In this document: piece after piece, positions 1 to 64,000 of the stretch
Layout of the letters: every line of letters begins with the position of its first letter
Position numbering within the stretch: the first letter of the stretch is position 1
Assembly (NCBI GenBank): GCA_937867335.1
Contig: CALMKX010000229.1
Coordinates: 1-64,000 of the forward strand
Direction: 5' to 3'
From: an uncultured Acidobacteriota bacterium
GTDB lineage: Bacteria; Acidobacteriota; Thermoanaerobaculia; Multivoradales; SZUA-115
Length of the DNA: 64,000 bases
Notes under the pieces: model-generated
Database searches by the model: none
What the model was told of the DNA's origin: nothing
The model's input: the letters and a program-made list of their open reading frames with translations, nothing else
Made by a program: the position numbers and the translations under genes

Positions 1-2472
1 AGCCAGGCGGTGACGGTGAATGTCCGTACCGCCACCGACTTCGCGCTCCAGGTGAACCCGTCCTACGTCTCCACCGTCCAGGGCGGCACGGCGAGCTACA
101 CGGTCTCGGCCAGCTCGGATGCCACCGTGGCCGGCGGCATCAGCCTGTCGATGGAGGATCTGCCGGCCGGGATCACGGTCGACTTCAACCCGCCGACGAT
201 CCAGGTGGGCGAAACCTCCACCCTCACTCTCACGGCAAGCGCCACCCTGGCCACGGGTACCTACGACCTGACGCTGAGCGGCACGGGCGGCGGGCTGGTG
301 CGCACGGTACCGGCCCAGCTGGCGGTGGGCTCGAGCGCCAAGCCGATCCTCAACACGATCTCGCCGAGCTCCTTCGTCAGCGGCGGGCGGACGCGGGTGA
401 CGGTCACCGGCCAGAACCTCGCCGGCTCCACAGTGTCCATCCCCACCGACCAGCCGGACCCGAGCGATCCGGTCTCGAGGATCTTCCCCACCGCTCAGCT
501 GGTGTCGATCAATGCCGCCGGAACCTCGATGGAGGTGGACATCGACGCCACCGACACGCGGATCCTGGACTTCTACAACCTGATGGTGGACAACGGCCAG
601 GGCCGGGAAGTGATCCAGTTCCGGGTGCTGCCGCCAGGGCCGCTGGTGGACGCCTGGACCCCGGCCGAGCCGCAGCAGGGCGGGCTCTACGCCCTGTCTA
701 TCTCGGGCCGCCATCTGGCCGGCACCACGCTCAGCCCGAGTGCATCGGGCCGGGTGCTGCTGCACAGCGTGGAGTCGAGCGAGGAGGAGATCTCGGCCCT
801 CCTCGAGGTGCTGCCCAACGCTCCGCTGGGGCAGATCAATCTGGTGGTGGCGGACGGCCAGGGTCGCCAGGTGTTGGTGCCGATCACCATCACGGCCCCG
901 AACAAGGCTTCCCGGTCTTCCTACAACTTGCTCGACCGACGGGACGGGGCGAAGGTGGCCTCGGCCCGGCCGATGCCAGCGGTGTACTTCCAGGAGTTCG
1001 CGGTGCGCGACGCCGAGACCACCGAGATGGTGGACGAGACGCTGCGCATCCAGGCCTTCGATCCGGAAACTCAGCTGTCCCGCCGCTCGATCTCCTTCGA
1101 GCTCTACATCCACGTCACCATTCCGTTGATCCACGCCCAATGGCAGAAGGTGATCCTGTTCGATCCGATCACCGGAGTGATCGGCACCGCCGTGCTCCAG
1201 GGCCTGGGTATCGGCCAGAAGGTGCCGATCAGCGCCTTCGTGCTCTCGGCCTACTTCCAGATGGACTTGACCATCTACTTCTCGATCACCAATACCGGCT
1301 TCACCTTCCCGCGCTTCTGCATCGAAATCACCTACGGTGCGGAGATCACCGGCTTCGATGGCTTCGCCTACTCGGCCAGCTTCTGCCGTGGCGGCGGCTT
1401 CCACGCCTTCGGCACCGGCTCGGTCTCCAGCGGCGAAATGACCGGCGGCAGCTGCGCCAGCGTCACGCCGTTAGGGCTCGGAGACGGCATCCTCGACGGC
1501 GAGGTTCAACAGAATGCCTGTTGTTCCCAGCCGATCCGAGTTGCCATGAGCGGGCATTCATTTACCGGCCTGCCCTGGGGCAGGAGCTTCGCGCTCGATA
1601 CGCCGAGCGCGGGAAGCACCACGTCGAACGAGCAGAATTGCACCTGCCCGTGCGGCGCGGCGATCGACGGAACCTTGTTGCGGCCGGGAGGGTCGACCCA
1701 GGGGAACTTCGAGGTGCAGAACCTGGGCAGCGGCAGCTGCGACTATCAGTATGAGGTTCGACAGGCCTCTGGCCAGACGCAGATGAACCTCTCGAGCCAT
1801 CAAGGCAGCCTGACCCTGGCCTCCCACGATGGCGCCAGCAAGACCTTCACCGTGTCCTTCCCCCAGAACCGCCCGGCCACCGACGTAAGCATGCTCGAAG
1901 TGGTGCTCAACCACACCGACAGCACCGGCACGCACGTCGCCTGCCGCGCCTCCAAGGCGAGCTGCGTAATCCCCACCGACGACACCTCGACGTTCCTCGG
2001 ATTCTGGGACGTAGAGCCCATGTCAGATGTTGCCCGATTCAGAGGCCAGGTGGAGCCGTCGACGACGGACTTCCGAGGTCGACGCATCACGGAAGCGGCT
2101 CCGAACGGCCCAGCTTTCGATACCTGCTGGCGGCAGAACAGCCTTTTCCCGAACTATTCTGAGCAGAACCTCTCGCAAGGCGATTGGCAGATCATCGCCG
2201 GTAACAAGTACAGCGATGTAGATCTGATCGGAATGAAGTGCCCCGGCGCGCTGATTGGCGCGGATTGCGATCTGAATGGTTACTACTTCCGCCTCGGCTC
2301 GACTCCATGCCAGATGGGCGTGACGCAGATCATGAAGATGACCTGCGACAACAATCCATTGCAAATTGGTGTCAGTCCCTTGGCTCCCTACGCCCAGAAC
2401 CCGATTGTTATCGACGTCAAGCCGACGGGCACCAAGATCTCTCGTGATGGTGCCTCGAGCTCGATTCACTGA
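1..2472 (+). CDS. Large secreted protein with Ig-like and TIG-like domains, 5' end missing
   Basis: The reading frame is open from the first base, so the true start lies before the window. The first 100 visible residues form a beta-rich Ig-like repeat of the kind found in bacterial surface proteins. A TIG/IPT-like domain follows (KPILNTISPSSF near residue 110), and a second similar one begins near residue 210. The C-terminal 350 residues contain many cysteines, including a CTCPCG stretch near residue 550, suggesting disulfide bonds outside the cytoplasm. No membrane anchor or sorting signal is visible at the C-terminus. The stop codon is 35 bases before the next gene, which is probably co-transcribed. 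Substrate and function are unknown; a surface or secreted adhesion or polymer-binding role is only an inference. Confidence 0.75.
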   Translation, partial: SQAVTVNVRTATDFALQVNPSYVSTVQGGTASYTVSASSDATVAGGISLSMEDLPAGITVDFNPPTIQVGETSTLTLTASATLATGTYDLTLSGTGGGLVRTVPAQLAVGSSAKPILNTISPSSFVSGGRTRVTVTGQNLAGSTVSIPTDQPDPSDPVSRIFPTAQLVSINAAGTSMEVDIDATDTRILDFYNLMVDNGQGREVIQFRVLPPGPLVDAWTPAEPQQGGLYALSISGRHLAGTTLSPSASGRVLLHSVESSEEEISALLEVLPNAPLGQINLVVADGQGRQVLVPITITAPNKASRSSYNLLDRRDGAKVASARPMPAVYFQEFAVRDAETTEMVDETLRIQAFDPETQLSRRSISFELYIHVTIPLIHAQWQKVILFDPITGVIGTAVLQGLGIGQKVPISAFVLSAYFQMDLTIYFSITNTGFTFPRFCIEITYGAEITGFDGFAYSASFCRGGGFHAFGTGSVSSGEMTGGSCASVTPLGLGDGILDGEVQQNACCSQPIRVAMSGHSFTGLPWGRSFALDTPSAGSTTSNEQNCTCPCGAAIDGTLLRPGGSTQGNFEVQNLGSGSCDYQYEVRQASGQTQMNLSSHQGSLTLASHDGASKTFTVSFPQNRPATDVSMLEVVLNHTDSTGTHVACRASKASCVIPTDDTSTFLGFWDVEPMSDVARFRGQVEPSTTDFRGRRITEAAPNGPAFDTCWRQNSLFPNYSEQNLSQGDWQIIAGNKYSDVDLIGMKCPGALIGADCDLNGYYFRLGSTPCQMGVTQIMKMTCDNNPLQIGVSPLAPYAQNPIVIDVKPTGTKISRDGASSSIH

Positions 2473-2507
2473 TGTCGAGCTACCTGAGCGGAATGAAAGG
2501 AACGCAC

Positions 2508-3317
2508 ATGAAAAGACAACCAAGAATGGTTGCTTGCCTGACTTCCTCCTGGGTCGCCGTGGCCTCGGCGATGTTCTGCCATCCGGGCGCGGCCCTGGCT
2601 CAGGAGGTCCCCCTCTCGACGGAACTCGTAGTGCAAGTCGACCACGGCCGGGCCCTCTCCGAAGTGGCAGACCAGCTGGAGAAGCGATTCGGAGTGGTGG
2701 TGACTTACGAAGACGCACCCTGGGTGGCGGCGAGCGACATCGCGGACGTAACTCAGCTGGTGATCAGGGCGAACGGCCCGGGCAAGGCAGCTCCCCCGGG
2801 GCCGGTTCTGGTTCCCAGGAACGCTGTGCTCGACTTCAGCTACCCTCTCGATCCAGCCAGCGGCCGGCCGAGAGACTTCAGCGCGTTGATCGACGCGATG
2901 CTGGCCTCCTACGATGCCGGCGGCAACCCTGGGCAGTTCCGCGTGGAGAACGACGGCAACTTCTACCACCTGATTCCAGCTCGAGTTCAGGCGCCGGACT
3001 CCAAGTGGCGGGACGTCGCGCCTCCCCTCTCGACGCGGATCGACCTCCCCGACGAAGAGCGCACCATCGACGACACCCTGGACCTGGTGATGGCCCAGAT
3101 CAACCGCAGCTCGGAGTTCCGCGTGACCTGGGGTTGGTACCCGTTGAACCTCTTCGTGCACACCAAGGTGCGATTCGCCGCCAACGGCGTTCCGGCTCGC
3201 GACGTGATTCGCGGACTGCTACGGCTGGTGCCGAACCGTATGACCTGGCGCCTCAACTTCGACCCGATGGACAGGTTCTACGCCTTGAGCTTCGTGGGCC
3301 TGCCCGGCAGCAACTAG
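2508..3317 (+). CDS. Exported protein of unknown function
   Basis: The chosen ATG gives a signal peptide (MKRQPRM, then a hydrophobic stretch ending ALAQE) and has an AAAGGA ribosome site at 2494-2499. An upstream start at 2472 would add 12 residues in front of the signal and is less likely. The mature protein has about 240 residues. A segment near residues 35-60 (ALSEVADQLEKRFGV) loosely recalls small secretin/STN-type domains, but I cannot assign a family. It lies directly behind the large secreted protein and is followed by a strong terminator, so the two probably form the end of one transcript. Confidence 0.7.
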   Translation: MKRQPRMVACLTSSWVAVASAMFCHPGAALAQEVPLSTELVVQVDHGRALSEVADQLEKRFGVVVTYEDAPWVAASDIADVTQLVIRANGPGKAAPPGPVLVPRNAVLDFSYPLDPASGRPRDFSALIDAMLASYDAGGNPGQFRVENDGNFYHLIPARVQAPDSKWRDVAPPLSTRIDLPDEERTIDDTLDLVMAQINRSSEFRVTWGWYPLNLFVHTKVRFAANGVPARDVIRGLLRLVPNRMTWRLNFDPMDRFYALSFVGLPGSN

Positions 3318-3334
3318 TCGTTCCCCCGCTTCAC

Positions 3335-3369
3335 GCCCCCGCGCCTGCTGGCGCGGGGGCCCTTTTTCT
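3335..3369 (+). terminator. Rho-independent terminator
   Basis: A perfect 11-bp stem (GCCCCCGCGCC / GGCGCGGGGGC) with a four-base loop is followed by CCTTTTTCT. It lies 17 bases after the stop of the exported protein gene and closes that transcript. Confidence 0.9.
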
Positions 3370-3414
3370 CCCCGTCGAGAGCAGCTAGGCTCTGGCTCTG
3401 CGGAGCGGGGAGCC

Positions 3415-3990
<576 letters not shown>

Positions 3991-4037
3991 GCTCGGTCCA
4001 CTTCCGGGGCCGGTTGCCAACCGACCGACTGCGTACT

Positions 4038-4043
4038 TACAAT
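4038..4043 (+). promoter_or_regulatory. -10 hexamer of probable leaderless brnT promoter
   Basis: TACAAT ends six bases before the GTG start of brnT, and there is no ribosome site. The spacing would start transcription at or next to the start codon. Confidence 0.5.
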
Positions 4044-4049
4044 GTAGTC

Positions 4050-4346
4050 GTGTTGGCTCTCCGGTTCGAGTGGGACGAGGACAAGGCCTGGCAGAACCGG
4101 TCGAAGCACGGAGTCTCCTTCGAGGAGGCGGAGACGGCCTTCTTGGACGAAGATGCGCTGCTGACCGCCGATCCGGACCACTCAGCTTATGAAGACCGGT
4201 TCGTCCTCCTGGGTTTGAGCACGCGACTCCGAACGCTGGTGGTCTGCCACTGCTACCACCATGGGGAAGAAACCATCCGGATCATCTCGGCACGCAAGGC
4301 GAACACGGCCGAATGTGCTGTCTACTTACGACGGAGACGACGATGA
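4050..4346 (+). CDS. brnT: BrnT family toxin
   Basis: BrnT toxins are small RelE-like ribonucleases that block translation and are neutralised by BrnA. The diagnostic opening FEWDEDKA...N..KHGVSFEEA is present, and the C-terminal part contains RIISARKAN, which matches the conserved ISARKA segment of the family. The length of 98 residues is typical. An in-frame TTG at 4014 would add 12 unconserved residues; the GTG at 4050 places the start right after a -10 box and gives the usual N-terminus. The stop overlaps the brnA start (ATGA), so the pair is translationally coupled. Confidence 0.88.
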   Translation: MLALRFEWDEDKAWQNRSKHGVSFEEAETAFLDEDALLTADPDHSAYEDRFVLLGLSTRLRTLVVCHCYHHGEETIRIISARKANTAECAVYLRRRRR

Positions 4347-4570
4347 GAGACCACTACGACTTCTCTCAGGCTCGGCGCAATCCCTATGCACGCCGGTTGA
4401 AGAAGCAGGTGACGATCCGGCTGGACGAGGACACCCTGGGCTATTTCAAAGAGCTGGCGGCCCGTATCGAGATCCCTTACCAGACCCTGATCAACATGTA
4501 CCTCCGAGACTGCGCTCTCAGCCACAGAGAACTGCGGCTCTCCTGGGGCTCGGAAGACGACGCTGCCTGA
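4343..4570 (+). CDS. brnA: BrnA family antitoxin
   Basis: This 75-residue protein has the BrnA pattern: a short N-terminal stretch that would wrap the toxin (MRDHYDFSQARRNPYA), then a ribbon-helix-helix DNA-binding domain (QVTIRLDEDTLGYFKELA...IPYQTLINMYLRD). In the family it binds BrnT and represses its own promoter. The ATG overlaps the brnT stop by four bases. A start 30 bases earlier is possible but would lie inside brnT without a conserved N-terminus. Toxin first, antitoxin second is the normal brnTA order. Confidence 0.88.
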   Translation: MRDHYDFSQARRNPYARRLKKQVTIRLDEDTLGYFKELAARIEIPYQTLINMYLRDCALSHRELRLSWGSEDDAA

Positions 4571-4594
4571 ACCAGGCATCAGCCCAGAACCGCC

Positions 4595-5833
4595 ATGCAC
4601 CGCTTGGTCTATCTCTGCGACTGGCTGCCGCCGGATTTCGGTGCGGTGGGGCAGTACAGCCTGCTGTTCGCCCGCGAGCGGGCGAGCGGCGGCGAAGACG
4701 TGGTGCTGGGCGGCCTGGCCTCCGGGCCGGGCTCGATCGAGGAAGAGCGGCCCGGCAGCGGGCGGTTGAGGATCGTGCGGGTTCAAGCTCCGGTCTACGA
4801 CAAGGGGAATCTCAAGGCTCGGGCGCTGTGGACCCTGCGTACCAACACGCGCTTGCTCTGGCAGCTACGAAGAGCCCTGGCCGAGGCCGATGAGATCCTC
4901 TTCACCGGCAGCCCGCCGTTCCTGCTCCACTTCCTGGCTCCTCTCAACGCTCTGCTCGGCCGCGAGCTCACCTACCGCATCACCGACTTCCACCCGGAAT
5001 GCCTGATGGCCGAGCTGGGAAGGGTGCCGCCGGCGCTCGAGGCCTTCTATCGCCTCACCCTGGCGCTGCGCAAGCGTGTCTCTACCTTCGAAGTGTTGGG
5101 CAAAGACCAGCGAACCCGTCTACTCGAGATCGGCATCGAGCCTGAGCGCATCCGCCTCAAGCGAGATCCGTCGCCGGTCTCGCTCGCGCCGGACCTCGAG
5201 CCCCTGCCCCTGCCGCCCGCTCTCGCCGGCAAGAAGGTGCTGCTCTACTCGGGCAATTTCGGCGTGGCCCACGACCACGAAACCTTTCTCGCCGGCTATC
5301 GGCTGCACCACCGACAGGGCAGCGGCCGGGTGGCGTTGTGGCTCAACGCCACGGGCAAGAAGGCGGATCAGGTGGAGCAGGCTCTGCGCGCCGAAGGCTT
5401 GCCGGTTCATCGCAGCCAGCCCGTGGCACTGGCCTTGCTCCCCAGACTCTTGATGACTCCGGACGCCCATCTCATCACGCTGCGCGACGAGTTCGTCGGC
5501 TTCGTGCTGCCGTCGAAGGTCTATGGCTGCCGCGAGTCGGGCCGGCCGGTGCTCTACGTGGGCAGCGAGCGCTCCGACGTGGCCCTGCTGCTGCGCGAGG
5601 CCTTGGCGCCGGAGGCCTACCATCGGGCCTCCGTGGGCGACGGCCCGGCCGTGGCCCGAGCCCTCGAGGCGATCGCGGAGGAACCTCCGCTCGGCGGTGC
5701 CGGCGGGGTTCGAGGATCGGCGGCCGAGACGGCGGCGTCGACAGTTTTTGTCGACACTCGCGTCAAAGATTCGCAGAAAGGCTGCAACTCGGCCCTCGGG
5801 CCAGCTCCTGCAAGGCCCGGCGAAGGGGAGTAA
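4595..5833 (+). CDS. Glycosyltransferase, GT4-like
   Basis: The product of 412 residues has a two-domain GT-B layout. The N-terminal half begins with a Rossmann strand followed by a Gly-rich loop ([17 protein letters not shown]). The second domain starts with [19 protein letters not shown], and a C-terminal segment ([24 protein letters not shown]) matches the nucleotide-sugar-binding region of GT4 enzymes. There is no ribosome site in front of the ATG. It ends one base before the start of the WecA-like gene, so the two probably act together in building a lipid-linked surface glycan. The sugar and acceptor cannot be predicted. The last 40 residues are unconserved. Confidence 0.8.
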
Positions 5834-5834
5834 G

Positions 5835-7019
5835 ATGGATCTCGTCCCCATGAGCTCCCTGCTCTTCTCCGTCCTGGTCGCCGGGACGATCGCCGCTCTC
5901 GTTTGCGACCTGCTGGTGCCGGTGGTCACCCGTGTCGCCCATTTCCTGCAGGCCCTCGACCATCCGGGCGAGCGCAAGAGCCAGGCCCTGGCCATCCCCC
6001 GCCTGGGCGGAGTGGCCATCGTGGGTGGTTGCGCTGTGGCCGGAGTGGGAGTAGTGATGATGCAGTGGGGGGACAAGGGTCCCCTCGCCGGGCGGTCGGA
6101 GCTGGTGGCGCTCGCCATCGGCGCCCTGATGGTGTTCCTGGTGGGCGTGGTGGATGACCTCGTCGGCGCCTCGGTGGCCAAGAAGTTCCTGGTGGAGATC
6201 GCCGCCGCCTTCCTGCTGGTGCGTAGCGGCTGGACCTTCGAAGTGCTCTACGTGCCCGGGGTGGGCAACGTGGAGCTCGGGGTGCTGGGCAATGTGGTGG
6301 CGGTGGTGTGGATCGTGGGCGTGACCAACGCGATCAACCTGATCGACGGCCTCGACGGCCTGGCCGGCGGCGTGGTGGCGATCATCGCTTCGGGCCTGGC
6401 GCTCTCGGCCATTCTCCAGGGCAGCGTGCTCACGGCCATCTTGCTGGGCGCCATCGGCGGCGCGAGCGTCGGCTTCCTCCGCCACAACTGGGCCCCGGCT
6501 ACCATCTTCATGGGCGACAGCGGCTCGCTCACTCTGGGCTATCTTCTGGGAGCGCTCTCCGTCTACTCCTCGCTCAAGACTCCTGCCGCCGTGGCCATTC
6601 TGGTGCCGATCCTCGCCCTGGGCTTGCCGGTGATGGACACGCTGGTGGTGATGGTGGTTCGCTTTCTCGGTCGCCGGCAATCCCTGCCGGGGCGCTTCCT
6701 GGGCATGTTCCGACCGGATCGCCAGCACCTCCACCACATGCTCGAAGGCCTGTTTGCCAACCGGCGGCGCATCGTCAAGCTGATCTACCTGGCCGCGGCG
6801 TTGTTCTGCACCATGGCCCTGTTGGTGGCCACCACGCACAATGCCCAGCTGGGGCTGGTCCTCTTGGGGGTTCAGCTGCTGGCGGTGTTGGTGCTGCGCA
6901 GCCTGGGCCGGATGAGCGGCGGCCGCCAAGGCAGCACCTTCCGGCTGCGACCCCAGGCCGAGGTGCCCGCGGCCGCCGGGAAGGTCTCGGTCCAGGGCGG
7001 CGCTTCATCGGGCCCCTGA
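5835..7019 (+). CDS. Polyprenyl-phosphate GlcNAc-1-phosphate transferase, WecA/MraY-like
   Basis: This polytopic membrane enzyme would transfer a sugar-1-phosphate from a UDP-sugar to undecaprenyl phosphate, the first step of surface glycan assembly. The family motifs are visible: VVDDLVGA (metal/lipid phosphate aspartates), [15 protein letters not shown], a GDSGS motif after HNWAPATIF, and the cytoplasmic [11 protein letters not shown] motif that contacts the UDP-sugar. About ten hydrophobic helices are present. The ATG follows a GGGAG site five bases upstream; a second ATG 15 bases later is possible. The Ala/Gly-rich C-terminal tail is unusual in being about 40 residues long. The HLHHM motif and the absence of muramoyl-specific features favour WecA/TagO over MraY. 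Confidence 0.88.
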
Positions 7020-7036
7020 GGGCTGCCGCTTTAGCT

Positions 7037-8410
7037 CTACGCCAGCGCGCGCACCCGCCCCACCACCTCGGCCGGCTCGCCCGGCCCGAGACTGCGCAGA
7101 TCGAGGAGCACGGCACCGTCCTCGATCCGGGCCATCACGGCCGGTTCGCCCTGGCGCAGCCGCCGCGCGAGTTCGGTGCTCGATAGCCCCGCCACTTCGA
7201 GGCGCACCGCCCAGCTCGGCAGCGTGACCGTGGGCAAGGAGCCACTCCCTGCCTGGGCTTCGCTCGGCTCAGCGTAGGCGTCGACCCCCGGGAGCTTGCT
7301 AAAGCTTCGAGCGAGCCGTTGCGCGGCGCGGCGGAGCTCGAGAGGATCGGCTCTCATGGCCCTGAGCACGGGAATCGCCGTCTCTTCGCCGCGAGCATAG
7401 AGCCGCAGCGTGGCCTCGAGAGCCGTGTAGACCAGGCGCCCCGGCCTCAAGGCCCGGAACAAGGGGTGTCGCCGGCAGCGCTCCACGGCCTCGCGACGCC
7501 CGGCCACGATGCCGGCCTGCGGCCCGCCGAGCAGCTTGTCTCCGGAGAAGCAGACCAGGTCCACGCCGGACGCGAGGGCCGGCCTGACCAGAGGCTCCGA
7601 GGCCAGGCCGCCGGCCCCCGGCGCCACCAGGCTGCCGGAACCGAGGTCGTAGACCACCGGCACCCCCGCCTCGCTCCCGAGGGTCACCAGCTCTTCGAGG
7701 CTCGCTTCCTCGGTGAAGCCCTGGATGCGGTAGTTCGACGGGTGCACTTTGAGCAACAAGCCCACTTCGGCGTCGAGAGCTCGGCGGTAGTCGGCGAGCC
7801 GGGTGCGATTCGTGGTGCCCACCTCGGTGAGCAGGGCGCCGCTCTCGGCCATCACGTCCGGAATCCGGAAGGAGCCGCCGATCTCCACCAGCTCGCCGCG
7901 GGAGATCAGCACCTTTCTTCCCCTCGCGAGGGCCGCCAGGATCAGCAGCGTGGCTCCGGCGTTGTTGTTCACCACGCAGGCGTCTTCGCAGCCCGTGACC
8001 TCCACCAAGAAGCGACGGCAGCCCTCCTCGCGGCCACCTCTTTCTCCGGACTCGAGCTCGATCTCTACACGCTGGGCCCCGCCGGCGGTGGCCGCCAGGG
8101 CTTCGACCGCCTCCTTCGCGAGCGGCGCCCGGCCGAGGCCGGTATGGAGCAGCACGCCGGTGGCATTGATCACCCGGCGGTAGGAAGGGCGGCTGCGCAG
8201 CTGGAGGGCGGCGGCCACGGCTGGGGCGATCGCCTCGGGAGCAAGCCGGTCCGGATCGAGGCTGCCGGCGCGAATCTCCGCCCGCAGGCCCTCGAGCTGT
8301 GCTCTCAAGGCCGAGAGCAGCTCCGGGCGCGAGAAGCGCTGCTCGAGAGCGAGGAAGTCCGGATGAGCCAACAGGCGGTCGACGGCCGGGATCCTGGCGA
8401 GCAAGCTCAT
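7037..8410 (-). CDS. selA: L-seryl-tRNA(Sec) selenium transferase SelA
   Basis: SelA is a PLP enzyme that converts seryl-tRNA(Sec) to selenocysteyl-tRNA(Sec) with selenophosphate. The 457-residue product has the SelA N-terminal domain (LLARIPAVDRLL), the INATGVLLHTGLGRAPL motif, VNNNAGATLL, EIGGSFRIPDVM, and the PLP-lysine motif FSGDKLLGGPQAG. The length is normal. The selected ATG is preceded by a -10-like box seven bases upstream and no ribosome site; a start 60 bases earlier would overlap the divergent gene. No selB, selD or tRNA(Sec) is nearby. Its 3' end converges with the WecA-like gene, 17 bases apart. Confidence 0.93.
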   Translation of the reverse strand: MSLLARIPAVDRLLAHPDFLALEQRFSRPELLSALRAQLEGLRAEIRAGSLDPDRLAPEAIAPAVAAALQLRSRPSYRRVINATGVLLHTGLGRAPLAKEAVEALAATAGGAQRVEIELESGERGGREEGCRRFLVEVTGCEDACVVNNNAGATLLILAALARGRKVLISRGELVEIGGSFRIPDVMAESGALLTEVGTTNRTRLADYRRALDAEVGLLLKVHPSNYRIQGFTEEASLEELVTLGSEAGVPVVYDLGSGSLVAPGAGGLASEPLVRPALASGVDLVCFSGDKLLGGPQAGIVAGRREAVERCRRHPLFRALRPGRLVYTALEATLRLYARGEETAIPVLRAMRADPLELRRAAQRLARSFSKLPGVDAYAEPSEAQAGSGSLPTVTLPSWAVRLEVAGLSSTELARRLRQGEPAVMARIEDGAVLLDLRSLGPGEPAEVVGRVRALA

Positions 8411-8417
8411 GGCTGGG

Positions 8418-8423
8418 AGCGTA
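8418..8423 (-). promoter_or_regulatory. -10 hexamer before selA
   Basis: On the minus strand TACGCT lies seven bases before the selA ATG, and no Shine-Dalgarno site is visible, which suggests a leaderless mRNA. Confidence 0.4.
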
Positions 8424-8455
8424 GCGCAATCGCGACGGCCAGAGCCGCGCCAGGC

Positions 8456-8461
8456 TAGGAT
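8456..8461 (+). promoter_or_regulatory. -10 hexamer before the LigT-like gene
   Basis: TAGGAT lies seven bases before the ATG at 8469, with no ribosome site between them. It forms a compact divergent promoter region with selA. Confidence 0.45.
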
Positions 8462-8468
8462 TCTGCCC

Positions 8469-9011
8469 ATGGAGGCGGAATCCGAGCTGGCGATCTGGCT
8501 GCTGCCCGCCGAGCCCGAGCGGAGCTCGCTGGGGACGGTGATCGCTCGACTGGCCCGGCAGTGGGATACCCCGGAGTTCGAGTCCCACGTGACCGTGATC
8601 TCCGGAATCCGCCTGCCGGCAGGGCGAGCGATGACCCTGCTCGCGGAAGCGACTGGCGAGACCGCTTCCTTTCGGCTGGCTCCGGCCGCACTCGCTCATA
8701 CCCCGGCCCGCTTCCAGTGCCTGTTCCTCACCTTCGCCGATCCCCGGCCGGTTCTCGAGCTCCGCGCCCGGCTGGTGCCGGCCTTCGGCCTGCTCGGCGT
8801 GGCCTTTCCCGAGCCCCACCTGTCGCTGCTCTACGCCGTTCTGGCAGAGGAAGCGCGGCAGCTTGCCGCTGCGCAAGTAACGATGCCCGGCCCGTTCCTG
8901 GCCGCGGAGCTCGCCCTGGTGGCTCCCGCCGAAGGCGAGTCGAGCTGGGCGAACGTCTCCGGCTGGAGGATTCTCGGCCGGTTCCCGCTCCGCGAGGCCG
9001 AACTACCGTAG
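8469..9011 (+). CDS. 2H phosphoesterase, LigT / cyclic phosphodiesterase-like
   Basis: The 2H phosphoesterase fold uses two H-x-T/S motifs. Both are here: ESHVTVISG near residue 40 and EPHLSLLYA near residue 117. Members hydrolyse 2',3'-cyclic nucleotide ends or similar phosphodiesters, and some act in RNA repair or tRNA-splicing-like reactions. The length of 180 residues fits the cyclic phosphodiesterase branch. It is divergent from selA with a 58-bp gap and is followed by the rsgA leader. The substrate is not predictable from sequence; a link to the neighbouring RNA-related genes selA, rsgA and truA is only contextual. Confidence 0.82.
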   Translation: MEAESELAIWLLPAEPERSSLGTVIARLARQWDTPEFESHVTVISGIRLPAGRAMTLLAEATGETASFRLAPAALAHTPARFQCLFLTFADPRPVLELRARLVPAFGLLGVAFPEPHLSLLYAVLAEEARQLAAAQVTMPGPFLAAELALVAPAEGESSWANVSGWRILGRFPLREAELP

Positions 9012-9098
9012 AATCGCCCCTGCCTATGGCAGCAAGGGTCTTCTCTTTCGTCGCCGAGTAGCGTTCCTGAGGCCGGATGGCCCCTGGAGCAGGCTTGG

Positions 9099-9130
9099 CC
9101 TCGCGGGTCCCGAAGGGACGAAAAGCGAGG
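9099..9130 (+). other. Nested hairpin in the rsgA leader
   Basis: An outer stem CCTCGC/GCGAGG encloses an inner stem GTCCC-GAA-GGGAC. It lies in the 173-bp gap between the LigT-like gene and the chosen rsgA start. A TAGAAT -10-like box sits at 9009-9014. The role is unknown; it may be a structured 5' leader, or part of rsgA if translation starts at 9077. Confidence 0.35.
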
Positions 9131-9184
9131 TCTGCCCACGGGCCCGCCACGACGACCAAGACGAAAACAGGGAGATCCCCCACC

Positions 9185-10234
9185 GTGCTGCTCGAAAGCC
9201 TGGGTTGGAACTGTTGGTTCGAAGAGAACTTCGAGACCCACGCGCGCGCCGGGTTGGTGCCGGGCCGCGTTTTGACGGAAGCGAACGAAATCTACCGCGT
9301 GGCCTCTAGCCAAGGCGAAGTCTGGGCCGAGCTCTCGGGCGGGTTGCGCTATCGGGCGGCTGGCCGCGAGGACTTGCCGGCGGTGGGCGACTGGCTGGCC
9401 CTCCAGAGCGTTCCGCCTCCAAGCCGCTCGATCGTGCGAGCGGTGCTGCCTCGCCGCACCCGCATCGCGCGCAAGGCGGCCGGTGAGCGCGAGGAGCTGC
9501 AGCTGATCGCAGCCAACGTCGACACCGTCTGGATCGTGAGCTCTGCGAACCGGGACTGGAACCCCAGGCGGATCGAGCGCTACCTCACGGTGGTGCGAGA
9601 CGGTGGGGCGGAGCCCGTGGTGGTGCTGTCGAAAGTCGACCTCGCCGAGGATCTCGCCCCCTACGTGGCCGAGGCGGAGGCCGTGGCGGGTGGAGCGGCG
9701 GTGCTCACGGCGAGCGGCAAGACGGGCGAGGGTGTTGCCGCCCTCGAGCGCTTTCTCGCCCCGGGGCGGACGGTGGCGCTCCTGGGCTCTTCGGGAGTGG
9801 GCAAGTCGACCCTGGTCAACCGACTCCTGGGAGAGGATCGCCAGGCGGTGCGGGAGATCCGGGCGAGCGACGACCGCGGCCGCCAAGCCACCACCCGCCG
9901 GGAGCTCTTTGCCGTGCCGGCGGGTGGCCTGCTGCTCGACACGCCGGGCATGCGCGAGCTCGCCCTGATGACGGACGCGGCGGCTGTCGAGGAGGTATTC
10001 GACGACGTCGAAGCCCTCGCCGAGCGCTGCCGCTTTCGGGACTGCCAGCACCAGGGCGAGCCGGGTTGCGCGGTGGCCGGGGCGGTGGCGGGCGGCGAGC
10101 TCGCCGCCGAGCGGCTCGAGTCCTACCAGAAGCTCCAGCGCGAAGAGAGCTTCCGCTCCGACCGCGATCGGTTCGGAGCCAACTACGCGGAGAAGAAGCG
10201 GTGGCACGCGTTCCACAAGAAGCTGCAAAAATGA
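9185..10234 (+). CDS. rsgA: Ribosome small subunit-dependent GTPase A
   Basis: RsgA (YjeQ) is a circularly permuted GTPase that checks late maturation of the 30S subunit. An N-terminal OB fold is followed by the permuted GTPase motifs: G4 as VLSKVDLAED, G1 P-loop GSSGVGKSTLVN, a switch containing the ASDDRGRQATTRREL segment, and G3 DTPGMREL. The C-terminal zinc motif is FRDCQHQGEPGC. The GTG start was chosen because AGGGAG precedes it by ten bases and the protein then begins LLESLGW; an ATG at 9077 would add 36 basic residues. The stop overlaps truA (ATGA). Confidence 0.9.
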   Translation: MLLESLGWNCWFEENFETHARAGLVPGRVLTEANEIYRVASSQGEVWAELSGGLRYRAAGREDLPAVGDWLALQSVPPPSRSIVRAVLPRRTRIARKAAGEREELQLIAANVDTVWIVSSANRDWNPRRIERYLTVVRDGGAEPVVVLSKVDLAEDLAPYVAEAEAVAGGAAVLTASGKTGEGVAALERFLAPGRTVALLGSSGVGKSTLVNRLLGEDRQAVREIRASDDRGRQATTRRELFAVPAGGLLLDTPGMRELALMTDAAAVEEVFDDVEALAERCRFRDCQHQGEPGCAVAGAVAGGELAAERLESYQKLQREESFRSDRDRFGANYAEKKRWHAFHKKLQK

Positions 10235-11178
10235 AGCGACCCATCCCCCCGACCCGCACTCCCCCCGGCCCGCGGCCCTCGCTTTCCGGGGCCTGCTACC
10301 GGCTCACGCTGGAGTACGACGGCACCGGCTTTTCCGGCTGGCAGGAGCAGAAGAACGCTCGCTCGATCGTGGGCGAGCTGAAGTCGGCGCTGGCCGATGC
10401 GGGCTTCGAGGTGGTCGACCTCGGCGGCTCCGGGCGAACCGATGCCGGCGTCCATGCCCTGGCTCAGGTGGCCCATCTGCGGCTCAGCCGCCCGACGGAC
10501 CCGCCCTCCCTCGCCAACGCTCTCAACAGCCGCCTGCCCGGAGGCATCCAGGTGCTTTCGGTGGAGCCGACTTCGCCCCGCTTCCACGCCCGCCATGACG
10601 CCCAGGCACGGTGCTACCTCTATCAGCTCTCGCGGCGGCGCACGGCCTTCGCCAAGCGCTATGTCTGGTGGGTGAAGGATGAGCTCGACCTCGCGCGCAT
10701 GCGAGAGGCGGCCCAGCATCTGCTCGGCCGGCGAGATTACGCGCTGTTCGCCGAGCCGGGAGGCACACCCGAGAAGAGCACCCTGGTGGATATGGTGGGA
10801 GTCGAGGTGGAAGAGCAAGGAGCGCTGGTCCTGCTGCGCTTCGTCGCCTCCCACTTCCTGTGGAAGATGGTGCGGCGGCTCACCGGTACGCTGGTAGAGA
10901 TCGGCGCCGGGCGGCTCGACCTGGCCGACTTCGTCCAGTTGCTCGAGGCCGAGCCACTGCCGGCAGAGAAGGGGAGGCCCGCCCTGTGGACGGCGCCGGC
11001 CTCGGGCCTCTTCCTGGAGCGGATTCTTTATCGGGACGAGCCGCCGCTCGGGCCCCTCTCCGCGGTGACGCCGCTCAAGACGGCGGCCGAGATCCGAGCC
11101 CAGCCGGCTGAAAACAAAAGGCGCCCCCCCGAAAGGAGGCGCCCTCATCCGGCCGATCGGCCGAAGCGCTGGAAGTAG
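10231..11178 (+). CDS. truA: tRNA pseudouridine(38-40) synthase TruA
   Basis: TruA isomerises uridines 38-40 in the tRNA anticodon stem. The family motifs are present: LEYDGTGFSGWQ near residue 25, the catalytic-Asp motif GSGRTDAGVHAL, and the later FLWKMVRRLTGTL segment. The ATG overlaps the rsgA stop, giving a small RNA-maturation operon. The last 30 codons encode an Arg/Pro-rich tail (ENKRRPPERRRPHPADRPKRWK) that looks non-conserved and coincides with a terminator hairpin read on the opposite strand, so the tail may be shaped by that constraint. Confidence 0.92.
   Translation: MKRPIPPTRTPPGPRPSLSGACYRLTLEYDGTGFSGWQEQKNARSIVGELKSALADAGFEVVDLGGSGRTDAGVHALAQVAHLRLSRPTDPPSLANALNSRLPGGIQVLSVEPTSPRFHARHDAQARCYLYQLSRRRTAFAKRYVWWVKDELDLARMREAAQHLLGRRDYALFAEPGGTPEKSTLVDMVGVEVEEQGALVLLRFVASHFLWKMVRRLTGTLVEIGAGRLDLADFVQLLEAEPLPAEKGRPALWTAPASGLFLERILYRDEPPLGPLSAVTPLKTAAEIRAQPAENKRRPPERRRPHPADRPKRWK
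11111..11143 (-). terminator. Terminator of the TonB receptor gene, located inside truA
   Basis: On the minus strand a GGCGCCTCC-TTTC-GGGGGGCGCC hairpin (one mismatch) is followed by TTTTGTTTT. It lies about 40 bases after the receptor stop codon and overlaps the 3' end of the convergent truA coding region. Confidence 0.75.
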
Positions 11179-11181
11179 CCG

Positions 11182-14064
11182 CTAGAAGGTGAAGCGCAGG
11201 CCGAGCTGAGCCAGGCGCTGCTCGCCCTGGAGCGGGTCGCCGGCGAAGCGGCTGGCCACCCCGAAGCGGTTCACACGGGCGGGGTTCTTCGAGTTGAACA
11301 CGTTGAACACCTCGCCGATCACCTCGATGCCGAAGTTGCTGATGTGGAACGTCTTGGCCAGGCGCAGGTCGAACTGCTTGCTGTCGAAGCCGCGGCCGGT
11401 GTTCACCTCGGTGATGCCCGGGCGCAGGTCGAGGATCGAGCCGTCGCCGTTCAAGTCCTGGTTGGCATGCTCGAGGTAGGGCAGGGCCGAGCGGTAGCGG
11501 AAGATGCCGGAGATGCTGAAGCCGAACGGAGCCCGGTAGAGGCCCGAGAGGGTCACCCGGTGACGCGCATCGGTGTTGAGCGGGCCGAAGCAGGCGTCGC
11601 AGCTCGGGTTGAGCGGGTTGATCGACTGGTTGCTGCGGTTGAAGCCGCCGCCCACGTCGGACTGGGCGAGGATGGCGTCGGTGAGCCGGAATTCATCGGC
11701 GCCGGCGAGCACGTTGCCCTCGCTCTTCGAGTAGGTGTAGAAGCCCTCGAAGTCGAACTTGCTGCCGCGGTAGTGGCCGGAGAGCGAGATTCCGTCGTAG
11801 CTGGCCCGGCCACCTCCGTACCACAGGCGGAACGAAGGCGACAGCGTCGGGAAGCGACGGCGGCCGGTGGACTGGTCGATGGTGTTGATGCGGAAGCGGT
11901 ACGGAATGTCGTGGTAGTCGATCGAGGTGGCTTCGAGGTTGAGGCCGACCCGGTTGGAGATCTGCCACGAGTAAGCGAGGGACCACTGATCCGAGTACGG
12001 AGTGGCGAGCGTGGGCGAGGCCACTTCGTTGGGGGTGTTCACCGAGTTGCCGGGTAGCTGGTTCGGCGGCAGAGGCTGCCCCACGCGGAACACCGTGCCA
12101 TCCGAGTTGAGGATCGGGCCGCCGTTGGCGCCGCTGATCTGGTACACCAGGCCGTAGTTGGACTGCACGGCGATGCCGGGGAAGAGGATGGTGGCATTGG
12201 TGTACGGGAAGTCGTAGAAGGTGCCGTAGCCGCCGCGGATCACTCTGCGGCCGTCGCCACCGAGGTCCCACGAGAAGCCGAGGCGCGGGGCGTAGTTGTT
12301 GTCGTCGTTCTTGAGCTTGCCACCCTTGCCACCCTGGAAGTCGCGCAGGTAGGCCTCGTTGTAGCGGGTCTGGGTGGAGAGCACCTGCCAGATCGGGTTG
12401 GCACGCTGGTCGAGGTCGAAGCCATCCCAGTAGTCGTAGCGGAAGCCCAGGTTGAGGGTGATGCGGTCCGTGACCTTCCAGTCGTCCTGGATGTAGACGC
12501 TGTACTGCTTGATCGGGCTCTTGTTGCCGGCGAAGCCGCCGAAGCGCTGGTAGAGCGAGATCGGGGAGCCTTCGCGATCCTCGAGCGCGGTGAACTGGCC
12601 GGCGGTGCCGGTGGAGATGTCGCCCTCGAGCGTGGGCTCGTTGATGTAGTTCAGGCCGGCCTTGAAGTCGTGCCGGCGGCCGGCGATCGAGCTCGACCAG
12701 GTGAAGTCGTCGCGGAACTGTTCTTTGGTCTGGCGGGTGGACTGAGGAGTGTTGAGGTTGCGGCCGGTGTGGAAGCCGCTCGGGTAGTAGATCAGCGGAT
12801 CGGCCGAGTCCGCGCTGATGCTGTTCTCGAACTTGGTGTACTGGAACAGGGCCTCGTTCAAACGCTCGGAGCCGAGCTGGGCCGTGTGGCCGAGCAGGAG
12901 CGAGCTGTACTTGTTGGTGATGGTGCCGAGCGAGCTCGGGTCGGCCAGCGGGCTGGCGCCGTATTTGTCGGAGTTCTTCTGGTAGCCGAAACGGGCCGAC
13001 AGGAACTGCTTGGCGTTGATGTCCCAGCTCACCTTGCCGGTGGCGAGCTCATCCGTGAACGGGATGGTCACCGACTTGCCGTCGGCCTGCGGGAAGGCGC
13101 CGTCGGTGTTGATGGTGTAGTTGGTGTCCCGGTCGAGCTTCTCGTAGGTGACGAAGAAGTGCGCCTTGTCGCGCACGATCGGCCCGCCGATGGCAGCTCC
13201 GTACTGCTTGCGCTTGTAGGGCTGCTTCTTGGCGCCGGAGAGCTTCTCGGTTTCCGTCCGGGTGTTCAGGCTCTTGTCGCGGAAGAAGCCGAAGACGCTG
13301 CCGGAGAAGTCGTTGGTTCCGCTCTTGGTGACCACCGAGAGGACGCCGCCCGAGGAGCGGCCGTACTCGGCCTTGTACTGCGAAGTCTGGATCTTGAACT
13401 CGGCCACAGCCTCCAGGTTGAAGTTCTGGAGGGCGCCGCCGATGGTGTCGTCGGTGTTGTCGCCACCGTCGATCTGGTAGTTGACGTTGCGACCGATACC
13501 GCCGTTCAGGGCCACCGTGAGCTGGCCCGGCTTGGTCGGGTCGGGGTTGACCGACAGGCCCGAACCCGGGGCGAGGGAGGCGAGGTTCGCGAACTGCCGG
13601 CCGTTGAGCGGGAGGTTCTCGAGCTCCTCCTGGCTGACCACGCGGGCCGTCGCCGGCTCGGTCGAGATCAGCGGCGCCTCGGTGGTCACCGTGATCGCCT
13701 CTTCCACGCTGGCGACCTGCATCGAAACGTCGAGCGCGCGCTCGGCGCCGACCTCGAGTTTGACGTCCTTCTGGATCACCGTGCCGAAGCCGGACAGCTC
13801 GTACTTGACCTCGTAGTCGCCGATGGGCAGAGCGGCCAGCCGGTAGGTGCCATTCGCTGCCGAGACCGTCGTGCGGGTGAGGCCCGTGGCGGGGTTGGTG
13901 GCGGTGACGGTGACGCCGGGCAGGGCGCCGCCGTCAGCATCGACGATCTTGCCTGTGACCACCGCGGCGCCGCTCTGGGCCAGGGCGGCAGGTGCGCCCG
14001 CGAGACCCAGGGCCAGCGCGGCGGCAAGTGCCAGGCGCAGCAGGTTGCGGTCCAACAGTTTCAT
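11182..14064 (-). CDS. TonB-dependent receptor with carboxypeptidase-regulatory-like domain (Oar-like)
   Basis: The protein has 960 residues. It starts with a signal peptide (MKLLDRN ... ALAQ), then a CarboxypepD_reg-like beta-sandwich (VTGKIVDADGGALPGVTVTATN) at about residues 32-110. A plug domain follows with LPLNGRQFANLASLAPG and INYQIDGGDNTD-like elements, then a long outer-membrane beta-barrel ending in the aromatic C-terminus (LRFTF). Such receptors import bulky substrates across the outer membrane with TonB/ExbBD energy and are multiplied in Acidobacteriota. The ligand is unknown. The ATG has an AGGAG site at 14073-14077 on the minus strand. The gene follows the sulfatase-like lipoprotein gene on the same strand with a 148-bp gap. 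Confidence 0.93.
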   Translation of the reverse strand: MKLLDRNLLRLALAAALALGLAGAPAALAQSGAAVVTGKIVDADGGALPGVTVTATNPATGLTRTTVSAANGTYRLAALPIGDYEVKYELSGFGTVIQKDVKLEVGAERALDVSMQVASVEEAITVTTEAPLISTEPATARVVSQEELENLPLNGRQFANLASLAPGSGLSVNPDPTKPGQLTVALNGGIGRNVNYQIDGGDNTDDTIGGALQNFNLEAVAEFKIQTSQYKAEYGRSSGGVLSVVTKSGTNDFSGSVFGFFRDKSLNTRTETEKLSGAKKQPYKRKQYGAAIGGPIVRDKAHFFVTYEKLDRDTNYTINTDGAFPQADGKSVTIPFTDELATGKVSWDINAKQFLSARFGYQKNSDKYGASPLADPSSLGTITNKYSSLLLGHTAQLGSERLNEALFQYTKFENSISADSADPLIYYPSGFHTGRNLNTPQSTRQTKEQFRDDFTWSSSIAGRRHDFKAGLNYINEPTLEGDISTGTAGQFTALEDREGSPISLYQRFGGFAGNKSPIKQYSVYIQDDWKVTDRITLNLGFRYDYWDGFDLDQRANPIWQVLSTQTRYNEAYLRDFQGGKGGKLKNDDNNYAPRLGFSWDLGGDGRRVIRGGYGTFYDFPYTNATILFPGIAVQSNYGLVYQISGANGGPILNSDGTVFRVGQPLPPNQLPGNSVNTPNEVASPTLATPYSDQWSLAYSWQISNRVGLNLEATSIDYHDIPYRFRINTIDQSTGRRRFPTLSPSFRLWYGGGRASYDGISLSGHYRGSKFDFEGFYTYSKSEGNVLAGADEFRLTDAILAQSDVGGGFNRSNQSINPLNPSCDACFGPLNTDARHRVTLSGLYRAPFGFSISGIFRYRSALPYLEHANQDLNGDGSILDLRPGITEVNTGRGFDSKQFDLRLAKTFHISNFGIEVIGEVFNVFNSKNPARVNRFGVASRFAGDPLQGEQRLAQLGLRFTF

Positions 14065-14096
14065 CGACTTATCTCCTCGTCTTTGGATCCATCGAA

Positions 14097-14118
14097 CGAT
14101 ACACCGGTGTGGGTATCG
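14097..14118. promoter_or_regulatory. Palindrome in the TonB receptor leader
   Basis: CGATAC and GTATCG flank a core that includes the perfect 10-bp palindrome ACACCGGTGT at 14101-14110. It sits 33-54 bases upstream of the receptor ATG and could be an operator or mRNA hairpin. A 10-bp sequence, GACGTCGGTT, also occurs twice in the same gap (14142-14151 and 14204-14213). Confidence 0.3.
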
Positions 14119-14212
14119 ACACATCACGTCTTCGCGGTTCTGACGTCGGTTTCTCTTCGGGCGCCCTCACCTCCTCTCGGCCGCTCTGGCTCCTGGGGAA
14201 TCCGACGTCGGT

Positions 14213-16375
14213 TCAGCTGCCGGCGGCGGCCAGCCGCGCGAGCAGGATCTCGGCATGCTGGCGCTCCTGGGCGAGCTGAGGGTTTCCTTGAGCCCGGCTC
14301 AAGAACTCGCGATAAGCCGTGATCGCCTCCTGGCGGTCGCCGGCGAGCTCGAAAGCGATCCCCTGGTTCAAGCGGGCCTCGAGGTAGCCCGGATCCAGGG
14401 AGAGCGCCTGTTCGAAGAAAGGGAGAGCCGCTTGAGGGCGATCCCGGGCCACCTCGAGCGTGCCCATGCCGTTCCAGGGATCGGGGTAGCGAGGGGCGAT
14501 CTCCATGGCATGCCGGAACGCCTGTTCCGCCTGCTCGGGATGGCCGAGATCCCGTTCCACGTTGCCCAGGTTGTTCCAGGCGCGGGCGTTTTTCGGATCC
14601 AGTCGGCAGGCGCGATCGAGCACCCGGGCGGCATCGGCGAGACGGCCGGTGCCGGCATAGGCGATGCCCAGGGCGTTCAGCGCTTCGGGCCGGTCCGGAT
14701 CGGCCTCGAGCGAGCGCGTCAAGGCGGTGAGAGCCTCGTCGTAGTGCCCGGCCTCCTGGAGTGTGGTGGCCAGGTTGTACCAGGCTTCCGGATCCTTGGG
14801 CGAGTCCACCACCGAGCGCCGATAGAGCTCGATCGCCCGCGCGAGGTTGCCCTGCGAGCGCACCGCCTTGGCGAGGGTGGAACGAAACACGGCGTTGCCC
14901 GGGTCCTCGGTCACGAGGCGCTCCAGGATCGGCACGGCCGCCGCCAATCGCCCTTCGTTCACCGCCCAATGCGCTTCCTCGAAGCTGCGGAACAGCCCGA
15001 CCACCTCCTTGGGATCTCGCCGCAGCTGCGTGCCGGGAGAGCCGGACGGCGAGGGTGGAGCCTGGGTAGAAGCGACATAACCTAACGCCGCAAGGCGAGC
15101 TCGGGTTTCAGGGTCGACCTTCGAAGCCGGCGTTCCCAGCTCGGCGAGGCCGATCTTCTCGAGCCCGGTAGCCAGCGCCGCCACGGCAGAAGCGGACTCG
15201 GCCGTTCGGTTCACCTGCTCACCCGGGTCCCGAGCGAGGTCGTAAAGCTCCGGGGTGGGCGCGGCGATGTACTTGATCGACCCGTGGCGCAGCGCCGTGA
15301 GCGGGCTCCAGCCGAACGAGGCCGGGTAGCGGGTTTCCGAGTAGAGATCCGCCACCGTGGGCTCGCGGCCGGCGAGGAGCTCCGGCGCCAGGTTGCGGCC
15401 CATCGTGGAGCCGACACCAGGGGAGGCGGGCAGTGCTCGCCCGAGCAGGGCCAGGAGTGTGGGGGCGACGTCCGCCAGGCTGACCGGGGTCTTCACGACC
15501 TTGCCGGCGGCAAGCAGGCCCGGCGCGCGGATCAGCCAGGGAACCTTGAGCGTGGGCTCGTAGAGCAGCAGGCCGTGGGTCAGCTCGCCATGCTCGCCGA
15601 GCGCCTCGCCGTGGTCCGCGAGGGCCACCACCACCGTGCGTTCGGCCAGGCGTCGCGTCGAAAGACGCTCGAACACGCGGCCGAGCTCGGTGTCGACCGA
15701 GGCGATCTCTCCGTCGTAGGGGCGATCGGCGAAGCGGGCGGCGAAGGGCTCGGGCGGCTCGTACGGGGCGTGGGCGTCGTAGAGGTGGATCCAGGCGAAG
15801 AAGGGCTGCGGCGAGTCTTGGTCCAGCCAGGCCAGGGCCCGGTCTACCACCACCCGAGCCGGCCGCTCCGCTTCGAGGCCGCTTCGCGTCTCATCGCTGC
15901 GGTCGACGTCGTCGTCGTAGTGGTCGAAGCCTCGAGCGAGGCCGAAGCGATGGTCCAGCACGAAGGAGCCCACGAAGGCCGCCGTGCGATAGCCGACCTT
16001 CTGGAGCTCGGTGGCGAGCGTGGGCAGGTCGGCCGGGAAGGCGCCTAGGCCATTGCCGCGCACGCCGTGGCGCGGCGGCAACAACCCGGAGAGGATCGTG
16101 GCGTGCGACGGTAGGGTCAGCGGCACCGCCGAAGCGACGTCGAGGAAGCGTGCTCCTTCGGCCGCCAGAGAATCGAGGTTCGGGGTGGCTCCGCGGGTGT
16201 AGCCGTAGGAGCCGAGATGGTCGGCCCGGACGGTGTCGAGGGTGATCAGCAGGAGGTTCCAGGTGGTGACGGCAGGGCGCCCCGCGCCGCACCCGGACAG
16301 AGCGAGAGCAGCGCCGAACAGCAAGCACACGGCGCTCCTCTTCACCAACCTCTGCTTGGGTCGGCTGCCGGCCAC
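14213..16375 (-). CDS. Sulfatase-like lipoprotein with C-terminal TPR repeats
   Basis: A lipobox (ALSGC, Cys29) ends the signal, so the protein should be anchored in a membrane and face the periplasm. Residues 38-430 are an alkaline-phosphatase-superfamily sulfatase domain: LLITLDTVRADHLGSYGY supplies metal ligands and ADHGEALGEHGE is the second metal site. The nucleophile position reads TLPSH instead of the CxPxR of formylglycine sulfatases, so Thr87 replaces the cysteine. Residues 480-710 hold about six TPR units (for example AWYNLATTLQEAGHYDEAL). It may be a phospho- or sulfo-hydrolase acting on a surface polymer. The start is GTG with GAGGGGG upstream. Confidence 0.85.
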   Translation of the reverse strand: MAGSRPKQRLVKRSAVCLLFGAALALSGCGAGRPAVTTWNLLLITLDTVRADHLGSYGYTRGATPNLDSLAAEGARFLDVASAVPLTLPSHATILSGLLPPRHGVRGNGLGAFPADLPTLATELQKVGYRTAAFVGSFVLDHRFGLARGFDHYDDDVDRSDETRSGLEAERPARVVVDRALAWLDQDSPQPFFAWIHLYDAHAPYEPPEPFAARFADRPYDGEIASVDTELGRVFERLSTRRLAERTVVVALADHGEALGEHGELTHGLLLYEPTLKVPWLIRAPGLLAAGKVVKTPVSLADVAPTLLALLGRALPASPGVGSTMGRNLAPELLAGREPTVADLYSETRYPASFGWSPLTALRHGSIKYIAAPTPELYDLARDPGEQVNRTAESASAVAALATGLEKIGLAELGTPASKVDPETRARLAALGYVASTQAPPSPSGSPGTQLRRDPKEVVGLFRSFEEAHWAVNEGRLAAAVPILERLVTEDPGNAVFRSTLAKAVRSQGNLARAIELYRRSVVDSPKDPEAWYNLATTLQEAGHYDEALTALTRSLEADPDRPEALNALGIAYAGTGRLADAARVLDRACRLDPKNARAWNNLGNVERDLGHPEQAEQAFRHAMEIAPRYPDPWNGMGTLEVARDRPQAALPFFEQALSLDPGYLEARLNQGIAFELAGDRQEAITAYREFLSRAQGNPQLAQERQHAEILLARLAAAGS

Positions 16376-16618
16376 AGATCCCCCTCGACGTCGCTGGGCG
16401 GTACGCTAGCACCCGCTCGAAGTGGTTACAAGAGGGTTACAGCCGGCCCTGGCCGGCGCCACTCCCCACCTCGGATCGCTCCGCCCAGGCTTGCGTTTGC
16501 AACGTGCCGGGAGGGTTACGAAACGGGACAGCTGCGACGACGATCGGCGGTTCCGGAGCCTGGTTGCTGCGACGAGCGCGCCCGTGCCCCGGACTCGGCA
16601 CGGCCGTCTCGGCCGAGC

Positions 16619-16954
16619 TCAGAACGAGGCGAGCGCGTCGTTCTCGTTGTCGAAGACTTCGAAGACGGTGATCAGTTGGGTGATCTGCAGGATGTCGGCC
16701 ACCTTGGACGGCAAGTTGACCAGCTTGAGCTTGCCACCGCGGTTGGTGACCGTGGTGTAGGCGGAAACCAGCTCACCCACGCCCGAGGAATCGATGGTGG
16801 TGACCTGTCCGAGGTTGATCAGGACTTTGGTAGCACCACTGTCGACCGCCTCCATCACTGCGTCCCGGAGCGCGATGTCCCCAGTGCCGATGGTGATCTT
16901 GCCCTTGAGGTCCAGGATGGTCACATCCGAGCTCTGGCGAACCTCGACTTTCAT
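16619..16954 (-). CDS. STAS-domain anti-sigma factor antagonist (SpoIIAA/RsbV-like)
   Basis: A 111-residue single STAS domain. The N-terminal VTILDLKGKITIGTGD and the central VLINLGQVTTIDSSGVGELVSA include the conserved phosphorylatable serine in DSSGVG (serines near residues 59-60). In partner-switching systems the unphosphorylated form binds an RsbW-type kinase and frees its target. It lies 32 bases after the ATPase gene, consistent with a kinase-substrate pair. No sigma factor of the SigB type is adjacent, so the output may be something other than transcription. Confidence 0.88.
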   Translation of the reverse strand: MKVEVRQSSDVTILDLKGKITIGTGDIALRDAVMEAVDSGATKVLINLGQVTTIDSSGVGELVSAYTTVTNRGGKLKLVNLPSKVADILQITQLITVFEVFDNENDALASF

Positions 16955-16986
16955 TCCTATCTCCTCCCGATGCTCTCGGTCAGGTT

Positions 16987-17442
16987 CTAGATCGTCGCTG
17001 CCCCAGGCGGTACCCGCTTGCGCAGGGTCAGCACGGTGCCCTGCGGTTCCCCTCGGCGGTAATCGACCTGGTCCATGAATCTTCGCATGTACAGGATGCC
17101 GCGGCCACTCGGCTTCATCAAATTGGTCGGGTCGAGCGGGTCACCAAGTTCCACCAGCTCGAAGCCCTGGCCCTGGTCCCGCACCTCGATGGTGAGATTG
17201 CCCTGGTCGACCGAAACCGCGATCTCCACTTTCTTCTCGACGTCGAGCCGGTTGCCGTGCTTGATGGCGTTGGCTACCGCCTCTCGAACGGCCACTTCGA
17301 TCCAGTGAGCCGTATCGGAATCGAACCCCAATCCTTCCACAATCTCGGCGAGGACGATCTGAACCAGCTCGATGTTCTCGAAACGGCTGCCGATCGCCAG
17401 TCGACCGAGTAGCCCCGTGACTTGTTCCCGAGCGGTGTGCAT
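16987..17442 (-). CDS. RsbW-like serine-protein kinase / anti-sigma factor (GHKL ATPase)
   Basis: The 151-residue protein has the GHKL (HATPase) motifs of RsbW/SpoIIAB: an N-box (VREAVANAIKHGN), a G1 box (VRDQGQGFELVELGDP), and a G2-like GRGILYMRRFMDQVDYRR. Such proteins phosphorylate a STAS partner and sequester it or a sigma factor. The STAS gene immediately downstream is the expected partner. Upstream on the same strand are a CPBP protease gene (17 bases away) and a small gene, suggesting a four-gene transcript. Confidence 0.88.
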   Translation of the reverse strand: MHTAREQVTGLLGRLAIGSRFENIELVQIVLAEIVEGLGFDSDTAHWIEVAVREAVANAIKHGNRLDVEKKVEIAVSVDQGNLTIEVRDQGQGFELVELGDPLDPTNLMKPSGRGILYMRRFMDQVDYRRGEPQGTVLTLRKRVPPGAATI

Positions 17443-17459
17443 CCCACTGGCGCGGGAGT

Positions 17460-18323
17460 CTAGCAGATCCCCCTCAAGAGCTGATGGGCGAGCGCGGGGC
17501 CGCTGGGGAGAAAACGGGCCCCGAGTGGAACCACCACCAGGAGCTGCCAGAGGTCGAAGAACGCATGCGCCACCACGGAAGGGACGATGCTCTGGCGCCA
17601 GGCGGTGAGGAGGGCGAGCAGCAGGGAGAAAACGGTGAGCCCGACCAGCTGCAGCAGGGGTTGGTAGCTCGCGTGGCCGGCCACGAAGAGAAAGGTAGAG
17701 GCGAGGATGCCCAGCCGAGGCTGGAGGAAGCCGCGGAAGAACGCCTCCTCCACCAGGCCGGCCGAGAGCCCGACCGCGATCCGGATGAGGACGGGGAGGC
17801 CGGCGATCCAGAGGGTGACTTGAGGGATCTCCTGGGGCAGCTCACTGCCGGCGCCAGAGAGCTCCAGAAAGAAGGCGACGAGCAGGGCCACCACCGGTAG
17901 CAGCAGCCAGCCGCCGAACCCGCCGGCGATGCCGAGAGCGAAATCCTCGGCGGGTCGCAGGGAGACCAGGCCGAGCTGCCGCCGGAGTTCCTTGAACGTG
18001 GCCCCGGGGCCAGCGGGCCGTTGATAGCCCAGCCCATGCCAGGCGAGCAGCATGCCGGCGAAGAGGCCATGACCGAGAAACAAGGCGAAGGGCGACCTCT
18101 CCTCGCCGGGCCCCGTCTCGGCAGCCTCGCCCGGATGCAAGAGGGGGCTCCAGACCATCACATAGAGCAAGCCGGCGAGAAGCGTCACCGCGGCCAGGCG
18201 CCGGGCCCCTTGAGAGAAGGCGGGGGGCATGAGCCCGCGGCGTTCGGTGAGCCGCTCGAAGGCGACCGCGGTGGCTGCCGCAGCCAGCATCGCCAGCATC
18301 TTGGGGAGCAGATCGGCCAGCAC
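17460..18323 (-). CDS. CPBP-family intramembrane protease
   Basis: Eight or so hydrophobic segments and the three CPBP (Abi/Rce1) motifs are visible: EEAFFRGFLQPRLG, FLFVAGHAS, and HAFFDLWQLL. In the family these Glu, Arg, His and Asp residues form the active site of a membrane glutamate protease. The start is uncertain. A GTG at 18323 begins VLADLLPKMLAML, ten bases after the upstream gene ends; an ATG at 18299 is an alternative. The longer open frame upstream overlaps another gene and is not used. The substrate is unknown. Confidence 0.8.
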   Translation of the reverse strand: MLADLLPKMLAMLAAAATAVAFERLTERRGLMPPAFSQGARRLAAVTLLAGLLYVMVWSPLLHPGEAAETGPGEERSPFALFLGHGLFAGMLLAWHGLGYQRPAGPGATFKELRRQLGLVSLRPAEDFALGIAGGFGGWLLLPVVALLVAFFLELSGAGSELPQEIPQVTLWIAGLPVLIRIAVGLSAGLVEEAFFRGFLQPRLGILASTFLFVAGHASYQPLLQLVGLTVFSLLLALLTAWRQSIVPSVVAHAFFDLWQLLVVVPLGARFLPSGPALAHQLLRGIC

Positions 18324-18331
18324 CGTGGGGC

Positions 18332-18601
18332 CTACTTCTTCATCCGCATACGGTAGGCCTGGACCAGCTGCTGGGCGCTCCTCAGCCGCTGGAGGCGACG
18401 GTTCTTCAGCTGCAGGCCGGGCAGATCCTCCAGGTCCACCTGCTCGGCCCGGAGATCCCGCAGCCGGCGCTCGAGTTCGAAGCTGAAGCGATCGAGGTCC
18501 GGGCTGCCGAGCTGCTTGAGCGGTCGTTCGGTCAGCAGGAGGTAGCCCTCGGCAATATCCCGCACCATCGCCCAAGCGCTGCCGCCAGGGAAGACAGACA
18601 T
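18332..18601 (-). CDS. Small protein of unknown function
   Basis: An 89-residue protein that I do not recognise. It has a short N-terminal segment (MSVFPGGSAWAMVRDIAEGYLLL), then a strongly charged, Leu/Arg/Glu-rich, probably helical part (ELERRLRDLRAEQVDLEDLPG...LQRLRSAQQLV) that may form a coiled coil. The ATG has no ribosome site but a TATCAT box seven bases upstream. It ends eight bases before the proposed CPBP protease start, so the two are probably co-transcribed. Confidence 0.6.
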   Translation of the reverse strand: MSVFPGGSAWAMVRDIAEGYLLLTERPLKQLGSPDLDRFSFELERRLRDLRAEQVDLEDLPGLQLKNRRLQRLRSAQQLVQAYRMRMKK

Positions 18602-18608
18602 GGCGAGG

Positions 18609-18614
18609 ATGATA
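18609..18614 (-). promoter_or_regulatory. -10 hexamer for the small protein/CPBP/RsbW/STAS transcript
   Basis: TATCAT on the minus strand lies seven bases before the ATG at 18601, with no Shine-Dalgarno site in between. Confidence 0.45.
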
Positions 18615-18802
18615 GCGCGGTCCCGCCGGGCGCTTCCTAGCGACCTCAAGAGAGCCAGGAACCTCGACGGAACGGGCTTCTGAGCATGCTAAGATGCCGG
18701 CTTGGCCGAAGGGACTCGCCTGCTCGGATCTGCCGGGAGCGGCCGTCGCTGGCACCCTGCACTCGCCCCCTCATCCTGGATTCGCAAGAAGGAGATTGTT
18801 TC

Positions 18803-20026
18803 GTGAGCCGCTTTCCTGGTGTCGACTTCATGGAGATCGATGCGCTCTTGACCGACGAAGAGCGCCTGGTGCGCGACACGGTGCGCGCGTTCGTGGATGA
18901 CCGGGTGATGCCGATCATCGAGGAGTGCCACCGTGAGGGCCGCACCCCTCTCGAGCTGGTGCCCGAGATGGGCCGGCTGAACCTCTTCGGCGCCACCATC
19001 TCCGAATACGACCTGCCGGGCTTGGGCAACGTGGCCTACGGCCTGATCATGCAGGAGCTCGAGCGCGGGGATTCCGGCTTGCGCAGCTTCGTATCGGTGC
19101 AGAGCTCTCTGGTGATGTACCCCATCTACACCTTCGGTTCCAAGGAGCAGCGAGACCGCTGGATCCCCAGCCTTGCCTCCGGAGAAGCGATCGGCTGCTT
19201 CGGCTTGACCGAGCCGGACTTCGGCTCCAACCCGGGCGGCATGCGCACCACGGCCCGACGCGACGGCTCCGGCTGGGTGCTCAACGGCTCCAAGCAGTGG
19301 ATCACCAACGGCACTCTGGCCGACGTGGCGGTGGTCTGGGCCAGAACCGAAGACGGCGTGCGCGGCTTCCTGGTGGAGAAAGGCACGCCGGGCTTCACCT
19401 CGAGCGACCAGCACGGCAAGTTCTCGCTGCGCGCTTCCACCACCTCCGAGCTCGGCTTCCACGACTGTCGGATTCCCGCCGAGAACATGCTCCCCGGCAC
19501 CACCGGCCTGAAGAACGCCCTGATGTGCCTCAACCAGGCTCGCTTCGGCATCGCCTGGGGAGGTATCGGCTCGGCGATGGAGACCTACACCACCGCGCTC
19601 AACTATGCCAAGGAGCGCATCCAGTTCGGTGGCCAGCCGATCGCCAGCCATCAGCTGGTGCAGGAGAAGCTGGTGTGGATGGTCTCCGAGATCACCAAGG
19701 GGCAGCTTCTGGCCCTGCAGATGGGCCGCCTGAAGGACTCCGGCAAGCTCAAGCACTTCCACGTCTCGCTCGGCAAGCGCAACAACATCTGGGTGGCTCG
19801 GGAGTGCGCGCGGATGGCCCGCGAGATCCTGGGCGCGAACGGCATCGTGGACGACTACCCGGTGATCCGCCACATGCTGAACATCGAGTCCGTCTTCACC
19901 TACGAGGGCACTCACGACATCCACGGCCTGATCATCGGCGAGGCCATCACCGGCATCGCCGCCTTCAACCCCCCGGCCACCAAAGCCGAAGAGCGGGCGG
20001 CGCTCGCCGGGGAGCGGCAAGGATGA
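18803..20026 (+). CDS. gcdH: Glutaryl-CoA dehydrogenase-like acyl-CoA dehydrogenase
   Basis: Glutaryl-CoA dehydrogenase oxidises and decarboxylates glutaryl-CoA to crotonyl-CoA using FAD. The 407-residue product matches that branch closely: [80 protein letters not shown], and the catalytic-Glu region [20 protein letters not shown], which is diagnostic. The GTG start has a clear AAGGAG eight bases upstream; a -10-like TAAGAT lies at 18689-18694. The stop overlaps the next gene (ATGA). It could feed from lysine, tryptophan or aromatic degradation. Confidence 0.9.
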
Positions 20027-21003
20027 GCCTCGACAGCATCCTCGAGCAGGACTTCGTCCGAGTCACGGAGCAAGCGGCGATCGCCGCAGCCCATACCATG
20101 GGCCTGGGGGATCGCCGGCGCTCGGACCATGTGGCCGTAGAGGCCATGCGCGATGAGCTGAACCGGCTCGAGATGGCCGGGCGGATCGTCATCGGCGAGG
20201 GCGAGCGCGACGAGGCGCCCATGCTTTTCGTGGGAGAAGAAGTGGGCGCCGGAGTGGGCAAACTCGACGGGCCGCAGATCGACATCGCCGTCGACCCTCT
20301 CGAGGGCACCAACCTGTGCGCCACCGGAGCTCCCGATGCCATCGCCGTGCTGGCGGCGGCGGAGAAGGGCGGCCTGCTCCATGCGCCGGACGTCTACATG
20401 CAGAAGCTCGTGGTGGGCACCACCGCCAAGGGCCGGGTCCACCTCGACGCGCCGGTATCGGAGAATCTGCGCAATATTGCCCAAGCGTTCAGCCGCAAGG
20501 TGGAGGACCTCACCGTGGTGGTGCTCGACCGGCCCCGCCACGAGCAGCTGATCGAAGACATCCGATCGGCAGGAGCGCGGATCCGCCTGATCGGCGACGG
20601 CGACCTCTCGGCGGCGATCACCGCCGCCGTGCGCGGCACCGGCGTGCACGCGGTGATGGGCATCGGCGGGGCGCCGGAAGGCGTGATCACCGCGGCCGCC
20701 ATGCGCTGCCTGGGCGGCGAGATCCAGGCCCGGCTGGTGGCTACCGACGAGCGCCAGCATGAGCGGCTGACCAAGCTCGGCTACACCGACCTCGATCGCA
20801 TCTACTCGACCGTCGACCTGGCTCCGGGCAACCACCTGATCTTCTGCGCCACCGGAGTCACGGACGGCATTCTGCTCAAGGGCGTCCGCTTCTTCGGCGG
20901 CGGCCTGAGGACCCTGACGCTGATGATGTCGCTCAGCCAGCGAAACATCCGCTTCGTGGACACCATCCACCGCGAAACCCTCAACTTCCCTGTGACCCTT
21001 TGA
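20023..21003 (+). CDS. glpX: Class II fructose-1,6-bisphosphatase
   Basis: GlpX removes the 1-phosphate of fructose-1,6-bisphosphate in gluconeogenesis. The 326-residue product has the class II motifs: [10 protein letters not shown]-like helix near residue 25, [19 protein letters not shown], and the metal/phosphate site [16 protein letters not shown], followed by [13 protein letters not shown] and [20 protein letters not shown]. The length is normal. The ATG overlaps the gcdH stop and its TGA overlaps the next ATG, so all three genes are tightly coupled even though their pathways differ. Confidence 0.93.
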
Positions 21004-21491
21004 TGATCAAGCCCGACTCGTGGATCCGGAGTTGGGGCAGCGCGGGCGGAGTGGAGCCCTATACTCCCGAGCAGGTCAACGCCGCCTCGTACGACGTCCG
21101 CCTCTCGGATCACTGGATCTGCCCCACCCGCGACCCCGAAGAGTTCAGGGCTCCCCACATCAAGCTCTTCCCCAGCGAGGTCGTGCTCGCTTCGACCCTG
21201 GAGTACGTGCGGATCCCCCGCAATGTCGCCTGCGACTTGAAGCTGAAGTCGACCCTCGGTCGCCTGTGGATCAACCATTCGCTGGCCGGGTGGTGCGACC
21301 CGGGCTTCCAGGGCAACATCACCCTAGAGCTGCAGAACCTGGGCCCGGTTCCGTTCGTGCTCGAGGCCGGCCGCAGGATCGCCCAGCTGATCTTCATCGC
21401 CATGGAGAGCGAGCCCGAGGTGGCCTACGGTGAGCCTGGATCCTCTTCCCACTACCAAGGGCAAACCGGGACCACCACGGCGCGCAGCTGA
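21003..21491 (+). CDS. dcd: dCTP deaminase family protein
   Basis: Dcd converts dCTP to dUTP. The 162-residue protein has the N-terminal PYTPEQVNAASYDVRLSD, the central K-S-x-x-G-R motif (LKSTLGRLW), CDPGFQGNITLELQN with the catalytic glutamate position, and GRRIAQLIF. The C-terminus has a Y-Q-G-Q-x-G motif that closes over the nucleotide in this family. It is about 30 residues shorter than the E. coli enzyme, mainly in the first third. A bifunctional deaminase/dUTPase activity cannot be excluded. The ATG overlaps the glpX stop (TGATG). Confidence 0.85.
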   Translation: MIKPDSWIRSWGSAGGVEPYTPEQVNAASYDVRLSDHWICPTRDPEEFRAPHIKLFPSEVVLASTLEYVRIPRNVACDLKLKSTLGRLWINHSLAGWCDPGFQGNITLELQNLGPVPFVLEAGRRIAQLIFIAMESEPEVAYGEPGSSSHYQGQTGTTTARS

Positions 21492-21568
21492 GCCTGGATG
21501 GCGGGCAGCCCAGTGGCGCTCACCCATCGCTTCGAAGCTATACTTCTCGGCGGCTCGACCCTCTTGAA

Positions 21569-22699
21569 ATGAGCATCGCGGGCAATCTCAACACCATGCC
21601 GTTGGCGGAGCTGCTTCAGTGGCTCTCGCAGAGCACCAAGACCGGCACCTTGGTGATCGACAACGGAGAGGTGGAGAAGAGGATCTTCTTCCGCGACGGC
21701 CGCATCTTCTCCTCGGCCTCGACGGACCCCAAAGAGCATCTCGGCCATTTCCTCGTCAGCCATGGCTTCATCAGCGAGGACGAGCTGTCCAAGGCGATCG
21801 AGATGCAAGAGTCCAACAAGATGCTCCTGGGCAAGATCCTGGTCACCATCGGAGCGGTAGCGGAGCCGGACCTCCAGCGGCTGCTGAGGCTGAAGGCGGA
21901 GGAGTCGATCTACGACCTCTTCTCCTGGCGAGCCGCCGATTTCCGCTTCGTCGATGGCGGCCTGCCCGCGAGCCACTTGATCCCGATCGACCTCGACGCC
22001 ACGGCGATCATCCTCGAAGGAGCCCGCAGAGCCGATGAGTGGCGGCGGATCCGCCAGTTGATCCCCAGCAACGAGGCCATCCCCGTGCTGCTCGGGGAGC
22101 TGACCGATCCGGGCATCGACCACGGCGCGATGCAGATCCTGGCCCTGGTCAATGACGATCACACGATCGAGGAGATCTGCCTGCAGACCCACTCGAGCGA
22201 GTATCGGGTGTGCAAGGTGCTGTTCGACCAGATGCGCCGCGGGCGGATCAAGATCGTGCGGCCTCGCTGGAAGGTCCAGCCGGCGGCTCAGCCTCCCCCG
22301 GCCGAGTCGACGGTCTCGGCGGTCACCCTCACTCGCCTCGCCGAGCGGTTCCTGAGCAAGAACGACTACTCGGCCGCGATGAGGCATCTGAGGGCGGCTC
22401 GGCACCTCGAGCCGGACAATCGGGAAGTCCAGAAGACGGTGGATCAGGCCGAGCAGAAGATCCGGGAGGCCCTCGAGAAGGAAGGCGTCCGGCTTGATTG
22501 CATCCCTCGCCTGACCGTAGACCTCAACGACCTGACCTCGCTCAACATCAACCCGCAAGAAGGCTTCATCCTCTCGCGCATCAACGGCCAATACGACCTG
22601 AAGTCCATCCTCAAGATCAGCCCGCTGCAGCAACTCGACGGCCTGCTGGTCTTCTGGAAACTGGCTCAGGAAGGCCACATCCGGCTCGAGCCAGCCTAG
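21569..22699 (+). CDS. DUF4388 (PATAN-like) domain protein
   Basis: The first 110 residues match DUF4388: a start of MSIAGNLNTMPLAELLQWLSQSTKTGTL-type, then VEKRIFFRDGRIFSSASTDPKEHLG. These domains occur in regulators of gliding or type IV pilus-based systems in Myxococcota, Acidobacteriota and Cyanobacteria. Residues 180-270 look like a winged-helix-type segment (HTIEEICLQTHSSEYRVCKVLFDQM). Residues 290-330 form a TPR-like helical hairpin (YSAAMRHLRAARHLEPDN), followed by a second degenerate repeat of the first fold. A TATACT -10 box lies at 21539-21544. The exact role is unknown; regulation by protein-protein contact is likely. Confidence 0.82.
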   Translation: MSIAGNLNTMPLAELLQWLSQSTKTGTLVIDNGEVEKRIFFRDGRIFSSASTDPKEHLGHFLVSHGFISEDELSKAIEMQESNKMLLGKILVTIGAVAEPDLQRLLRLKAEESIYDLFSWRAADFRFVDGGLPASHLIPIDLDATAIILEGARRADEWRRIRQLIPSNEAIPVLLGELTDPGIDHGAMQILALVNDDHTIEEICLQTHSSEYRVCKVLFDQMRRGRIKIVRPRWKVQPAAQPPPAESTVSAVTLTRLAERFLSKNDYSAAMRHLRAARHLEPDNREVQKTVDQAEQKIREALEKEGVRLDCIPRLTVDLNDLTSLNINPQEGFILSRINGQYDLKSILKISPLQQLDGLLVFWKLAQEGHIRLEPA

Positions 22700-22738
22700 C
22701 CCGTCGGGGTGGCGGCGGGGCCTCCGCCGGCCCTGGCC

Positions 22739-22759
22739 CCTCAAGCTTTGCGCTTGAGG
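22739..22759. terminator. Hairpin between convergent genes
   Basis: A perfect 8-bp stem CCTCAAGC/GCTTGAGG with loop TTTGC lies between the DUF4388 gene and the convergent S8 peptidase gene. No T-run follows on either strand, so its strength as a terminator is uncertain. Confidence 0.45.
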
Positions 22760-22800
22760 AGCCAGGCTCGGGAGGCCGTTCGCTCGGGAGGAAGAATGTC

Positions 22801-25800
22801 TTAGAGAGCTCGGCGCCGCAGCCAGAGGAGGCCGAGGGCAGCCAGAGCCGTGGCGAGGAGGCCGAGGCCGAGTTCGCCGAGGGTGGGGATGTCGAGCGCC
22901 GCCTGGACCGTGATCACCGTGGCGTCGGCGGCGCCTGGCAGGGCCGGGTCGTCGGTAGGCACCGTCGACTCGTTGCTGCCGTTGCCGTCGCTGTCGATGT
23001 TGGCGAAGCCCTGGTTGGAGATCTGGCCGCTGGTGGGGATGCTGGCGATCACTGCGTTGATGGTCAAGGTCACCGAGCCGGCGGCGGGGATGCTGCCGTT
23101 CCAGGTCACCGTGTTGGTACCGGTGTTGGCGGTGGCATTGCCGCTCGTGGCGCTTGCCGAGACCAGGGTCAGGGTGGAAGGCAGGACGTCCGTGAACTCC
23201 GGTCCGGGGTTGTCGAGCTGGGCGTTGGTGCCGGTGTTGTTGAGCACGATGGTGTAGACCACCGCCGAACCCACCGTGAATTCGCCCGGGGCGAAAGTCT
23301 TCGTGGCCCCGACCTGAGCCGGTGAGCTCACCACGAAGCTGGTGGGGTCGTTGGTGCCACCCACAGCGGGATCGTCGGTCGTGGCGGAGGCTTCGTTCAC
23401 GCCGTTGCCGTCGGAGTCGTAGCTCGCGGTGCCCTGGTTGGAGACCGTCTGGAGGGCGGTGCCGGCGTTGATGGTGGCGGTGATGGTAATGGTGACGCTG
23501 CCACCGTGGGGAACCACGCCGTTCCAGGCGACGGTGTTGGTGGCCACCGTGGCGACGGCCGTGCCACTGCTCGCCGAAGCGGAGACCAGGGTGAGCTGGG
23601 CGGGCAGCACGTCGGTGAATTCATTGCCCGGGTTGTCCTGCTGGTCGTACTGGCTGCTGTTGCTGAGCACCACCGTGTAGGTCACGGTGGTGCCTTCGCG
23701 GAAGCTGCCGGCGACCGTCTTGGTGCCGGAGACCGTGGCCGGGGAGAGGACCGTGGTGGTAGCCGAAGCCGTGTTGTTCGCCGTGTCCGGGTCGGCGTTG
23801 GGCGCTGCCGCCATGCCGTTCAGGGTGAGCGGTCCGGCCGTGTTGGGAGCCGTGAAGTTGAGGCTAAGGGTGGCCGTGGCGCTGGGCGCGAGGGGCCCGG
23901 CGTTCGGGCCATTCAGGCTGGCGAGCTGCCACAGACCGGTCCCCGGGTTGTAGACACCCTGCGAAGCCGTGTAGCCCGTGGGGTTCAGGGCCGGGAACAT
24001 CGGGAAGGCTTCGTTGACGTCCACGCTGTAGGCCGGGTCGACGCCGGTGTTGGTCACCGTCAGGAGGTAGCTCACCGCGCCACCCACCAGGACCGTCGGG
24101 CTGCTGACGGACATCGCGAGGCCGAGGTCGCTGGACCGAGGAGCCATCAAGCAGACCTCGGACTTGTTGTTGGCCGGGTTGGGGTCGAGCGGGGTGCCCG
24201 AGGTGATCGTAGCGGTGTTGCACTGCTCGTCGGTGGAATCGGCGCTCGCCACGATGTGCAGCGTGGCGGTCCCGGCGTTGGCGAGACTGCCCACGGTCCA
24301 GAGGCCGGTGGCCGAGCTGTAGGCGCCGCCGCCGTCGTCGGAAACGTAGGTCATGCCGTCGGGCAGCAGATCCGTCACCACCACGCCGGTCGCCGCGCCC
24401 GGGCCGCTGTTGCTCACCGTGATCGTGTAGGTGGCGTTGGCGCCCAAGGCAGGGTTGGCCGGGGCCACGGACTTGGTGATCGCGAGGTCCGCGGTCTGGC
24501 TGCCTTCGAGCACCACCACCTCGGAGCGCTCGCCCTGGCGGTTGTGGTGGTGCAGCAGCAGGGCGCCCAGAGAGCCGTTGGTGGTCATGTTGGCGGTGTT
24601 CCAGGTCACCGGCAGCGTGGCGCCGTTGAGATCTGGGGCGAGGTTGGTGCCGTTGAAGTTCAGGCCCTGGGCGTTGTAATTCCAGAAGAAGGGCCCGGCC
24701 GCCTCGTCGAACTTGAAGCTGTTCACCGCCAGGCAGAGCGGCAAGCTGCCGGGGCAGGTCACCACCCGCCAACGGAACGTGGTGTCGCCGGCGGTGAATC
24801 CCAGCTGAGCCGGTGTGGCGGTCAGGAACATCACGTTGTTGTCGTACAGCACCGAGTGCACCACCGCCGGGCTCAGGCGGTTGGTGAGGTTGGTCGCCGA
24901 AGCGCTGACGCCCGAGGTGGCGATATTGAAGACGGCGTTGATGTGCACGTCCTGCTGGGTCTGGCTGTTGCCGAGCAGGGTGCTCAGGGTACCGGGGTTG
25001 ACGTTGAACAGGATCCGGTCCCAGGTGCCGTCTTCGTTCGAGTCGATGTAGATGTTGACGGTGTTGTCGAAGAGCGGAGACCAGTCTCCCCAGGTCGAGA
25101 TGCCGAACATCAGCTGGCCAGTGGTGGCGTTGTAGGCCACACCGGCGTACTGCAGGTCGTTCTGGGCCGGGAGCGTGGTATCCCGCGGCGAGACCACCTG
25201 GAGCTCGAAGGGCGTCACGAGCGATTGGTCGTCCGTGGGGAAGGTGCCGGTGCAGGTCGGGCCGGGGCCGAGCGTGCCGGTGCAGACGTCGGTACCGGAG
25301 AGCGGAATCGTGGTGGAGCCGGTACCGGCTCCACCGGTGGTGATGGTGCTCGGGGCGCTCATGGTGGAAACCGGGCGCAGGGCCGAGAACAGCGGTACGC
25401 GCAGCTTGGTGACGCCGCCCTGCTTGAGCTCGACGTAACCGGCCTCTTCCGTCAGCCAGTGGCGCGAGAGGTTGCCGAGGCCCGCAAGGGCGCCCGGAGC
25501 GGCCTGTATGGGAGTGACCGAAGCTTCCTTGACGTGGTCCATCAGCGCCGCGTTGGCGCTCATCTGAACGTCGAACTCCACCGAATCGCCGGCGGGCACG
25601 GTCACGGTCGAAGCTCCGGGGATCGAGAAGCTCACGCCAGGAGCGTCGATCAGCGTGTTGATCACCAGATCGTAGGTCTGAGAGGTCGAGCCATGGTTGG
25701 TGAGCCGGATGCTCTTGACCTCGGTCTGGCTGCCGAGGATCTCGCTCTTGAAGGAGACCGACACCAGACCGGCCTCGTCGGCGTTGGAAGCCGTCACCTG

Positions 25801-27864
25801 GGCGGTTGCCGAATTCGGCACATCCACCCGGCCGGCGCCGATCCGGTTCGGGCCGTACTTGGCGCCCGCGCCGTTCGAACCCAGGGTGAGGTCGTGAAGG
25901 GCGCCGTTCATGGCCAGGGCCTTGAGCTCTTCGATCGACCAGTCCGGATGCAGCTGGCGCAGCAGGGCCAGGATGCCGGCCATGTGTGGCGCCGCCATCG
26001 AAGTGCCCGAGATGGTGAGAGTCTGGTTGTCCGGGATGAATCCAGAGGCGTTCGGGGTGATGCAGCCCACGGCCGCGGTGGGGCAGGTGACGCCGCTTTG
26101 CGTGGAGGTGATCGAGGTACCCGGCGCCGAGAGGTCCGGCTTCAAGCGGATCGGCGAAGACGCCCGCCGCGGGCCGCGCGAGGAGCTCGAGTTGAGCACG
26201 TCGGCCAGTGTGGCGGCCGCCAGCGTGGCGTTGACGGTGCCGGCCAGCTGCGCCTTGATGGTAGCGCCGTCGTTGAAGGAGATGAAGACGGACGGGATGG
26301 TGATGGTGAAGCCGCTGCCGCCCATCAAGACCAGGTTGGGATCTCCGGGCACGTTGTTGACCACGATCGCGCCGATCGCACCGTTGATTCGAGCGTTGTC
26401 CACCTTGTTGATGAAGCCGCAGACGCCGCGATCGATCAGCGCGATGTTGCCGGCGACCGCCGCGGCGTTGACGAATGGCGTCTGGCAGCCGTCGCTGGTG
26501 GTGCCGGAACCGTCGTTGACCAGGACGATGTTGGCCGTCTGGCCGCTCGGGGCGGGCGGAGCGGGGGTGAAGGCGGCCGGCAGGGCGGAGTAGTTGCCGG
26601 CGATGACAGCGGGGGAGTTCACCACCAGAACGCTGCCGGCCACGCCGTCGTCGCCACTGTTGGCCACGGCCACGCTACGACCCGACGAAGCCGGGCTGCC
26701 GACGATGAAGAAGTTGTCGCCGCTGTTGCCCGCCGAAGCCACCACGATCACGCCCGCGAGGGCGGCGTTCTCGGAGGAGATGGCAGTCGAGGTGTTGGCG
26801 CCACCATAGGCCGAGCCGAGCGACATGTTGATCACGTCGAGGTGGTCGGAGAAGTCGCTGTCGCCGTTGGGGTCGACCGCCCAGTCGATCGCCAGGGAGG
26901 TGAGGCCGGTCGAGCCGCCGCAACCGAAAACCCGCAGGGCATAGAGCGAAGCCCTGGGAGCCGTGCCGGGGCCGATGCGCAGCGAGGCGAAGGGCGTACC
27001 GGGCCCGTAGGTGCCGGTGTAGGTGGTGCCATCGCTGTTCACACCGAAGCCCGCCGCGGTGCCGGCCACGTGGCTGCCATGGCCGTTGCAGTCCATCGGG
27101 TCCGGGTCGGGAACCGGCGCATTGGAGCCGGTGTAGGCGTCGCCCGCGAAGTCGGTGCCACCCACCACCTTGGCGGAGGGGAAGAAGCCGTCCGTGATGA
27201 TGGTGCGGTCGTTGGCCTGGTAGTCCGTCAGCAAGCCCGTTCCACCGAAGTTGGCATGCTGGTAGTCGATACCGGTGTCGATGATTCCGATGCGCAAGCC
27301 CTCGCCTTGCACCGGGAAGGGCAAGCCGATGGTGTTGCCCCAGGCCGAAGGAGTGCCGATGAACTTCACGCTGGTCGAGTTGGTGGGAACCTCGGGCACC
27401 ATCAGGTGAATCCGCATCACTCCCGGCAGCTGGCGCAGAGCTGCCAGCCGGGTCGGATCGACGCGTACGGCGAAGCCGTTGCCGGCGCGGCTGACCCGAT
27501 AGATCTCCTCGGCGCCGACGAGGGCCAGCTGCGGAGCGAGAGCGCCCTGGGCAGCCTGGATCTTGGCGAACTGGGCCCTGCCCGCGGCAATGGCCTCGGG
27601 CAGCGCGGCCTCTCGAGCCTGGGCGCCGCCGCTCCGCTCGGCGGCTGCCAGCACGCTGCCGTACACCGCCGCGGCCGGCGTGTCGCGGAGCTCGACGAAC
27701 ACCGCGATGCGTCCGGCTGCGTCTGTGAGCGTCTCGGCGCTTGCAGCGTCGGAACTCAGAAGGGCTTCGACTTCGCCGGTCGGTTCGGCTTGAGCGAAAT
27801 TTGGTTGGCTAGTGGAGAGACTACACAGCAGCACGGCGGCTGCGGGCCACAACGACCGCTTCAT
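22801..27864 (-). CDS. Secreted S8 (subtilisin-like) peptidase with PA domain, DUF11 repeats and IPTL-CTERM tail
   Basis: The 1687-residue protein has a signal peptide (to about residue 25) and an inhibitor-like propeptide to residue 160. The S8 domain carries Asp196 (GIIDTGID), His262 (CNGHGSHVAGT) and Ser622 (SGTSMAAPHMAG). A PA domain is inserted at about 440-550 (NIALIDRGVCGFINKV). After a beta-rich middle, four DUF11/CARDB-type repeats (such as LAITKSVAPANPALGANATYTITVSN) occupy about residues 1130-1650. The C-terminus is DIPTLGELGLGLLATALAALG...LRRRAL, the IPTL-CTERM signal for an exosortase. A GGGGAGGAAAT site precedes the ATG. It is likely cell-surface or secreted. Confidence 0.95.
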   Translation of the reverse strand: MKRSLWPAAAVLLCSLSTSQPNFAQAEPTGEVEALLSSDAASAETLTDAAGRIAVFVELRDTPAAAVYGSVLAAAERSGGAQAREAALPEAIAAGRAQFAKIQAAQGALAPQLALVGAEEIYRVSRAGNGFAVRVDPTRLAALRQLPGVMRIHLMVPEVPTNSTSVKFIGTPSAWGNTIGLPFPVQGEGLRIGIIDTGIDYQHANFGGTGLLTDYQANDRTIITDGFFPSAKVVGGTDFAGDAYTGSNAPVPDPDPMDCNGHGSHVAGTAAGFGVNSDGTTYTGTYGPGTPFASLRIGPGTAPRASLYALRVFGCGGSTGLTSLAIDWAVDPNGDSDFSDHLDVINMSLGSAYGGANTSTAISSENAALAGVIVVASAGNSGDNFFIVGSPASSGRSVAVANSGDDGVAGSVLVVNSPAVIAGNYSALPAAFTPAPPAPSGQTANIVLVNDGSGTTSDGCQTPFVNAAAVAGNIALIDRGVCGFINKVDNARINGAIGAIVVNNVPGDPNLVLMGGSGFTITIPSVFISFNDGATIKAQLAGTVNATLAAATLADVLNSSSSRGPRRASSPIRLKPDLSAPGTSITSTQSGVTCPTAAVGCITPNASGFIPDNQTLTISGTSMAAPHMAGILALLRQLHPDWSIEELKALAMNGALHDLTLGSNGAGAKYGPNRIGAGRVDVPNSATAQVTASNADEAGLVSVSFKSEILGSQTEVKSIRLTNHGSTSQTYDLVINTLIDAPGVSFSIPGASTVTVPAGDSVEFDVQMSANAALMDHVKEASVTPIQAAPGALAGLGNLSRHWLTEEAGYVELKQGGVTKLRVPLFSALRPVSTMSAPSTITTGGAGTGSTTIPLSGTDVCTGTLGPGPTCTGTFPTDDQSLVTPFELQVVSPRDTTLPAQNDLQYAGVAYNATTGQLMFGISTWGDWSPLFDNTVNIYIDSNEDGTWDRILFNVNPGTLSTLLGNSQTQQDVHINAVFNIATSGVSASATNLTNRLSPAVVHSVLYDNNVMFLTATPAQLGFTAGDTTFRWRVVTCPGSLPLCLAVNSFKFDEAAGPFFWNYNAQGLNFNGTNLAPDLNGATLPVTWNTANMTTNGSLGALLLHHHNRQGERSEVVVLEGSQTADLAITKSVAPANPALGANATYTITVSNSGPGAATGVVVTDLLPDGMTYVSDDGGGAYSSATGLWTVGSLANAGTATLHIVASADSTDEQCNTATITSGTPLDPNPANNKSEVCLMAPRSSDLGLAMSVSSPTVLVGGAVSYLLTVTNTGVDPAYSVDVNEAFPMFPALNPTGYTASQGVYNPGTGLWQLASLNGPNAGPLAPSATATLSLNFTAPNTAGPLTLNGMAAAPNADPDTANNTASATTTVLSPATVSGTKTVAGSFREGTTVTYTVVLSNSSQYDQQDNPGNEFTDVLPAQLTLVSASASSGTAVATVATNTVAWNGVVPHGGSVTITITATINAGTALQTVSNQGTASYDSDGNGVNEASATTDDPAVGGTNDPTSFVVSSPAQVGATKTFAPGEFTVGSAVVYTIVLNNTGTNAQLDNPGPEFTDVLPSTLTLVSASATSGNATANTGTNTVTWNGSIPAAGSVTLTINAVIASIPTSGQISNQGFANIDSDGNGSNESTVPTDDPALPGAADATVITVQAALDIPTLGELGLGLLATALAALGLLWLRRRAL

Positions 27865-28013
27865 ATTTCCTCCCCGTTCTGCCGGCGGAACTTTCAGAGT
27901 CCAGGCGGCGGAACGCTCTTCTTGATGAGACGATAGAATCAGTAAAAAGGCGGTAACGAGATGAGCCTAGATGTTGCAGGGGCCGGAGTCAATGGAGCCC
28001 AGGAGGGAAACGC

Positions 28014-29501
28014 CTACCAGCCGATGCGGTCGCGCCAGGACTGGGGAATCAAAGAGATAGGAAGAATATATCCAAGATGGGAATAACCTTCTTTATCTTC
28101 GACCGAGCCGGTGGGCACGCCGATCAATCGAAAGCTCGCATCGAGAGCGGCTCCCCCGGAGTTCCCTGAGGCGATTTCGGCGTCGGTCTTGAAGACCACG
28201 CCGTGGGCCGTGGTGTCGAAGCCGCTCACGACACCGCGGGTCAGGGTGATGCTGGCGCGGCTGCCGAGCCCGCCGACGCTCGGGAAACCGAGGATGGTGA
28301 TGGCATCGCCAATGCGCTGGCTCTCGGGTTTGCCCGGCTCCAGGTAGGGGAAGCGATAGCCGGTTGGAAGGGCCTGGCCGTAGAGGCCGGTCTCGATGTG
28401 CACCAGGGCCAGGTCGAGATCCTGATCGAAAAGGGCGACGCTGCCCCGGAAGAGCTCCACGGTGGGTCGCCGTGAATCCAGGCAAAGACCGATCACCAGC
28501 TGCCCTGGCCCGAGCACCCCACCCGAGTCGGACTCGATCACGTGGTAGTTGGTCAGCACCCAGCCAGCGGCAGAGACCAACGTGCCGCTACCGGTGGCAC
28601 CCTCGGTGAGGATCTCGACGGTCGAGAGCACGGCGCGATCGAGTCCGTCGGTAGGGGCTCGAATGGCCGGGATCACCAGGAGCTCCGGCGGCGGTTCCGG
28701 GTCGAAGCGGGCGTAGAGCGTGAAGCGGACCGGGTCGAGCTCGAAAGGATCGAAGACGTTGATGTACCAGGTGCCGGGCCGCAAGGGAGGGTCCGAACTC
28801 CGATCGATCACCAGGGTTTCCCGGCCCAGCACGCTTTCGGCAGCATGATCGGTTGGCTTTCGCTCGAGAATCGGCCCGCCGCGACGGGCGACCAGGTCGA
28901 GATCTCCTGCCACATCGTCGAGGTCCAGCCGCAACACCCGGGCACCTTCGGGAACGTCGATCGTGTACGTGCGGAACCAGCCGTTGTCCTGGCCGGTCTC
29001 CCCCAGGGCCTTGCCAGCTGGGCCGAGCTTGTCGTCCACCCTGGCCCGGATCACCGAGGCGGTGAGGGAGAAGGGCAGCTCGTGCGCCCGCTTCTTGCCG
29101 ATGCGCGCTTCGGTTTCGAGGTTGTAGACGACATCGATGTAATAGAAACCCGGCTCGAGAGGCGGCTCGCTCGAGCGCGAAATGCGCAAGGCCTCGTTGT
29201 AGCGGTCGGAAACGGCTTCGTGCTCGGCGTCTTCCTGGTAGTCCACCAGGGGCGAGCCGTGGCGGGCGAAAAGGTCGAGGTCGATCGGCGCCCCTTCGAG
29301 CTTGATCGTCAGTACCATGGCGTCTTCGGGCACGTTGACTCGAAAGCTCTTCCAGCGCTGGGCCTCCCAGTCGATCGAAGAGGAGACCGTGCGCCCGAGC
29401 TCGAGAGTCTCGACCTCGTCGGCTGCCCAGGCCGAGGCTAGCGGCAGCAGAGCCGCCAGCGCAACGAACGCCAGCAGCCGGGCGGCCGAGGGCTGCCTCA
29501 T
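28014..29501 (-). CDS. Exported trypsin-like (S1) serine protease with two PPC domains
   Basis: The signal peptide is MRQPSAARLLAF...SAWAADE. Two pre-peptidase C-terminal (PPC) beta-sandwich domains follow, each ending in a segment like EPGFYYIDVVYN or RPGTWYINVFDP. The C-terminal half is an S1 protease domain with His in WVLTNYHVIES, Asp in DLDLALVHIE and Ser in ASGNSGGAALD. The product has 495 residues. Its ATG overlaps the stop of the FAD monooxygenase gene, so it is the last gene of that operon; why an exported protease sits there is unclear. The longer upstream open frame is not coding. Confidence 0.88.
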   Translation of the reverse strand: MRQPSAARLLAFVALAALLPLASAWAADEVETLELGRTVSSSIDWEAQRWKSFRVNVPEDAMVLTIKLEGAPIDLDLFARHGSPLVDYQEDAEHEAVSDRYNEALRISRSSEPPLEPGFYYIDVVYNLETEARIGKKRAHELPFSLTASVIRARVDDKLGPAGKALGETGQDNGWFRTYTIDVPEGARVLRLDLDDVAGDLDLVARRGGPILERKPTDHAAESVLGRETLVIDRSSDPPLRPGTWYINVFDPFELDPVRFTLYARFDPEPPPELLVIPAIRAPTDGLDRAVLSTVEILTEGATGSGTLVSAAGWVLTNYHVIESDSGGVLGPGQLVIGLCLDSRRPTVELFRGSVALFDQDLDLALVHIETGLYGQALPTGYRFPYLEPGKPESQRIGDAITILGFPSVGGLGSRASITLTRGVVSGFDTTAHGVVFKTDAEIASGNSGGAALDASFRLIGVPTGSVEDKEGYSHLGYILPISLIPQSWRDRIGW

Positions 29502-30627
29502 GCCGTCACCACGCCTCGTTGCAAGAGAGCCTCGGCGAAGGCCGGGTCGCGCCGGCGCACGCTCTCGAGGGTGACTCGATCGCTGCGAGTCATCACTTTC
29601 AGAGCCAGTGCGAAAGGATCGAGGTGGAGATCCTGTCGAGCGTTCTCGAACCATTCGAGGCTCGATTGAGCGGCCTGCTGATAGGTCGAGACGGCCGGCA
29701 AGCGATCGGCTTCGTAGGCTGCGAGAGCTTCGGGCACCGAGCGAGTAGAGGCCAGGCTCTCGGCGAGAGCCACGGCATCCTCCATGGCCAATTTGGTGCC
29801 GGAGCCGATGGAAAAGTGAGCGGTGTGGGCGGCGTCGCCCATCAGCGCGGCTTTCCCGCAGACCCAGTGACGGTTGCGTACGGTGGTGAACTGGATCCAG
29901 CGGGACTGATTGGAAAGTAGCGGCCGCCCCGCGAGGTCGTCTTCGAAAACCTTTTCGAGATAAGCGAGGCTTTCGGCTTCGGTAGCCCTGTCCAGGCCCG
30001 CCGCGTGCCAGCTCTCCGGATCGCATTCGACGATGAACGTGGAGAGCTCCGGGCTGAACTTGTAGGAGTGAGCGATGAAGAGGCCATCGCGGTTGGTTCT
30101 GAAGGTGAGCGTCAGAGCGTGGAACATCTGCGGCGTGCCGAGCCAGATGTAGCGGTTCGGGCGCAGCTCGAGGTCGGGTTGGAATTCCGCCTTGAAGGTG
30201 TCGCGGACCAGGCTGCGCAGCCCATCGGCAGCCACCAGCAGGTCGTGCTCCGGGAGATCCTGCACTGTGGTGATCTCGGTGCCGTAGCGCACGTCGATGC
30301 CGAGCTCCCGACAGCGATCCTGGAGCACCTTCAGGAGGGTGATGCGAGCGATACCGGCGAAATGGTTGCCGCCGATGCGCACGCGTTCGCCGCGATGGAC
30401 CACCACCACATCCTCCCAGAGCATCCACAGCGGCTCGAGAGCGGCGGCCGTGGCCGGGTCGGCCGCGGCCAGCTCGCGCCTCGTCTTGCCGGAGAAGACC
30501 ACGCCCCAACCGAAAGTGTCGTCCGGTCGGTTGCGCTCGTACACCGTGATTTCGTGCGAAGGATCCTGCTGGCGCATCAAGATCGCGAAGAACAAGCCGG
30601 CGGGACCACCGCCGGCGATCACGACTC

Positions 30628-30631
<4 letters not shown>
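29498..30631 (-). CDS. FAD monooxygenase similar to the hydroxylase half of salicylyl-/anthraniloyl-CoA hydroxylases
   Basis: A group A flavin monooxygenase of 377 residues. The FAD motif is VVIAGGGPAGLFFAILM, the ribityl/phosphate motif is MGDAAHTAHFSIGSG near residue 280, and the N-terminal TVYERNRPDDTFGWGVVFS is characteristic of salicylyl-CoA 5-hydroxylase and 2-aminobenzoyl-CoA monooxygenase. These enzymes hydroxylate CoA-activated aromatic acids. In known anthraniloyl-CoA enzymes this domain is fused in front of an Old-Yellow-Enzyme domain; here the reductase is a separate gene just upstream, overlapping by ATGA. The substrate could be an aryl-CoA other than anthraniloyl-CoA. Confidence 0.88.
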
Positions 30632-32109
<1,478 letters not shown>

Positions 32110-32186
32110 GGCGTCTGGGCGGCAGTATAGCGAAGGCCCCGCGCTGACAGGCCGGACTAGCTCTGGACAGGCGCGGAAAAAAGAGC

Positions 32187-32192
32187 TACTGT
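32187..32192 (+). promoter_or_regulatory. -10 hexamer before vapB
   Basis: TACTGT ends six bases before the antitoxin ATG and no ribosome site is present. A divergent TATACT for the reductase gene lies at 32124-32129 on the other strand. Confidence 0.4.
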
Positions 32193-32198
32193 GGCCAC

Positions 32199-32486
32199 AT
32201 GAATCTGGCCGTCGGCGCTCGCGAGCTCAAGAATCGCCTGGGTACCTATCTCCGGAGGGTCCGCCAGGGCGAGGTCATCCTGGTGACCGAGCATGGCCGT
32301 CCAGTGGCTGAGCTGCGGCCCATCGCCAGCGGCGAAACCGGCGTCCAGGCGCAGCTCGCCGAGCTGGCGAGGGGCGGTCTGCTCACTCTGCCCAAGAGTC
32401 GGGCGTTGGCTCCCTTCCAACCGCGTCGAGTCCAAGGGAAGCTGGCGTCGACGCTCTTGGTCGCCGAGCGTGAGGATCGATTCTGA
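32199..32486 (+). CDS. Phd/YefM-type antitoxin (VapB)
   Basis: A 95-residue antitoxin with the Phd/YefM N-terminal DNA-binding fold: VGARELKNRLGTYLRRVRQGEVILVTEHGRPVAELRP. The C-terminal half is less ordered (QPRRVQGKLASTLLVAEREDRF), as expected for the part that blocks a PIN toxin. It should repress its own promoter together with the toxin. The stop overlaps the toxin start. The module lies on the opposite strand inside an otherwise minus-strand catabolic operon. Confidence 0.87.
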   Translation: MNLAVGARELKNRLGTYLRRVRQGEVILVTEHGRPVAELRPIASGETGVQAQLAELARGGLLTLPKSRALAPFQPRRVQGKLASTLLVAEREDRF

Positions 32487-32908
32487 TTGCGTTCTACGAC
32501 GCCAGCGCGCTGGTAAAGCTCTACGTAGAAGAGTGGGATAGCGGGGCTCTTCGCGAGTTTTTCCCAACCTGCCTGGCAGCCATGTCCAGGCTGTCGTTCG
32601 TCGAGATCGCCTCGGCTCTCGGCCGGCTCTGCAGGGAGGGGGCGCTGCCCCTGGCCGAGCGCAACGAGATCCTGGACACACTGGCTCTCGATTCTCAGAG
32701 CTTCTACATTCTGGAGTTCACGGAGAGCGTGACCACTCGGGCGCGGGCTCTCCTCGCCCGGCATCCGCTGAGAGCGGGAGATGCGATCCAGCTTGCCTCC
32801 TGCCTACTGCTTCAGGAGCGTGTAGAAACTCCCCTCCGCTTCGTTGCCTACGACGCAAGGCTACGCGCTGCCGCGGAGGCCGAAGGTCTGACCACGGTGG
32901 GCCGGTAG
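32483..32908 (+). CDS. PIN-domain ribonuclease toxin (VapC), non-canonical start
   Basis: The PIN fold begins IAFYDASALVKLYVEE, as in VapC toxins that cleave tRNA or rRNA. The acidic metal ligands are Asp6, Glu41 (FVEIASAL), Asp100 (RAGDAIQLA) and Asp124 (VAYDARL). No ATG, GTG or TTG exists in the frame between the stop at 32471 and the conserved N-terminus. The CTG at 32483 gives the exact 4-base CTGA overlap with the antitoxin stop, with GAGG at 32472-32475 as ribosome site. The first ATG, at 32582, would delete the first catalytic Asp. The length is 141 residues. Confidence 0.85.
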   Translation: MIAFYDASALVKLYVEEWDSGALREFFPTCLAAMSRLSFVEIASALGRLCREGALPLAERNEILDTLALDSQSFYILEFTESVTTRARALLARHPLRAGDAIQLASCLLLQERVETPLRFVAYDARLRAAAEAEGLTTVGR

Positions 32909-32920
32909 CCGGTCAGGGGG

Positions 32921-34096
32921 TCAGCGCCGCGCGAGTTCGCGGGCGATCACCAGGTACTGCACCTCGGTGGAGCCCTCGTAGATCCGCAACGCCCGCACCG
33001 AGCGATAGAGCCGATCCACTGGGTGGTCGGCCATCACGCCTCGGCCACCCAAGATCTGAACCGCGTCGTCGACGACGCGCTGCGCCGCTTCGGTGGCGAA
33101 GGACTTGGCCATCGCCGCCTCGAGAGTGGCTCGCTCGGCGCCGCTGTCCAGTATGGCCGCGGCCCGGTAGGTCAAGAGCCGAGCCGCGGTGAGGTCGGTC
33201 GCCATCCGGGCGAGCTTCTCTTGAACCAACTGGTGCTCGGCGAGAGGACGGCCGAACTGCTTGCGCTCCCGGGCGTGGCGAAGGGCCTCGTCGAGGGCAC
33301 GGGCGGCCATGCCGCAGGCGGCGGCCGCCACGGTGGGTCGGAGGCGGTCAAGCGTCCTCATCCCCAGCTTGAAGCCGTCGCCCGGGCCCGCGATCAGGGC
33401 CGAAGAGTCCACCCGGCAGCCTTCCAGGGCCAGTTCGCCGAGCGGATGGGGCGAGGAGAGCAACTGGGGCCGCACGAAGCGCAGCCCAGCCCGCGCAGCC
33501 GGCACCACGAAGGCACCGATGCCACGGGCGCCAGCCGCAGGATCCATCTGGGCGAAGACACAGTAGAAGTCGGCGATGCCTGCGTTCGAGATGAACGTCT
33601 TCTGGCCCGAAATCTCGTAGCCGCCCTCGATGCGCGTGGCGGTGGTCGCCAACGACGAGACATCCGATCCGGCTTCCGGCTCGGTCATGGCGAAGGCGGC
33701 CACCTGGCTGCCCCGCACCACACCCGGCAGAAAGCGTTGCTGCTGAGCCGACGAACCGCCGAGAGTGATCGGCATCGAGCCCAGGGCCTGGAGAGCGAAA
33801 ACCGCATCCGCCAGGGGCGAGGCCGCCGCCAGCGCCTCTCGCAGCAGGCAGCAAGCCACGAGATCCGGCGCCGTGACCCGGCCACCGTGCTCCGGCGGCA
33901 CCGCCCAGCTGAACCAACCGGCTTCGCCGAGCGTCGCGGCGATCTGCCGGGCCTCTTGACGGGCCTCGGCGTCGTTCGCCGGCTCCCGCCGAGGGGCCAG
34001 GTGCTCGCGGGCGAACTCCTCGGCCCAGACTCCTAGCTCGGAGTGGTGAGGCCGGAGGAAAGGCTTGAGGGTGGCGATGTCGAGCCAAGGGGTCAT
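32921..34096 (-). CDS. Acyl-CoA dehydrogenase
   Basis: The 391-residue flavoenzyme has the ACAD signatures: [55 protein letters not shown], and the C-terminal VQILGGRGVMADHPVDRLYRSVRALRIYEG...Q region, which supplies the catalytic glutamate of most family members. It would introduce a double bond into a CoA ester downstream of ring reduction in this operon. The ATG overlaps the enoyl-CoA hydratase stop. Downstream, 12 bases away, the vapBC module ends in the opposite direction. Confidence 0.88.
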   Translation of the reverse strand: MTPWLDIATLKPFLRPHHSELGVWAEEFAREHLAPRREPANDAEARQEARQIAATLGEAGWFSWAVPPEHGGRVTAPDLVACCLLREALAAASPLADAVFALQALGSMPITLGGSSAQQQRFLPGVVRGSQVAAFAMTEPEAGSDVSSLATTATRIEGGYEISGQKTFISNAGIADFYCVFAQMDPAAGARGIGAFVVPAARAGLRFVRPQLLSSPHPLGELALEGCRVDSSALIAGPGDGFKLGMRTLDRLRPTVAAAACGMAARALDEALRHARERKQFGRPLAEHQLVQEKLARMATDLTAARLLTYRAAAILDSGAERATLEAAMAKSFATEAAQRVVDDAVQILGGRGVMADHPVDRLYRSVRALRIYEGSTEVQYLVIARELARR

Positions 34097-34893
34097 CGGA
34101 ACACCGGCTTTCGCTTCTCGAGGAAAGCTTGATGAGCCTCCCGGAAGTTGGGATCGAGCATGCAAGCAGCCTGGATCTCGGTTTCCGAGGCCATCGCACT
34201 CTCGACGTCCAGGGTGGCCTCTCGCAGCAGGAGCTGCTTGGTCACGGCCAAGCCGAAGGAGGGGCCCCGTGCGAGCTCCTCGGCCAAGCGGTGAGCTTCC
34301 GAGAGCGCCTCGCCCTCCGGCACCACGCGGTTGTAGAGGCCCATCGAGCGGGCTTCCTCCGCGGAGGCGAAACGACCGGTCATCAACAGCTCGGTCGCTC
34401 GGCCCAGGCCGACCAGCCGAGGCAGCAGCCAAGAAGCGCCCATATCCGCTCCGGAAAGCCCCACTCGGGTGAAGAGAAAGGCGATCTTCGCCGTCTCGGC
34501 CGCCACCCGTAGATCGCAGGCCGAGGCAATCACCGCTCCGGCTCCGGCCACCGTGCCGTTCAAGGCGGCGACCACCGGCCGCCGGCAGCGCAGGATGCTC
34601 AGGATCAGAGCGCCCGTGGCGCGAGTGAAGTCGAGCAGGCCCTCGTAGTCGCGGTCGAGCAGGGGGCCGATGATGTCCTCCACGTCGCCGCCCGAGCAGA
34701 ACGCACGGCCGGCGCCGGTGAGCACCACTGCGCGGACGTCGGGCTCCTGGTCGAGGTCGAGAAAAGTCTCCTTGAGCTCGCGATACACCTCGAAGGTCAA
34801 GGCGTTCAGGCGCTCGGGGCGGTTCAGCGTCACGGTCGCCACAGCGGTAGCGGGGTCGTGTTGGTAGAGGAAGTTCTTGGGGTTGATCGGCAT
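34093..34893 (-). CDS. Enoyl-CoA hydratase/isomerase family protein
   Basis: A crotonase-fold protein of 266 residues. LTGAGRAFCSGGDVEDI forms the first oxyanion-hole strand and PVVAALNGTVAGAGAVIASACDLRVA the second. The active-site acid region (FLFTRVGLSGADMGASWLLPRLVG) differs from classical crotonases, so the reaction may be hydration, isomerisation or ring opening. It sits between RidA and acyl-CoA dehydrogenase genes in the same operon, 25 bases after the RidA stop. Confidence 0.87.
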   Translation of the reverse strand: MPINPKNFLYQHDPATAVATVTLNRPERLNALTFEVYRELKETFLDLDQEPDVRAVVLTGAGRAFCSGGDVEDIIGPLLDRDYEGLLDFTRATGALILSILRCRRPVVAALNGTVAGAGAVIASACDLRVAAETAKIAFLFTRVGLSGADMGASWLLPRLVGLGRATELLMTGRFASAEEARSMGLYNRVVPEGEALSEAHRLAEELARGPSFGLAVTKQLLLREATLDVESAMASETEIQAACMLDPNFREAHQAFLEKRKPVFR

Positions 34894-34918
34894 CGCGATT
34901 CCTTTCGACCGCGGCTTC

Positions 34919-35323
34919 CTAGGCCAGAGCGGCTGTGGCCTCGATCTCCACCTGGGCCCGGGGGTCCACCAGGGCCCGCACCTCCACCAGCGCCATCGCC
35001 GGGAAATGCCGGCCCATGTGCTGGCGGTACACCTTGCCTAGGGTCGCAAGGTCCGCCAGGTAGGCTTCTCGGCTCGTGACGTAGCAGGTGAGACGGGCGA
35101 TGCTCTCGGCGCTGCCTCCTGCGGCGCGCACCACCGTGAGCACGTTGGCGAGAGCCGTGTCGAACTGGACACAGAAGTCGTCGCTTTCGATCTCTTGGTC
35201 AGCGTTCCAGGCCACCTGGCCGGCCACGAACAGCAGCCTGGCGCCGGCCGGCACCAGCACGCCGTTGCTGTAGCCGTGGGGAGCTCCCAGGGATTCGGGA
35301 TTGATCGGCGTCAAGGCGATCAT
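34919..35323 (-). CDS. RidA/YjgF-family enamine/imine deaminase
   Basis: A 134-residue RidA domain. RLLFVAGQVAWNADQEIESDDFCVQFDTALANVLTVV and the C-terminal VEVRALVDPRAQVEIEATAAL match the family; the arginine in DPRAQVEIE is at the catalytic position. RidA-type enzymes hydrolyse enamines or imines to a ketone plus ammonia. In a catabolic operon with an aryl-CoA hydroxylase and reductase this suggests release of an amino group from a reduced aminoaromatic ring, which is an inference. The ATG overlaps the SDR stop. Confidence 0.87.
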   Translation of the reverse strand: MIALTPINPESLGAPHGYSNGVLVPAGARLLFVAGQVAWNADQEIESDDFCVQFDTALANVLTVVRAAGGSAESIARLTCYVTSREAYLADLATLGKVYRQHMGRHFPAMALVEVRALVDPRAQVEIEATAALA

Positions 35324-36099
35324 GGGTAGGTGTCTCCGCCATCCAGGGCCCAGGCCTGGCCGTTGACGCCACGCGCTCGCGGATCGCACAGACAGCGAAC
35401 CAGGTAGGCCACCTCGTCGGGCTCGAAGATTCGTTTCTGGGGGCTCATGCGGGCGAGCCGTTCCCGCGCTTCGGCAGGCGGCAAGCCGGTCTTCTCGACG
35501 ATCATCCGCACCGAGCCCTCGGTCATCGGCGTCTCCACGTAGCCGGGGCACACAGCATTGACCGTCACTCCCTTGGCGGCGAGCTCGATCGCGAGCGAGC
35601 GGGTGAGCCCGAGTACGGCATGCTTGGAAGCCGTGTAGGCCGAAATGTACGCGGCGCCGCGCAGACCGGCGACCGAGGCAACGTTGACCACCCGACCCCA
35701 GCCCCGCTGGGCCATCTCGGGGGCGAACTCCTTGGTGCAGAGGAAGACGCCGCGCACGTTCACGGCGAGGATGCGCTCGAAGTCCGCGAGCTCCAGGCTC
35801 TTGAGCGGTGCCGAGGAGGCGATACCGGCATTGTTGACCAGAATGTCGACCTGGCCGGTGAGCTCTCGGGCCCGGGAGCCGAGCTCGGCCACCTGCTTGG
35901 GGTCGGTCACATCGCAGGAGACGGCCAAGGCCTGAGCACCGCTCGAACGCAGCCGGGCCGCCACCGCTTCCACCTCCGAGAGGGACCGGGCCGCCACCAC
36001 CAGGGCGGCTCCCTCGGCGGCGAGCTCCTCGGCCACGGCCTGGCCGATCCCCCTCCCGCCGCCTGTCACCACGGCGCATTTGCCGGTCAAAGGTCTCAT
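35320..36099 (-). CDS. Short-chain dehydrogenase/reductase
   Basis: A 259-residue classical SDR: TGGGRGIG cofactor motif near residue 12, NNAGIA, catalytic Ser in NVASVAGLRG, and YTASK with the catalytic Tyr and Lys. CPGYVETPM follows. The aspartate in CDVTD and arginine in AARS are compatible with NADP or NAD. It would oxidise or reduce a hydroxyacyl-CoA in the pathway of this operon. Both ends overlap neighbours by ATGA. Confidence 0.88.
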   Translation of the reverse strand: MRPLTGKCAVVTGGGRGIGQAVAEELAAEGAALVVAARSLSEVEAVAARLRSSGAQALAVSCDVTDPKQVAELGSRARELTGQVDILVNNAGIASSAPLKSLELADFERILAVNVRGVFLCTKEFAPEMAQRGWGRVVNVASVAGLRGAAYISAYTASKHAVLGLTRSLAIELAAKGVTVNAVCPGYVETPMTEGSVRMIVEKTGLPPAEARERLARMSPQKRIFEPDEVAYLVRCLCDPRARGVNGQAWALDGGDTYP

Positions 36100-36863
36100 G
36101 GAGCTTCTCCCAGAACGGCCAGGGCAGCGTCCGCCACGATGCCACCGAGAGCGGAGAGGGTCCGGCGGCCTTCGGCCTCGGTGGCGGCGGCGGGATCCCC
36201 GAAGTAGGCCTGGTGCCCGCCGAGTTCCTCGAAGCTCGCCTTGCCTTGGCGGATACCCTCGGAGAGCGACGTGGAGTTCGCAGGCAGCCTGTGAGCCAGG
36301 TCCATCCGCACCAGGTCGGGTCGGGTAGCGAGAACGATCGAGGTTTCGTAGCAGCCGGCGTGGCAGGCCCCCGAGAGGAACTCTTCGGTGAGTCGCAGAG
36401 CCCACGGGCGACGCGCCAGGTTCGGGAACACGACCGGCATGCTCAGCCGCTCGGCCGCATCGAGGCGCGCCTGTTCGAGTGCTTTCAAGTGGGCCGGGTC
36501 GAGATGAGCGTTGGCGAGCACCAAGGCGCGGGCACCGTGCCGGGCCCAGTTCTCGGCGACCTCCAGGACCAGGCGAGTCACCAATTCAGGACTGAGCGAG
36601 AAAGTGCCTGGAAAAGAGGCGGCGAAGGGCGCGGCCACGTAGGAGATCGGCGGCAGCAACACGGCCGTCCAGCCGGCTCGCGCGAGCAGCGCACCTCCTT
36701 CTTCGGCCATCGCGAGAGCGATCACTTCGTCGGTGTTGAGCGGCAGATGGGGACCGTGCGCTTCGACCGCGCCCACGGGAAGAATGCCCACCAGGCGGCG
36801 AGCGGGCAGTTCGGCCACTTCGGGCCAGCGCAGCTCTGACCATCGCAAGGCACGGGGGTTCAT
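36096..36863 (-). CDS. Creatininase-family amidohydrolase
   Basis: The protein has the family signatures GILPVGAVEAHGPHLPLNTDEV and SGACHAGCYETSIVLATRPDLV, which provide metal ligands (Glu, His, Asp, Glu). Family members open cyclic amides or cleave amide or formamide bonds. The central NGHGGN motif of true creatininases reads NAHLDP here, so creatinine is an unlikely substrate. It is the first gene of the operon. ATG at 36863 is used; a GTG at 36875 is possible and lies closer to a GGGGGC stretch. Confidence 0.82.
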   Translation of the reverse strand: MNPRALRWSELRWPEVAELPARRLVGILPVGAVEAHGPHLPLNTDEVIALAMAEEGGALLARAGWTAVLLPPISYVAAPFAASFPGTFSLSPELVTRLVLEVAENWARHGARALVLANAHLDPAHLKALEQARLDAAERLSMPVVFPNLARRPWALRLTEEFLSGACHAGCYETSIVLATRPDLVRMDLAHRLPANSTSLSEGIRQGKASFEELGGHQAYFGDPAAATEAEGRRTLSALGGIVADAALAVLGEAP

Positions 36864-36948
36864 GGCTCTAGACACCGCCCCCAGGCTTGGTTTCCGGCCC
36901 GGCCGGGGCTCCAGGCATTCTATGCGCCGACAGCTCGGCGGGCCATGC

Positions 36949-36954
36949 TAATCT
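36949..36954 (+). promoter_or_regulatory. -10 hexamer before the alkylguanine transferase gene
   Basis: TAATCT lies eight bases before the ATG at 36963, with no ribosome site. It is divergent to the catabolic operon. Confidence 0.4.
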
Positions 36955-36962
36955 TGCGCGCC

Positions 36963-37517
36963 ATGTCGGAAAACACGGCTCAGGTAGCCTCAGCAGGCGC
37001 CTTGCCGGAGGAGCGACTGAAGATCCTCCTGCCCACGCCCATCGGTGAGCTGGGGCTCTCGCTCAAGGGCTCGGTGATCACCCGGGTGGTGATCGATCCC
37101 TCGGAGGTCGAGCGCGGAGAATACCTGCCCTTTGCGGAAGTGGAGGGGCATGACTTCCTGGACGAAGTCTTCGGGCGTTTTTCTGAATACTTCGCAGGAG
37201 CCAGAACTCACCTGGAGCTCGAGTACGACTTGAGCGAGTATGAGCTTTTAAGTTTTGCTCGTCGGGTGTTCCGTGAAACGGCCAAAATCCCCATCGGCAA
37301 GACCCGCACCTACAACAAGATCGCCGAGCTGGCCGGCCGACCCGAGGCCTACCGACAAGTGCTGGCGATCCTGATGACGAACCCGCTGCCGATCCTGATC
37401 CCCTGTCATCGTGTGGTGACGCACAAGTCCGGTATCGGCAGCTTCGTCGGGGGCCAGGAACGCAAGCGCTGGCTGATCGCCATGGAGAAAGAGGTGGTCA
37501 AGAACGACAACTCCTGA
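36963..37517 (+). CDS. ogt: Methylated-DNA--protein-cysteine methyltransferase
   Basis: This suicide enzyme transfers alkyl groups from O6-alkylguanine in DNA to its own cysteine. The active-site motif LIPCHRVV places the acceptor at Cys148, preceded by the helix-turn-helix part (TYNKIAELAGRPEAYRQVLAIL) with the arginine finger region. An N-terminal RNase H-like domain of about 85 residues precedes it. The length of 184 residues is typical of Ogt. No regulatory Ada domain is present. It stands alone between the catabolic operon and the convergent PEGA gene. Confidence 0.92.
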   Translation: MSENTAQVASAGALPEERLKILLPTPIGELGLSLKGSVITRVVIDPSEVERGEYLPFAEVEGHDFLDEVFGRFSEYFAGARTHLELEYDLSEYELLSFARRVFRETAKIPIGKTRTYNKIAELAGRPEAYRQVLAILMTNPLPILIPCHRVVTHKSGIGSFVGGQERKRWLIAMEKEVVKNDNS

Positions 37518-37538
37518 CCGCCTCCTCGAAAACTCGCT

Positions 37539-38666
37539 TCACTCCGCCTCTTCGAGCTGGATCTCGAGCTCGATTTCCTCGCCCGCCCGCACATTGACCC
37601 GCTTTTCGACGCTCTTGTAGCCCGGCCGCACGATCTCCAACCGGTGGCTTCCGGCGTCGAGCAGCAGCCCGGCGTGAAGCCGGCTGAGCTCGGTCGCCGT
37701 GCCGAGGAAGTGGCCGTCCAGGTAGACCGTGGCGTCGCTCGGGATCAGGCTCAGCTTGAGCCGTCCGGCATCACCTTGCATCTCCGAGTGGCTCGGCTCC
37801 TGCTCACTCGGCTCGTCGCGCGACGGGTAGCGATCGTCGTCCTCGACCGCAGGCGGGCGGCCGCCGAAGTCCCGAGGCTCGGGCGGCGGCACAGGCCGCA
37901 CGGAAGGCCCCGGCACCAGAGTGTCCTCGACGTCGAGGACCACGCCCGGCAGGATCTTGAAGGTGCGGGTGAGGGTCTTGTAGCCGTCGAGGTAGACGGT
38001 CACTTCGTAGGTGCCCTTGGGCAGCCAGAGATATGAGGGGAAGCCGTCGAGATCGTCCGCCGTGCCCACGAACTGGCCGTCCACGTAGACCTCGGCGTTT
38101 TCCGGGCTGACGTCGAAGTCGAGAGCGCCGTTGCCTTCTGCGTAGGCTCCGTAGCGCTCACGGTCGTAGTAGCGAGGCGGGTAGTCGTAGTAGCCGGGAT
38201 AGTCCCACCACCAGGGCCAGTAGTACCAGCCCCAGCCGCCCCAATAGCTGCGGGGGTAGTAGTAGCCGTGAGAGTAGCTGTGGTGCGAGTGGCCGTAGTC
38301 GCCCCGGTGGCCGTCGTAGTAGCCGCCGTGCCCGCGGTCGACCCGTTCGGCACCGCCGCTCGAGCCGCCGTGGCTACGGGTGCGGCCGGCACCCGAGGAG
38401 CCGTGGTCACTCCGCGATGGGGTCGAGCCCTGAGAGCCCACGGAGGACGAGCCGCCCGAGCGGGCGGACGAGGAGCCCGACGAGTGGCTCTCGGAGCCGG
38501 AACTGCCGCCGGTACGTTCCACCCGAGTCGTTTGGCTGCCGCTGTCGCTGGGTGGGCGCTGCCGTCCCTCGCCGGCCGCCACAGCCTGGCCCGCCAGGAG
38601 CATCACGGCGAACGCGGCGGCCGTGGCCGCTGTCGCCGGAGTTGAGATCTTCCGTCCTTGGAACAT
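37539..38666 (-). CDS. Exported protein with two PEGA domains and an aromatic/His-rich linker
   Basis: After a signal peptide (TAAAFAVMLLAGQAVAAGE) there is a Ser/Gly-rich low-complexity region (residues 35-110). Next comes a stretch very rich in His, Tyr, Gly and Trp (residues 110-170). Two PEGA domains follow: LDFDVSPENAEVYVDGQFVG (about 180-255) and LKLSLIPSDATVYLDGHFLG (about 300-370). PEGA repeats are surface or envelope modules. The acidic C-terminus is EIQLEEAE. AAGGAGA precedes the ATG. It lies three bases after the glycosyltransferase gene. Confidence 0.85.
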   Translation of the reverse strand: MFQGRKISTPATAATAAAFAVMLLAGQAVAAGEGRQRPPSDSGSQTTRVERTGGSSGSESHSSGSSSARSGGSSSVGSQGSTPSRSDHGSSGAGRTRSHGGSSGGAERVDRGHGGYYDGHRGDYGHSHHSYSHGYYYPRSYWGGWGWYYWPWWWDYPGYYDYPPRYYDRERYGAYAEGNGALDFDVSPENAEVYVDGQFVGTADDLDGFPSYLWLPKGTYEVTVYLDGYKTLTRTFKILPGVVLDVEDTLVPGPSVRPVPPPEPRDFGGRPPAVEDDDRYPSRDEPSEQEPSHSEMQGDAGRLKLSLIPSDATVYLDGHFLGTATELSRLHAGLLLDAGSHRLEIVRPGYKSVEKRVNVRAGEEIELEIQLEEAE

Positions 38667-38669
38667 GAC

Positions 38670-39602
38670 TCAAGTCTCCTTTCCGAGCCCTGCGCCTTGT
38701 TTCCAGCCGCGGTGGAGGCCCTGGATGTAATGGTACCGGAGAACCTCCTCCCACAAGCGCGGGAGCTCGACAGGGAGTTTTTGCAAGGCCCGGACCAGGC
38801 CTTCGAGTGCCCGTTGCCGGAGCCTCGGAGGCAGGGGCGGTGGCCCTTGATCTCCCACTCCCACGAAGCCGCCCAGCTCGGGATGCAGGCGGCTGAAAAC
38901 CACGGCGCAGTAACCGGCCTTCTCCTGTCGGGCGGCAAAACGGCGGATCTCCGTGGGGTGATCGTGCTCGACCACCGCCTGGGGCTCGTAGGCCAGCTTG
39001 AGGCCGCGGCGGGTGAAGAGCCGATAGCTGGCTTCGATGTCCTCCCAGGCCGGGTAGGGAAAGCGGAGGTCGAACGGCTCGGCGACCAGCAGCTCCCGGG
39101 AGAGCGAGAGGTTCGAGGTGTAGAAGAAATTGAAGGGAACCTCGTCCGGCTGGTCGATCAGGGCATAGCCGAATTGCAGCCCGTACTCGTTGATGTAGCG
39201 GAGAAAGGGACTGAGGCGCATCCGTGGGTGCCAGCGGGTGTAGCCGATCACGGCCCGCCGAGGGTCGTCGCCGAAGCGGCGATGGGCGGCCTGGTGGGCT
39301 GCGAGCCAGGTGGGAGTCGGGACGGTGTCGTCCCCCAGAAAGGCCACCCTCGTCCCAGTGGCGGCGGCGACGCCCCGGTTCCGAGCGGCGGCGGGGCCGC
39401 GATTCTCCTGCTCGAGAACTGTCAGCGGGAGCGAGCTCGACCGGCTGGCCAGGAACTCGGCCGTCCGGTCGGTGGAGCCGTCGTTGACCACGATCACTTC
39501 GAAGGCCGGGGCCCCCACCTGAGCCTCGAGAGCGGCCAACACCTCGGGCAGCACATCCATGCGGTTGAAGGTGGGGATGACCACCGAGACCTCGGGCTGC
39601 AT
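38670..39602 (-). CDS. Family 2 glycosyltransferase
   Basis: A GT-A fold transferase of 310 residues. VSVVIPTFNRMDVLPEVL starts the nucleotide-binding half, EVIVVNDGSTDRTAEFLA and ENRGPAAARNRGVAAATG follow, and LGDDT is the metal-binding DxD-type motif. No membrane helix is evident. The sugar donor is unknown. The ATG has a TAGCTT -10-like box six bases upstream and no ribosome site. It is the first gene of a two-gene transcript with the PEGA protein, so glycosylation of that exported protein or of the envelope is possible. Confidence 0.88.
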   Translation of the reverse strand: MQPEVSVVIPTFNRMDVLPEVLAALEAQVGAPAFEVIVVNDGSTDRTAEFLASRSSSLPLTVLEQENRGPAAARNRGVAAATGTRVAFLGDDTVPTPTWLAAHQAAHRRFGDDPRRAVIGYTRWHPRMRLSPFLRYINEYGLQFGYALIDQPDEVPFNFFYTSNLSLSRELLVAEPFDLRFPYPAWEDIEASYRLFTRRGLKLAYEPQAVVEHDHPTEIRRFAARQEKAGYCAVVFSRLHPELGGFVGVGDQGPPPLPPRLRQRALEGLVRALQKLPVELPRLWEEVLRYHYIQGLHRGWKQGAGLGKET

Positions 39603-39608
39603 GGATCA

Positions 39609-39614
39609 AAGCTA
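39609..39614 (-). promoter_or_regulatory. -10 hexamer before the glycosyltransferase gene
   Basis: TAGCTT on the minus strand ends six bases before the ATG at 39602. The 80-bp gap is shared with the divergent sigma-factor gene. Confidence 0.35.
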
Positions 39615-39682
39615 CTCGAATCCTCGAGGCGGCACCAGGCCGGGAGCGAATAGGTCTGCCAGGGGCGGCGTATGTCATAGTC

Positions 39683-40315
39683 GTGAACACTGAGATGGCC
39701 CTGCCTCGCATTCCCCTGGCCGCGGCTCCCCTCGCTGGTGAAAGCGAGCTGGTGAACCGTGCCCGCTCCGGCGACTCCGCTGCCTGCGACGAGCTGGCCC
39801 GGCGCTATCGCCAGCCGGCCTACCTGCTGGCCTTGCAGCTTCTGGGCGACCCCGACGACGCTCTCGACGTGGCCCAGGACGCCCTCCTGCGCTTCTTCTC
39901 CAAGCTCAACCGCTTCAACTCCGGGCTGCCGGTCAAACCCTGGCTGCTTTCGATCGTGCGCAACCGTGCAGTCGATCTGGTGCGCCGCCGGAAAGTGCGG
40001 CGAGCCGAGCCGATCGAGACCGAGGAAGGCGGCTACCGGCCCGAACTGGTGGACCGCGAAGACGACCCGGAGACCAGCTTCGCCCGTCGCGAGCTGGCCG
40101 AGAGGCTGTGGGAGTCGCTGCGGGCCCTGCCCGAGGCTCAACGGGAGATCTTGGTCCTGCGCGACTACCAGGACCTCTCCTACGCGGAGATTGCCGAGGT
40201 GCTGAGCGTACCCCTCGGTACCGTGATGTCCCGGCTGCACCGGGCTCGTGCCAGCTTGCGCGAGCTGGTGGAGGCTCGAGCCCGAGCGGATCAGCGGAGA
40301 AGGAGCCCCTTGTGA
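39683..40315 (+). CDS. ECF RNA polymerase sigma factor
   Basis: A 210-residue sigma-70 family protein with region 2 (ARRYRQPAYLLALQLLGDPDDALDVAQDALLRFFSKL) and region 4 (LRALPEAQREILVLRDYQDLSYAEIAEVLSVPLGTVMSRLHRAR). The GTG start is used; an ATG 12 bases later is equally possible. The stop overlaps the next gene (GTGA), which encodes a membrane anti-sigma factor. The pair would respond to an envelope signal. Confidence 0.9.
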   Translation: MNTEMALPRIPLAAAPLAGESELVNRARSGDSAACDELARRYRQPAYLLALQLLGDPDDALDVAQDALLRFFSKLNRFNSGLPVKPWLLSIVRNRAVDLVRRRKVRRAEPIETEEGGYRPELVDREDDPETSFARRELAERLWESLRALPEAQREILVLRDYQDLSYAEIAEVLSVPLGTVMSRLHRARASLRELVEARARADQRRRSPL

Positions 40316-40752
40316 GCGAGGATAGCCGGCCTTTCGACGATGCCCTTATTTCCGGCTACCTCGACGGCGAGCTCACCCAAGCCGAGGAGCAGCGGGTACG
40401 ATTGCACCTCGAGCGAGATGCCGAAGCTCGCAAGCTGTTCGAAGATCTGGCCCGCATGCGGCAGGCGGCGCGCGGCACTCGCTTGAAGCTACCCGCCGAC
40501 GAGCAGTGGAGCGAGTTGCCCCGCACCGTGGGCAGCGGGCTGGCGCGTAACCTGGGCTGGGGCCTCTTGGGCTTGTGGCTGGCCGGCTTGGTGTTGTTCG
40601 TGCTCTGGCAGGTGGGTCGCTCGCCGGCCGGCCTGTGGCTGAAGCTGGTGGTGTTCGCCCCGGCGAGCGGCTTCCTCTTGCTGCTGGCTTCGGCGCTGAT
40701 CGATCGGCTGCGAGTGGCTCGCACCGATCGCTACCGGAGGGTGGAGAAATGA
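40312..40752 (+). CDS. Membrane anti-sigma factor without zinc ligands
   Basis: The first 60 residues have the helical layout of the anti-sigma zinc-finger domain (ISGYLDGELTQAEEQRVRLHLERDAEARKLFEDLARM), but the H-x3-C-x2-C ligands are absent. Two hydrophobic segments follow (about residues 82-104 and 113-137), giving an in-out-in topology with almost no periplasmic domain. The GTG start overlaps the sigma-factor stop, a standard arrangement for a cognate pair. Its tail overlaps the YbjQ gene by ATGA. Confidence 0.82.
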   Translation: MSEDSRPFDDALISGYLDGELTQAEEQRVRLHLERDAEARKLFEDLARMRQAARGTRLKLPADEQWSELPRTVGSGLARNLGWGLLGLWLAGLVLFVLWQVGRSPAGLWLKLVVFAPASGFLLLLASALIDRLRVARTDRYRRVEK

Positions 40753-41087
40753 TCGTGGCCACCACCGACGAGGTCTCGGGTCAGCGGATCGTCCGCACCC
40801 TGGGCCTGGTTCGGGGCAACTCAGTTCGAGGCCGCCACCTCGGCCGCGACATCATGGCTGCGCTGCGCAATCTGGTGGGCGGCGAGATTCCGGAATACAC
40901 CAAACTGATCGCCGAAGCGCGGGAGCAGGCCCTGGACCGCATGGTGGCCGAAGCTCGAGAGCTCGGCGCGGACGCCGTGGTCGCCGTGCGCTTCTCGACC
41001 GCCGAGCTCACCCGCGGGGCGGCCGAGCTCCTGGCCTACGGCACCGCCGTGGTGCTGCTCCCGGAGGCACTGGAAAAGGCCTCCTGA
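40749..41087 (+). CDS. YbjQ/UPF0145 family protein
   Basis: A 112-residue protein with the family features: an N-terminal TTDEVSGQRIVRTLGLVRGNSVRGRHLGRDI, then an EAREQALDRMVAEARELGADAVVAVRFSTAEL helix-strand unit. YbjQ proteins form small pentamers and are sometimes annotated as heavy-metal-binding, but the function is not established. It is the third gene of the sigma/anti-sigma operon and so is probably a target or an accessory of that regulon. Confidence 0.85.
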   Translation: MIVATTDEVSGQRIVRTLGLVRGNSVRGRHLGRDIMAALRNLVGGEIPEYTKLIAEAREQALDRMVAEARELGADAVVAVRFSTAELTRGAAELLAYGTAVVLLPEALEKAS

Positions 41088-41109
41088 GCCAGCCTGCAGG
41101 GCCCTTTTT
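41078..41109 (+). terminator. Probable terminator of the sigma-factor operon
   Basis: An imperfect stem (GGC-CT-CCTG ... CAGG-GCC, a 7-bp stem with a two-base bulge) is followed by CTTTTTG. It overlaps the last codons of the YbjQ-like gene. Confidence 0.5.
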
Positions 41110-41111
41110 GC

Positions 41112-41117
41112 TATCCT
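41112..41117 (+). promoter_or_regulatory. -10 hexamer before the alpha/beta-hydrolase-like gene
   Basis: TATCCT lies ten bases before the ATG at 41128 and no ribosome site is visible. Confidence 0.35.
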
Positions 41118-41127
41118 CCTCGCCGCT

Positions 41128-42129
41128 ATGGCCGCCGAGAACGCCGAAGAGATGTTGCGCCGCAAGCGCCGGAAGCGCCTGCTCCAGGGGCTTCTGATCG
41201 GCGCTGCCGCCGTGGGTGTGCCGGCGATCGCCAACGCGGTGATCCGCAAACGGGCCGGCAAGCTCCAACCGGCTCGCTGGGGTCGCACCCAGCGGTACGC
41301 CTGGAGCGAGGGCGAAGTGAGCTTCCAGCGGATGGGCTCGGGGCCGCCCCTGCTCCTGCTCCACTCCTTCGGCCCTGGCCACAGCGGCGAAGAGTGGCGG
41401 GACGTCGCGCAGCTGCTGGAGGATCGCTTCCGCATCTTCGTGCCGGACCTCCTGGGCTGGGGGCGCTCGGAAAAGCCCGCCATCACCTACGACGGCGAGC
41501 TCTACATCCAGTTGATCGACGATTTCCTCCACGACGTCATCGGCCAGCGCGCGGTGATCCTCGCTGCTGGCTTGCCGGCTGCCTATGCTTTGCAGATCGC
41601 GGTGGATTACCCCGAGCGGGTCCGCGCCCTGGGTCTGGTGGTTCCCCAGGGCTTGGAGGTCCACAGCGAGCAGCCGGATTTGAAGGACGCCCTGGTTCAC
41701 CGCCTGCTCAAGGTGCCGGTGCTCGGCACCTCGGCCCTGAACCTCTACACCAGCAAGAAGAGCCTGTCCCACCACCTGAGGCAGGAAGTCTTCGCCTCGG
41801 AGGAAACGGCCACGCCCTCGCTGGTCGAGCATCACTATGTGGCAAGTCACCAGCGGGGTGCTCACAGTGCGCTGGCAGCCTATGTGGCCGGTTACCTGAA
41901 CCACAACGCTCGAGAGCTGCTGCCGCGTCTCACCTGCCCGAGCTGGTTGGTCTGGGGTCGCCAGGCCGTGCAGCCGCCGGTCGAAGCGGCCGACCTTTGG
42001 CTGCGCCATCTCCATGGTAGCGAGCTGCAGGTCTTCGAGGGCAGTGCCACCCTGCCTCATGCCGAGCAGCCCCGGGCTTTCTGCCGCGGCTTGCTCAACT
42101 TCCTCGGCGACGTCGGCGCAAGCCTCTAG
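41128..42129 (+). CDS. Membrane-anchored alpha/beta-hydrolase homologue lacking the catalytic triad
   Basis: A basic N-terminus (RRKRRKR) is followed by a hydrophobic helix (residues 18-38), so the protein is probably anchored with its fold outside or at the membrane. The alpha/beta-hydrolase fold is clear: LLLLHSFGPGHSGEEW oxyanion loop, FVPDLLGWGRSEKP, and VDYPERVRALGLVVP after the elbow. The elbow reads ILAAGLPAAYA, with Gly148 where the GxSxG serine belongs. The acid position is Ala280 (WGRQAVQPP) and the histidine position is Thr308 (EGSATLPHAEQP). Hydrolase activity is therefore unlikely; a binding or scaffold role is possible. Confidence 0.85.
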   Translation: MAAENAEEMLRRKRRKRLLQGLLIGAAAVGVPAIANAVIRKRAGKLQPARWGRTQRYAWSEGEVSFQRMGSGPPLLLLHSFGPGHSGEEWRDVAQLLEDRFRIFVPDLLGWGRSEKPAITYDGELYIQLIDDFLHDVIGQRAVILAAGLPAAYALQIAVDYPERVRALGLVVPQGLEVHSEQPDLKDALVHRLLKVPVLGTSALNLYTSKKSLSHHLRQEVFASEETATPSLVEHHYVASHQRGAHSALAAYVAGYLNHNARELLPRLTCPSWLVWGRQAVQPPVEAADLWLRHLHGSELQVFEGSATLPHAEQPRAFCRGLLNFLGDVGASL

Positions 42130-42132
42130 CTT

Positions 42133-42149
42133 CGGGCGAGAGTCGCCCG
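42133..42149 (+). other. Hairpin between the hydrolase-like gene and ileS
   Basis: A perfect 7-bp stem CGGGCGA-GAG-TCGCCCG is followed by a second short CCCGC/GCGGG hairpin. There is no T-run. A TAGAAT -10 box for ileS lies at 42167-42172. Confidence 0.4.
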
Positions 42150-42206
42150 CTCCCGCCCTGGCGGGCTAGAATACGCCGCCACGCCGTTTCGGCCGGACCC
42201 CCCAAG

Positions 42207-45200
42207 ATGAGCCAGAACTCTTCCTCTGCCCCGTTTCCAGAGCTGCCGCCCGGGTACCCCTTCACACGGCTCGAGCAGGAGGTGCTCGAGCGCTGGAAGG
42301 CAGGGCGCATCTTCGAGAAGACCCTCGCCAAGCCGGCCCCCGAGGGCCCGTTCGTGTTCTTCGAAGGACCTCCCACCGCCAACAACGTGCCCCATGTGGG
42401 CCATGTGGTGTCGCGGGTGGTGAAGGACCTTTTCCCCCGCTTCCGCACCATGCAGGGCTACCACGTGGCCAGGAAGGCCGGTTGGGACACTCACGGCCTG
42501 CCGGTGGAAATCGAGGTCGAGAAGAAGCTGGGCTTTTCCGGCAAGAAAGAGATCGAGGCCTACGGCATCGCCCAGTTCAACCAGGCCTGCCTCGAGAGCG
42601 TGCTCACCTACGAGCGGGACTGGCGAGCGATGACCGAGCGCCTCGGCTACTGGCTGGACCTCGACCACGCCTACCTCACCTACACCAACGAGTACGTGGA
42701 GTCCGTGTGGTGGGCGCTCGCCGAGCTCGAGGGCAAGGGGCTGCTCGAGGAGGGCTACAAGGTCCAGCCCTACTGCGCCCGCTGCGGCACCACGCTGTCC
42801 TCCCACGAGGTGGCGCAGAACTACAAGGACACCGAGGATCCGTCGATCTGGGTGCTCTTTCCCGCCCGGCCTGGCCAGCGGCTCGCCACCACCGACGGTG
42901 GCAGCTGGGAGACCCCGCTTGGCTTCTCGCTTCTGGCCTGGACCACCACGCCCTGGACGACTCCCGGCCACACCGGCCTCGCCGTCCACCCCGAGATCGT
43001 CTACCGCGTGGTCGAGCTGCCGCACCGCCCCGGGGAGCTTGCCCTCTTCGCGGACGCCATCGAGGTTCCCGTGCCCTTCGACCAGGAGGTAGAGGGCAAG
43101 CGCCAGCGCCGGGACTTGCGTGAGCAGCCGGCCCGGGTGCGGATCCTGGGGCGCGATCTCGCCGGGCTCCGCTATGAACGGCCTTTCCCCGTGGAGCCGG
43201 CGGATCGCACTCTCGGACCCTCGGCCTTCGAGCCGCCGCCCTGCGATGAGCACGGCTGGCGAGTGGTCACCGCCGATTACGTCACCGTCTCGGACGGCAC
43301 CGGTATCGTTCACACCGCTCCGGCCTTCGGCGCGGACGACTACGCCACCGGCCAGAAGTACGGCCTGCCGATGTTCCAGACCGTTGAGGCGAACGGCCGC
43401 ATCTCCGAGCGAGGTGGCCTCGAGCCCTTCGCCGGGCTGTGGTTCAAGGAGGCGGACGCCCCCATCGTCCAGAACCTGAAAGCCCGTGGCCGCCTGCTCC
43501 ACAGCGAGCGCTACAAGCACAGCTATCCGTTCTGCTGGCGCTGCGACACGCCCCTGCTGCAGTACGCCACCAAGAGTTGGTTCGTCGCCACCACCCGGCA
43601 GAAGCAGGAGCTGATCGAACGCAACCGCGAAGTGGTCTGGCACCCCGCTCACGTGGGCGAGGGTCGCTTCGGCAACTGGCTGGAGAACATGGTGGACTGG
43701 GCGCTCTCGCGCCGCCGCTACTGGGGGACGCCGCTGCCGGTGTGGCGCTGCGACCAGCCGCAATGCGGAGCCAAGCAAGTGGTGGGCTCCTACGCGGAGC
43801 TCTTCCAGGCCGCCGGCCGAGCGCTTCCGGCCGACCCCTACGACCGCAGCCAGTTCGACCCCCATCGACCGTACGTCGATGAGATCACCTGGACTTGCGC
43901 CCGCTGCGGCTCGGGCACGATGCGCCGGGTGGAAGAGGTGATCGACGCCTGGTTCGATTCGGGCTCGATGCCCTTCGCCCAGCACCACTACCCGTTCGAG
44001 AATCGCCAGCTGCTCGAGGGAGACGAGGGTCTGCGGCAGTTCCCGGCCGACTTCATCTCCGAGGGAGTCGACCAGACCCGCGGCTGGTTCTACACCCTCC
44101 ACGTGCTCGGCCAGCTGCTCTTCGGCTCGGTCACCTACAAGAACTGCATCGTGGTGGGCCACGTCAACGACGAGAAGGGGCGCAAGATGTCCAAGCGCCT
44201 CGGCAACGTGGTGGACCCGATGGCGGTGCTCGCCGAGACCGGGGCGGATGCCTTGCGCTGGTACTTCTACGTCAACGATCCGGAGCAGACCTCCCGCTTC
44301 TCGGCCCGGCTGGTGCGGGAGGCCACTCAGAGTTTCCTCATCCCGCTGTGGAACGCCCTCTCTTTTTTCACCATCTACGCCAACCTGGACGGCTGGCATC
44401 CGGGCCGGGCGGCCGAGCCGCCGATCGAGGAGCGAGCCGAGCTCGACCGCTGGATTCTGCTGCGGCTGGACGAACTGGTTCGAGGGGTCACCGAGGGGCT
44501 GTCCGGTTTCTTGATCGTCGAACCGGCTCGAGCCCTCGAGACGTTCCTGGACGACCTCACCAACTGGTACATCCGGCGCAGCCGGGCTCGGTTCTGGTCC
44601 GCCGGCTCCGAGGGGCCGGACAAGGAAGCCGCCTACTGCACCCTCTACCAGGTGCTCACCACCCTCTCGCGGTTGATCGCTCCCTTCACGCCCTTCGTGG
44701 CCGAAGTGCTCCACGGCCACCTCGAGCGCAGCCAGGGCGGTAGGGCCGCCGAGAGCGTGCATCTCGAGGCTTGGCCTCGAGCGCTGAACTTGACGGAGCG
44801 CCTCGGGGGTGATGCCGAGGTTCTGGTGCAGTGCATGAGGGATGCGCAGCGGGTGGTCTCCCTCGGCCGAGCGGCCCGCAACACCCACGAGATCAAGACC
44901 CGCCAACCGCTGGCCGGCGTCACCCTGGTTGCGAGTTCCGAGGCCGGTTTCCGCGGCAACATCGAGCGCTTCGAGGAACTGATCGCCGAGGAGCTCAACG
45001 TCAAGGAGATCCGCTGGGCCGAGCGGCGCAGCGACTTCGTGCACCACGAGGTGCGGCCGGATTTCCGCGCTCTCGGCCGCGAGCTCGGGCCGCGCATGCC
45101 CAAGGTGAAGGCGGCGCTCGAGGTGGCCGACGGCGACCAGTTGGTCGAGCGGCTCGACCGCGAGGGAGAAATCGAGCTGAGGATCGACGGCGAGCCCCTG

Positions 45201-45566
45201 CGGCTCGGCCGCCACCAGCTGGACATCCGGCTGATCGAGAAGCCGGGCCTCGCCACCGCTGGAGACTCGGTGCTCCTGGTGGCGCTCGACACCGAACTCA
45301 GCCCGGCGCTCATCGCCGAAGGCCGGGCTCGGGAAGTTGTGCACAAGATTCAAAGCGCCCGGAAGGATGCCCGGCTGGACTACGCAAACCGCATCCGAGT
45401 GCGCTACCGCGCGGACGCCGAGCTCGATGCGGCGGTGGCCGCCCACCGTGAGTGGATCGCCGGCGAGACGCTGGCGGTCGAGCTTCTAGGCGAGAGCGAT
45501 GCGGCAGAGCTCGCGAGCTCACCCGTCGAGGAGCTCGAGTTCGCCTTCGCCATCGAGAAAGTGTGA
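42207..45566 (+). CDS. ileS: Isoleucyl-tRNA synthetase, eukaryote-like type
   Basis: A class I synthetase of 1119 residues charging tRNA(Ile). The HIGH motif is PHVGH (GPPTANNVPHVGH) and the KMSKS loop is KMSKR. The CP1 editing domain lies roughly at residues 210-440 (TTPWTTPGHTGLAVHPE). The sequences WDTHGLPVEIEVEKKLGFSGK, YCARCGTTLSSHEVAQNYKD and FISEGVDQTRGWFYTLHVL resemble the eukaryotic/IleS2 group rather than the E. coli type, and the C-terminal zinc ribbon of IleS1 is not seen. IleS2 enzymes tend to be mupirocin-tolerant. The start lies 34 bases after a TAGAAT box and has no ribosome site. Confidence 0.95.
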   Translation: MSQNSSSAPFPELPPGYPFTRLEQEVLERWKAGRIFEKTLAKPAPEGPFVFFEGPPTANNVPHVGHVVSRVVKDLFPRFRTMQGYHVARKAGWDTHGLPVEIEVEKKLGFSGKKEIEAYGIAQFNQACLESVLTYERDWRAMTERLGYWLDLDHAYLTYTNEYVESVWWALAELEGKGLLEEGYKVQPYCARCGTTLSSHEVAQNYKDTEDPSIWVLFPARPGQRLATTDGGSWETPLGFSLLAWTTTPWTTPGHTGLAVHPEIVYRVVELPHRPGELALFADAIEVPVPFDQEVEGKRQRRDLREQPARVRILGRDLAGLRYERPFPVEPADRTLGPSAFEPPPCDEHGWRVVTADYVTVSDGTGIVHTAPAFGADDYATGQKYGLPMFQTVEANGRISERGGLEPFAGLWFKEADAPIVQNLKARGRLLHSERYKHSYPFCWRCDTPLLQYATKSWFVATTRQKQELIERNREVVWHPAHVGEGRFGNWLENMVDWALSRRRYWGTPLPVWRCDQPQCGAKQVVGSYAELFQAAGRALPADPYDRSQFDPHRPYVDEITWTCARCGSGTMRRVEEVIDAWFDSGSMPFAQHHYPFENRQLLEGDEGLRQFPADFISEGVDQTRGWFYTLHVLGQLLFGSVTYKNCIVVGHVNDEKGRKMSKRLGNVVDPMAVLAETGADALRWYFYVNDPEQTSRFSARLVREATQSFLIPLWNALSFFTIYANLDGWHPGRAAEPPIEERAELDRWILLRLDELVRGVTEGLSGFLIVEPARALETFLDDLTNWYIRRSRARFWSAGSEGPDKEAAYCTLYQVLTTLSRLIAPFTPFVAEVLHGHLERSQGGRAAESVHLEAWPRALNLTERLGGDAEVLVQCMRDAQRVVSLGRAARNTHEIKTRQPLAGVTLVASSEAGFRGNIERFEELIAEELNVKEIRWAERRSDFVHHEVRPDFRALGRELGPRMPKVKAALEVADGDQLVERLDREGEIELRIDGEPLRLGRHQLDIRLIEKPGLATAGDSVLLVALDTELSPALIAEGRAREVVHKIQSARKDARLDYANRIRVRYRADAELDAAVAAHREWIAGETLAVELLGESDAAELASSPVEELEFAFAIEKV

Positions 45567-45581
45567 GACAAGGGGAGCCAG

Positions 45582-46940
45582 ATGGCCGGAATCTACAAGG
45601 CTTACGACGTACGAGGTACCTACCCTGATCAGCTGGACGAGTCTGTGGCCGACCGGATCGGCCGGGCTTTCCGGGCCGTGCTCGACGCCGGCCAGGTGGC
45701 CGCCAATCCCACCGTGGTGGTGAGTCGGGACATGCGCTCCCATGGCGAGCCGCTCGCCGCTGCGCTGATCGAGGGCATCCGTGCGAGCGGGCTCGATGTG
45801 CTCGACATCGGCCTCGCCACCACGCCCACCAACTACTTCGCGGTGGGCTCCCTGGGCGCGGCCGGTGGGGTGCAGGTGACCGCCAGCCACAACCCGGCCC
45901 GCTATAACGGCTTCAAGTTCAGCCGCCACGAAGCCCGGCCGGTTTCCGGCGACGAGGGCATCCCGCTGATCGAAAAGCTGGTGACGGTGGGGCCGCTGCC
46001 CACCAGCACCCACCGGGGGGAGCTGCGCCAGGGCTCGGTCTTCGAGGCCTACAGCCAGCACGTGCTCTCCTACCTCCATCGTCCGGCTGGGGCCCGCAGG
46101 CTCAAGGTGGTCGTAGATGCCGGCAACGGCATGGGGACCCTCTACCGGCCGATCCTCGAGCAGGCAGGCATCGAGCTCATCCCCCTCTACTTCGAGCTCG
46201 ACGGCACGTTCCCGAACCACGAGGCCAACCCGCTGAAGCGAGAGAATCTCCGCGACCTGATGAAGGCCGTGCGCGAGCACGGAGCCGACCTCGGCGTGGC
46301 TTTCGACGGCGATGCCGACCGGGCCGCTTTCGTCGACGAGACCGGTGAGCCCGTGGGCAGCGACCTCGCCACCGCGCTGATCGCCGGCGAGCTCTTGGCC
46401 GACAACCCCGGCAAGACCGTGGTCTACGACCTGCGCTCTTCGCGGGCCGTGGCCGAGTACATCCGGGAGAAGGGCGGCGTGCCGGTGCGCGAACGGGTGG
46501 GCCACTCGTTCATCAAGGCCACCCTGAGGCGGGACGACGGCATCTTCGGCGGCGAGCTCGCCGGCCACTACTACTTCAGGGCCAACTACTTCGCCGACTG
46601 CTCGCTGCTCGCGGTGTTCGAGATCCTCAACCTGATGTGGAAGGCCGGCAAGCCCTTCTCGCAGATCGTCGCCCCGCTCCATCGCTACGCCAAGAGCGAA
46701 GAGATCAACTTCGAGGTGGAGGACAAGGCCGAGAAGATGCGAGCCTTCGAGGCCCAGTACGCGGGCGGCCAGATCGACCATCTCGATGGCGTCACCGTGC
46801 AGTTCCCGTCCTGGTGGGCGAACGTGCGGCCCTCGAACACCGAGCCCTACCTGCGGCTGGTGCTCGAGGCCGCTACTCCTCAAGAGCTCTTCACTCGGCG
46901 GATGGAGCTCATCGAACTTCTGGGCGAGCCCGCCGAGTAG
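45582..46940 (+). CDS. Phosphomannomutase/phosphoglucomutase
   Basis: An alpha-D-phosphohexomutase of 452 residues, interconverting hexose 6- and 1-phosphates for glycan precursors. The four family motifs are present: catalytic phosphoserine loop VTASHNPARYNGFK, metal loop FDGDADR, sugar-specificity loop GGELAGHYYF and phosphate-binding RPSNTEPYLRL. The GELAGHYYF form favours a dual mannose/glucose enzyme. It starts 15 bases after ileS with AGGGGAGCCAG upstream, and may be co-transcribed. Confidence 0.92.
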   Translation: MAGIYKAYDVRGTYPDQLDESVADRIGRAFRAVLDAGQVAANPTVVVSRDMRSHGEPLAAALIEGIRASGLDVLDIGLATTPTNYFAVGSLGAAGGVQVTASHNPARYNGFKFSRHEARPVSGDEGIPLIEKLVTVGPLPTSTHRGELRQGSVFEAYSQHVLSYLHRPAGARRLKVVVDAGNGMGTLYRPILEQAGIELIPLYFELDGTFPNHEANPLKRENLRDLMKAVREHGADLGVAFDGDADRAAFVDETGEPVGSDLATALIAGELLADNPGKTVVYDLRSSRAVAEYIREKGGVPVRERVGHSFIKATLRRDDGIFGGELAGHYYFRANYFADCSLLAVFEILNLMWKAGKPFSQIVAPLHRYAKSEEINFEVEDKAEKMRAFEAQYAGGQIDHLDGVTVQFPSWWANVRPSNTEPYLRLVLEAATPQELFTRRMELIELLGEPAE

Positions 46941-46956
46941 AAGCGAGAGGCAGGGC

Positions 46957-47652
46957 TCAGTCGCGGCTGCGGCCGCCCAAGAGGCCGGAGCGGAAGAGGT
47001 AGTAGAGCAGCGTTGCGAGGGTCGAAGCGGCCGCGGCCACGTAGGTCAGGGCCGCGGCGTTGAGCACGCGGTTCATGCCCTCCTGCTCGGCGCCGGCCAC
47101 CAGGCCGTACTCGCCGGCGAGCCGCTTCGCCCGGGCCGAGGCGTCGAACTCCACCGGCAGGGTGACCACCTGGAAGACCAACACCAGAGAGAAGAGCGCG
47201 GCGCCCACCAGCACCATGTTCTGGCTGTGGAACATCAGGCCGAACATCATCACGAAGATACCCAGGTTCGAGCCGATGCCGGCTGTGGGCACCAGCGCCG
47301 AGCGCAGCCAGAGCGGCTTGTAGGCCCGGGCGTGCTGGATGGCGTGCCCCGCTTCGTGGCAGGCCACGCCCACCGCGGCCACCGAGTTGCTGCCGTAGAC
47401 GGCTTCCGAAAGAGCGAGGGTCTTGTTCACCGGGTTGTAGTGGTCGGACAGGAAACCGTTGGTGGGAACCACCTGGACGTCCGAGATGCCGGAGCGTTCG
47501 AGCATGGCCTGGGCGGCCTGAGCGCCGGTCAGGCCCCGCATGGTGCGGACTTGCGAGTACTTGTTGAAGGCCGATTTGGTGCGCCAGCTGGCCCACAGCG
47601 AGAGCACCAGCGCCGGGCCAACGAACAGGAAGTAGATAGGGTCGAAGAACAT
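46957..47652 (-). CDS. YugP-like membrane zinc metallopeptidase
   Basis: A 231-residue membrane protein with the zinc motif CHEAGHAIQH (His99, Glu100, His103). Hydrophobic segments lie at the N-terminus, after the motif (residues about 115-170) and at the C-terminus. The VPTNGFLSDHYNPVNKTLALSEAVYGSNSVAAVGVACHE segment is typical of the YugP/DUF2268-unlike neutral zinc peptidase family. AAAGGAGAGG precedes the ATG. It is convergent with the phosphohexomutase gene, 16 bases apart. Substrates are unknown. Confidence 0.87.
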   Translation of the reverse strand: MFFDPIYFLFVGPALVLSLWASWRTKSAFNKYSQVRTMRGLTGAQAAQAMLERSGISDVQVVPTNGFLSDHYNPVNKTLALSEAVYGSNSVAAVGVACHEAGHAIQHARAYKPLWLRSALVPTAGIGSNLGIFVMMFGLMFHSQNMVLVGAALFSLVLVFQVVTLPVEFDASARAKRLAGEYGLVAGAEQEGMNRVLNAAALTYVAAAASTLATLLYYLFRSGLLGGRSRD

Positions 47653-47806
47653 GGTCCTCGCCTCTCCTTTCGCCAGGGGAAACGCGTTGTCGGAGCTTGG
47701 TATTCCATTCTCAATTGCAGCCCCTCCCGAGCCTGGACCCTCGGTAAGACGGCTGCTCTTTGCTTTGCCCCGTCGATCCGAGCCTACCAGGGATGCCGCC
47801 TGGTGC

Positions 47807-47812
47807 TACATT
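47807..47812 (+). promoter_or_regulatory. -10 hexamer before the SDR gene at 47819
   Basis: TACATT ends six bases before the ATG, with no ribosome site, fitting a leaderless start. Confidence 0.45.
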
Positions 47813-47818
47813 AGGCCC

Positions 47819-48541
47819 ATGAGCCAGCCCGGCGAAGAGAGAGTGGCCCTGGTGACCGGCGGCAGTCGGGGGATCGGCCGCGCTGTGGTCGAGGCCCTGG
47901 CGGAGGAGGGCTGGCAGGTCTTCTTCTGCAGTCGCCACGCGAGCTCGGTGGCCCAGGCTGTGGCGGCCCTTTCCGGCCGCTTCGGCGAGAGGGTCACCGG
48001 TGAGGCGGTCGATGTCCGGGAGAGCGCTGAAGTGGAGGCCTTCGTTCGTCAGGTGGAGGCTTGGGCCGGCCGCATCGATTGCCTGGTGAACAACGCTGGC
48101 TTGGGCCTCTTCGGCCCGGTCGACCAGCTTTCGGCCACCAGCTGGCGAGAGGTGATCGGCACCAACCTGGATGGCTGCTTCTACTTCCTCCGGGCGGTGG
48201 CTCCGGGCATGAGGAGGCGAGGCGGCGGCTTCATCTTCAACATCGGTTCGCTCGCCGCACGCAACCCGTTCGCCGGAGGTGCCGCCTACAACGCCAGCAA
48301 GTTCGGCTTGCTGGGCCTCTCCGAGGCTGCCATGCTCGATCTGCGCAAGGACGGCGTGAAGGTGGCGGCAATCCTGCCGGGAAGCGTCGCCACGGAATTC
48401 GGGCACCCGAAGCCCGGAGAGCGCGACTGGATGCTCCAGCCGGTCGATGTGGCGCGGACGGTGATGGACCTGCTGCGCTACCCGGATCGAGCCCTGCCGA
48501 GCGTGGTCGAACTCAGGCCGACCCGCCCTCCCAAACCGTAG
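47819..48541 (+). CDS. Short-chain dehydrogenase/reductase
   Basis: A 240-residue SDR. ALVTGGSRGIGRAVVEAL is the cofactor motif, NNAGLGLFGPV follows, IGSLAARNPFAGGAAYNASKFG contains the catalytic Ser, Tyr and Lys, and LPGSVATEF is the expected post-catalytic motif. The arginine in CSRHAS favours NADP. The gene stands alone, so the substrate cannot be inferred. It is convergent with the RskA-like gene, 14 bases away. Confidence 0.87.
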   Translation: MSQPGEERVALVTGGSRGIGRAVVEALAEEGWQVFFCSRHASSVAQAVAALSGRFGERVTGEAVDVRESAEVEAFVRQVEAWAGRIDCLVNNAGLGLFGPVDQLSATSWREVIGTNLDGCFYFLRAVAPGMRRRGGGFIFNIGSLAARNPFAGGAAYNASKFGLLGLSEAAMLDLRKDGVKVAAILPGSVATEFGHPKPGERDWMLQPVDVARTVMDLLRYPDRALPSVVELRPTRPPKP

Positions 48542-48555
48542 CGCCGGCGCCCTCG

Positions 48556-49488
48556 CTAGGAGATCGGCAGCATCTCGTTGCCGAACAGCACCTGATCACC
48601 GCTCGGCTGGGTGGCCCTCTGGGTGGGCTCTAGAGTGATCAGCACGGCTTTCATGCCGCTCGGCATGGACACCGAGCCGATTTCCGCCTCGTGGCCGGCC
48701 TCGACCTTGAAGACGCCGCCAGGTCTCGGCCCGCCGTCGGTCATGAACCACAGGGTGTAGACCCGGCCTTCGGCCACTGGCCGTAGCCCCGACACCTTGA
48801 GGTACCAGTGTTGATGGTCTGAGGAGACGAACAGCGCCCCGCGGGCGAGTGGCTGGGCCTGAGCCGGCAGGGCACCGGGCGGCTTGAGGGCGCAGACGGC
48901 GGCCCCTGGCCGAGTGATCAGGGCGAGCTTCTCCACCAGGCCGGCGCTCGCTTCCCTCAGGCTCGCGATCTCGGCCTGGGCCAGCTGCCGCTCTCGGCCG
49001 ACGGCGGCCAGTTTCTGCTCGAGCAAGCGAACCTGGTTCGACGACTCCTGGGCCTGGGTCCAGAACCAGGCTGCTCCCGTGGAGCTCACGAGGGCGAGCC
49101 CCGCGGCGAGGAGAGCCGGCCAGCGGCGGGCCTTGCGGATCGTCGGAGGAGGCTCAGGTCGAGCCAGTGGGAAGCTGCGGAACTCCAGCGCGGAAGTCGG
49201 CGTCGCTGGCGCGGGAGGCTCTGCGGTCGCGGCAGGTTTCTCGACGGCGCGGATGGCCGGAGCCGCCGAGAGGCGGGGAGCCCCCTTGCGAACCCGAGCG
49301 AGCAAGGCATCCTTCAACTGAGGAGGCGGAGCGACGGGCTCCACGCTCTGGGCCACCAGCCCCAGAACTTCTCCGTATAGGCGCGAGAGCACCTGCTCCT
49401 CTTCCGCAGGCTCGGCGGAAGGGAGCGGCTCCTTCGCTTCAAGAAGCGCGAGAATCAGCTCATCCTCGCGGTCGTATGGCAGGCTCAC
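48556..49488 (-). CDS. RskA-like anti-sigma factor
   Basis: The 310-residue protein has a cytoplasmic part with Pro/Ala-rich sequence (residues 1-125), a single transmembrane helix (WPALLAAGLALVSSTGAAWFW), a coiled coil (NQVRLLEQKLAAVGRERQLAQAEIASLREA), and a C-terminal RskA/anti-sigma-K beta domain (YTLWFMTDGGPRPGGVFKV...). RskA proteins hold their sigma factor at the membrane and release it by regulated proteolysis. The GTG start overlaps the sigma gene stop (GTGA). Confidence 0.85.
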   Translation of the reverse strand: MSLPYDREDELILALLEAKEPLPSAEPAEEEQVLSRLYGEVLGLVAQSVEPVAPPPQLKDALLARVRKGAPRLSAAPAIRAVEKPAATAEPPAPATPTSALEFRSFPLARPEPPPTIRKARRWPALLAAGLALVSSTGAAWFWTQAQESSNQVRLLEQKLAAVGRERQLAQAEIASLREASAGLVEKLALITRPGAAVCALKPPGALPAQAQPLARGALFVSSDHQHWYLKVSGLRPVAEGRVYTLWFMTDGGPRPGGVFKVEAGHEAEIGSVSMPSGMKAVLITLEPTQRATQPSGDQVLFGNEMLPIS

Positions 49489-50081
49489 AGTAGCTCCCGG
49501 ATCTCATGACGCAATGCCGACCGCAACTTCTTCATCGCAAGTAGTGTTCGCGTCTTGACTGTTCCTAGAGGGATCGCCGTTGCGGCTGCGATCTCCGCCT
49601 GAGAGAGGCCGGCGAAGAAGGCCATTTCGAGCACATTCCGCTGCTCCTCGGGCAGCCGGTCCAGTTCCTCGCGCACGCGTCGTCGTCTTTCCTCAGAGAG
49701 TACGGTCGAGAAACCCTCCGAGGATGTATGGAGCCCGTCCTCGATCGCGTCCAGCGAGTCCTGGCCTCGCTCGGCGACCTTGCGGGAGCGCAGCCGGTCG
49801 ATCGCTCGACTGCGCGCCACGAGGAGCAGCCAGGTCACCACAGCGGCGCGATCCGCCTGATAGCGCCCGGCCTGTTGCCAGCAGTACGCGAAGGTCTCCT
49901 GGAGGGTCTCCTCGGCGTCCTCTCGGCGGCCCAGGATGCGCAGGGCGAGTCCGAGAATCAGGGCGGCGTGCCGGTCGTAGAGCTCGGAAAGGGCCGCTTC
50001 GTCGCCACTGGCGACAGCCCGGATCAACTCGGAGTCCGAGGGGGCGCCAGATGGCGTGGAGGCTTGCTGGTCCAGAGTCAT
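49485..50081 (-). CDS. ECF RNA polymerase sigma factor (SigK-like)
   Basis: Sigma region 2 is LYDRHAALILGLALRILGRREDAEETLQETFAYCWQQAGRY and region 4 is LDRLPEEQRNVLEMAFFAGLSQAEIAAATAIPLGTVKTRTLLAMKKL. The ATG giving MTLDQQASTPSG is used (198 residues); another possible start is 54 bases upstream. The cognate anti-sigma gene overlaps its end. The order and domain types match the SigK/RskA pair. Confidence 0.88.
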   Translation of the reverse strand: MTLDQQASTPSGAPSDSELIRAVASGDEAALSELYDRHAALILGLALRILGRREDAEETLQETFAYCWQQAGRYQADRAAVVTWLLLVARSRAIDRLRSRKVAERGQDSLDAIEDGLHTSSEGFSTVLSEERRRRVREELDRLPEEQRNVLEMAFFAGLSQAEIAAATAIPLGTVKTRTLLAMKKLRSALRHEIRELL

Positions 50082-50183
50082 CTTGGCCGTCGCAGGGTGG
50101 ACGATCGGCGAAAGAATAGCACGGCGGTTTGTCACCGCCTTCGTTGGGTGGCTTGGCCCGTTGCCCCGCGGGCCGAAAAGGCC

Positions 50184-50582
50184 TCAGGCCGGCTCGGTGC
50201 GGACCGGGATGGGGTGGCCCTCTTCGTTCACGTGCACGTAGACCACCTCGGCTTCGGTGACTTGCGTTTTCGGGGCGGGCGAGCCGTAGGGGCGCTCGGC
50301 CTCCACCGTGACCTTGACGGTGATCGAGGTCCGGCCCACGCGCAGCGTCTCGGTCCAGAAGGTGACCAGGTCGCCCACGAACACGGGAGCGAGGAACTCC
50401 ACCTCGTGCATGGCCACGGTCACCAGCTTGCCGCGGCTGTAGCGATGAGCCTCCACGGCGCCGGCCTGGTCGATGTAGGAAAGGATGATGCCGCCGAAGA
50501 TGGTACCCAGGGCGTTGGTGTCCTTGGGCATCATCACCACACGAATCGCCGGCTGTCGCTCGGCCGCGGCTTCAAGTTCCAT
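50184..50582 (-). CDS. Acyl-CoA thioesterase, YciA/hot-dog fold
   Basis: A single hot-dog domain of 132 residues. VVMMPKDTNALGTIFGGIILSYIDQAGAVEAHRYSRG contains the conserved NxxGTIFGGxILSxID segment with the catalytic aspartate, and VAMHEVEFLAPVFVGDLVTFW the second. Such enzymes hydrolyse medium to long acyl-CoAs. The ATG lies inside the end of the thymidine kinase gene (11-base overlap), so it is translationally coupled to it. Confidence 0.88.
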   Translation of the reverse strand: MELEAAAERQPAIRVVMMPKDTNALGTIFGGIILSYIDQAGAVEAHRYSRGKLVTVAMHEVEFLAPVFVGDLVTFWTETLRVGRTSITVKVTVEAERPYGSPAPKTQVTEAEVVYVHVNEEGHPIPVRTEPA

Positions 50583-51132
50583 AGCACCTCCGGCAGCGTG
50601 CTTCGTAGGTCTCCGTGTCTCCCACCACCACTTGCTCACTGCCTCCCGCGATGCGGTAGCTGTAGTGCGCCCGCTCGCCGCAGCGGACGCAGATGGCGTG
50701 CATCTTGTCCACGAACTCCGCCAGGGCCAGCACGGCCGGCATCGGCCCGAAGGGTTCCCGGCGGTAGTCGAGGTCGAGCCCGGCGACGATCACTCGCAGC
50801 CCCAGATCGGCCAGCTGGTTGAGTACCAGAGGCAGCTCGAGGTCGAAGAACTGAGCCTCGTCGATGCCCACCACCTCCACGCCGATCTCGAGCCGGGCCA
50901 GGAGCTCACGGCTGGTCGGCACGGCCACCGCTTCGAACTGACGATTGTCCCGGGTGGCCACCACTTCGACGCCGGAGCGGGTGTCGGTGACCGGCTTGAA
51001 GACCTGCACCCGCTGGCGAGCGATGGTGGCTCGCTTCAACCGGCGAACGAGCTCTTCGCTCTTGCCGGAGAACATCCCTCCCGTGATCACCTCGATATGG
51101 CCACGGGAAGCTTCTGGGCGTGTTCGGCTCAC
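50572..51132 (-). CDS. tdk: Thymidine kinase
   Basis: A type II thymidine kinase of 186 residues. The P-loop is GGMFSGKSEE (about residues 18-27), the Walker B/lasso region is GIDEAQFFD, and the zinc ribbon uses two C-x2-C pairs (CVRCGERAHYS and CRRCYGT). The mobile lasso residues are followed by the YEARCRRC end typical of the family. GTG is the start, nine bases after a TAGCAT box. Confidence 0.93.
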   Translation of the reverse strand: MSRTRPEASRGHIEVITGGMFSGKSEELVRRLKRATIARQRVQVFKPVTDTRSGVEVVATRDNRQFEAVAVPTSRELLARLEIGVEVVGIDEAQFFDLELPLVLNQLADLGLRVIVAGLDLDYRREPFGPMPAVLALAEFVDKMHAICVRCGERAHYSYRIAGGSEQVVVGDTETYEARCRRCYGT

Positions 51133-51141
51133 CGGCGCGGG

Positions 51142-51147
51142 ATGCTA
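51142..51147 (-). promoter_or_regulatory. -10 hexamer before tdk
   Basis: TAGCAT on the minus strand lies nine bases before the GTG start. No ribosome site is visible. Confidence 0.35.
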
Positions 51148-51197
51148 CAACTTCCTCGCAGCGAGGCGCAAAGAGACGAGCCCTGCCCGGCGAGCGA

Positions 51198-51203
51198 TAT
51201 CAT
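51198..51203 (+). promoter_or_regulatory. -10 hexamer before the HAD gene at 51210
   Basis: TATCAT ends six bases before the GTG start, with no ribosome site. Together with tdk this forms a compact divergent promoter. Confidence 0.45.
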
Positions 51204-51209
51204 GCAGCC

Positions 51210-51899
51210 GTGCTCCGGGCCATTCTGTTCGACTTCAATGGAGTTCTGGTGGACGACGAGCCGATCCACTATGCCCTCTTTGCGCGGGTGCTCGGCGAGG
51301 AGGGGATCGTTCTCAGCGAGGAGGTCTACTACCGCCAGTACCTCAGCCTGGACGACCGCGGCTGCTTCACCCAGGCCTTGAGAGCTGCGGGCAAGTCGGC
51401 GGGTGCCGCGGAAGTGGTGCGCTTGACCACCCGCAAGGCGAGCTACTACCGCGAGCAGATCCGCCGGGAGGGCTACCCGTTCTTCCCCGGCGCTCGCGAG
51501 CTGGTGCGGAGTGCTGCGACGGCGGGCCTCACGCTGGGAGTGGTGAGCGGCGCCCTGCGGGAAGAAGTGGAAGCTGCCTGCGATCAGGCCGGGCTCTCTC
51601 GTTTCTTTAAGGTGCTCGTCACCGCGGAGGACGTGAGCGAAGGAAAGCCCGATCCCCAGGGTTATCTGCGCGGTATCGAGGCGCTCAACTCGCAACCTCC
51701 GCTGCCGGATCGGCTCTTCCATCCTCACGAAGTGCTCGCCATCGAAGACAGCCCGGGGGGCCTCCAGGCGGCTGCTGCTGCCGGCCTCGCCACCCTGGGC
51801 GTGGCCCACACCTATCCGGCGGATGGACTGGTAGCCGATCGCGTCGTGCGCTCGCTCGCAGGGCTGTCGATCGAGGAGCTCTTGCGAATCAGCGGCTGA
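51210..51899 (+). CDS. HAD-superfamily hydrolase, beta-phosphoglucomutase-like
   Basis: A 229-residue HAD protein with motif I FDFNGVLVDDEPIH, motif II VVSG, motif III lysine in EGKPDPQGYL and motif IV AIEDSPGGLQAA. The first nucleophile pattern reads DFNG rather than DxDG: the first Asp is present and the second, usually the general acid, is Asn. Such DxN forms occur in some HAD enzymes but lower the confidence in phosphatase activity. A helical cap lies at residues 17-90. The substrate is unknown. Confidence 0.82.
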   Translation: MLRAILFDFNGVLVDDEPIHYALFARVLGEEGIVLSEEVYYRQYLSLDDRGCFTQALRAAGKSAGAAEVVRLTTRKASYYREQIRREGYPFFPGARELVRSAATAGLTLGVVSGALREEVEAACDQAGLSRFFKVLVTAEDVSEGKPDPQGYLRGIEALNSQPPLPDRLFHPHEVLAIEDSPGGLQAAAAAGLATLGVAHTYPADGLVADRVVRSLAGLSIEELLRISG

Positions 51900-51920
51900 G
51901 CCGCGCCCCCCGCGCCGCGC

Positions 51921-52274
51921 TCAGGCGATGGGCATGCGCGCTGCGAAGCCGTCCTCGTAAGAGTGGAAGTGAGCCAGGCTCTCCTCGGGATAGCGCCAGC
52001 AGTAGTAGCCATCGCCGTTGTCCCAGTCCACCAGCCACAGGCCCTTCACCTCGCAGCCGAGCTGGGTGATCTCCTCCGCCCAGGCCTGGATGATGCGCTC
52101 GTAGGAGCCCTGCAGCTCCTCTCGCCGAGTTTCCATCTCGTCGCGGCTCTGGAGGGCATTGAAGAGAGCCTCCACCTGGCGCACGGCGGCGTGGGTGAGG
52201 TCCCGAACGGCGGGGAAGGTGTTCAGGGCCTCTTCGTAGCTGAAGATCCGGCGGGGGCGCGGGCGCTCGCTCAC
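51921..52274 (-). CDS. DUF2203 family protein
   Basis: A 117-residue protein that begins RIFSYEEALNTFPAVRDLTHAAVRQVEALFNAL and ends with the DUF2203 signature VKGLWLVDWDNGDGYYCWRYPEESLAHFHSYEDGFAAR. The function of the family is not known; the first half is a long helix pair. GTG is the start, with TAGCAT seven bases upstream. It is the last gene with typical host base composition before the low-GC island. Confidence 0.8.
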   Translation of the reverse strand: MSERPRPRRIFSYEEALNTFPAVRDLTHAAVRQVEALFNALQSRDEMETRREELQGSYERIIQAWAEEITQLGCEVKGLWLVDWDNGDGYYCWRYPEESLAHFHSYEDGFAARMPIA

Positions 52275-52281
52275 GGCGAGG

Positions 52282-52287
52282 ATGCTA
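52282..52287 (-). promoter_or_regulatory. -10 hexamer before the DUF2203 gene
   Basis: TAGCAT on the minus strand, seven bases before the GTG at 52274, with no ribosome site. Confidence 0.45.
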
Positions 52288-52409
52288 GCAGAGGGAGGCT
52301 CTGCAACCTCACCTTCCCAATGCCTACCGCAGCCGAGGCCAGCAATAGGGCGGCGAAGGCCGAGTGTTCCCTCCTGGACAAATTGGCTAAGAACGGGCAT
52401 CATGTCGCC

Positions 52410-53324
52410 ATGGGCGATCGCAAGTCCGGCGTAACACGACCTCCTGCACACCGATTTGGCGGAGGTTGGACGGAAAGCAAACTGGCCATAGTCCAAAGCT
52501 ATCTCAGGGCATATGCGATAGCCTTGAAGGAAAAGCGCTTTCAGATTGCCTATATCGATGCCTTCGCTGGCACCGGATACAGGTCGGAGAAGGAGGAGGG
52601 GCCAGAAACAGGCCTCCTCTTCCCAGACCTGGCTGCGGACGCGCCACAGGAGTTCCTCGAGGGTTCGGCTCGGCTCGCCCTGCAGGTCGACCCTTCTTTC
52701 GACAAGTACCTGTTTATTGAGAAAGACCCAGCCAGATGCCGCGTTCTGGAGACACTAAAGCAAGAATTCCCGGACCGCTCGGCGAGAGTGCAAGTGCGTG
52801 AAGGTGATGCGAACAAGGTATTACAGGAGATCTGTGGCAAACCTGGGTGGGAGAACCTACGCGCAGTCCTTTTTCTGGATCCCTATGGCATGCAAGTTGA
52901 GTGGGACACGATAGAAGCAATCGCCAACACAGGAGCTATAGACCTTTGGCTACTTTTTCCGCTCGGAATGGGGCTGAGTCGGTTATTGCCGAGGAGTGGA
53001 AACATCCCTGATGGCTGGCGCAGGCGACTTGATCTCTTCCTTGGAACCACTGACTGGCAACAGGCTCTCTACAGTGAGAGACCCAGGCGGAGTCTGTTCG
53101 ATGATGACGCTGTAGAGAAAGTAAGAGCTAGCACTGGCGAGGTGGGGCGCTATTTCGTGGATAGATTGAGGACGGTGTTCCCAGCAGTCTCTGACAGTCC
53201 AAGAGTGCTAGAGAACTCATCGCGCTGCCCCCTCTACTTGCTCTGCTTCGCTGTGAGTAGCCGCAACCCCCAGGCTCAGAGGATTGCGCTTAGGATCGCA
53301 GACCATATACTGAGAAGCGACTGA
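52410..53324 (+). CDS. tcmP: Three-Cys-motif partner protein TcmP (methyltransferase-like)
   Basis: This 304-residue protein matches the TcmP family, found next to three-Cys-motif proteins. The N-terminus FGGGWTESKLAIVQSYLRAYAIALK and IAYIDAFAGTG (residues 47-56) are typical. The layout looks like a class I SAM-dependent methyltransferase: D-x-F-A-G-x-G as motif I, an acidic residue after strand 2 (FIEKD, Glu104), EGDAN (131-135) and LFLDPYG (154-160), where DPY resembles the D/NPPY loop of base methyltransferases. The ATG lacks a ribosome site; a TTG at 52383 is possible. Codon use is unlike the neighbours. The function is not established. Confidence 0.87.
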   Translation: MGDRKSGVTRPPAHRFGGGWTESKLAIVQSYLRAYAIALKEKRFQIAYIDAFAGTGYRSEKEEGPETGLLFPDLAADAPQEFLEGSARLALQVDPSFDKYLFIEKDPARCRVLETLKQEFPDRSARVQVREGDANKVLQEICGKPGWENLRAVLFLDPYGMQVEWDTIEAIANTGAIDLWLLFPLGMGLSRLLPRSGNIPDGWRRRLDLFLGTTDWQQALYSERPRRSLFDDDAVEKVRASTGEVGRYFVDRLRTVFPAVSDSPRVLENSSRCPLYLLCFAVSSRNPQAQRIALRIADHILRSD

Positions 53325-53327
53325 GCT

Positions 53328-54179
53328 ATGGCGTGGAACTCACAAATCGAGTGGACCGAGGCAACTTGGAATCCAGTTACTGGCTGCACTAAGGTGAGCC
53401 AGGGCTGTAAGCACTGCTATGCAGAGCTCCTTGCTAGTCGGCTCCGGGCTATGGGGCAGCCGAACTACTCGAATGGTTTCCGGCTCACACTGCAGCCCCA
53501 CATGCTCGAGCTGCCTTTGCGCTGGAAACGGCCCCTAAGGATCTTTGTTAACTCAATGAGCGACTTATTTCATGAGGATGTTCCAGTCGAGTATATCGCT
53601 CGCGTTTTTGAAGTGATGGAGATCTCCAACTGGCACACGTTCCAGGTCTTGACCAAGCGAGCCAGCCGGCTAGCGGCTCTGGCCTCCGCTCTCCGCTGGC
53701 CGGAGAACGTCTGGGTTGGCGTGAGCGTTGAGAACGCCGACAACCTTGACAGGGTTGAGAAGCTGCGCGAAGTTCCTGCTGCTGTCAAATTCCTTTCCCT
53801 TGAGCCGCTTCTCGGCCCGTTGAGTGGCCTGAATCTCAAGGATGTGCAGTGGGTTATCGTAGGGGGTGAATCCGGCCCCAAAGCGCGGTCGGTGGATCGA
53901 GAATGGATTCTCGACATTCGGAACAAGTGCCTTGCCGGCCGTGTGCCTTTTTTCTTCAAGCAGTGGGGCGGAGCAAACAAGAAGGCGGCTGGTAGGCTCC
54001 TCGATGGTCGCACGTGGGACGAGATGCCACAGGCCGCCGCTTCTTCGAGGCAAGCAGCCGAGCACAGGGAGAAGGCTGAGCTTCCCGCGGAGGGTATTGC
54101 CAAACACGGGAGACGGGTCGTAGTGAAGACCGGCTATTCCAGCCGAGTAAGCCCAACAGGCTGGGAGTTCGGACGTTGA
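53328..54179 (+). CDS. DUF5131 (phage Gp37/Gp68-like) three-Cys-motif protein
   Basis: The 283-residue product has the family N-terminus [27 protein letters not shown], with Cys20, Cys27 and Cys30 (C-x6-C-x2-C), reminiscent of radical-SAM cluster motifs. Other conserved blocks are [54 protein letters not shown] and PFFFKQWGG. Homologues occur in phages and mobile regions. It starts three bases after the tcmP stop and shares its low-GC codon use, so the pair was probably acquired together. Catalysis by an iron-sulfur radical mechanism is an inference. Confidence 0.88.
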
Positions 54180-54204
54180 CTTGACTCGGGTGGAGCCGTA
54201 ACCT
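54176..54204 (+). promoter_or_regulatory. Possible promoter of the A-type Fe-S carrier gene
   Basis: TTGACT and TAACCT are separated by 17 bases, ending 71 bases before the ATG. The -35 matches well and the -10 only moderately. The -35 overlaps the stop of the DUF5131 gene at the island edge. Confidence 0.35.
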
Positions 54205-54275
54205 TGATCTCTGGCTCAGCGGCCGACTTGCCGGCGGCCTGGAGGAGCCAGGAAACCACCAAGGAGCCCGAGATC

Positions 54276-54659
54276 ATGGAGAACCTCGAAACGGCCGCGG
54301 AGGCCGCCGCCGTGCAAGCCGAACCCGAGTTCCCGGTCACCCTGACCAAGAAAGCGGTGGACATGGTGGCCTACACGCGCGAGCAGGAGGGCATCGATTC
54401 TGGCCACGGCTTGCGAGTGGCGGTGCGAGGGGGTGGCTGCAGCGGATTTGAGTACGCCCTCGATTTCGAGAACGAGGCCCGTGCCAACGACTTCACCTAC
54501 GAGCAGCACGGCCTCACGGTGTACATCGACGCGATCAGCGCTCGCTACCTGAACGGCACCAGCATCGACTACGTCCTGGGCAGCAGTGGTGCCGGGTTCA
54601 AGTTCCACAACCCCAACGCCGTGGGTCACTGCGGCTGCGGCTCCTCCTTCGCCGTCTAG
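54276..54659 (+). CDS. A-type iron-sulfur cluster carrier (IscA/ErpA/SufA family)
   Basis: The 127-residue protein has the three cluster-binding cysteines of the family: Cys55 in RGGGCSGFEY and Cys119/Cys121 in GHCGCGSSFAV. TLTKKAVDMV and the GLTVYIDAISARYLNGTSIDYV segment also fit. It has an N-terminal extension of about 20 Glu/Ala-rich residues. It would carry Fe-S clusters to apoproteins. A good AAGGAG lies nine bases before the ATG. YgfZ, a factor also tied to Fe-S enzymes, is encoded 0.8 kb away. Confidence 0.93.
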   Translation: MENLETAAEAAAVQAEPEFPVTLTKKAVDMVAYTREQEGIDSGHGLRVAVRGGGCSGFEYALDFENEARANDFTYEQHGLTVYIDAISARYLNGTSIDYVLGSSGAGFKFHNPNAVGHCGCGSSFAV

Positions 54660-54668
54660 AGCCAGTTT

Positions 54669-54694
54669 CCCGGGCCGCTTGGTAGCGGCCCGGG
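54669..54694. terminator. Hairpin between the Fe-S carrier and aquaporin genes
   Basis: A perfect 11-bp stem CCCGGGCCGCT/AGCGGCCCGGG with loop TGGT, ten bases after the carrier gene stop and before the convergent aquaporin stop. No T-tract follows, so it may act as a bidirectional or Rho-assisted end. Confidence 0.6.
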
Positions 54695-54711
54695 TCGCTC
54701 TGCCCGCCCGG

Positions 54712-55386
54712 CTAGTCTTCCAGGAACAGCCGGTAGAGCAAGCCCGCCAAGACACCGCCCGCGATCGGTCCCACGAAGTACACCCAGAGGTTGGCCGTGT
54801 TGCTGGCCACCAGGGCCGGGCCCAGGCTCCGTGCCGGGTTGAGGCTCGCGCCGGTGAGCGGGCCGCCCATCAGGATGGTGAAAACCAGCGTCAGGCCGAT
54901 GGCCACGCCGGCCAGGTTGCCGGCCTTACCGGAGACCGCGGCGTTGAGCACGGCATTGGCCAGGAAGAAGGTGAGAATCGCTTCGATCAAGCAGCCCATC
55001 CCCGCCGAGATGCTGACCGTCGTGCCGCCGACCTGCAAGTTCTGGGCGAGGGCCGTCACCCCCAGGCCGCTGCCGGTGCCGCCGAGCACCACCGAGAGCA
55101 GATACGCCCCGGCCAGGCCGCCCGCGAGTTGCGTGACGATGTAGGCCACCGCCCGGCCGGCGTCGATCTTGCCGGCTGCGAGCAGGCTGCAGGTGACGGC
55201 CGGGTTGATGTGGGTACCCGAGATGTGACCGTAGGCATAGGCGAAGCCCAGCACCACCAGGCCGTGGGCGAGGGCCACTCCCACGAGTCCGCCGGCGCCG
55301 ATCGCTCCGGCTCCGGCGCCGATGAAGATCAGCGCAAAGGTACCGATGAACTCTGCCACCAACGCCTTCGACAGTCCTGCTTGCAT
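54712..55386 (-). CDS. Aquaporin (MIP family)
   Basis: A six-helix MIP channel of 224 residues with both NPA boxes: THINPAVT (residues 61-63) and ASLNPARS (183-185), the latter followed by the selectivity-filter arginine. The short loops, GHISGTHINPAV and the length fit the water-selective AqpZ group rather than GlpF. AGGAGAGA lies just upstream of the ATG. It is convergent with the Fe-S carrier gene. Confidence 0.92.
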   Translation of the reverse strand: MQAGLSKALVAEFIGTFALIFIGAGAGAIGAGGLVGVALAHGLVVLGFAYAYGHISGTHINPAVTCSLLAAGKIDAGRAVAYIVTQLAGGLAGAYLLSVVLGGTGSGLGVTALAQNLQVGGTTVSISAGMGCLIEAILTFFLANAVLNAAVSGKAGNLAGVAIGLTLVFTILMGGPLTGASLNPARSLGPALVASNTANLWVYFVGPIAGGVLAGLLYRLFLED

Positions 55387-55450
55387 GCTCTCTCCTCCTT
55401 CAGAAATAGGCTCGGGGAAGTCCTCGAGCCGGGCCCCCCTCCAGGGCCGG

Positions 55451-56536
55451 TCAGCCTAGCGAGATCGGCGGCAGCTCGGCGACTTCGGCGGAGCCGCCAC
55501 CCTCGATTTCGAGAATCGTCCCCGGCTCGTTGCCCTTGCGGTGCAGCACGGCGATGCCGACGGCTGGCTCACTGCCTCGGCCCGGTGCTGTGCTCCCCAC
55601 GCTTCCCACTTCCTCGCCGCCGCAAAGCAGCCGCGCACCGGCAGGCGGCCCTTCGAGAGAATCGAAGCGCAGCCGACATGCAGCCCGGTTGGCCTTGCCA
55701 CGGTAGTGGATGCGGGCAATCACTTCCTGGCCCAGGTAGCAACCCTTGGTGTAGCTCACCGCGAGGGGCTCGAGGCCCGTTTCCTGGGGGAAATGGTCCG
55801 AGCCGTAGTCCTGGCCGAAGGCCGGAATCCCAGCTCGCGCCCGCGCTCGCTCGAGAGCCAACCAACCCACCGGCGCCACTCCCGGCAGACTCCGCAGGTG
55901 CTGCCAGAGCTCGCCGGCCTCGCCCGGGTGGAGCCAGATCGTCCAGCCGGGAGCCCCCAGGAGCTCGGAGCGCACCAGGCGCACTTCGGATCCAGCGAGC
56001 TTGGCCGCGCGGTGAGCCCAGGCTGCTGCCGGCAGCTCTCCCAAGCCGGCGAGTGCCTTTCCGGCCCCGGGGCCGAGAAGAGCGATGGGCAGCCGATCAG
56101 AGAGGGGCTGGACCGCCACGTCCTCGGTCAGGATGTACTTCGCAAGATGCTGAGCGATCGCAGAACCGAGGCCGGGGGCGAGTTCGAGCCAAAGCCGATC
56201 CGGCAGCACAAGAACCCTCATGGGAGAGAGAACCTTGCCTTGAGGGCCGGTGAAGAAGCCGAAAGCGCCTTGCCCCGGAACCAGGGCCTTCACTTCGCAG
56301 CTCACCAGGCCATGGAGCAGGCGTTGGCAGTCCTTGCCCGAAAGCTCGATGCGGTCCACGTATGAGAGATCGACCAGGCCAGCGGCCTCGGCGAGGGCGG
56401 CGGCCTCGGCTCCGATATCGCCGAAGTCGAGTACGGCTTCGCTGCTCCCCACCGTGCCGAAGCGGGCACCGGCCAGGCTTTCCAGGCTCTTGAGGCTTCC
56501 CGCGCCAGCCGGTACTGCCACTTCGGGCGAACTCAT
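55451..56536 (-). CDS. ygfZ: YgfZ/GcvT-like folate-binding protein
   Basis: A 361-residue member of the YgfZ family, which needs folate to support the repair or assembly of certain Fe-S enzymes. VDLSYVDRIELSGKDCQRLLHGLVSCEVKAL starts the GcvT-like fold, and the diagnostic motif KGCYLGQEVIARIHYRG with its conserved cysteine lies near residue 260. The C-terminal beta-barrel follows (VGIAVLHRKG). The ATG has TAGACT six bases upstream and no ribosome site. The aquaporin gene follows on the same strand. Confidence 0.92.
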   Translation of the reverse strand: MSSPEVAVPAGAGSLKSLESLAGARFGTVGSSEAVLDFGDIGAEAAALAEAAGLVDLSYVDRIELSGKDCQRLLHGLVSCEVKALVPGQGAFGFFTGPQGKVLSPMRVLVLPDRLWLELAPGLGSAIAQHLAKYILTEDVAVQPLSDRLPIALLGPGAGKALAGLGELPAAAWAHRAAKLAGSEVRLVRSELLGAPGWTIWLHPGEAGELWQHLRSLPGVAPVGWLALERARARAGIPAFGQDYGSDHFPQETGLEPLAVSYTKGCYLGQEVIARIHYRGKANRAACRLRFDSLEGPPAGARLLCGGEEVGSVGSTAPGRGSEPAVGIAVLHRKGNEPGTILEIEGGGSAEVAELPPISLG

Positions 56537-56542
56537 GTGCGC

Positions 56543-56548
56543 AGTCTA
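56543..56548 (-). promoter_or_regulatory. -10 hexamer before ygfZ
   Basis: TAGACT on the minus strand ends six bases before the ATG at 56536, without a ribosome site. Confidence 0.45.
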
Positions 56549-56636
56549 GCGTGACCCGAGCCTGCGAAGCCTGGTTTCGAACTGCTTCCCGGGCACGACG
56601 AAGGCCGGTTCGATGGGCCGCGGCGTGGTCGTGCAG

Positions 56637-56665
56637 TTGTCATCGGCTTGTCATTCATGTAGCAT
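56637..56665 (+). promoter_or_regulatory. Sigma-70-type promoter before the exported protein gene at 56782
   Basis: TTGTCA and TAGCAT are separated by 17 bases in a locally AT-rich gap. About 115 bases of leader would precede the ATG. No other structure stands out in the 245-bp gap. Confidence 0.45.
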
Positions 56666-56781
56666 GTCGCATAGGCAATTGTTTGTAAGTATTTTCAGTT
56701 TCACCACCCTGGCGGCTGCTGTCGAGCGTGAGCGGAGTGGCTCAGGAATCGCTGGCGGTCACCACTCAACAGGAGGAACGT

Positions 56782-57612
56782 ATGCAAAAGCTCGCTCTGG
56801 TCGCTCTTCTCGGGCTCGTCCTGAGCCTCCCTGCCCTGGCCGCCGATCCGGTCATCTTCAAGGGAATCGACGTCTTCACCACGACCGCTGACGGCAGCAC
56901 GCACTACGACTTCAAGACCAGCCCCATCCCGGCCGGCTTCTTCTGCCCGGGCTCGGCCCCCTTCACGGGCCAGGTCGCCTTTCGTGGGCTGCCGCTCGTA
57001 ACCGGCGTGCCGGGTCAGCTCGGCGGTGCCGACACCATCGTCGAGCGACTGGACGACGCGGTCTTCGACGCCCAGGGACGGGCGGTCACGCGGGTCCAGC
57101 TGCGGGCCCTCTCGCTGGTGAGCCTCGCTCCCATCAGTACCTCCTGCGGCCGGTTCAACGTCTACGCCTCTCTCGCTGGCACCCAGCGCATCACCACCAT
57201 GAACATCTTCCGCCTGCACGAGAAGAGCGGCGTGTTCTCAGCGCCTCTGGCGGTGGACGCTCGGCTCAGCTTCGTGCCGGTGATCGGCAAGGCGAGCCGC
57301 CCGCTCGAGCTTCAGGGCAGCTTCAACTTGAGCGGTGGTGAGCCGATTCCCTGGGCCAAGCCGGGCAACGCCAGCTCGGCTCCGACCGGCGCCGTACTGA
57401 TCGACACCAACGGCGACGGCAAGGCCGAGACGCGGCTGGCCGGGACCTCGAACTTCGTGGCCGGAGCCCGTTCGGCGTCCGACGACGGCGTTCAGCTGCC
57501 CCCCACGGCTCTCGCTCAGGAATGCCCCTGCGGCTGCTACTACGTCAGCTGCCACGCCGATCCGGTCACCCTCAAGGCCCACTGCGTGACCGTCTGCGGC
57601 TGGGAGCCCTGA
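56782..57612 (+). CDS. Exported protein of an unrecognised family, paralogue A
   Basis: The signal peptide is MQKLALVALLGLVLSLPALAADP and AGGAGG lies five bases upstream of the ATG. The 276-residue product shares long blocks with the convergent gene next door: DPVI.KG.D..TT, NPIPAGFFCPGSAPFTG-type, GVPGQL..ADTIVERLDDA, SCGRF.V..SLAG.QRITTM, SAPLAVDARL.F, and VLIDTNGDGKAET. The last block looks like a DxNxDG calcium loop. The C-terminal 35 residues are Cys-rich (CPCGCYYVSCH...CVTVCG) and differ from the paralogue. The function is unknown. Confidence 0.8.
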   Translation: MQKLALVALLGLVLSLPALAADPVIFKGIDVFTTTADGSTHYDFKTSPIPAGFFCPGSAPFTGQVAFRGLPLVTGVPGQLGGADTIVERLDDAVFDAQGRAVTRVQLRALSLVSLAPISTSCGRFNVYASLAGTQRITTMNIFRLHEKSGVFSAPLAVDARLSFVPVIGKASRPLELQGSFNLSGGEPIPWAKPGNASSAPTGAVLIDTNGDGKAETRLAGTSNFVAGARSASDDGVQLPPTALAQECPCGCYYVSCHADPVTLKAHCVTVCGWEP

Positions 57613-57628
57613 GCTCCTCCTCGAGAAA

Positions 57629-57662
57629 CTCGGCCGGTGCCGCGAGCTGCGGTCCGGCCGAG
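57629..57662. terminator. Bidirectional hairpin between convergent paralogues
   Basis: A perfect 9-bp stem CTCGGCCGG/CCGGCCGAG contains an inner CCGC/GCGG stem. On the minus strand it is followed by TTTCTC, on the plus strand by CGATCTTCT. It ends both convergent transcripts. Confidence 0.55.
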
Positions 57663-57700
57663 CGATCTTCTCCGCCTCTCCTCAGCTCCGAAACAAAAGC

Positions 57701-58510
57701 CTAGGCGTCGCAGAAGACGTTGCCGCAGATCTGCACGCAGTGCAGCTGCCCCGTGCCGTCATCGTGGCAGCAGTAAGTGGTGTAGCCGCACGCGCCCACC
57801 AGCTCGATCGGCGAGGAGACTCGCCATCCGGCGACGAAGTTGGAAGTTCCGGGCAGGAGGGTTTCGGCCTTGCCGTCGCCGTTGGTGTCGACCAGGACGG
57901 GGCCGGAGGAGAGGCCGCCCTTCTGGGTGCCGAAGGACCACGGGAAGGCGGTGGCGCCCTGGAAGGTGACGGTGGCCAGGAGCTCCTTGGGCTGGGCGGA
58001 GCCGGCGAGGACGGGTCGGAAGACCAGCCGAGCATCGACGGCCAGGGGAGCGGTGAAGACGCCGCCGAGCTCATTCTGGCGGACGATCCTCATGGTGGTG
58101 ATGCGCTGCTCGCCGGCGAGGGAGACGCTCACCCGGAAGCGGCCGCAGGAGGTCTCCACGGGAGCCGAGCTCACCAGGGAGAGGGCGCGCATGCGCACAC
58201 GGCTCAGGGTGACGCCGTTGGTGTCGAAGCGGGCATCGTCCAGTCGCTCGACGATGGTGTCGATGCCCGGCAGCTGGCCCGGGAGGCCGGTTACGAGGGG
58301 TCGGCCATGGAGGGCGATCTTGCCGGTGAAGGGGGCCGAGCCAGGGCAGAAGAAACCGGCGGGGATGGGGTTGTTGGCGAAGCTGACCACAGTGCCACTG
58401 CCCTTGGGCGTGGTCCAGAGGTCGGTGCCCTTGTAGATCACCGGATCGGCGGCAAGGGCCGGCAGGGCGATCACAAGGCCGAGGAGCGCGAGCGCGGAGA
58501 GAGTTTTCAT
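57701..58510 (-). CDS. Exported protein of an unrecognised family, paralogue B
   Basis: A 269-residue paralogue of the gene at 56782, in convergent orientation. The signal peptide is MKTLSALALLGLVIALPALAADP, with AGGAGG upstream. The shared core includes NPIPAGFFCPGSAPFTGKIAL, GIDTIVERLDDARFD, SCGRFRVSVSLAGEQRITTM, TAPLAVDARLVF, VLVDTNGDGKAETLLPGTSNFVAG. The C-terminal tail has a different cysteine pattern (CGYTTYCCHDD...CVQICGNVFCDA). The two genes probably arose by an inverted local duplication. No enzyme motif is seen. Confidence 0.8.
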   Translation of the reverse strand: MKTLSALALLGLVIALPALAADPVIYKGTDLWTTPKGSGTVVSFANNPIPAGFFCPGSAPFTGKIALHGRPLVTGLPGQLPGIDTIVERLDDARFDTNGVTLSRVRMRALSLVSSAPVETSCGRFRVSVSLAGEQRITTMRIVRQNELGGVFTAPLAVDARLVFRPVLAGSAQPKELLATVTFQGATAFPWSFGTQKGGLSSGPVLVDTNGDGKAETLLPGTSNFVAGWRVSSPIELVGACGYTTYCCHDDGTGQLHCVQICGNVFCDA

Positions 58511-58616
58511 GCTTACCTCCTGAGGGTGTTGGAGCGCAGCTCGGAGCCACCACGGCTCCTGCGGCGGGACTTCGCCTCTGACGAGAATAAGTAATCGCCA
58601 TTAAGTTCAGGCTGAT

Positions 58617-58636
58617 ATCTATGCAAAAGTATAGAT
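58617..58636. promoter_or_regulatory. Inverted repeat in a divergent promoter region
   Basis: ATCTATGC-AAAA-GTATAGAT, an 8-bp inverted repeat with one G-T mismatch, lies in the AT-rich 182-bp gap between paralogue B and the hydrolase gene. It may be an operator. Nothing else is evident in the gap apart from the -10 box at 58681. Confidence 0.4.
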
Positions 58637-58680
58637 CGACCCGGGCTTGATCACAAGATGGTGCGCAGCCAGCCGCCAGC

Positions 58681-58686
58681 TAGAAT
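58681..58686 (+). promoter_or_regulatory. -10 hexamer before the alpha/beta-hydrolase gene
   Basis: TAGAAT ends six bases before the ATG at 58693 and no ribosome site is present, a clear leaderless arrangement. Confidence 0.5.
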
Positions 58687-58692
58687 CTGGCC

Positions 58693-59541
58693 ATGAGTCA
58701 CGAGACTTTCGAGGTCGTTGCCGCTTCGGGTCGCTCGCTGCCGGGTATCGTGGACTTCGCCGAGGAGGCCGGCCCCCGCCCGGTGGTGGTGATCTGCCAC
58801 GGGTTCAAGGGCTTCCAGGAATGGGGCTTCTTCCCGCCGCTCGCCGAGCTCTTGGCCGAGCGAGGCTTCACCGTGGTGCGTTTCAACCTCTCCGGCTCCG
58901 GCATGAAGCCCGGGGACGAGCTGGTGACCGACCCTCAGGCTTTCCATGACAACACCTACGGCCGCGAACTCGAGGATCTGCTGGCCATCCTGCAGGCTCT
59001 GCAGGGTGGGGAGATCGCCCGCGGTCGAGTGGATCTTGGCCGCCTCGGCCTTTTCGGCCATAGCCGGGGCGGAGGAGCGTCGATCCTGGCGGCTGCGAGC
59101 GAGGCCTGGCTGGGGCGAGTTCGGGCGCTGGTGACTTGGGCGGCGATCTCGCACATCGACCGAGTGGATGCCGAGCAGCTGGCAATGTGGAAGCGTACGG
59201 GTGCGCTCCCGGTGGCGAACGCTCGCACTGGTCAGCAGCTCTCGTTGGGGCCGGGGCTCCTGGCCGAGATGGAGGCTCCGCCCGCCCATCTCGACATCCT
59301 GGGCGCCGCTGGCAGGCTAGAGGCGCCGTGGCTGATCGTTCACGGCGAGGAGGATGAGAGCGTGCCGGCGGTGGAGGGCCGGGCGCTGGCCCAGGAGGCC
59401 CAGAAGGAGGCGCTCTTTCTGCCCGTCGCCGGCGGCAACCACACTTTCGGCTCCCGCCACCCGTTCGCCGGGCCCACCCCCCAGCTGATCGAGGCGATGA
59501 ACGCCACGCAGAGCTGGTTCCTGCGCTACTTGCGCGGCTAG
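58693..59541 (+). CDS. Alpha/beta-hydrolase, dienelactone-hydrolase/S9-like
   Basis: An intact alpha/beta-hydrolase of 282 residues. VVVICHGFKGFQEWGFFPPLAELLAERGF is the oxyanion region, LGLFGHSRGGGASILAA contains the nucleophile serine in GHSRGG, HGEEDESVPA the acid, and GGNHTFGSRHPF the histidine. It lacks a signal peptide and so is cytoplasmic. The substrate is unknown. Its stop codon shares the palindrome CTAG with the stop of the convergent HAD gene. Confidence 0.87.
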   Translation: MSHETFEVVAASGRSLPGIVDFAEEAGPRPVVVICHGFKGFQEWGFFPPLAELLAERGFTVVRFNLSGSGMKPGDELVTDPQAFHDNTYGRELEDLLAILQALQGGEIARGRVDLGRLGLFGHSRGGGASILAAASEAWLGRVRALVTWAAISHIDRVDAEQLAMWKRTGALPVANARTGQQLSLGPGLLAEMEAPPAHLDILGAAGRLEAPWLIVHGEEDESVPAVEGRALAQEAQKEALFLPVAGGNHTFGSRHPFAGPTPQLIEAMNATQSWFLRYLRG

Positions 59542-60221
59542 GGCGCGCCGAGGCCCAGGAGGTCGAGGGCCGCGGGCAGGTGAGGCACGGTCCAGTCGGC
59601 GCCGGCCTCGCGCAGGCGGGATTCCGGCGTGCGGCCGGTGGCCACGGCCAGGACCGGTACGCCGTGAGCCTGGGCGCAGGCCACGTCGTACACGGTGTCG
59701 CCGATGATCAGCGTCTCGCTCGGCGCGAAAGCCCTGCCGAAGCGCTGCTCGGCCCGGGCCAGGGCGGCGGGCACCAGGTCTGCCCGGGCCACGCCGTCAT
59801 CGCCGAAGGCGCCGAAAGGGAAGTAGTCGTCGAGGTCGAGGGCGGCGAGCTTCGCCCGGCCCCCGCGCTCCCAGTTGCCGGTCAGCAAGCCGACCGCCTG
59901 GTCTTCCCGCCGCATGAGCTCGTCCAAGATCTCCCGCACTCCGGGCATCACTCGCATACCCTCCGGCGAGAGCTCGGCTTCCAGCCGCGAAACGTAGGCA
60001 TCGCGCATGCGGGGCAGCCGGCGCAGTACTTCGTCGCGAGAGAGACCGGCCGCCGTCATCAAGTCGAGCACGATCTGAGGATCCGTCTTGCCTCCGAAGT
60101 CGTAGCCGGTGAGCGTGCCGGTAGTGCCGAACACCGCTACGAGCGAGCTCGAGAAGATCGGCAGCACCTGCGGCCCGCAGGTGAGCAGGGTGCCGTCGAT
60201 GTCGAAGAGCAGCAGGCGCAA
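59538..60221 (-). CDS. HAD-superfamily hydrolase, phosphoglycolate phosphatase-like
   Basis: A 227-residue HAD phosphatase. Motif I is LLFDIDGTLL, motif II GLLTGNW, the motif III position is less clear (GVARADLVPAALARAE), and motif IV is IIGDTVYDVACAQAHG. The cap domain is helical (residues about 18-85). The start is TTG with AGGATC upstream. Related enzymes act on phosphoglycolate or other small sugar phosphates. Confidence 0.83.
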   Translation of the reverse strand: MRLLLFDIDGTLLTCGPQVLPIFSSSLVAVFGTTGTLTGYDFGGKTDPQIVLDLMTAAGLSRDEVLRRLPRMRDAYVSRLEAELSPEGMRVMPGVREILDELMRREDQAVGLLTGNWERGGRAKLAALDLDDYFPFGAFGDDGVARADLVPAALARAEQRFGRAFAPSETLIIGDTVYDVACAQAHGVPVLAVATGRTPESRLREAGADWTVPHLPAALDLLGLGAP

Positions 60222-60248
60222 GGGATCCTGATCCTCGCTCGGGGCGGC

Positions 60249-61031
60249 TCAGCGCCAGCGCGGCGCTGCTTTGGTCTCGAGAAACGTGGCGATGCCGTGC
60301 TTGCAGTCGGCGGTGCTCCGGGCCTCGGCGTTGGCCTCCACGGCCAGAGCCAGAGCCTCGTCCAATGGGCGGCCGAGAATGGCGAGCAGCAGCCGCTTGG
60401 TGCGGGCGATCGATTCTGAGCTCGCCCGCTCGAGGATCCCAGTCACCAGGGCTTCACCCTGGGATTCGAGCTCCTGTCGCGGCACCACACGGTTCACCAG
60501 GCCGATCTCGAGCGCCTGGCCGGCGCTCAAGAACTCGGGATTGAGCAGCAGCTCGCGGATGTCGGCTCCCTTGAGCCGCAGAGGCAAGTAGGTGGCCACC
60601 AGCGCCGCCACGAAGCCGATTCGCACCTCGCTGTAGAGAAAACGGGCATCCTCGGCCGCCACCACGAAATCGCAGGCGGTGGCGAGGCCGCAGCCTCCGG
60701 CCACGCAGGATCCCTGAACCAGGGCGACGGTGAGCGCCTCCTGGCGGAGCACCGCTTCGAACAGGTTGCGCAGTCGCTCGGAGTCGGCGTGATTGTCTTC
60801 GGGTCGAGCGTCCATGAGGGAGCGCAAGTGCTCGAGGTCGGCACCGGCGCAGAAGTGCCGGCCGGCGCCGGAGAGCACGATGGCGCGCACACCTTCACTG
60901 CGCCAGGGGTGGCGATAGGCCTCGGTGAGCTCGGCGAGCAGGGGCGGCGAGAGGGCGTTCGCGCGGTGGGGATCGTTCAGGCTCAGGAGCAGCAGGTCCC
61001 CTTGACGCACCACTTCGAGGAGGTTGCTCAT
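60249..61031 (-). CDS. Enoyl-CoA hydratase/isomerase family protein
   Basis: A 260-residue crotonase. LSGAGRHFCAGADLEHLRSL and VQGSCVAGGCGLATACDFVVAAEDARFLYSEVRIGFVAALV give the oxyanion hole and active-site region; the latter resembles methylglutaconyl-CoA hydratases of leucine degradation. The ATG has TACTCT eight bases upstream. The gene is 27 bases before the HAD phosphatase gene on the same strand. The exact substrate is not certain. Confidence 0.86.
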   Translation of the reverse strand: MSNLLEVVRQGDLLLLSLNDPHRANALSPPLLAELTEAYRHPWRSEGVRAIVLSGAGRHFCAGADLEHLRSLMDARPEDNHADSERLRNLFEAVLRQEALTVALVQGSCVAGGCGLATACDFVVAAEDARFLYSEVRIGFVAALVATYLPLRLKGADIRELLLNPEFLSAGQALEIGLVNRVVPRQELESQGEALVTGILERASSESIARTKRLLLAILGRPLDEALALAVEANAEARSTADCKHGIATFLETKAAPRWR

Positions 61032-61039
61032 GGCCTGGG

Positions 61040-61045
61040 AGAGTA
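61040..61045 (-). promoter_or_regulatory. -10 hexamer before the enoyl-CoA hydratase gene
   Basis: TACTCT on the minus strand, eight bases before the ATG at 61031, no ribosome site. Confidence 0.35.
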
Positions 61046-61109
61046 CAGGGGAGGGGGCGGGGCGGGCAATCCTGACGCGCCCTCTCGGCTTGAGGCAGAA
61101 TCCCCGCCC

Positions 61110-62306
61110 GTGGAATCGATCTCCCTGCGCGAAGCCCGCCGCCTGGCCCTGGCCCGGGCCGGCTTCGGCACTTCGACGGCGAGCGGCTTGCCGAGCCGCG
61201 CGGCCGGAAAGGGCCGCCGGGCCCGCTCGGCAGCCCTGGCGGTGATCGACCGCTTCGGCTATCTGCAGCTCGACACGGTCTCCGTGGCCGGAGCGCGGAG
61301 CCACGCGATCGTCTTGCTCTCGCGGCTCGAGGGGCTCGACCCCGACCTTCCCGAGGAGCTGCTGCAGCCGGGCGAGCCGCTGTTCGAGTACTGGGGCCAC
61401 GAGGCTTGCTGGCTGCCCCTCGAGCTCTATCCCCTCTTCGGCTTCCGGCGCCAGGAGTTCCGGGTCCATCCCTGGTGGGGGGATCTTCTGGGCGAGCATC
61501 CGGGAATCGCCGAGGAGCTGCTGCGCCGCATCGAGCAGGAAGGCCCCTTGCGTTCGCTCGATCTCGAGGGCGAGGGCAGCAAAGGCTGGTGGGATCTCAA
61601 GCTCACCAAGCGGGTGGCCACGGCGCTGTGGTCGAGCGGCGAGCTCGCCGTACGCGAGCGGCGCAACTTCCAGCGCAGCTTCGACCTCACCGAGCGGGTG
61701 ATCCCCGAGGCTCTGCGCCGAGCTCAGATGCCCCAGCAAGAGGCGATCGAGCGCCTGCTGCTGCTGGCGCTCTCCGGCCACGGCTGGGCCCAGACTGGCA
61801 CGCTCACGGCTACCTGGCGTCTCAAGAACCGGCCCGAGGAGATCGCTCGGGCCCTCGCCCATCTCCAGGAGCAAGGAAAGGTGCTGCCCTGCCGGCTCGA
61901 TACGGGTGGCGGCAAGACGCTCTCCGGCTGGATCCGCCCGGAGGATCTCGAACTCGCCGAGCGTCTGGCCAGCCAGCGACCCCGCAAGGACTCGGGCGTG
62001 CTGCTCTCGCCCTTCGACCCGCTGCTCTGGGATCGTCGGCGCGTGGAGCAGCTGTTCGGCTTCGCCCAGGTGCTCGAGATCTTCAAGCGCGCCGAGCACA
62101 GGGTGTTCGGCTACTACTGCCTGCCGGTCCTCGCCGGCGAGAGGCTGGTCGCCCGCTACGACCTCAAGGCCGACCGCAAGACCGCCACGCTCAAGGTGCT
62201 GGCGGCCCATTTCGAGCGCGACCCAGCGCCGCCCGCGGACCGCCAGGCCGCCCAATCCGCCCTCGACCGCTACGCCGAAAGCCTCAACCTCGAACTCCAG
62301 CCCTGA
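61110..62306 (+). CDS. YcaQ-like winged-helix DNA glycosylase (HTH_42 family)
   Basis: YcaQ and AlkX-type proteins unhook interstrand DNA crosslinks. The catalytic QxD motif is LQLDTVSV (Gln53, Asp55), followed by ARSHAIVLLSRL. EYWGHEACWLPLELYPLF, the tandem winged-helix region and LLSPFDPLLWDRRRVEQLFGF also match. The length of 398 residues is normal. The GTG start has a CAGAAT box eight bases upstream and no ribosome site. It is divergent to the enoyl-CoA hydratase gene. Confidence 0.88.
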   Translation: MESISLREARRLALARAGFGTSTASGLPSRAAGKGRRARSAALAVIDRFGYLQLDTVSVAGARSHAIVLLSRLEGLDPDLPEELLQPGEPLFEYWGHEACWLPLELYPLFGFRRQEFRVHPWWGDLLGEHPGIAEELLRRIEQEGPLRSLDLEGEGSKGWWDLKLTKRVATALWSSGELAVRERRNFQRSFDLTERVIPEALRRAQMPQQEAIERLLLLALSGHGWAQTGTLTATWRLKNRPEEIARALAHLQEQGKVLPCRLDTGGGKTLSGWIRPEDLELAERLASQRPRKDSGVLLSPFDPLLWDRRRVEQLFGFAQVLEIFKRAEHRVFGYYCLPVLAGERLVARYDLKADRKTATLKVLAAHFERDPAPPADRQAAQSALDRYAESLNLELQP

Positions 62307-62325
62307 GCTCGAAGCGTTCGGCGAA

Positions 62326-62355
62326 GACAAGTCGTGACTCGACAAGTCGTGACTT
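62326..62355 (+). repeat. Tandem 15-bp repeat with internal palindromes
   Basis: GACAAGTCGTGACTC is followed at once by GACAAGTCGTGACTT. The second copy contains the perfect inverted repeat CAAGTC-GT-GACTTG (62343-62356). It lies between the YcaQ-like gene and a small open frame. Confidence 0.6.
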
Positions 62356-62359
62356 GACA

Positions 62360-62521
62360 ATGCAGGCCCCCGCGCTGGAGGCCGAGCTTGCTGCCAGGGT
62401 GCCCCAGTACCCCAATCAGCGCAACGCCACCATCGGGCGGCGTTTCTTCACGCGCCAGAAGCTCTCTCCTCCGGCCGATTCACGGGCCCGATGGCACGAT
62501 CTCGAGGATCTCTATCGTTGA
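62360..62521 (+). CDS. Possible small protein, 53 residues
   Basis: The frame encodes MQAPALEAELAARVPQ then a basic part with RRFFTRQKLSPPADSRARW and an acidic end (HDLEDLYR). I do not recognise it. There is no ribosome site before the ATG. It directly follows the tandem repeat. High GC makes chance open frames common, so this is weakly supported. Confidence 0.35.
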   Translation: MQAPALEAELAARVPQYPNQRNATIGRRFFTRQKLSPPADSRARWHDLEDLYR

Positions 62522-62540
62522 GCTCGGTTCCGGCAGCGCT

Positions 62541-64000
62541 TCAGAGCGAGTAGATCGGCACCGAGATCCAGAAGTTCTCTTCTTCGTTCGACTCCGGCAA
62601 GTGATAGCTGAGAATGAGGATCATCGAGGGAGTGTCCGTGAGCTGGAAGGAGCGGACCATCCCCGAGATGACCAGGCCGGGCACGTTGCCCTTGGCCAGG
62701 GCGTCGAGCACGATCCGGGAGGCGTCCAGCTGCTGCATCTGGCCGCCGGTGCGCAAGTAGAGGGCCGAGAGGGTGAGCCCCGAGGGCAGCGGGCTGCCGC
62801 CGCCGGCCAGCACCCCGACGTCGAAGCTTCCCTCTCGAGCCGCGAGACCCGCTCCCAGGGCGCCAGGCTGGCGTTGATGGAAGGGCGGGTTGACGCCGCC
62901 ACAGGGCAAGCAGGGATCGGACTGCGGTGCGGGTACGTAGATCTCGGCCAGCAGCTCGAGCAGGCTCTTCACCCCGAGCAGCTCGATCGCGTCAGGAGTC
63001 GGAGCGCCGGCTGCCAGGGGAATCCCCACGCGCCCGAGCGGCACGCTCACCCACGGATTCACCTTGTCGAGAGCCTGCTCGTGTAGGAAGGCGGTCACCT
63101 CGCTCGCGCCGCTCTCGAGCCGGCGATTCTCGCAGGCCAGGCTGGCCAGGCAGCCTGCATCCGGACACTGCCAGCTAGGGGCCCAACCCTGGGGCACGGC
63201 GTCACCGGCGCCGTCTCCAAGCTCCCCGGCCAGGATCGCCCGGGCCAGCCAGCCGGAGAGAATCGCCGTCGAATAAGAAGAGCCCGCAGGTGCGTACCAA
63301 GCGGTCCGCCAGCCATCCTGGGGTCCCAGAGAGAGCCCGTAGCCGGGCATCAGAGCCATCGGCTTGTCGGAGTAGGCGGGCATCTCCCAGAGTGGCTGCA
63401 CCAGGCCCGTTTTCAGGAAGCTGTCGAAATCGAGGCTGCCCACCGTCACCACGCCCGAGAGAGCGGCCGGGAATTGCTCCTGGCGGAAATTGCCCGCGGC
63501 AGCGAGCGCCACCGAGCCGGGCCGAGAGTCTCCCGAGACGCGATCCTTGGCGAGGTGGCCGAGCACACGGGTGACCTCGCAGGCCAGGGTACCCGGGGAG
63601 CTGGAGGAGAGTTCGCCGGGACAGTTTTCCATGCCGCGTGGGTCGCGGCCCTCCAGCAGCCGACCCAGGCTCATGTTGATCTCGAGCGGTGGCTTCAGGC
63701 CTTCGCTGTCCGCGAGATCGGCGATTCGGCACAGCTGGACCAGCAGATGGACATCCGTGGGGCCGTTCTCGGAAAAGGCTGCGAGGTCGGTGAGCGCGCC
63801 CAGGCCGAGCGGAAACAACACCATCGCCGGCCCAGGGCCCATCACCCGCTGCAACATGGCTCCCACGCTCCAGCCGTGGGGATCGTCCCAGTCCACCACG
63901 GCTACCCAATCTCGGCTGCCCAAGGCCGAAGCCGGAGTGAAGCAGCTGCCGCCGTAGCAGGGAACCGCGCCGTTCGGTGCCAGCCGAGTTGGGCGGGCGT
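62541..64000 (-). CDS. Subtilase-like (S8) protein, 5' end missing
   Basis: The frame stays open to the right edge of the window, so the start is beyond it. HGWSVGAML resembles the S8 histidine motif, INMSLGRLLEG and VALAAAGNF the substrate-binding strand and oxyanion Asn region, and APAGSSYSTAILSGWLA the serine motif, where GTSMAAP reads GSSYSTA. The Asp motif should lie upstream; it may be outside the window. The C-terminal 200 residues form an unrecognised beta-rich domain with several cysteines. It is likely exported, like the other S8 protein in this window. Confidence 0.7.
   Translation of the reverse strand, partial: ARPTRLAPNGAVPCYGGSCFTPASALGSRDWVAVVDWDDPHGWSVGAMLQRVMGPGPAMVLFPLGLGALTDLAAFSENGPTDVHLLVQLCRIADLADSEGLKPPLEINMSLGRLLEGRDPRGMENCPGELSSSSPGTLACEVTRVLGHLAKDRVSGDSRPGSVALAAAGNFRQEQFPAALSGVVTVGSLDFDSFLKTGLVQPLWEMPAYSDKPMALMPGYGLSLGPQDGWRTAWYAPAGSSYSTAILSGWLARAILAGELGDGAGDAVPQGWAPSWQCPDAGCLASLACENRRLESGASEVTAFLHEQALDKVNPWVSVPLGRVGIPLAAGAPTPDAIELLGVKSLLELLAEIYVPAPQSDPCLPCGGVNPPFHQRQPGALGAGLAAREGSFDVGVLAGGGSPLPSGLTLSALYLRTGGQMQQLDASRIVLDALAKGNVPGLVISGMVRSFQLTDTPSMILILSYHLPESNEEENFWISVPIYSL

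Follow-up and report, generated by a model that had tools for sequence, protein, structure and literature searches.

Results

A two-gene cassette encodes TcmP and a DUF5131 protein

The stretch of DNA that we analyzed, 64,000 nucleotides long and referred to here as the window, contains a two-gene inserted cassette at positions 52275–54275. Its first gene, tcmP (52410–53324, forward strand), encodes a protein of 304 amino acids that we describe, from TIGR04474 and PADLOC matches, a structure model and fold searches, as a predicted class I AdoMet-dependent methyltransferase of the short type (PDC-M41A). The second (53328–54179, forward strand), whose ATG lies 3 bases past the tcmP stop codon, encodes DUF5131, a radical-SAM-type partner of 283 amino acids. 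The pair sits between two divergent genes, a DUF2203 gene (51924–52274, reverse strand) and an Fe-S biogenesis gene (54276–54656, forward strand). GC content drops from 0.65–0.70 outside the cassette to 0.54–0.56 within it, and a relative from the same family has an empty site, where the DUF2203 and Fe-S biogenesis genes are arranged divergently as in the window, about 157 bp separate them and the pair is absent. No target-site duplication is evident at the cassette ends. The source genome carries a single copy of tcmP.

The interval 52410–53324 is a real gene, as judged by two family matches of its product: it scores 208.5 bits against the NCBIfam model TIGR04474 (cut-off 53; E = 1.7e-61), making it a member of that family, and its best PADLOC model is PDC-M41A (E = 1.7e-115, 384 bits). 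Scans of Pfam and PHROGs gave nothing useful for TcmP; within Pfam, PF04378, the RlmJ family, was not matched at E values up to 1, and we dismissed a DNA photolyase match (E = 0.085) as chance, given that it falls far under the cut-off and that the fold gives it no support. In the open-access literature, TcmP turns up by its full name in tables without a function, and its family name is likewise functionless.

TcmP genes elsewhere vary in form. A long type of approximately 365–385 amino acids, with an uncharacterized C-terminal extension of approximately 90 residues, is found at loci L003, L005, L010, L007, L022, L026 and L027, and on plasmids of R. rhizogenes and A. tumefaciens a single DUF5131 gene has two TcmP genes, unequal in length, beside it. 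An in-frame TGA breaks up one relative with 57% identity to the window protein (L033:1522–2394), which suggests that in some hosts the cassette is decaying.

Elsewhere in the window, two similar predicted secreted proteins are encoded convergently at 56728–57612 (forward strand) and 57701–58510 (reverse strand). They have in common an AADPVI.KG start and differ in their Cys-rich C-termini; this pair looks like a diverged inverted duplication.

TcmP has a predicted class I methyltransferase fold and is homologous to RlmJ

The first-pass annotation had proposed, from the order of its motifs, that TcmP adopts the class I methyltransferase fold. The translated open reading frame contains each of the named motifs in the claimed order, YIDAFAGTG (residues 48–56), LFIEKD (101–106), REGDAN (130–135) and LFLDPYG (154–160), and alignments place them at conserved positions of the family. 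We modeled the protein with AlphaFold2 using a 57-row alignment of the window TcmP and 56 relatives taken from locus DNA. The model has a mean pLDDT of 89.9 and a pTM of 0.86, with low values only near the start and around residues 61–80. Its seven strands (45–51, 99–104, 127–131, 150–156, 177–184, 265–268 and 274–282) alternate with helices in the class I methyltransferase order along the chain, and motif I (50–56) follows strand 45–51. When the model was compared with the PDB using Foldseek, ranks 1–9 were occupied by RlmJ-type structures (E = 1e-7 to 1e-6), mostly E. coli RlmJ together with its Legionella homologue 2oo3; Aquifex Trm1 (3axs) came at rank 11 (E = 1e-5), and NNMT and spermidine synthase were also listed, under RlmJ. 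TM-scores against RlmJ reach only about 0.5, which we attribute to TcmP being largely without the RlmJ helical subdomain and to differing C-terminal halves. Structure prediction and fold searching had been named as the check on the proposed fold; with the methyltransferase sheet order present and the best nine PDB matches all of RlmJ type, the modeled structure bears the proposal out.

The homology to RlmJ is independent of the structure model, since sequence profiles also rank RlmJ first in the PDB. Profile searches with TcmP returned RlmJ at E = 5e-6 (short-type profile) and 3e-7 (wide profile), followed by the Legionella homologue 2oo3 and then by an RsmD-type protein at E = 0.015. Profile–profile comparison of TcmP with an alignment of nine RlmJ sequences gave E values of 5e-11 and 2e-12. 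Among single E. coli proteins used as controls against the TcmP profile, RlmJ scored best (1.2e-6), followed, as would be expected, by RsmD (1e-4), Dam (6e-3) and RsmJ (0.14), and TIGR04474 itself matches E. coli RlmJ weakly (E = 0.0012). TcmP is thus very probably a methyltransferase related to RlmJ, an RNA adenine methyltransferase.

Catalytic and AdoMet-binding residues of RlmJ have counterparts in TcmP

In RlmJ, K18 and D164 are essential; S100, E118, D143 and D164 contact AdoMet, and K18 has been modeled as touching the catalytic Asp and the adenine (PMC3814359). Y4 and H6 of RlmJ are essential as well. Correspondences between these residues and TcmP were taken from profile alignment, as opposed to coordinate superposition, and conservation was assessed in the 57-row alignment and in a second alignment of 19 rows. 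K24 of the motif X helix (52479–52481, forward strand) lies opposite K18 in the second profile–profile alignment (E = 2e-12), and D157 lies opposite D164. Both are invariant in the two alignments (K24 in 57/57 and 19/19 rows), as are D50, G54 and G56. The last three belong to motif I, DAFAGTG (D50–G56; 52557–52577, forward strand), the predicted AdoMet loop; the viral TcmP loci were retrieved with a motif I pattern, so part of the conservation that this motif shows in the 57-row set is a product of the retrieval.

The remaining AdoMet contacts of RlmJ also find partners. S86, in the G85-S86 pair of GSARLAL (52662–52667, forward strand; 57/57 rows), is opposite S100, which in RlmJ holds the amino-acid part of AdoMet, and is itself conserved in 57/57 and 18/19 rows. 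The motif II acid E104 (52719–52721, forward strand), opposite the ribose-contacting E118, is E or D in all rows. D133 of motif III (52806–52808, forward strand), opposite D143 at the AdoMet adenine, is D in 48 of 57 rows; conservation at this GDAN position falls short of that at the other motif positions and is lower in the long TcmP type. The N-terminal tail motif of the RlmJ family, YRHxxHAGNxAD, has Y4 and H6 invariant in nine RlmJs and not conserved in TcmP, where H14, opposite H6, is H in 31 of 57 rows; base positioning must therefore differ from that in RlmJ.

The predicted catalytic loop, motif IV (D157-P158-Y159-G160; 52878–52889, forward strand), lies opposite RlmJ DPPY and has a single proline. 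We tallied this motif, which played no part in the retrieval of the viral loci, in 91 distinct TcmP sequences; many viral loci are mutually related, and the counts are of sequences as distinct from independent events. Asp is present in 91/91, Pro in 89/91, Tyr or Phe in 89/91 and Gly in 78/91. DPYG (57 sequences) and DPFG (19) are followed by DPYA (5), DPFA, DPFS and DPYD (2 each), and DPYN, DPFN, DQTG and DQLG (1 each); the aromatic third residue is Y or F, and the wide alignment has a single row with W. DPP occurs in none of the 91, placing the loop outside the RlmJ-type DPP(Y/F) pattern and marking the single proline as a family trait. DP(Y/F)G likewise departs from the (D/N/S)PP(Y/F/W) motif of N6-adenine and N4-cytosine DNA methyltransferases, for which the Dam control was weak (E = 6e-3). 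The first-pass annotation was therefore right about the lone proline. Of the conservation it expected of Asp and Tyr, the Asp part stands in full, and what is conserved at the other position is an aromatic residue rather than Tyr itself. Its suggestion of a likeness to N6-adenine enzymes gains from the nearest solved family being RlmJ (164-DPPY-167), with K18 and D164 opposite the invariant K24 and D157.

TcmP is consistently paired with a radical-SAM-type protein

The DUF5131 protein of the window matches PF07505 (339 bits), and its best PADLOC model is PDC-M41B (389 bits). Its three-Cys motif, C20-x6-C27-x2-C30 (53385–53417, forward strand), is invariant in 46 rows. A model of the protein (pLDDT 84) has spore photoproduct lyase as its best PDB fold match, at an E value of only 7e-4 and a TM-score of about 0.4, and the radical-SAM family model TIGR04471 matches the sequence at E = 1e-19, far below that model's cut-off. 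The Pfam Radical_SAM model did not match it, and a search of PDB sequences with a DUF5131 profile returned no matches. Taken together, the modeled fold and the three invariant cluster cysteines suggest that DUF5131 is a radical-SAM-type enzyme with a fold nearest that of spore photoproduct lyase. We found no functional study of DUF5131, PDC-M41/M30 or Gp37/Gp68 in the open-access literature.

A radical-SAM-type neighbor accompanies all 79 TcmP genes that are flanked by 1 kb or more on each side: DUF5131 for 72, and for the other 7 a member of a second radical-SAM family that passes the Pfam Radical_SAM cut-off. The partner may lie downstream, upstream or in convergent orientation, and three or more switches of partner type can be counted on the TcmP tree, a quick tree with several weak forks. 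Because orientation varies and partner type has changed in this way, the association does not reflect one inherited operon.

The converse dependence is looser. In the phylum sample, 19 of 63 DUF5131 copies have no recognized TcmP nearby; wider profiles detected none beside 11 of these 19, and one of the 11 starts at a contig end. Since DUF5131 also occurs without a recognized TcmP, the two proteins need not share one pathway everywhere. An orphan copy lies near LexA in L145, near an AbiEii-like AAA gene in L148, near a DNA methylase and a helicase-like gene in L147, and near ThiF with a HerA-like gene in L149. Longer DUF5131 matches (approximately 850–1020 bp) that lack a recognized TcmP occur in G181, G152, G109, G107, G281, G040:C24 and G029; these are probably a separate subfamily with an insert.

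The pair is a mobile cassette found near defense genes

TcmP is present in 46 of 297 genomes of the phylum and in 66 viral contigs detected with an alignment query, where a single-sequence query of the same contigs found no relative; it also occurs in phage and plasmid records. The TcmP/DUF5131 pair is a mobile cassette that travels among bacteria, plasmids and phages.

Both window proteins match PADLOC models of PDC-M41; PDC entries are non-validated candidates from "guilt-by-embedding" (PMC10855318). On plasmids, TcmP neighbors include BREX genes at one locus and two Abi proteins elsewhere, McrC with an AAA ATPase and an N-6 DNA methylase at another, a type ISP enzyme, and DUF1837 with a DEAD/DEAH helicase, a combination that we read as Hachiman-like. 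In S. meliloti, SMa2243 (TcmP) is tabulated beside Hna, SMa2245 (PMC12445080).

Two viral arrangements tie the module to other enzymes. A five-gene operon (L101:6836–14681) encodes a long TcmP, a short TcmP, a second-type radical-SAM protein, an N6_N4 DNA methylase and a type III Res-like helicase in genes that overlap or nearly touch, and L041 and L042 are similar. In L101, the TcmP module appears to be built into a type III restriction-modification system. On another viral contig (L043:2801–8404), the gene order is AdoMet synthetase, TcmP, radical-SAM gene and terminase large subunit, and this virus may supply its own AdoMet to the module.

Discussion

We propose, with a probability of about 0.68, that TcmP is an RlmJ-type class I AdoMet methyltransferase that forms, with its radical-SAM partner, a mobile nucleic-acid-modifying module. 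The proposal draws on computation for the fold, the homology to RlmJ, the catalytic and AdoMet-contacting residues, the unbroken pairing of TcmP, the mobility and the defense genes nearby; from these we infer what follows about catalytic activity, target base, DNA or RNA, the order of the two steps and a role in defense. TcmP would hold AdoMet through motif I, S86, E104 and D133, and D157 of the DP(Y/F)G loop, together with K24, would activate an exocyclic amine on a base for methyl transfer. Adenine N6 is the most likely acceptor, given that the closest enzyme, RlmJ, has the same Lys-Asp pair. By analogy with the lyase that repairs spore photoproduct, and because TcmP is always found paired, the radical-SAM protein would probably share the nucleic-acid substrate of TcmP, acting either ahead of methylation or following it. 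The modified molecule is most likely DNA or RNA, with the pair either marking self or acting on foreign nucleic acid. DNA is favored by the embedding in type III restriction-modification, RNA by the homology to RlmJ, and we choose neither. Against an RlmJ-type assignment stand a motif IV with one proline where RlmJ and the D/NPPY enzymes have two, the lack of conservation of the essential RlmJ residues Y4 and H6, and the TM-scores of about 0.5.

The choice of base is where the chief rival arises, in that Trm1, which forms m2,2G26 in tRNA, has the single-proline motif IV DPFG. TcmP might accordingly methylate guanine N2 instead of adenine N6. We regard this as unlikely, despite a loop that is closer to DPFG than to DPPY and that reads DPFG in 19 of 91 sequences, a fold match to Aquifex Trm1 among the leading PDB structures, and the placing of RsmD, an N2-guanine enzyme, as second-best profile control. 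RlmJ stands above Trm1 by fold, Trm1 is absent from the sequence-profile searches, and K24 is opposite a lysine modeled as contacting the catalytic Asp and the adenine. A target other than nucleic acid is very improbable: class I folds serve many substrates, NNMT and spermidine synthase among the Foldseek matches, and a protein or small molecule, possibly the partner itself or a phage protein, could be methylated; but the top sequence and fold neighbors act on nucleic acid, and base N-methyltransferases are arranged in this way, with an invariant Lys and an Asp-Pro-aromatic loop.

Alternatively, TcmP could bind AdoMet without being a methyltransferase, serving its radical-SAM partner as a scaffold or a specificity subunit, or else sensing AdoMet or its breakdown. 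That TcmP is always paired while DUF5131 is not, that two relatives have lost the proline and aromatic (DQTG and DQLG), and that at some loci a single radical-SAM gene is accompanied by two paralogous TcmP genes would all suit such a role; it is nevertheless rather improbable, because Asp in 91 of 91 sequences and Lys in every aligned row go beyond what AdoMet binding alone would lead one to expect. Somewhat less probable still is repair of damaged nucleic acid, in which TcmP would assist a DUF5131 protein that reverses a lesion in the manner of spore photoproduct lyase. The lyase is the best PDB fold for DUF5131 and a LexA gene lies near one orphan copy, but the patchy spread through the phylum, the presence on phages and plasmids, and the BREX, McrBC, Abi and type III restriction-modification neighbors better suit defense or anti-restriction.

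Taking TcmP as an RlmJ-type methyltransferase, one may tentatively go further and ask whether, with its radical-SAM partner, which is like spore photoproduct lyase, it constitutes an undescribed two-step system that makes or removes an unusual base on DNA or RNA, used by bacteria for distinguishing self from phage and by phages to escape restriction, and built at some loci into a type III restriction-modification operon; we consider this possible, at odds well short of even. If both enzymes act on the same base, the chemistry would be a so far undescribed form of defense or anti-restriction. The pair is widespread on mobile DNA and has been modeled as a phage-defense candidate, and we found no predicted chemistry for TcmP/DUF5131 in the open-access literature. 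The RlmJ-like and radical-SAM assignments name the residues of an active site, point to a methylated base as the expected class of product and provide a direct assay.

Several known systems frame these predictions. The window protein belongs to TIGR04474, the three-Cys-motif partner protein TcmP, a name that assigns no function, and the window pair fits PDC-M41A and PDC-M41B of the PADLOC PDC-M41/PDC-M30 candidates, which are experimentally non-validated and carry no assigned chemistry. Spore photoproduct lyase has in common with DUF5131 the best-matching PDB fold and a three-Cys cluster motif, C-x3-C-x2-C in the lyase, unlike the C-x6-C-x2-C spacing of DUF5131. Trm1, the tRNA N2,N2-dimethylguanosine-26 methyltransferase, shares the class I fold with TcmP; it is a housekeeping tRNA enzyme, a weaker fold match (rank 11) than RlmJ, and without a sequence-profile match. 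The closest solved family is that of RlmJ (YhiR; PF04378/COG2961), the 23S rRNA m6A2030 N6-adenine methyltransferase. Common to RlmJ and TcmP are the class I fold, motif I (HAGxG/FAGxG), a GSP/GSA motif, an acidic motif II residue, the motif III Asp, the motif IV catalytic Asp and the motif X Lys. TcmP differs in having DP(Y/F)G in place of 164-DPPY-167, in having neither the conserved tail with Y4 and H6 nor the greater part of the helical subdomain, and in its C-terminal half; unlike RlmJ, it is mobile and paired with a radical-SAM enzyme.
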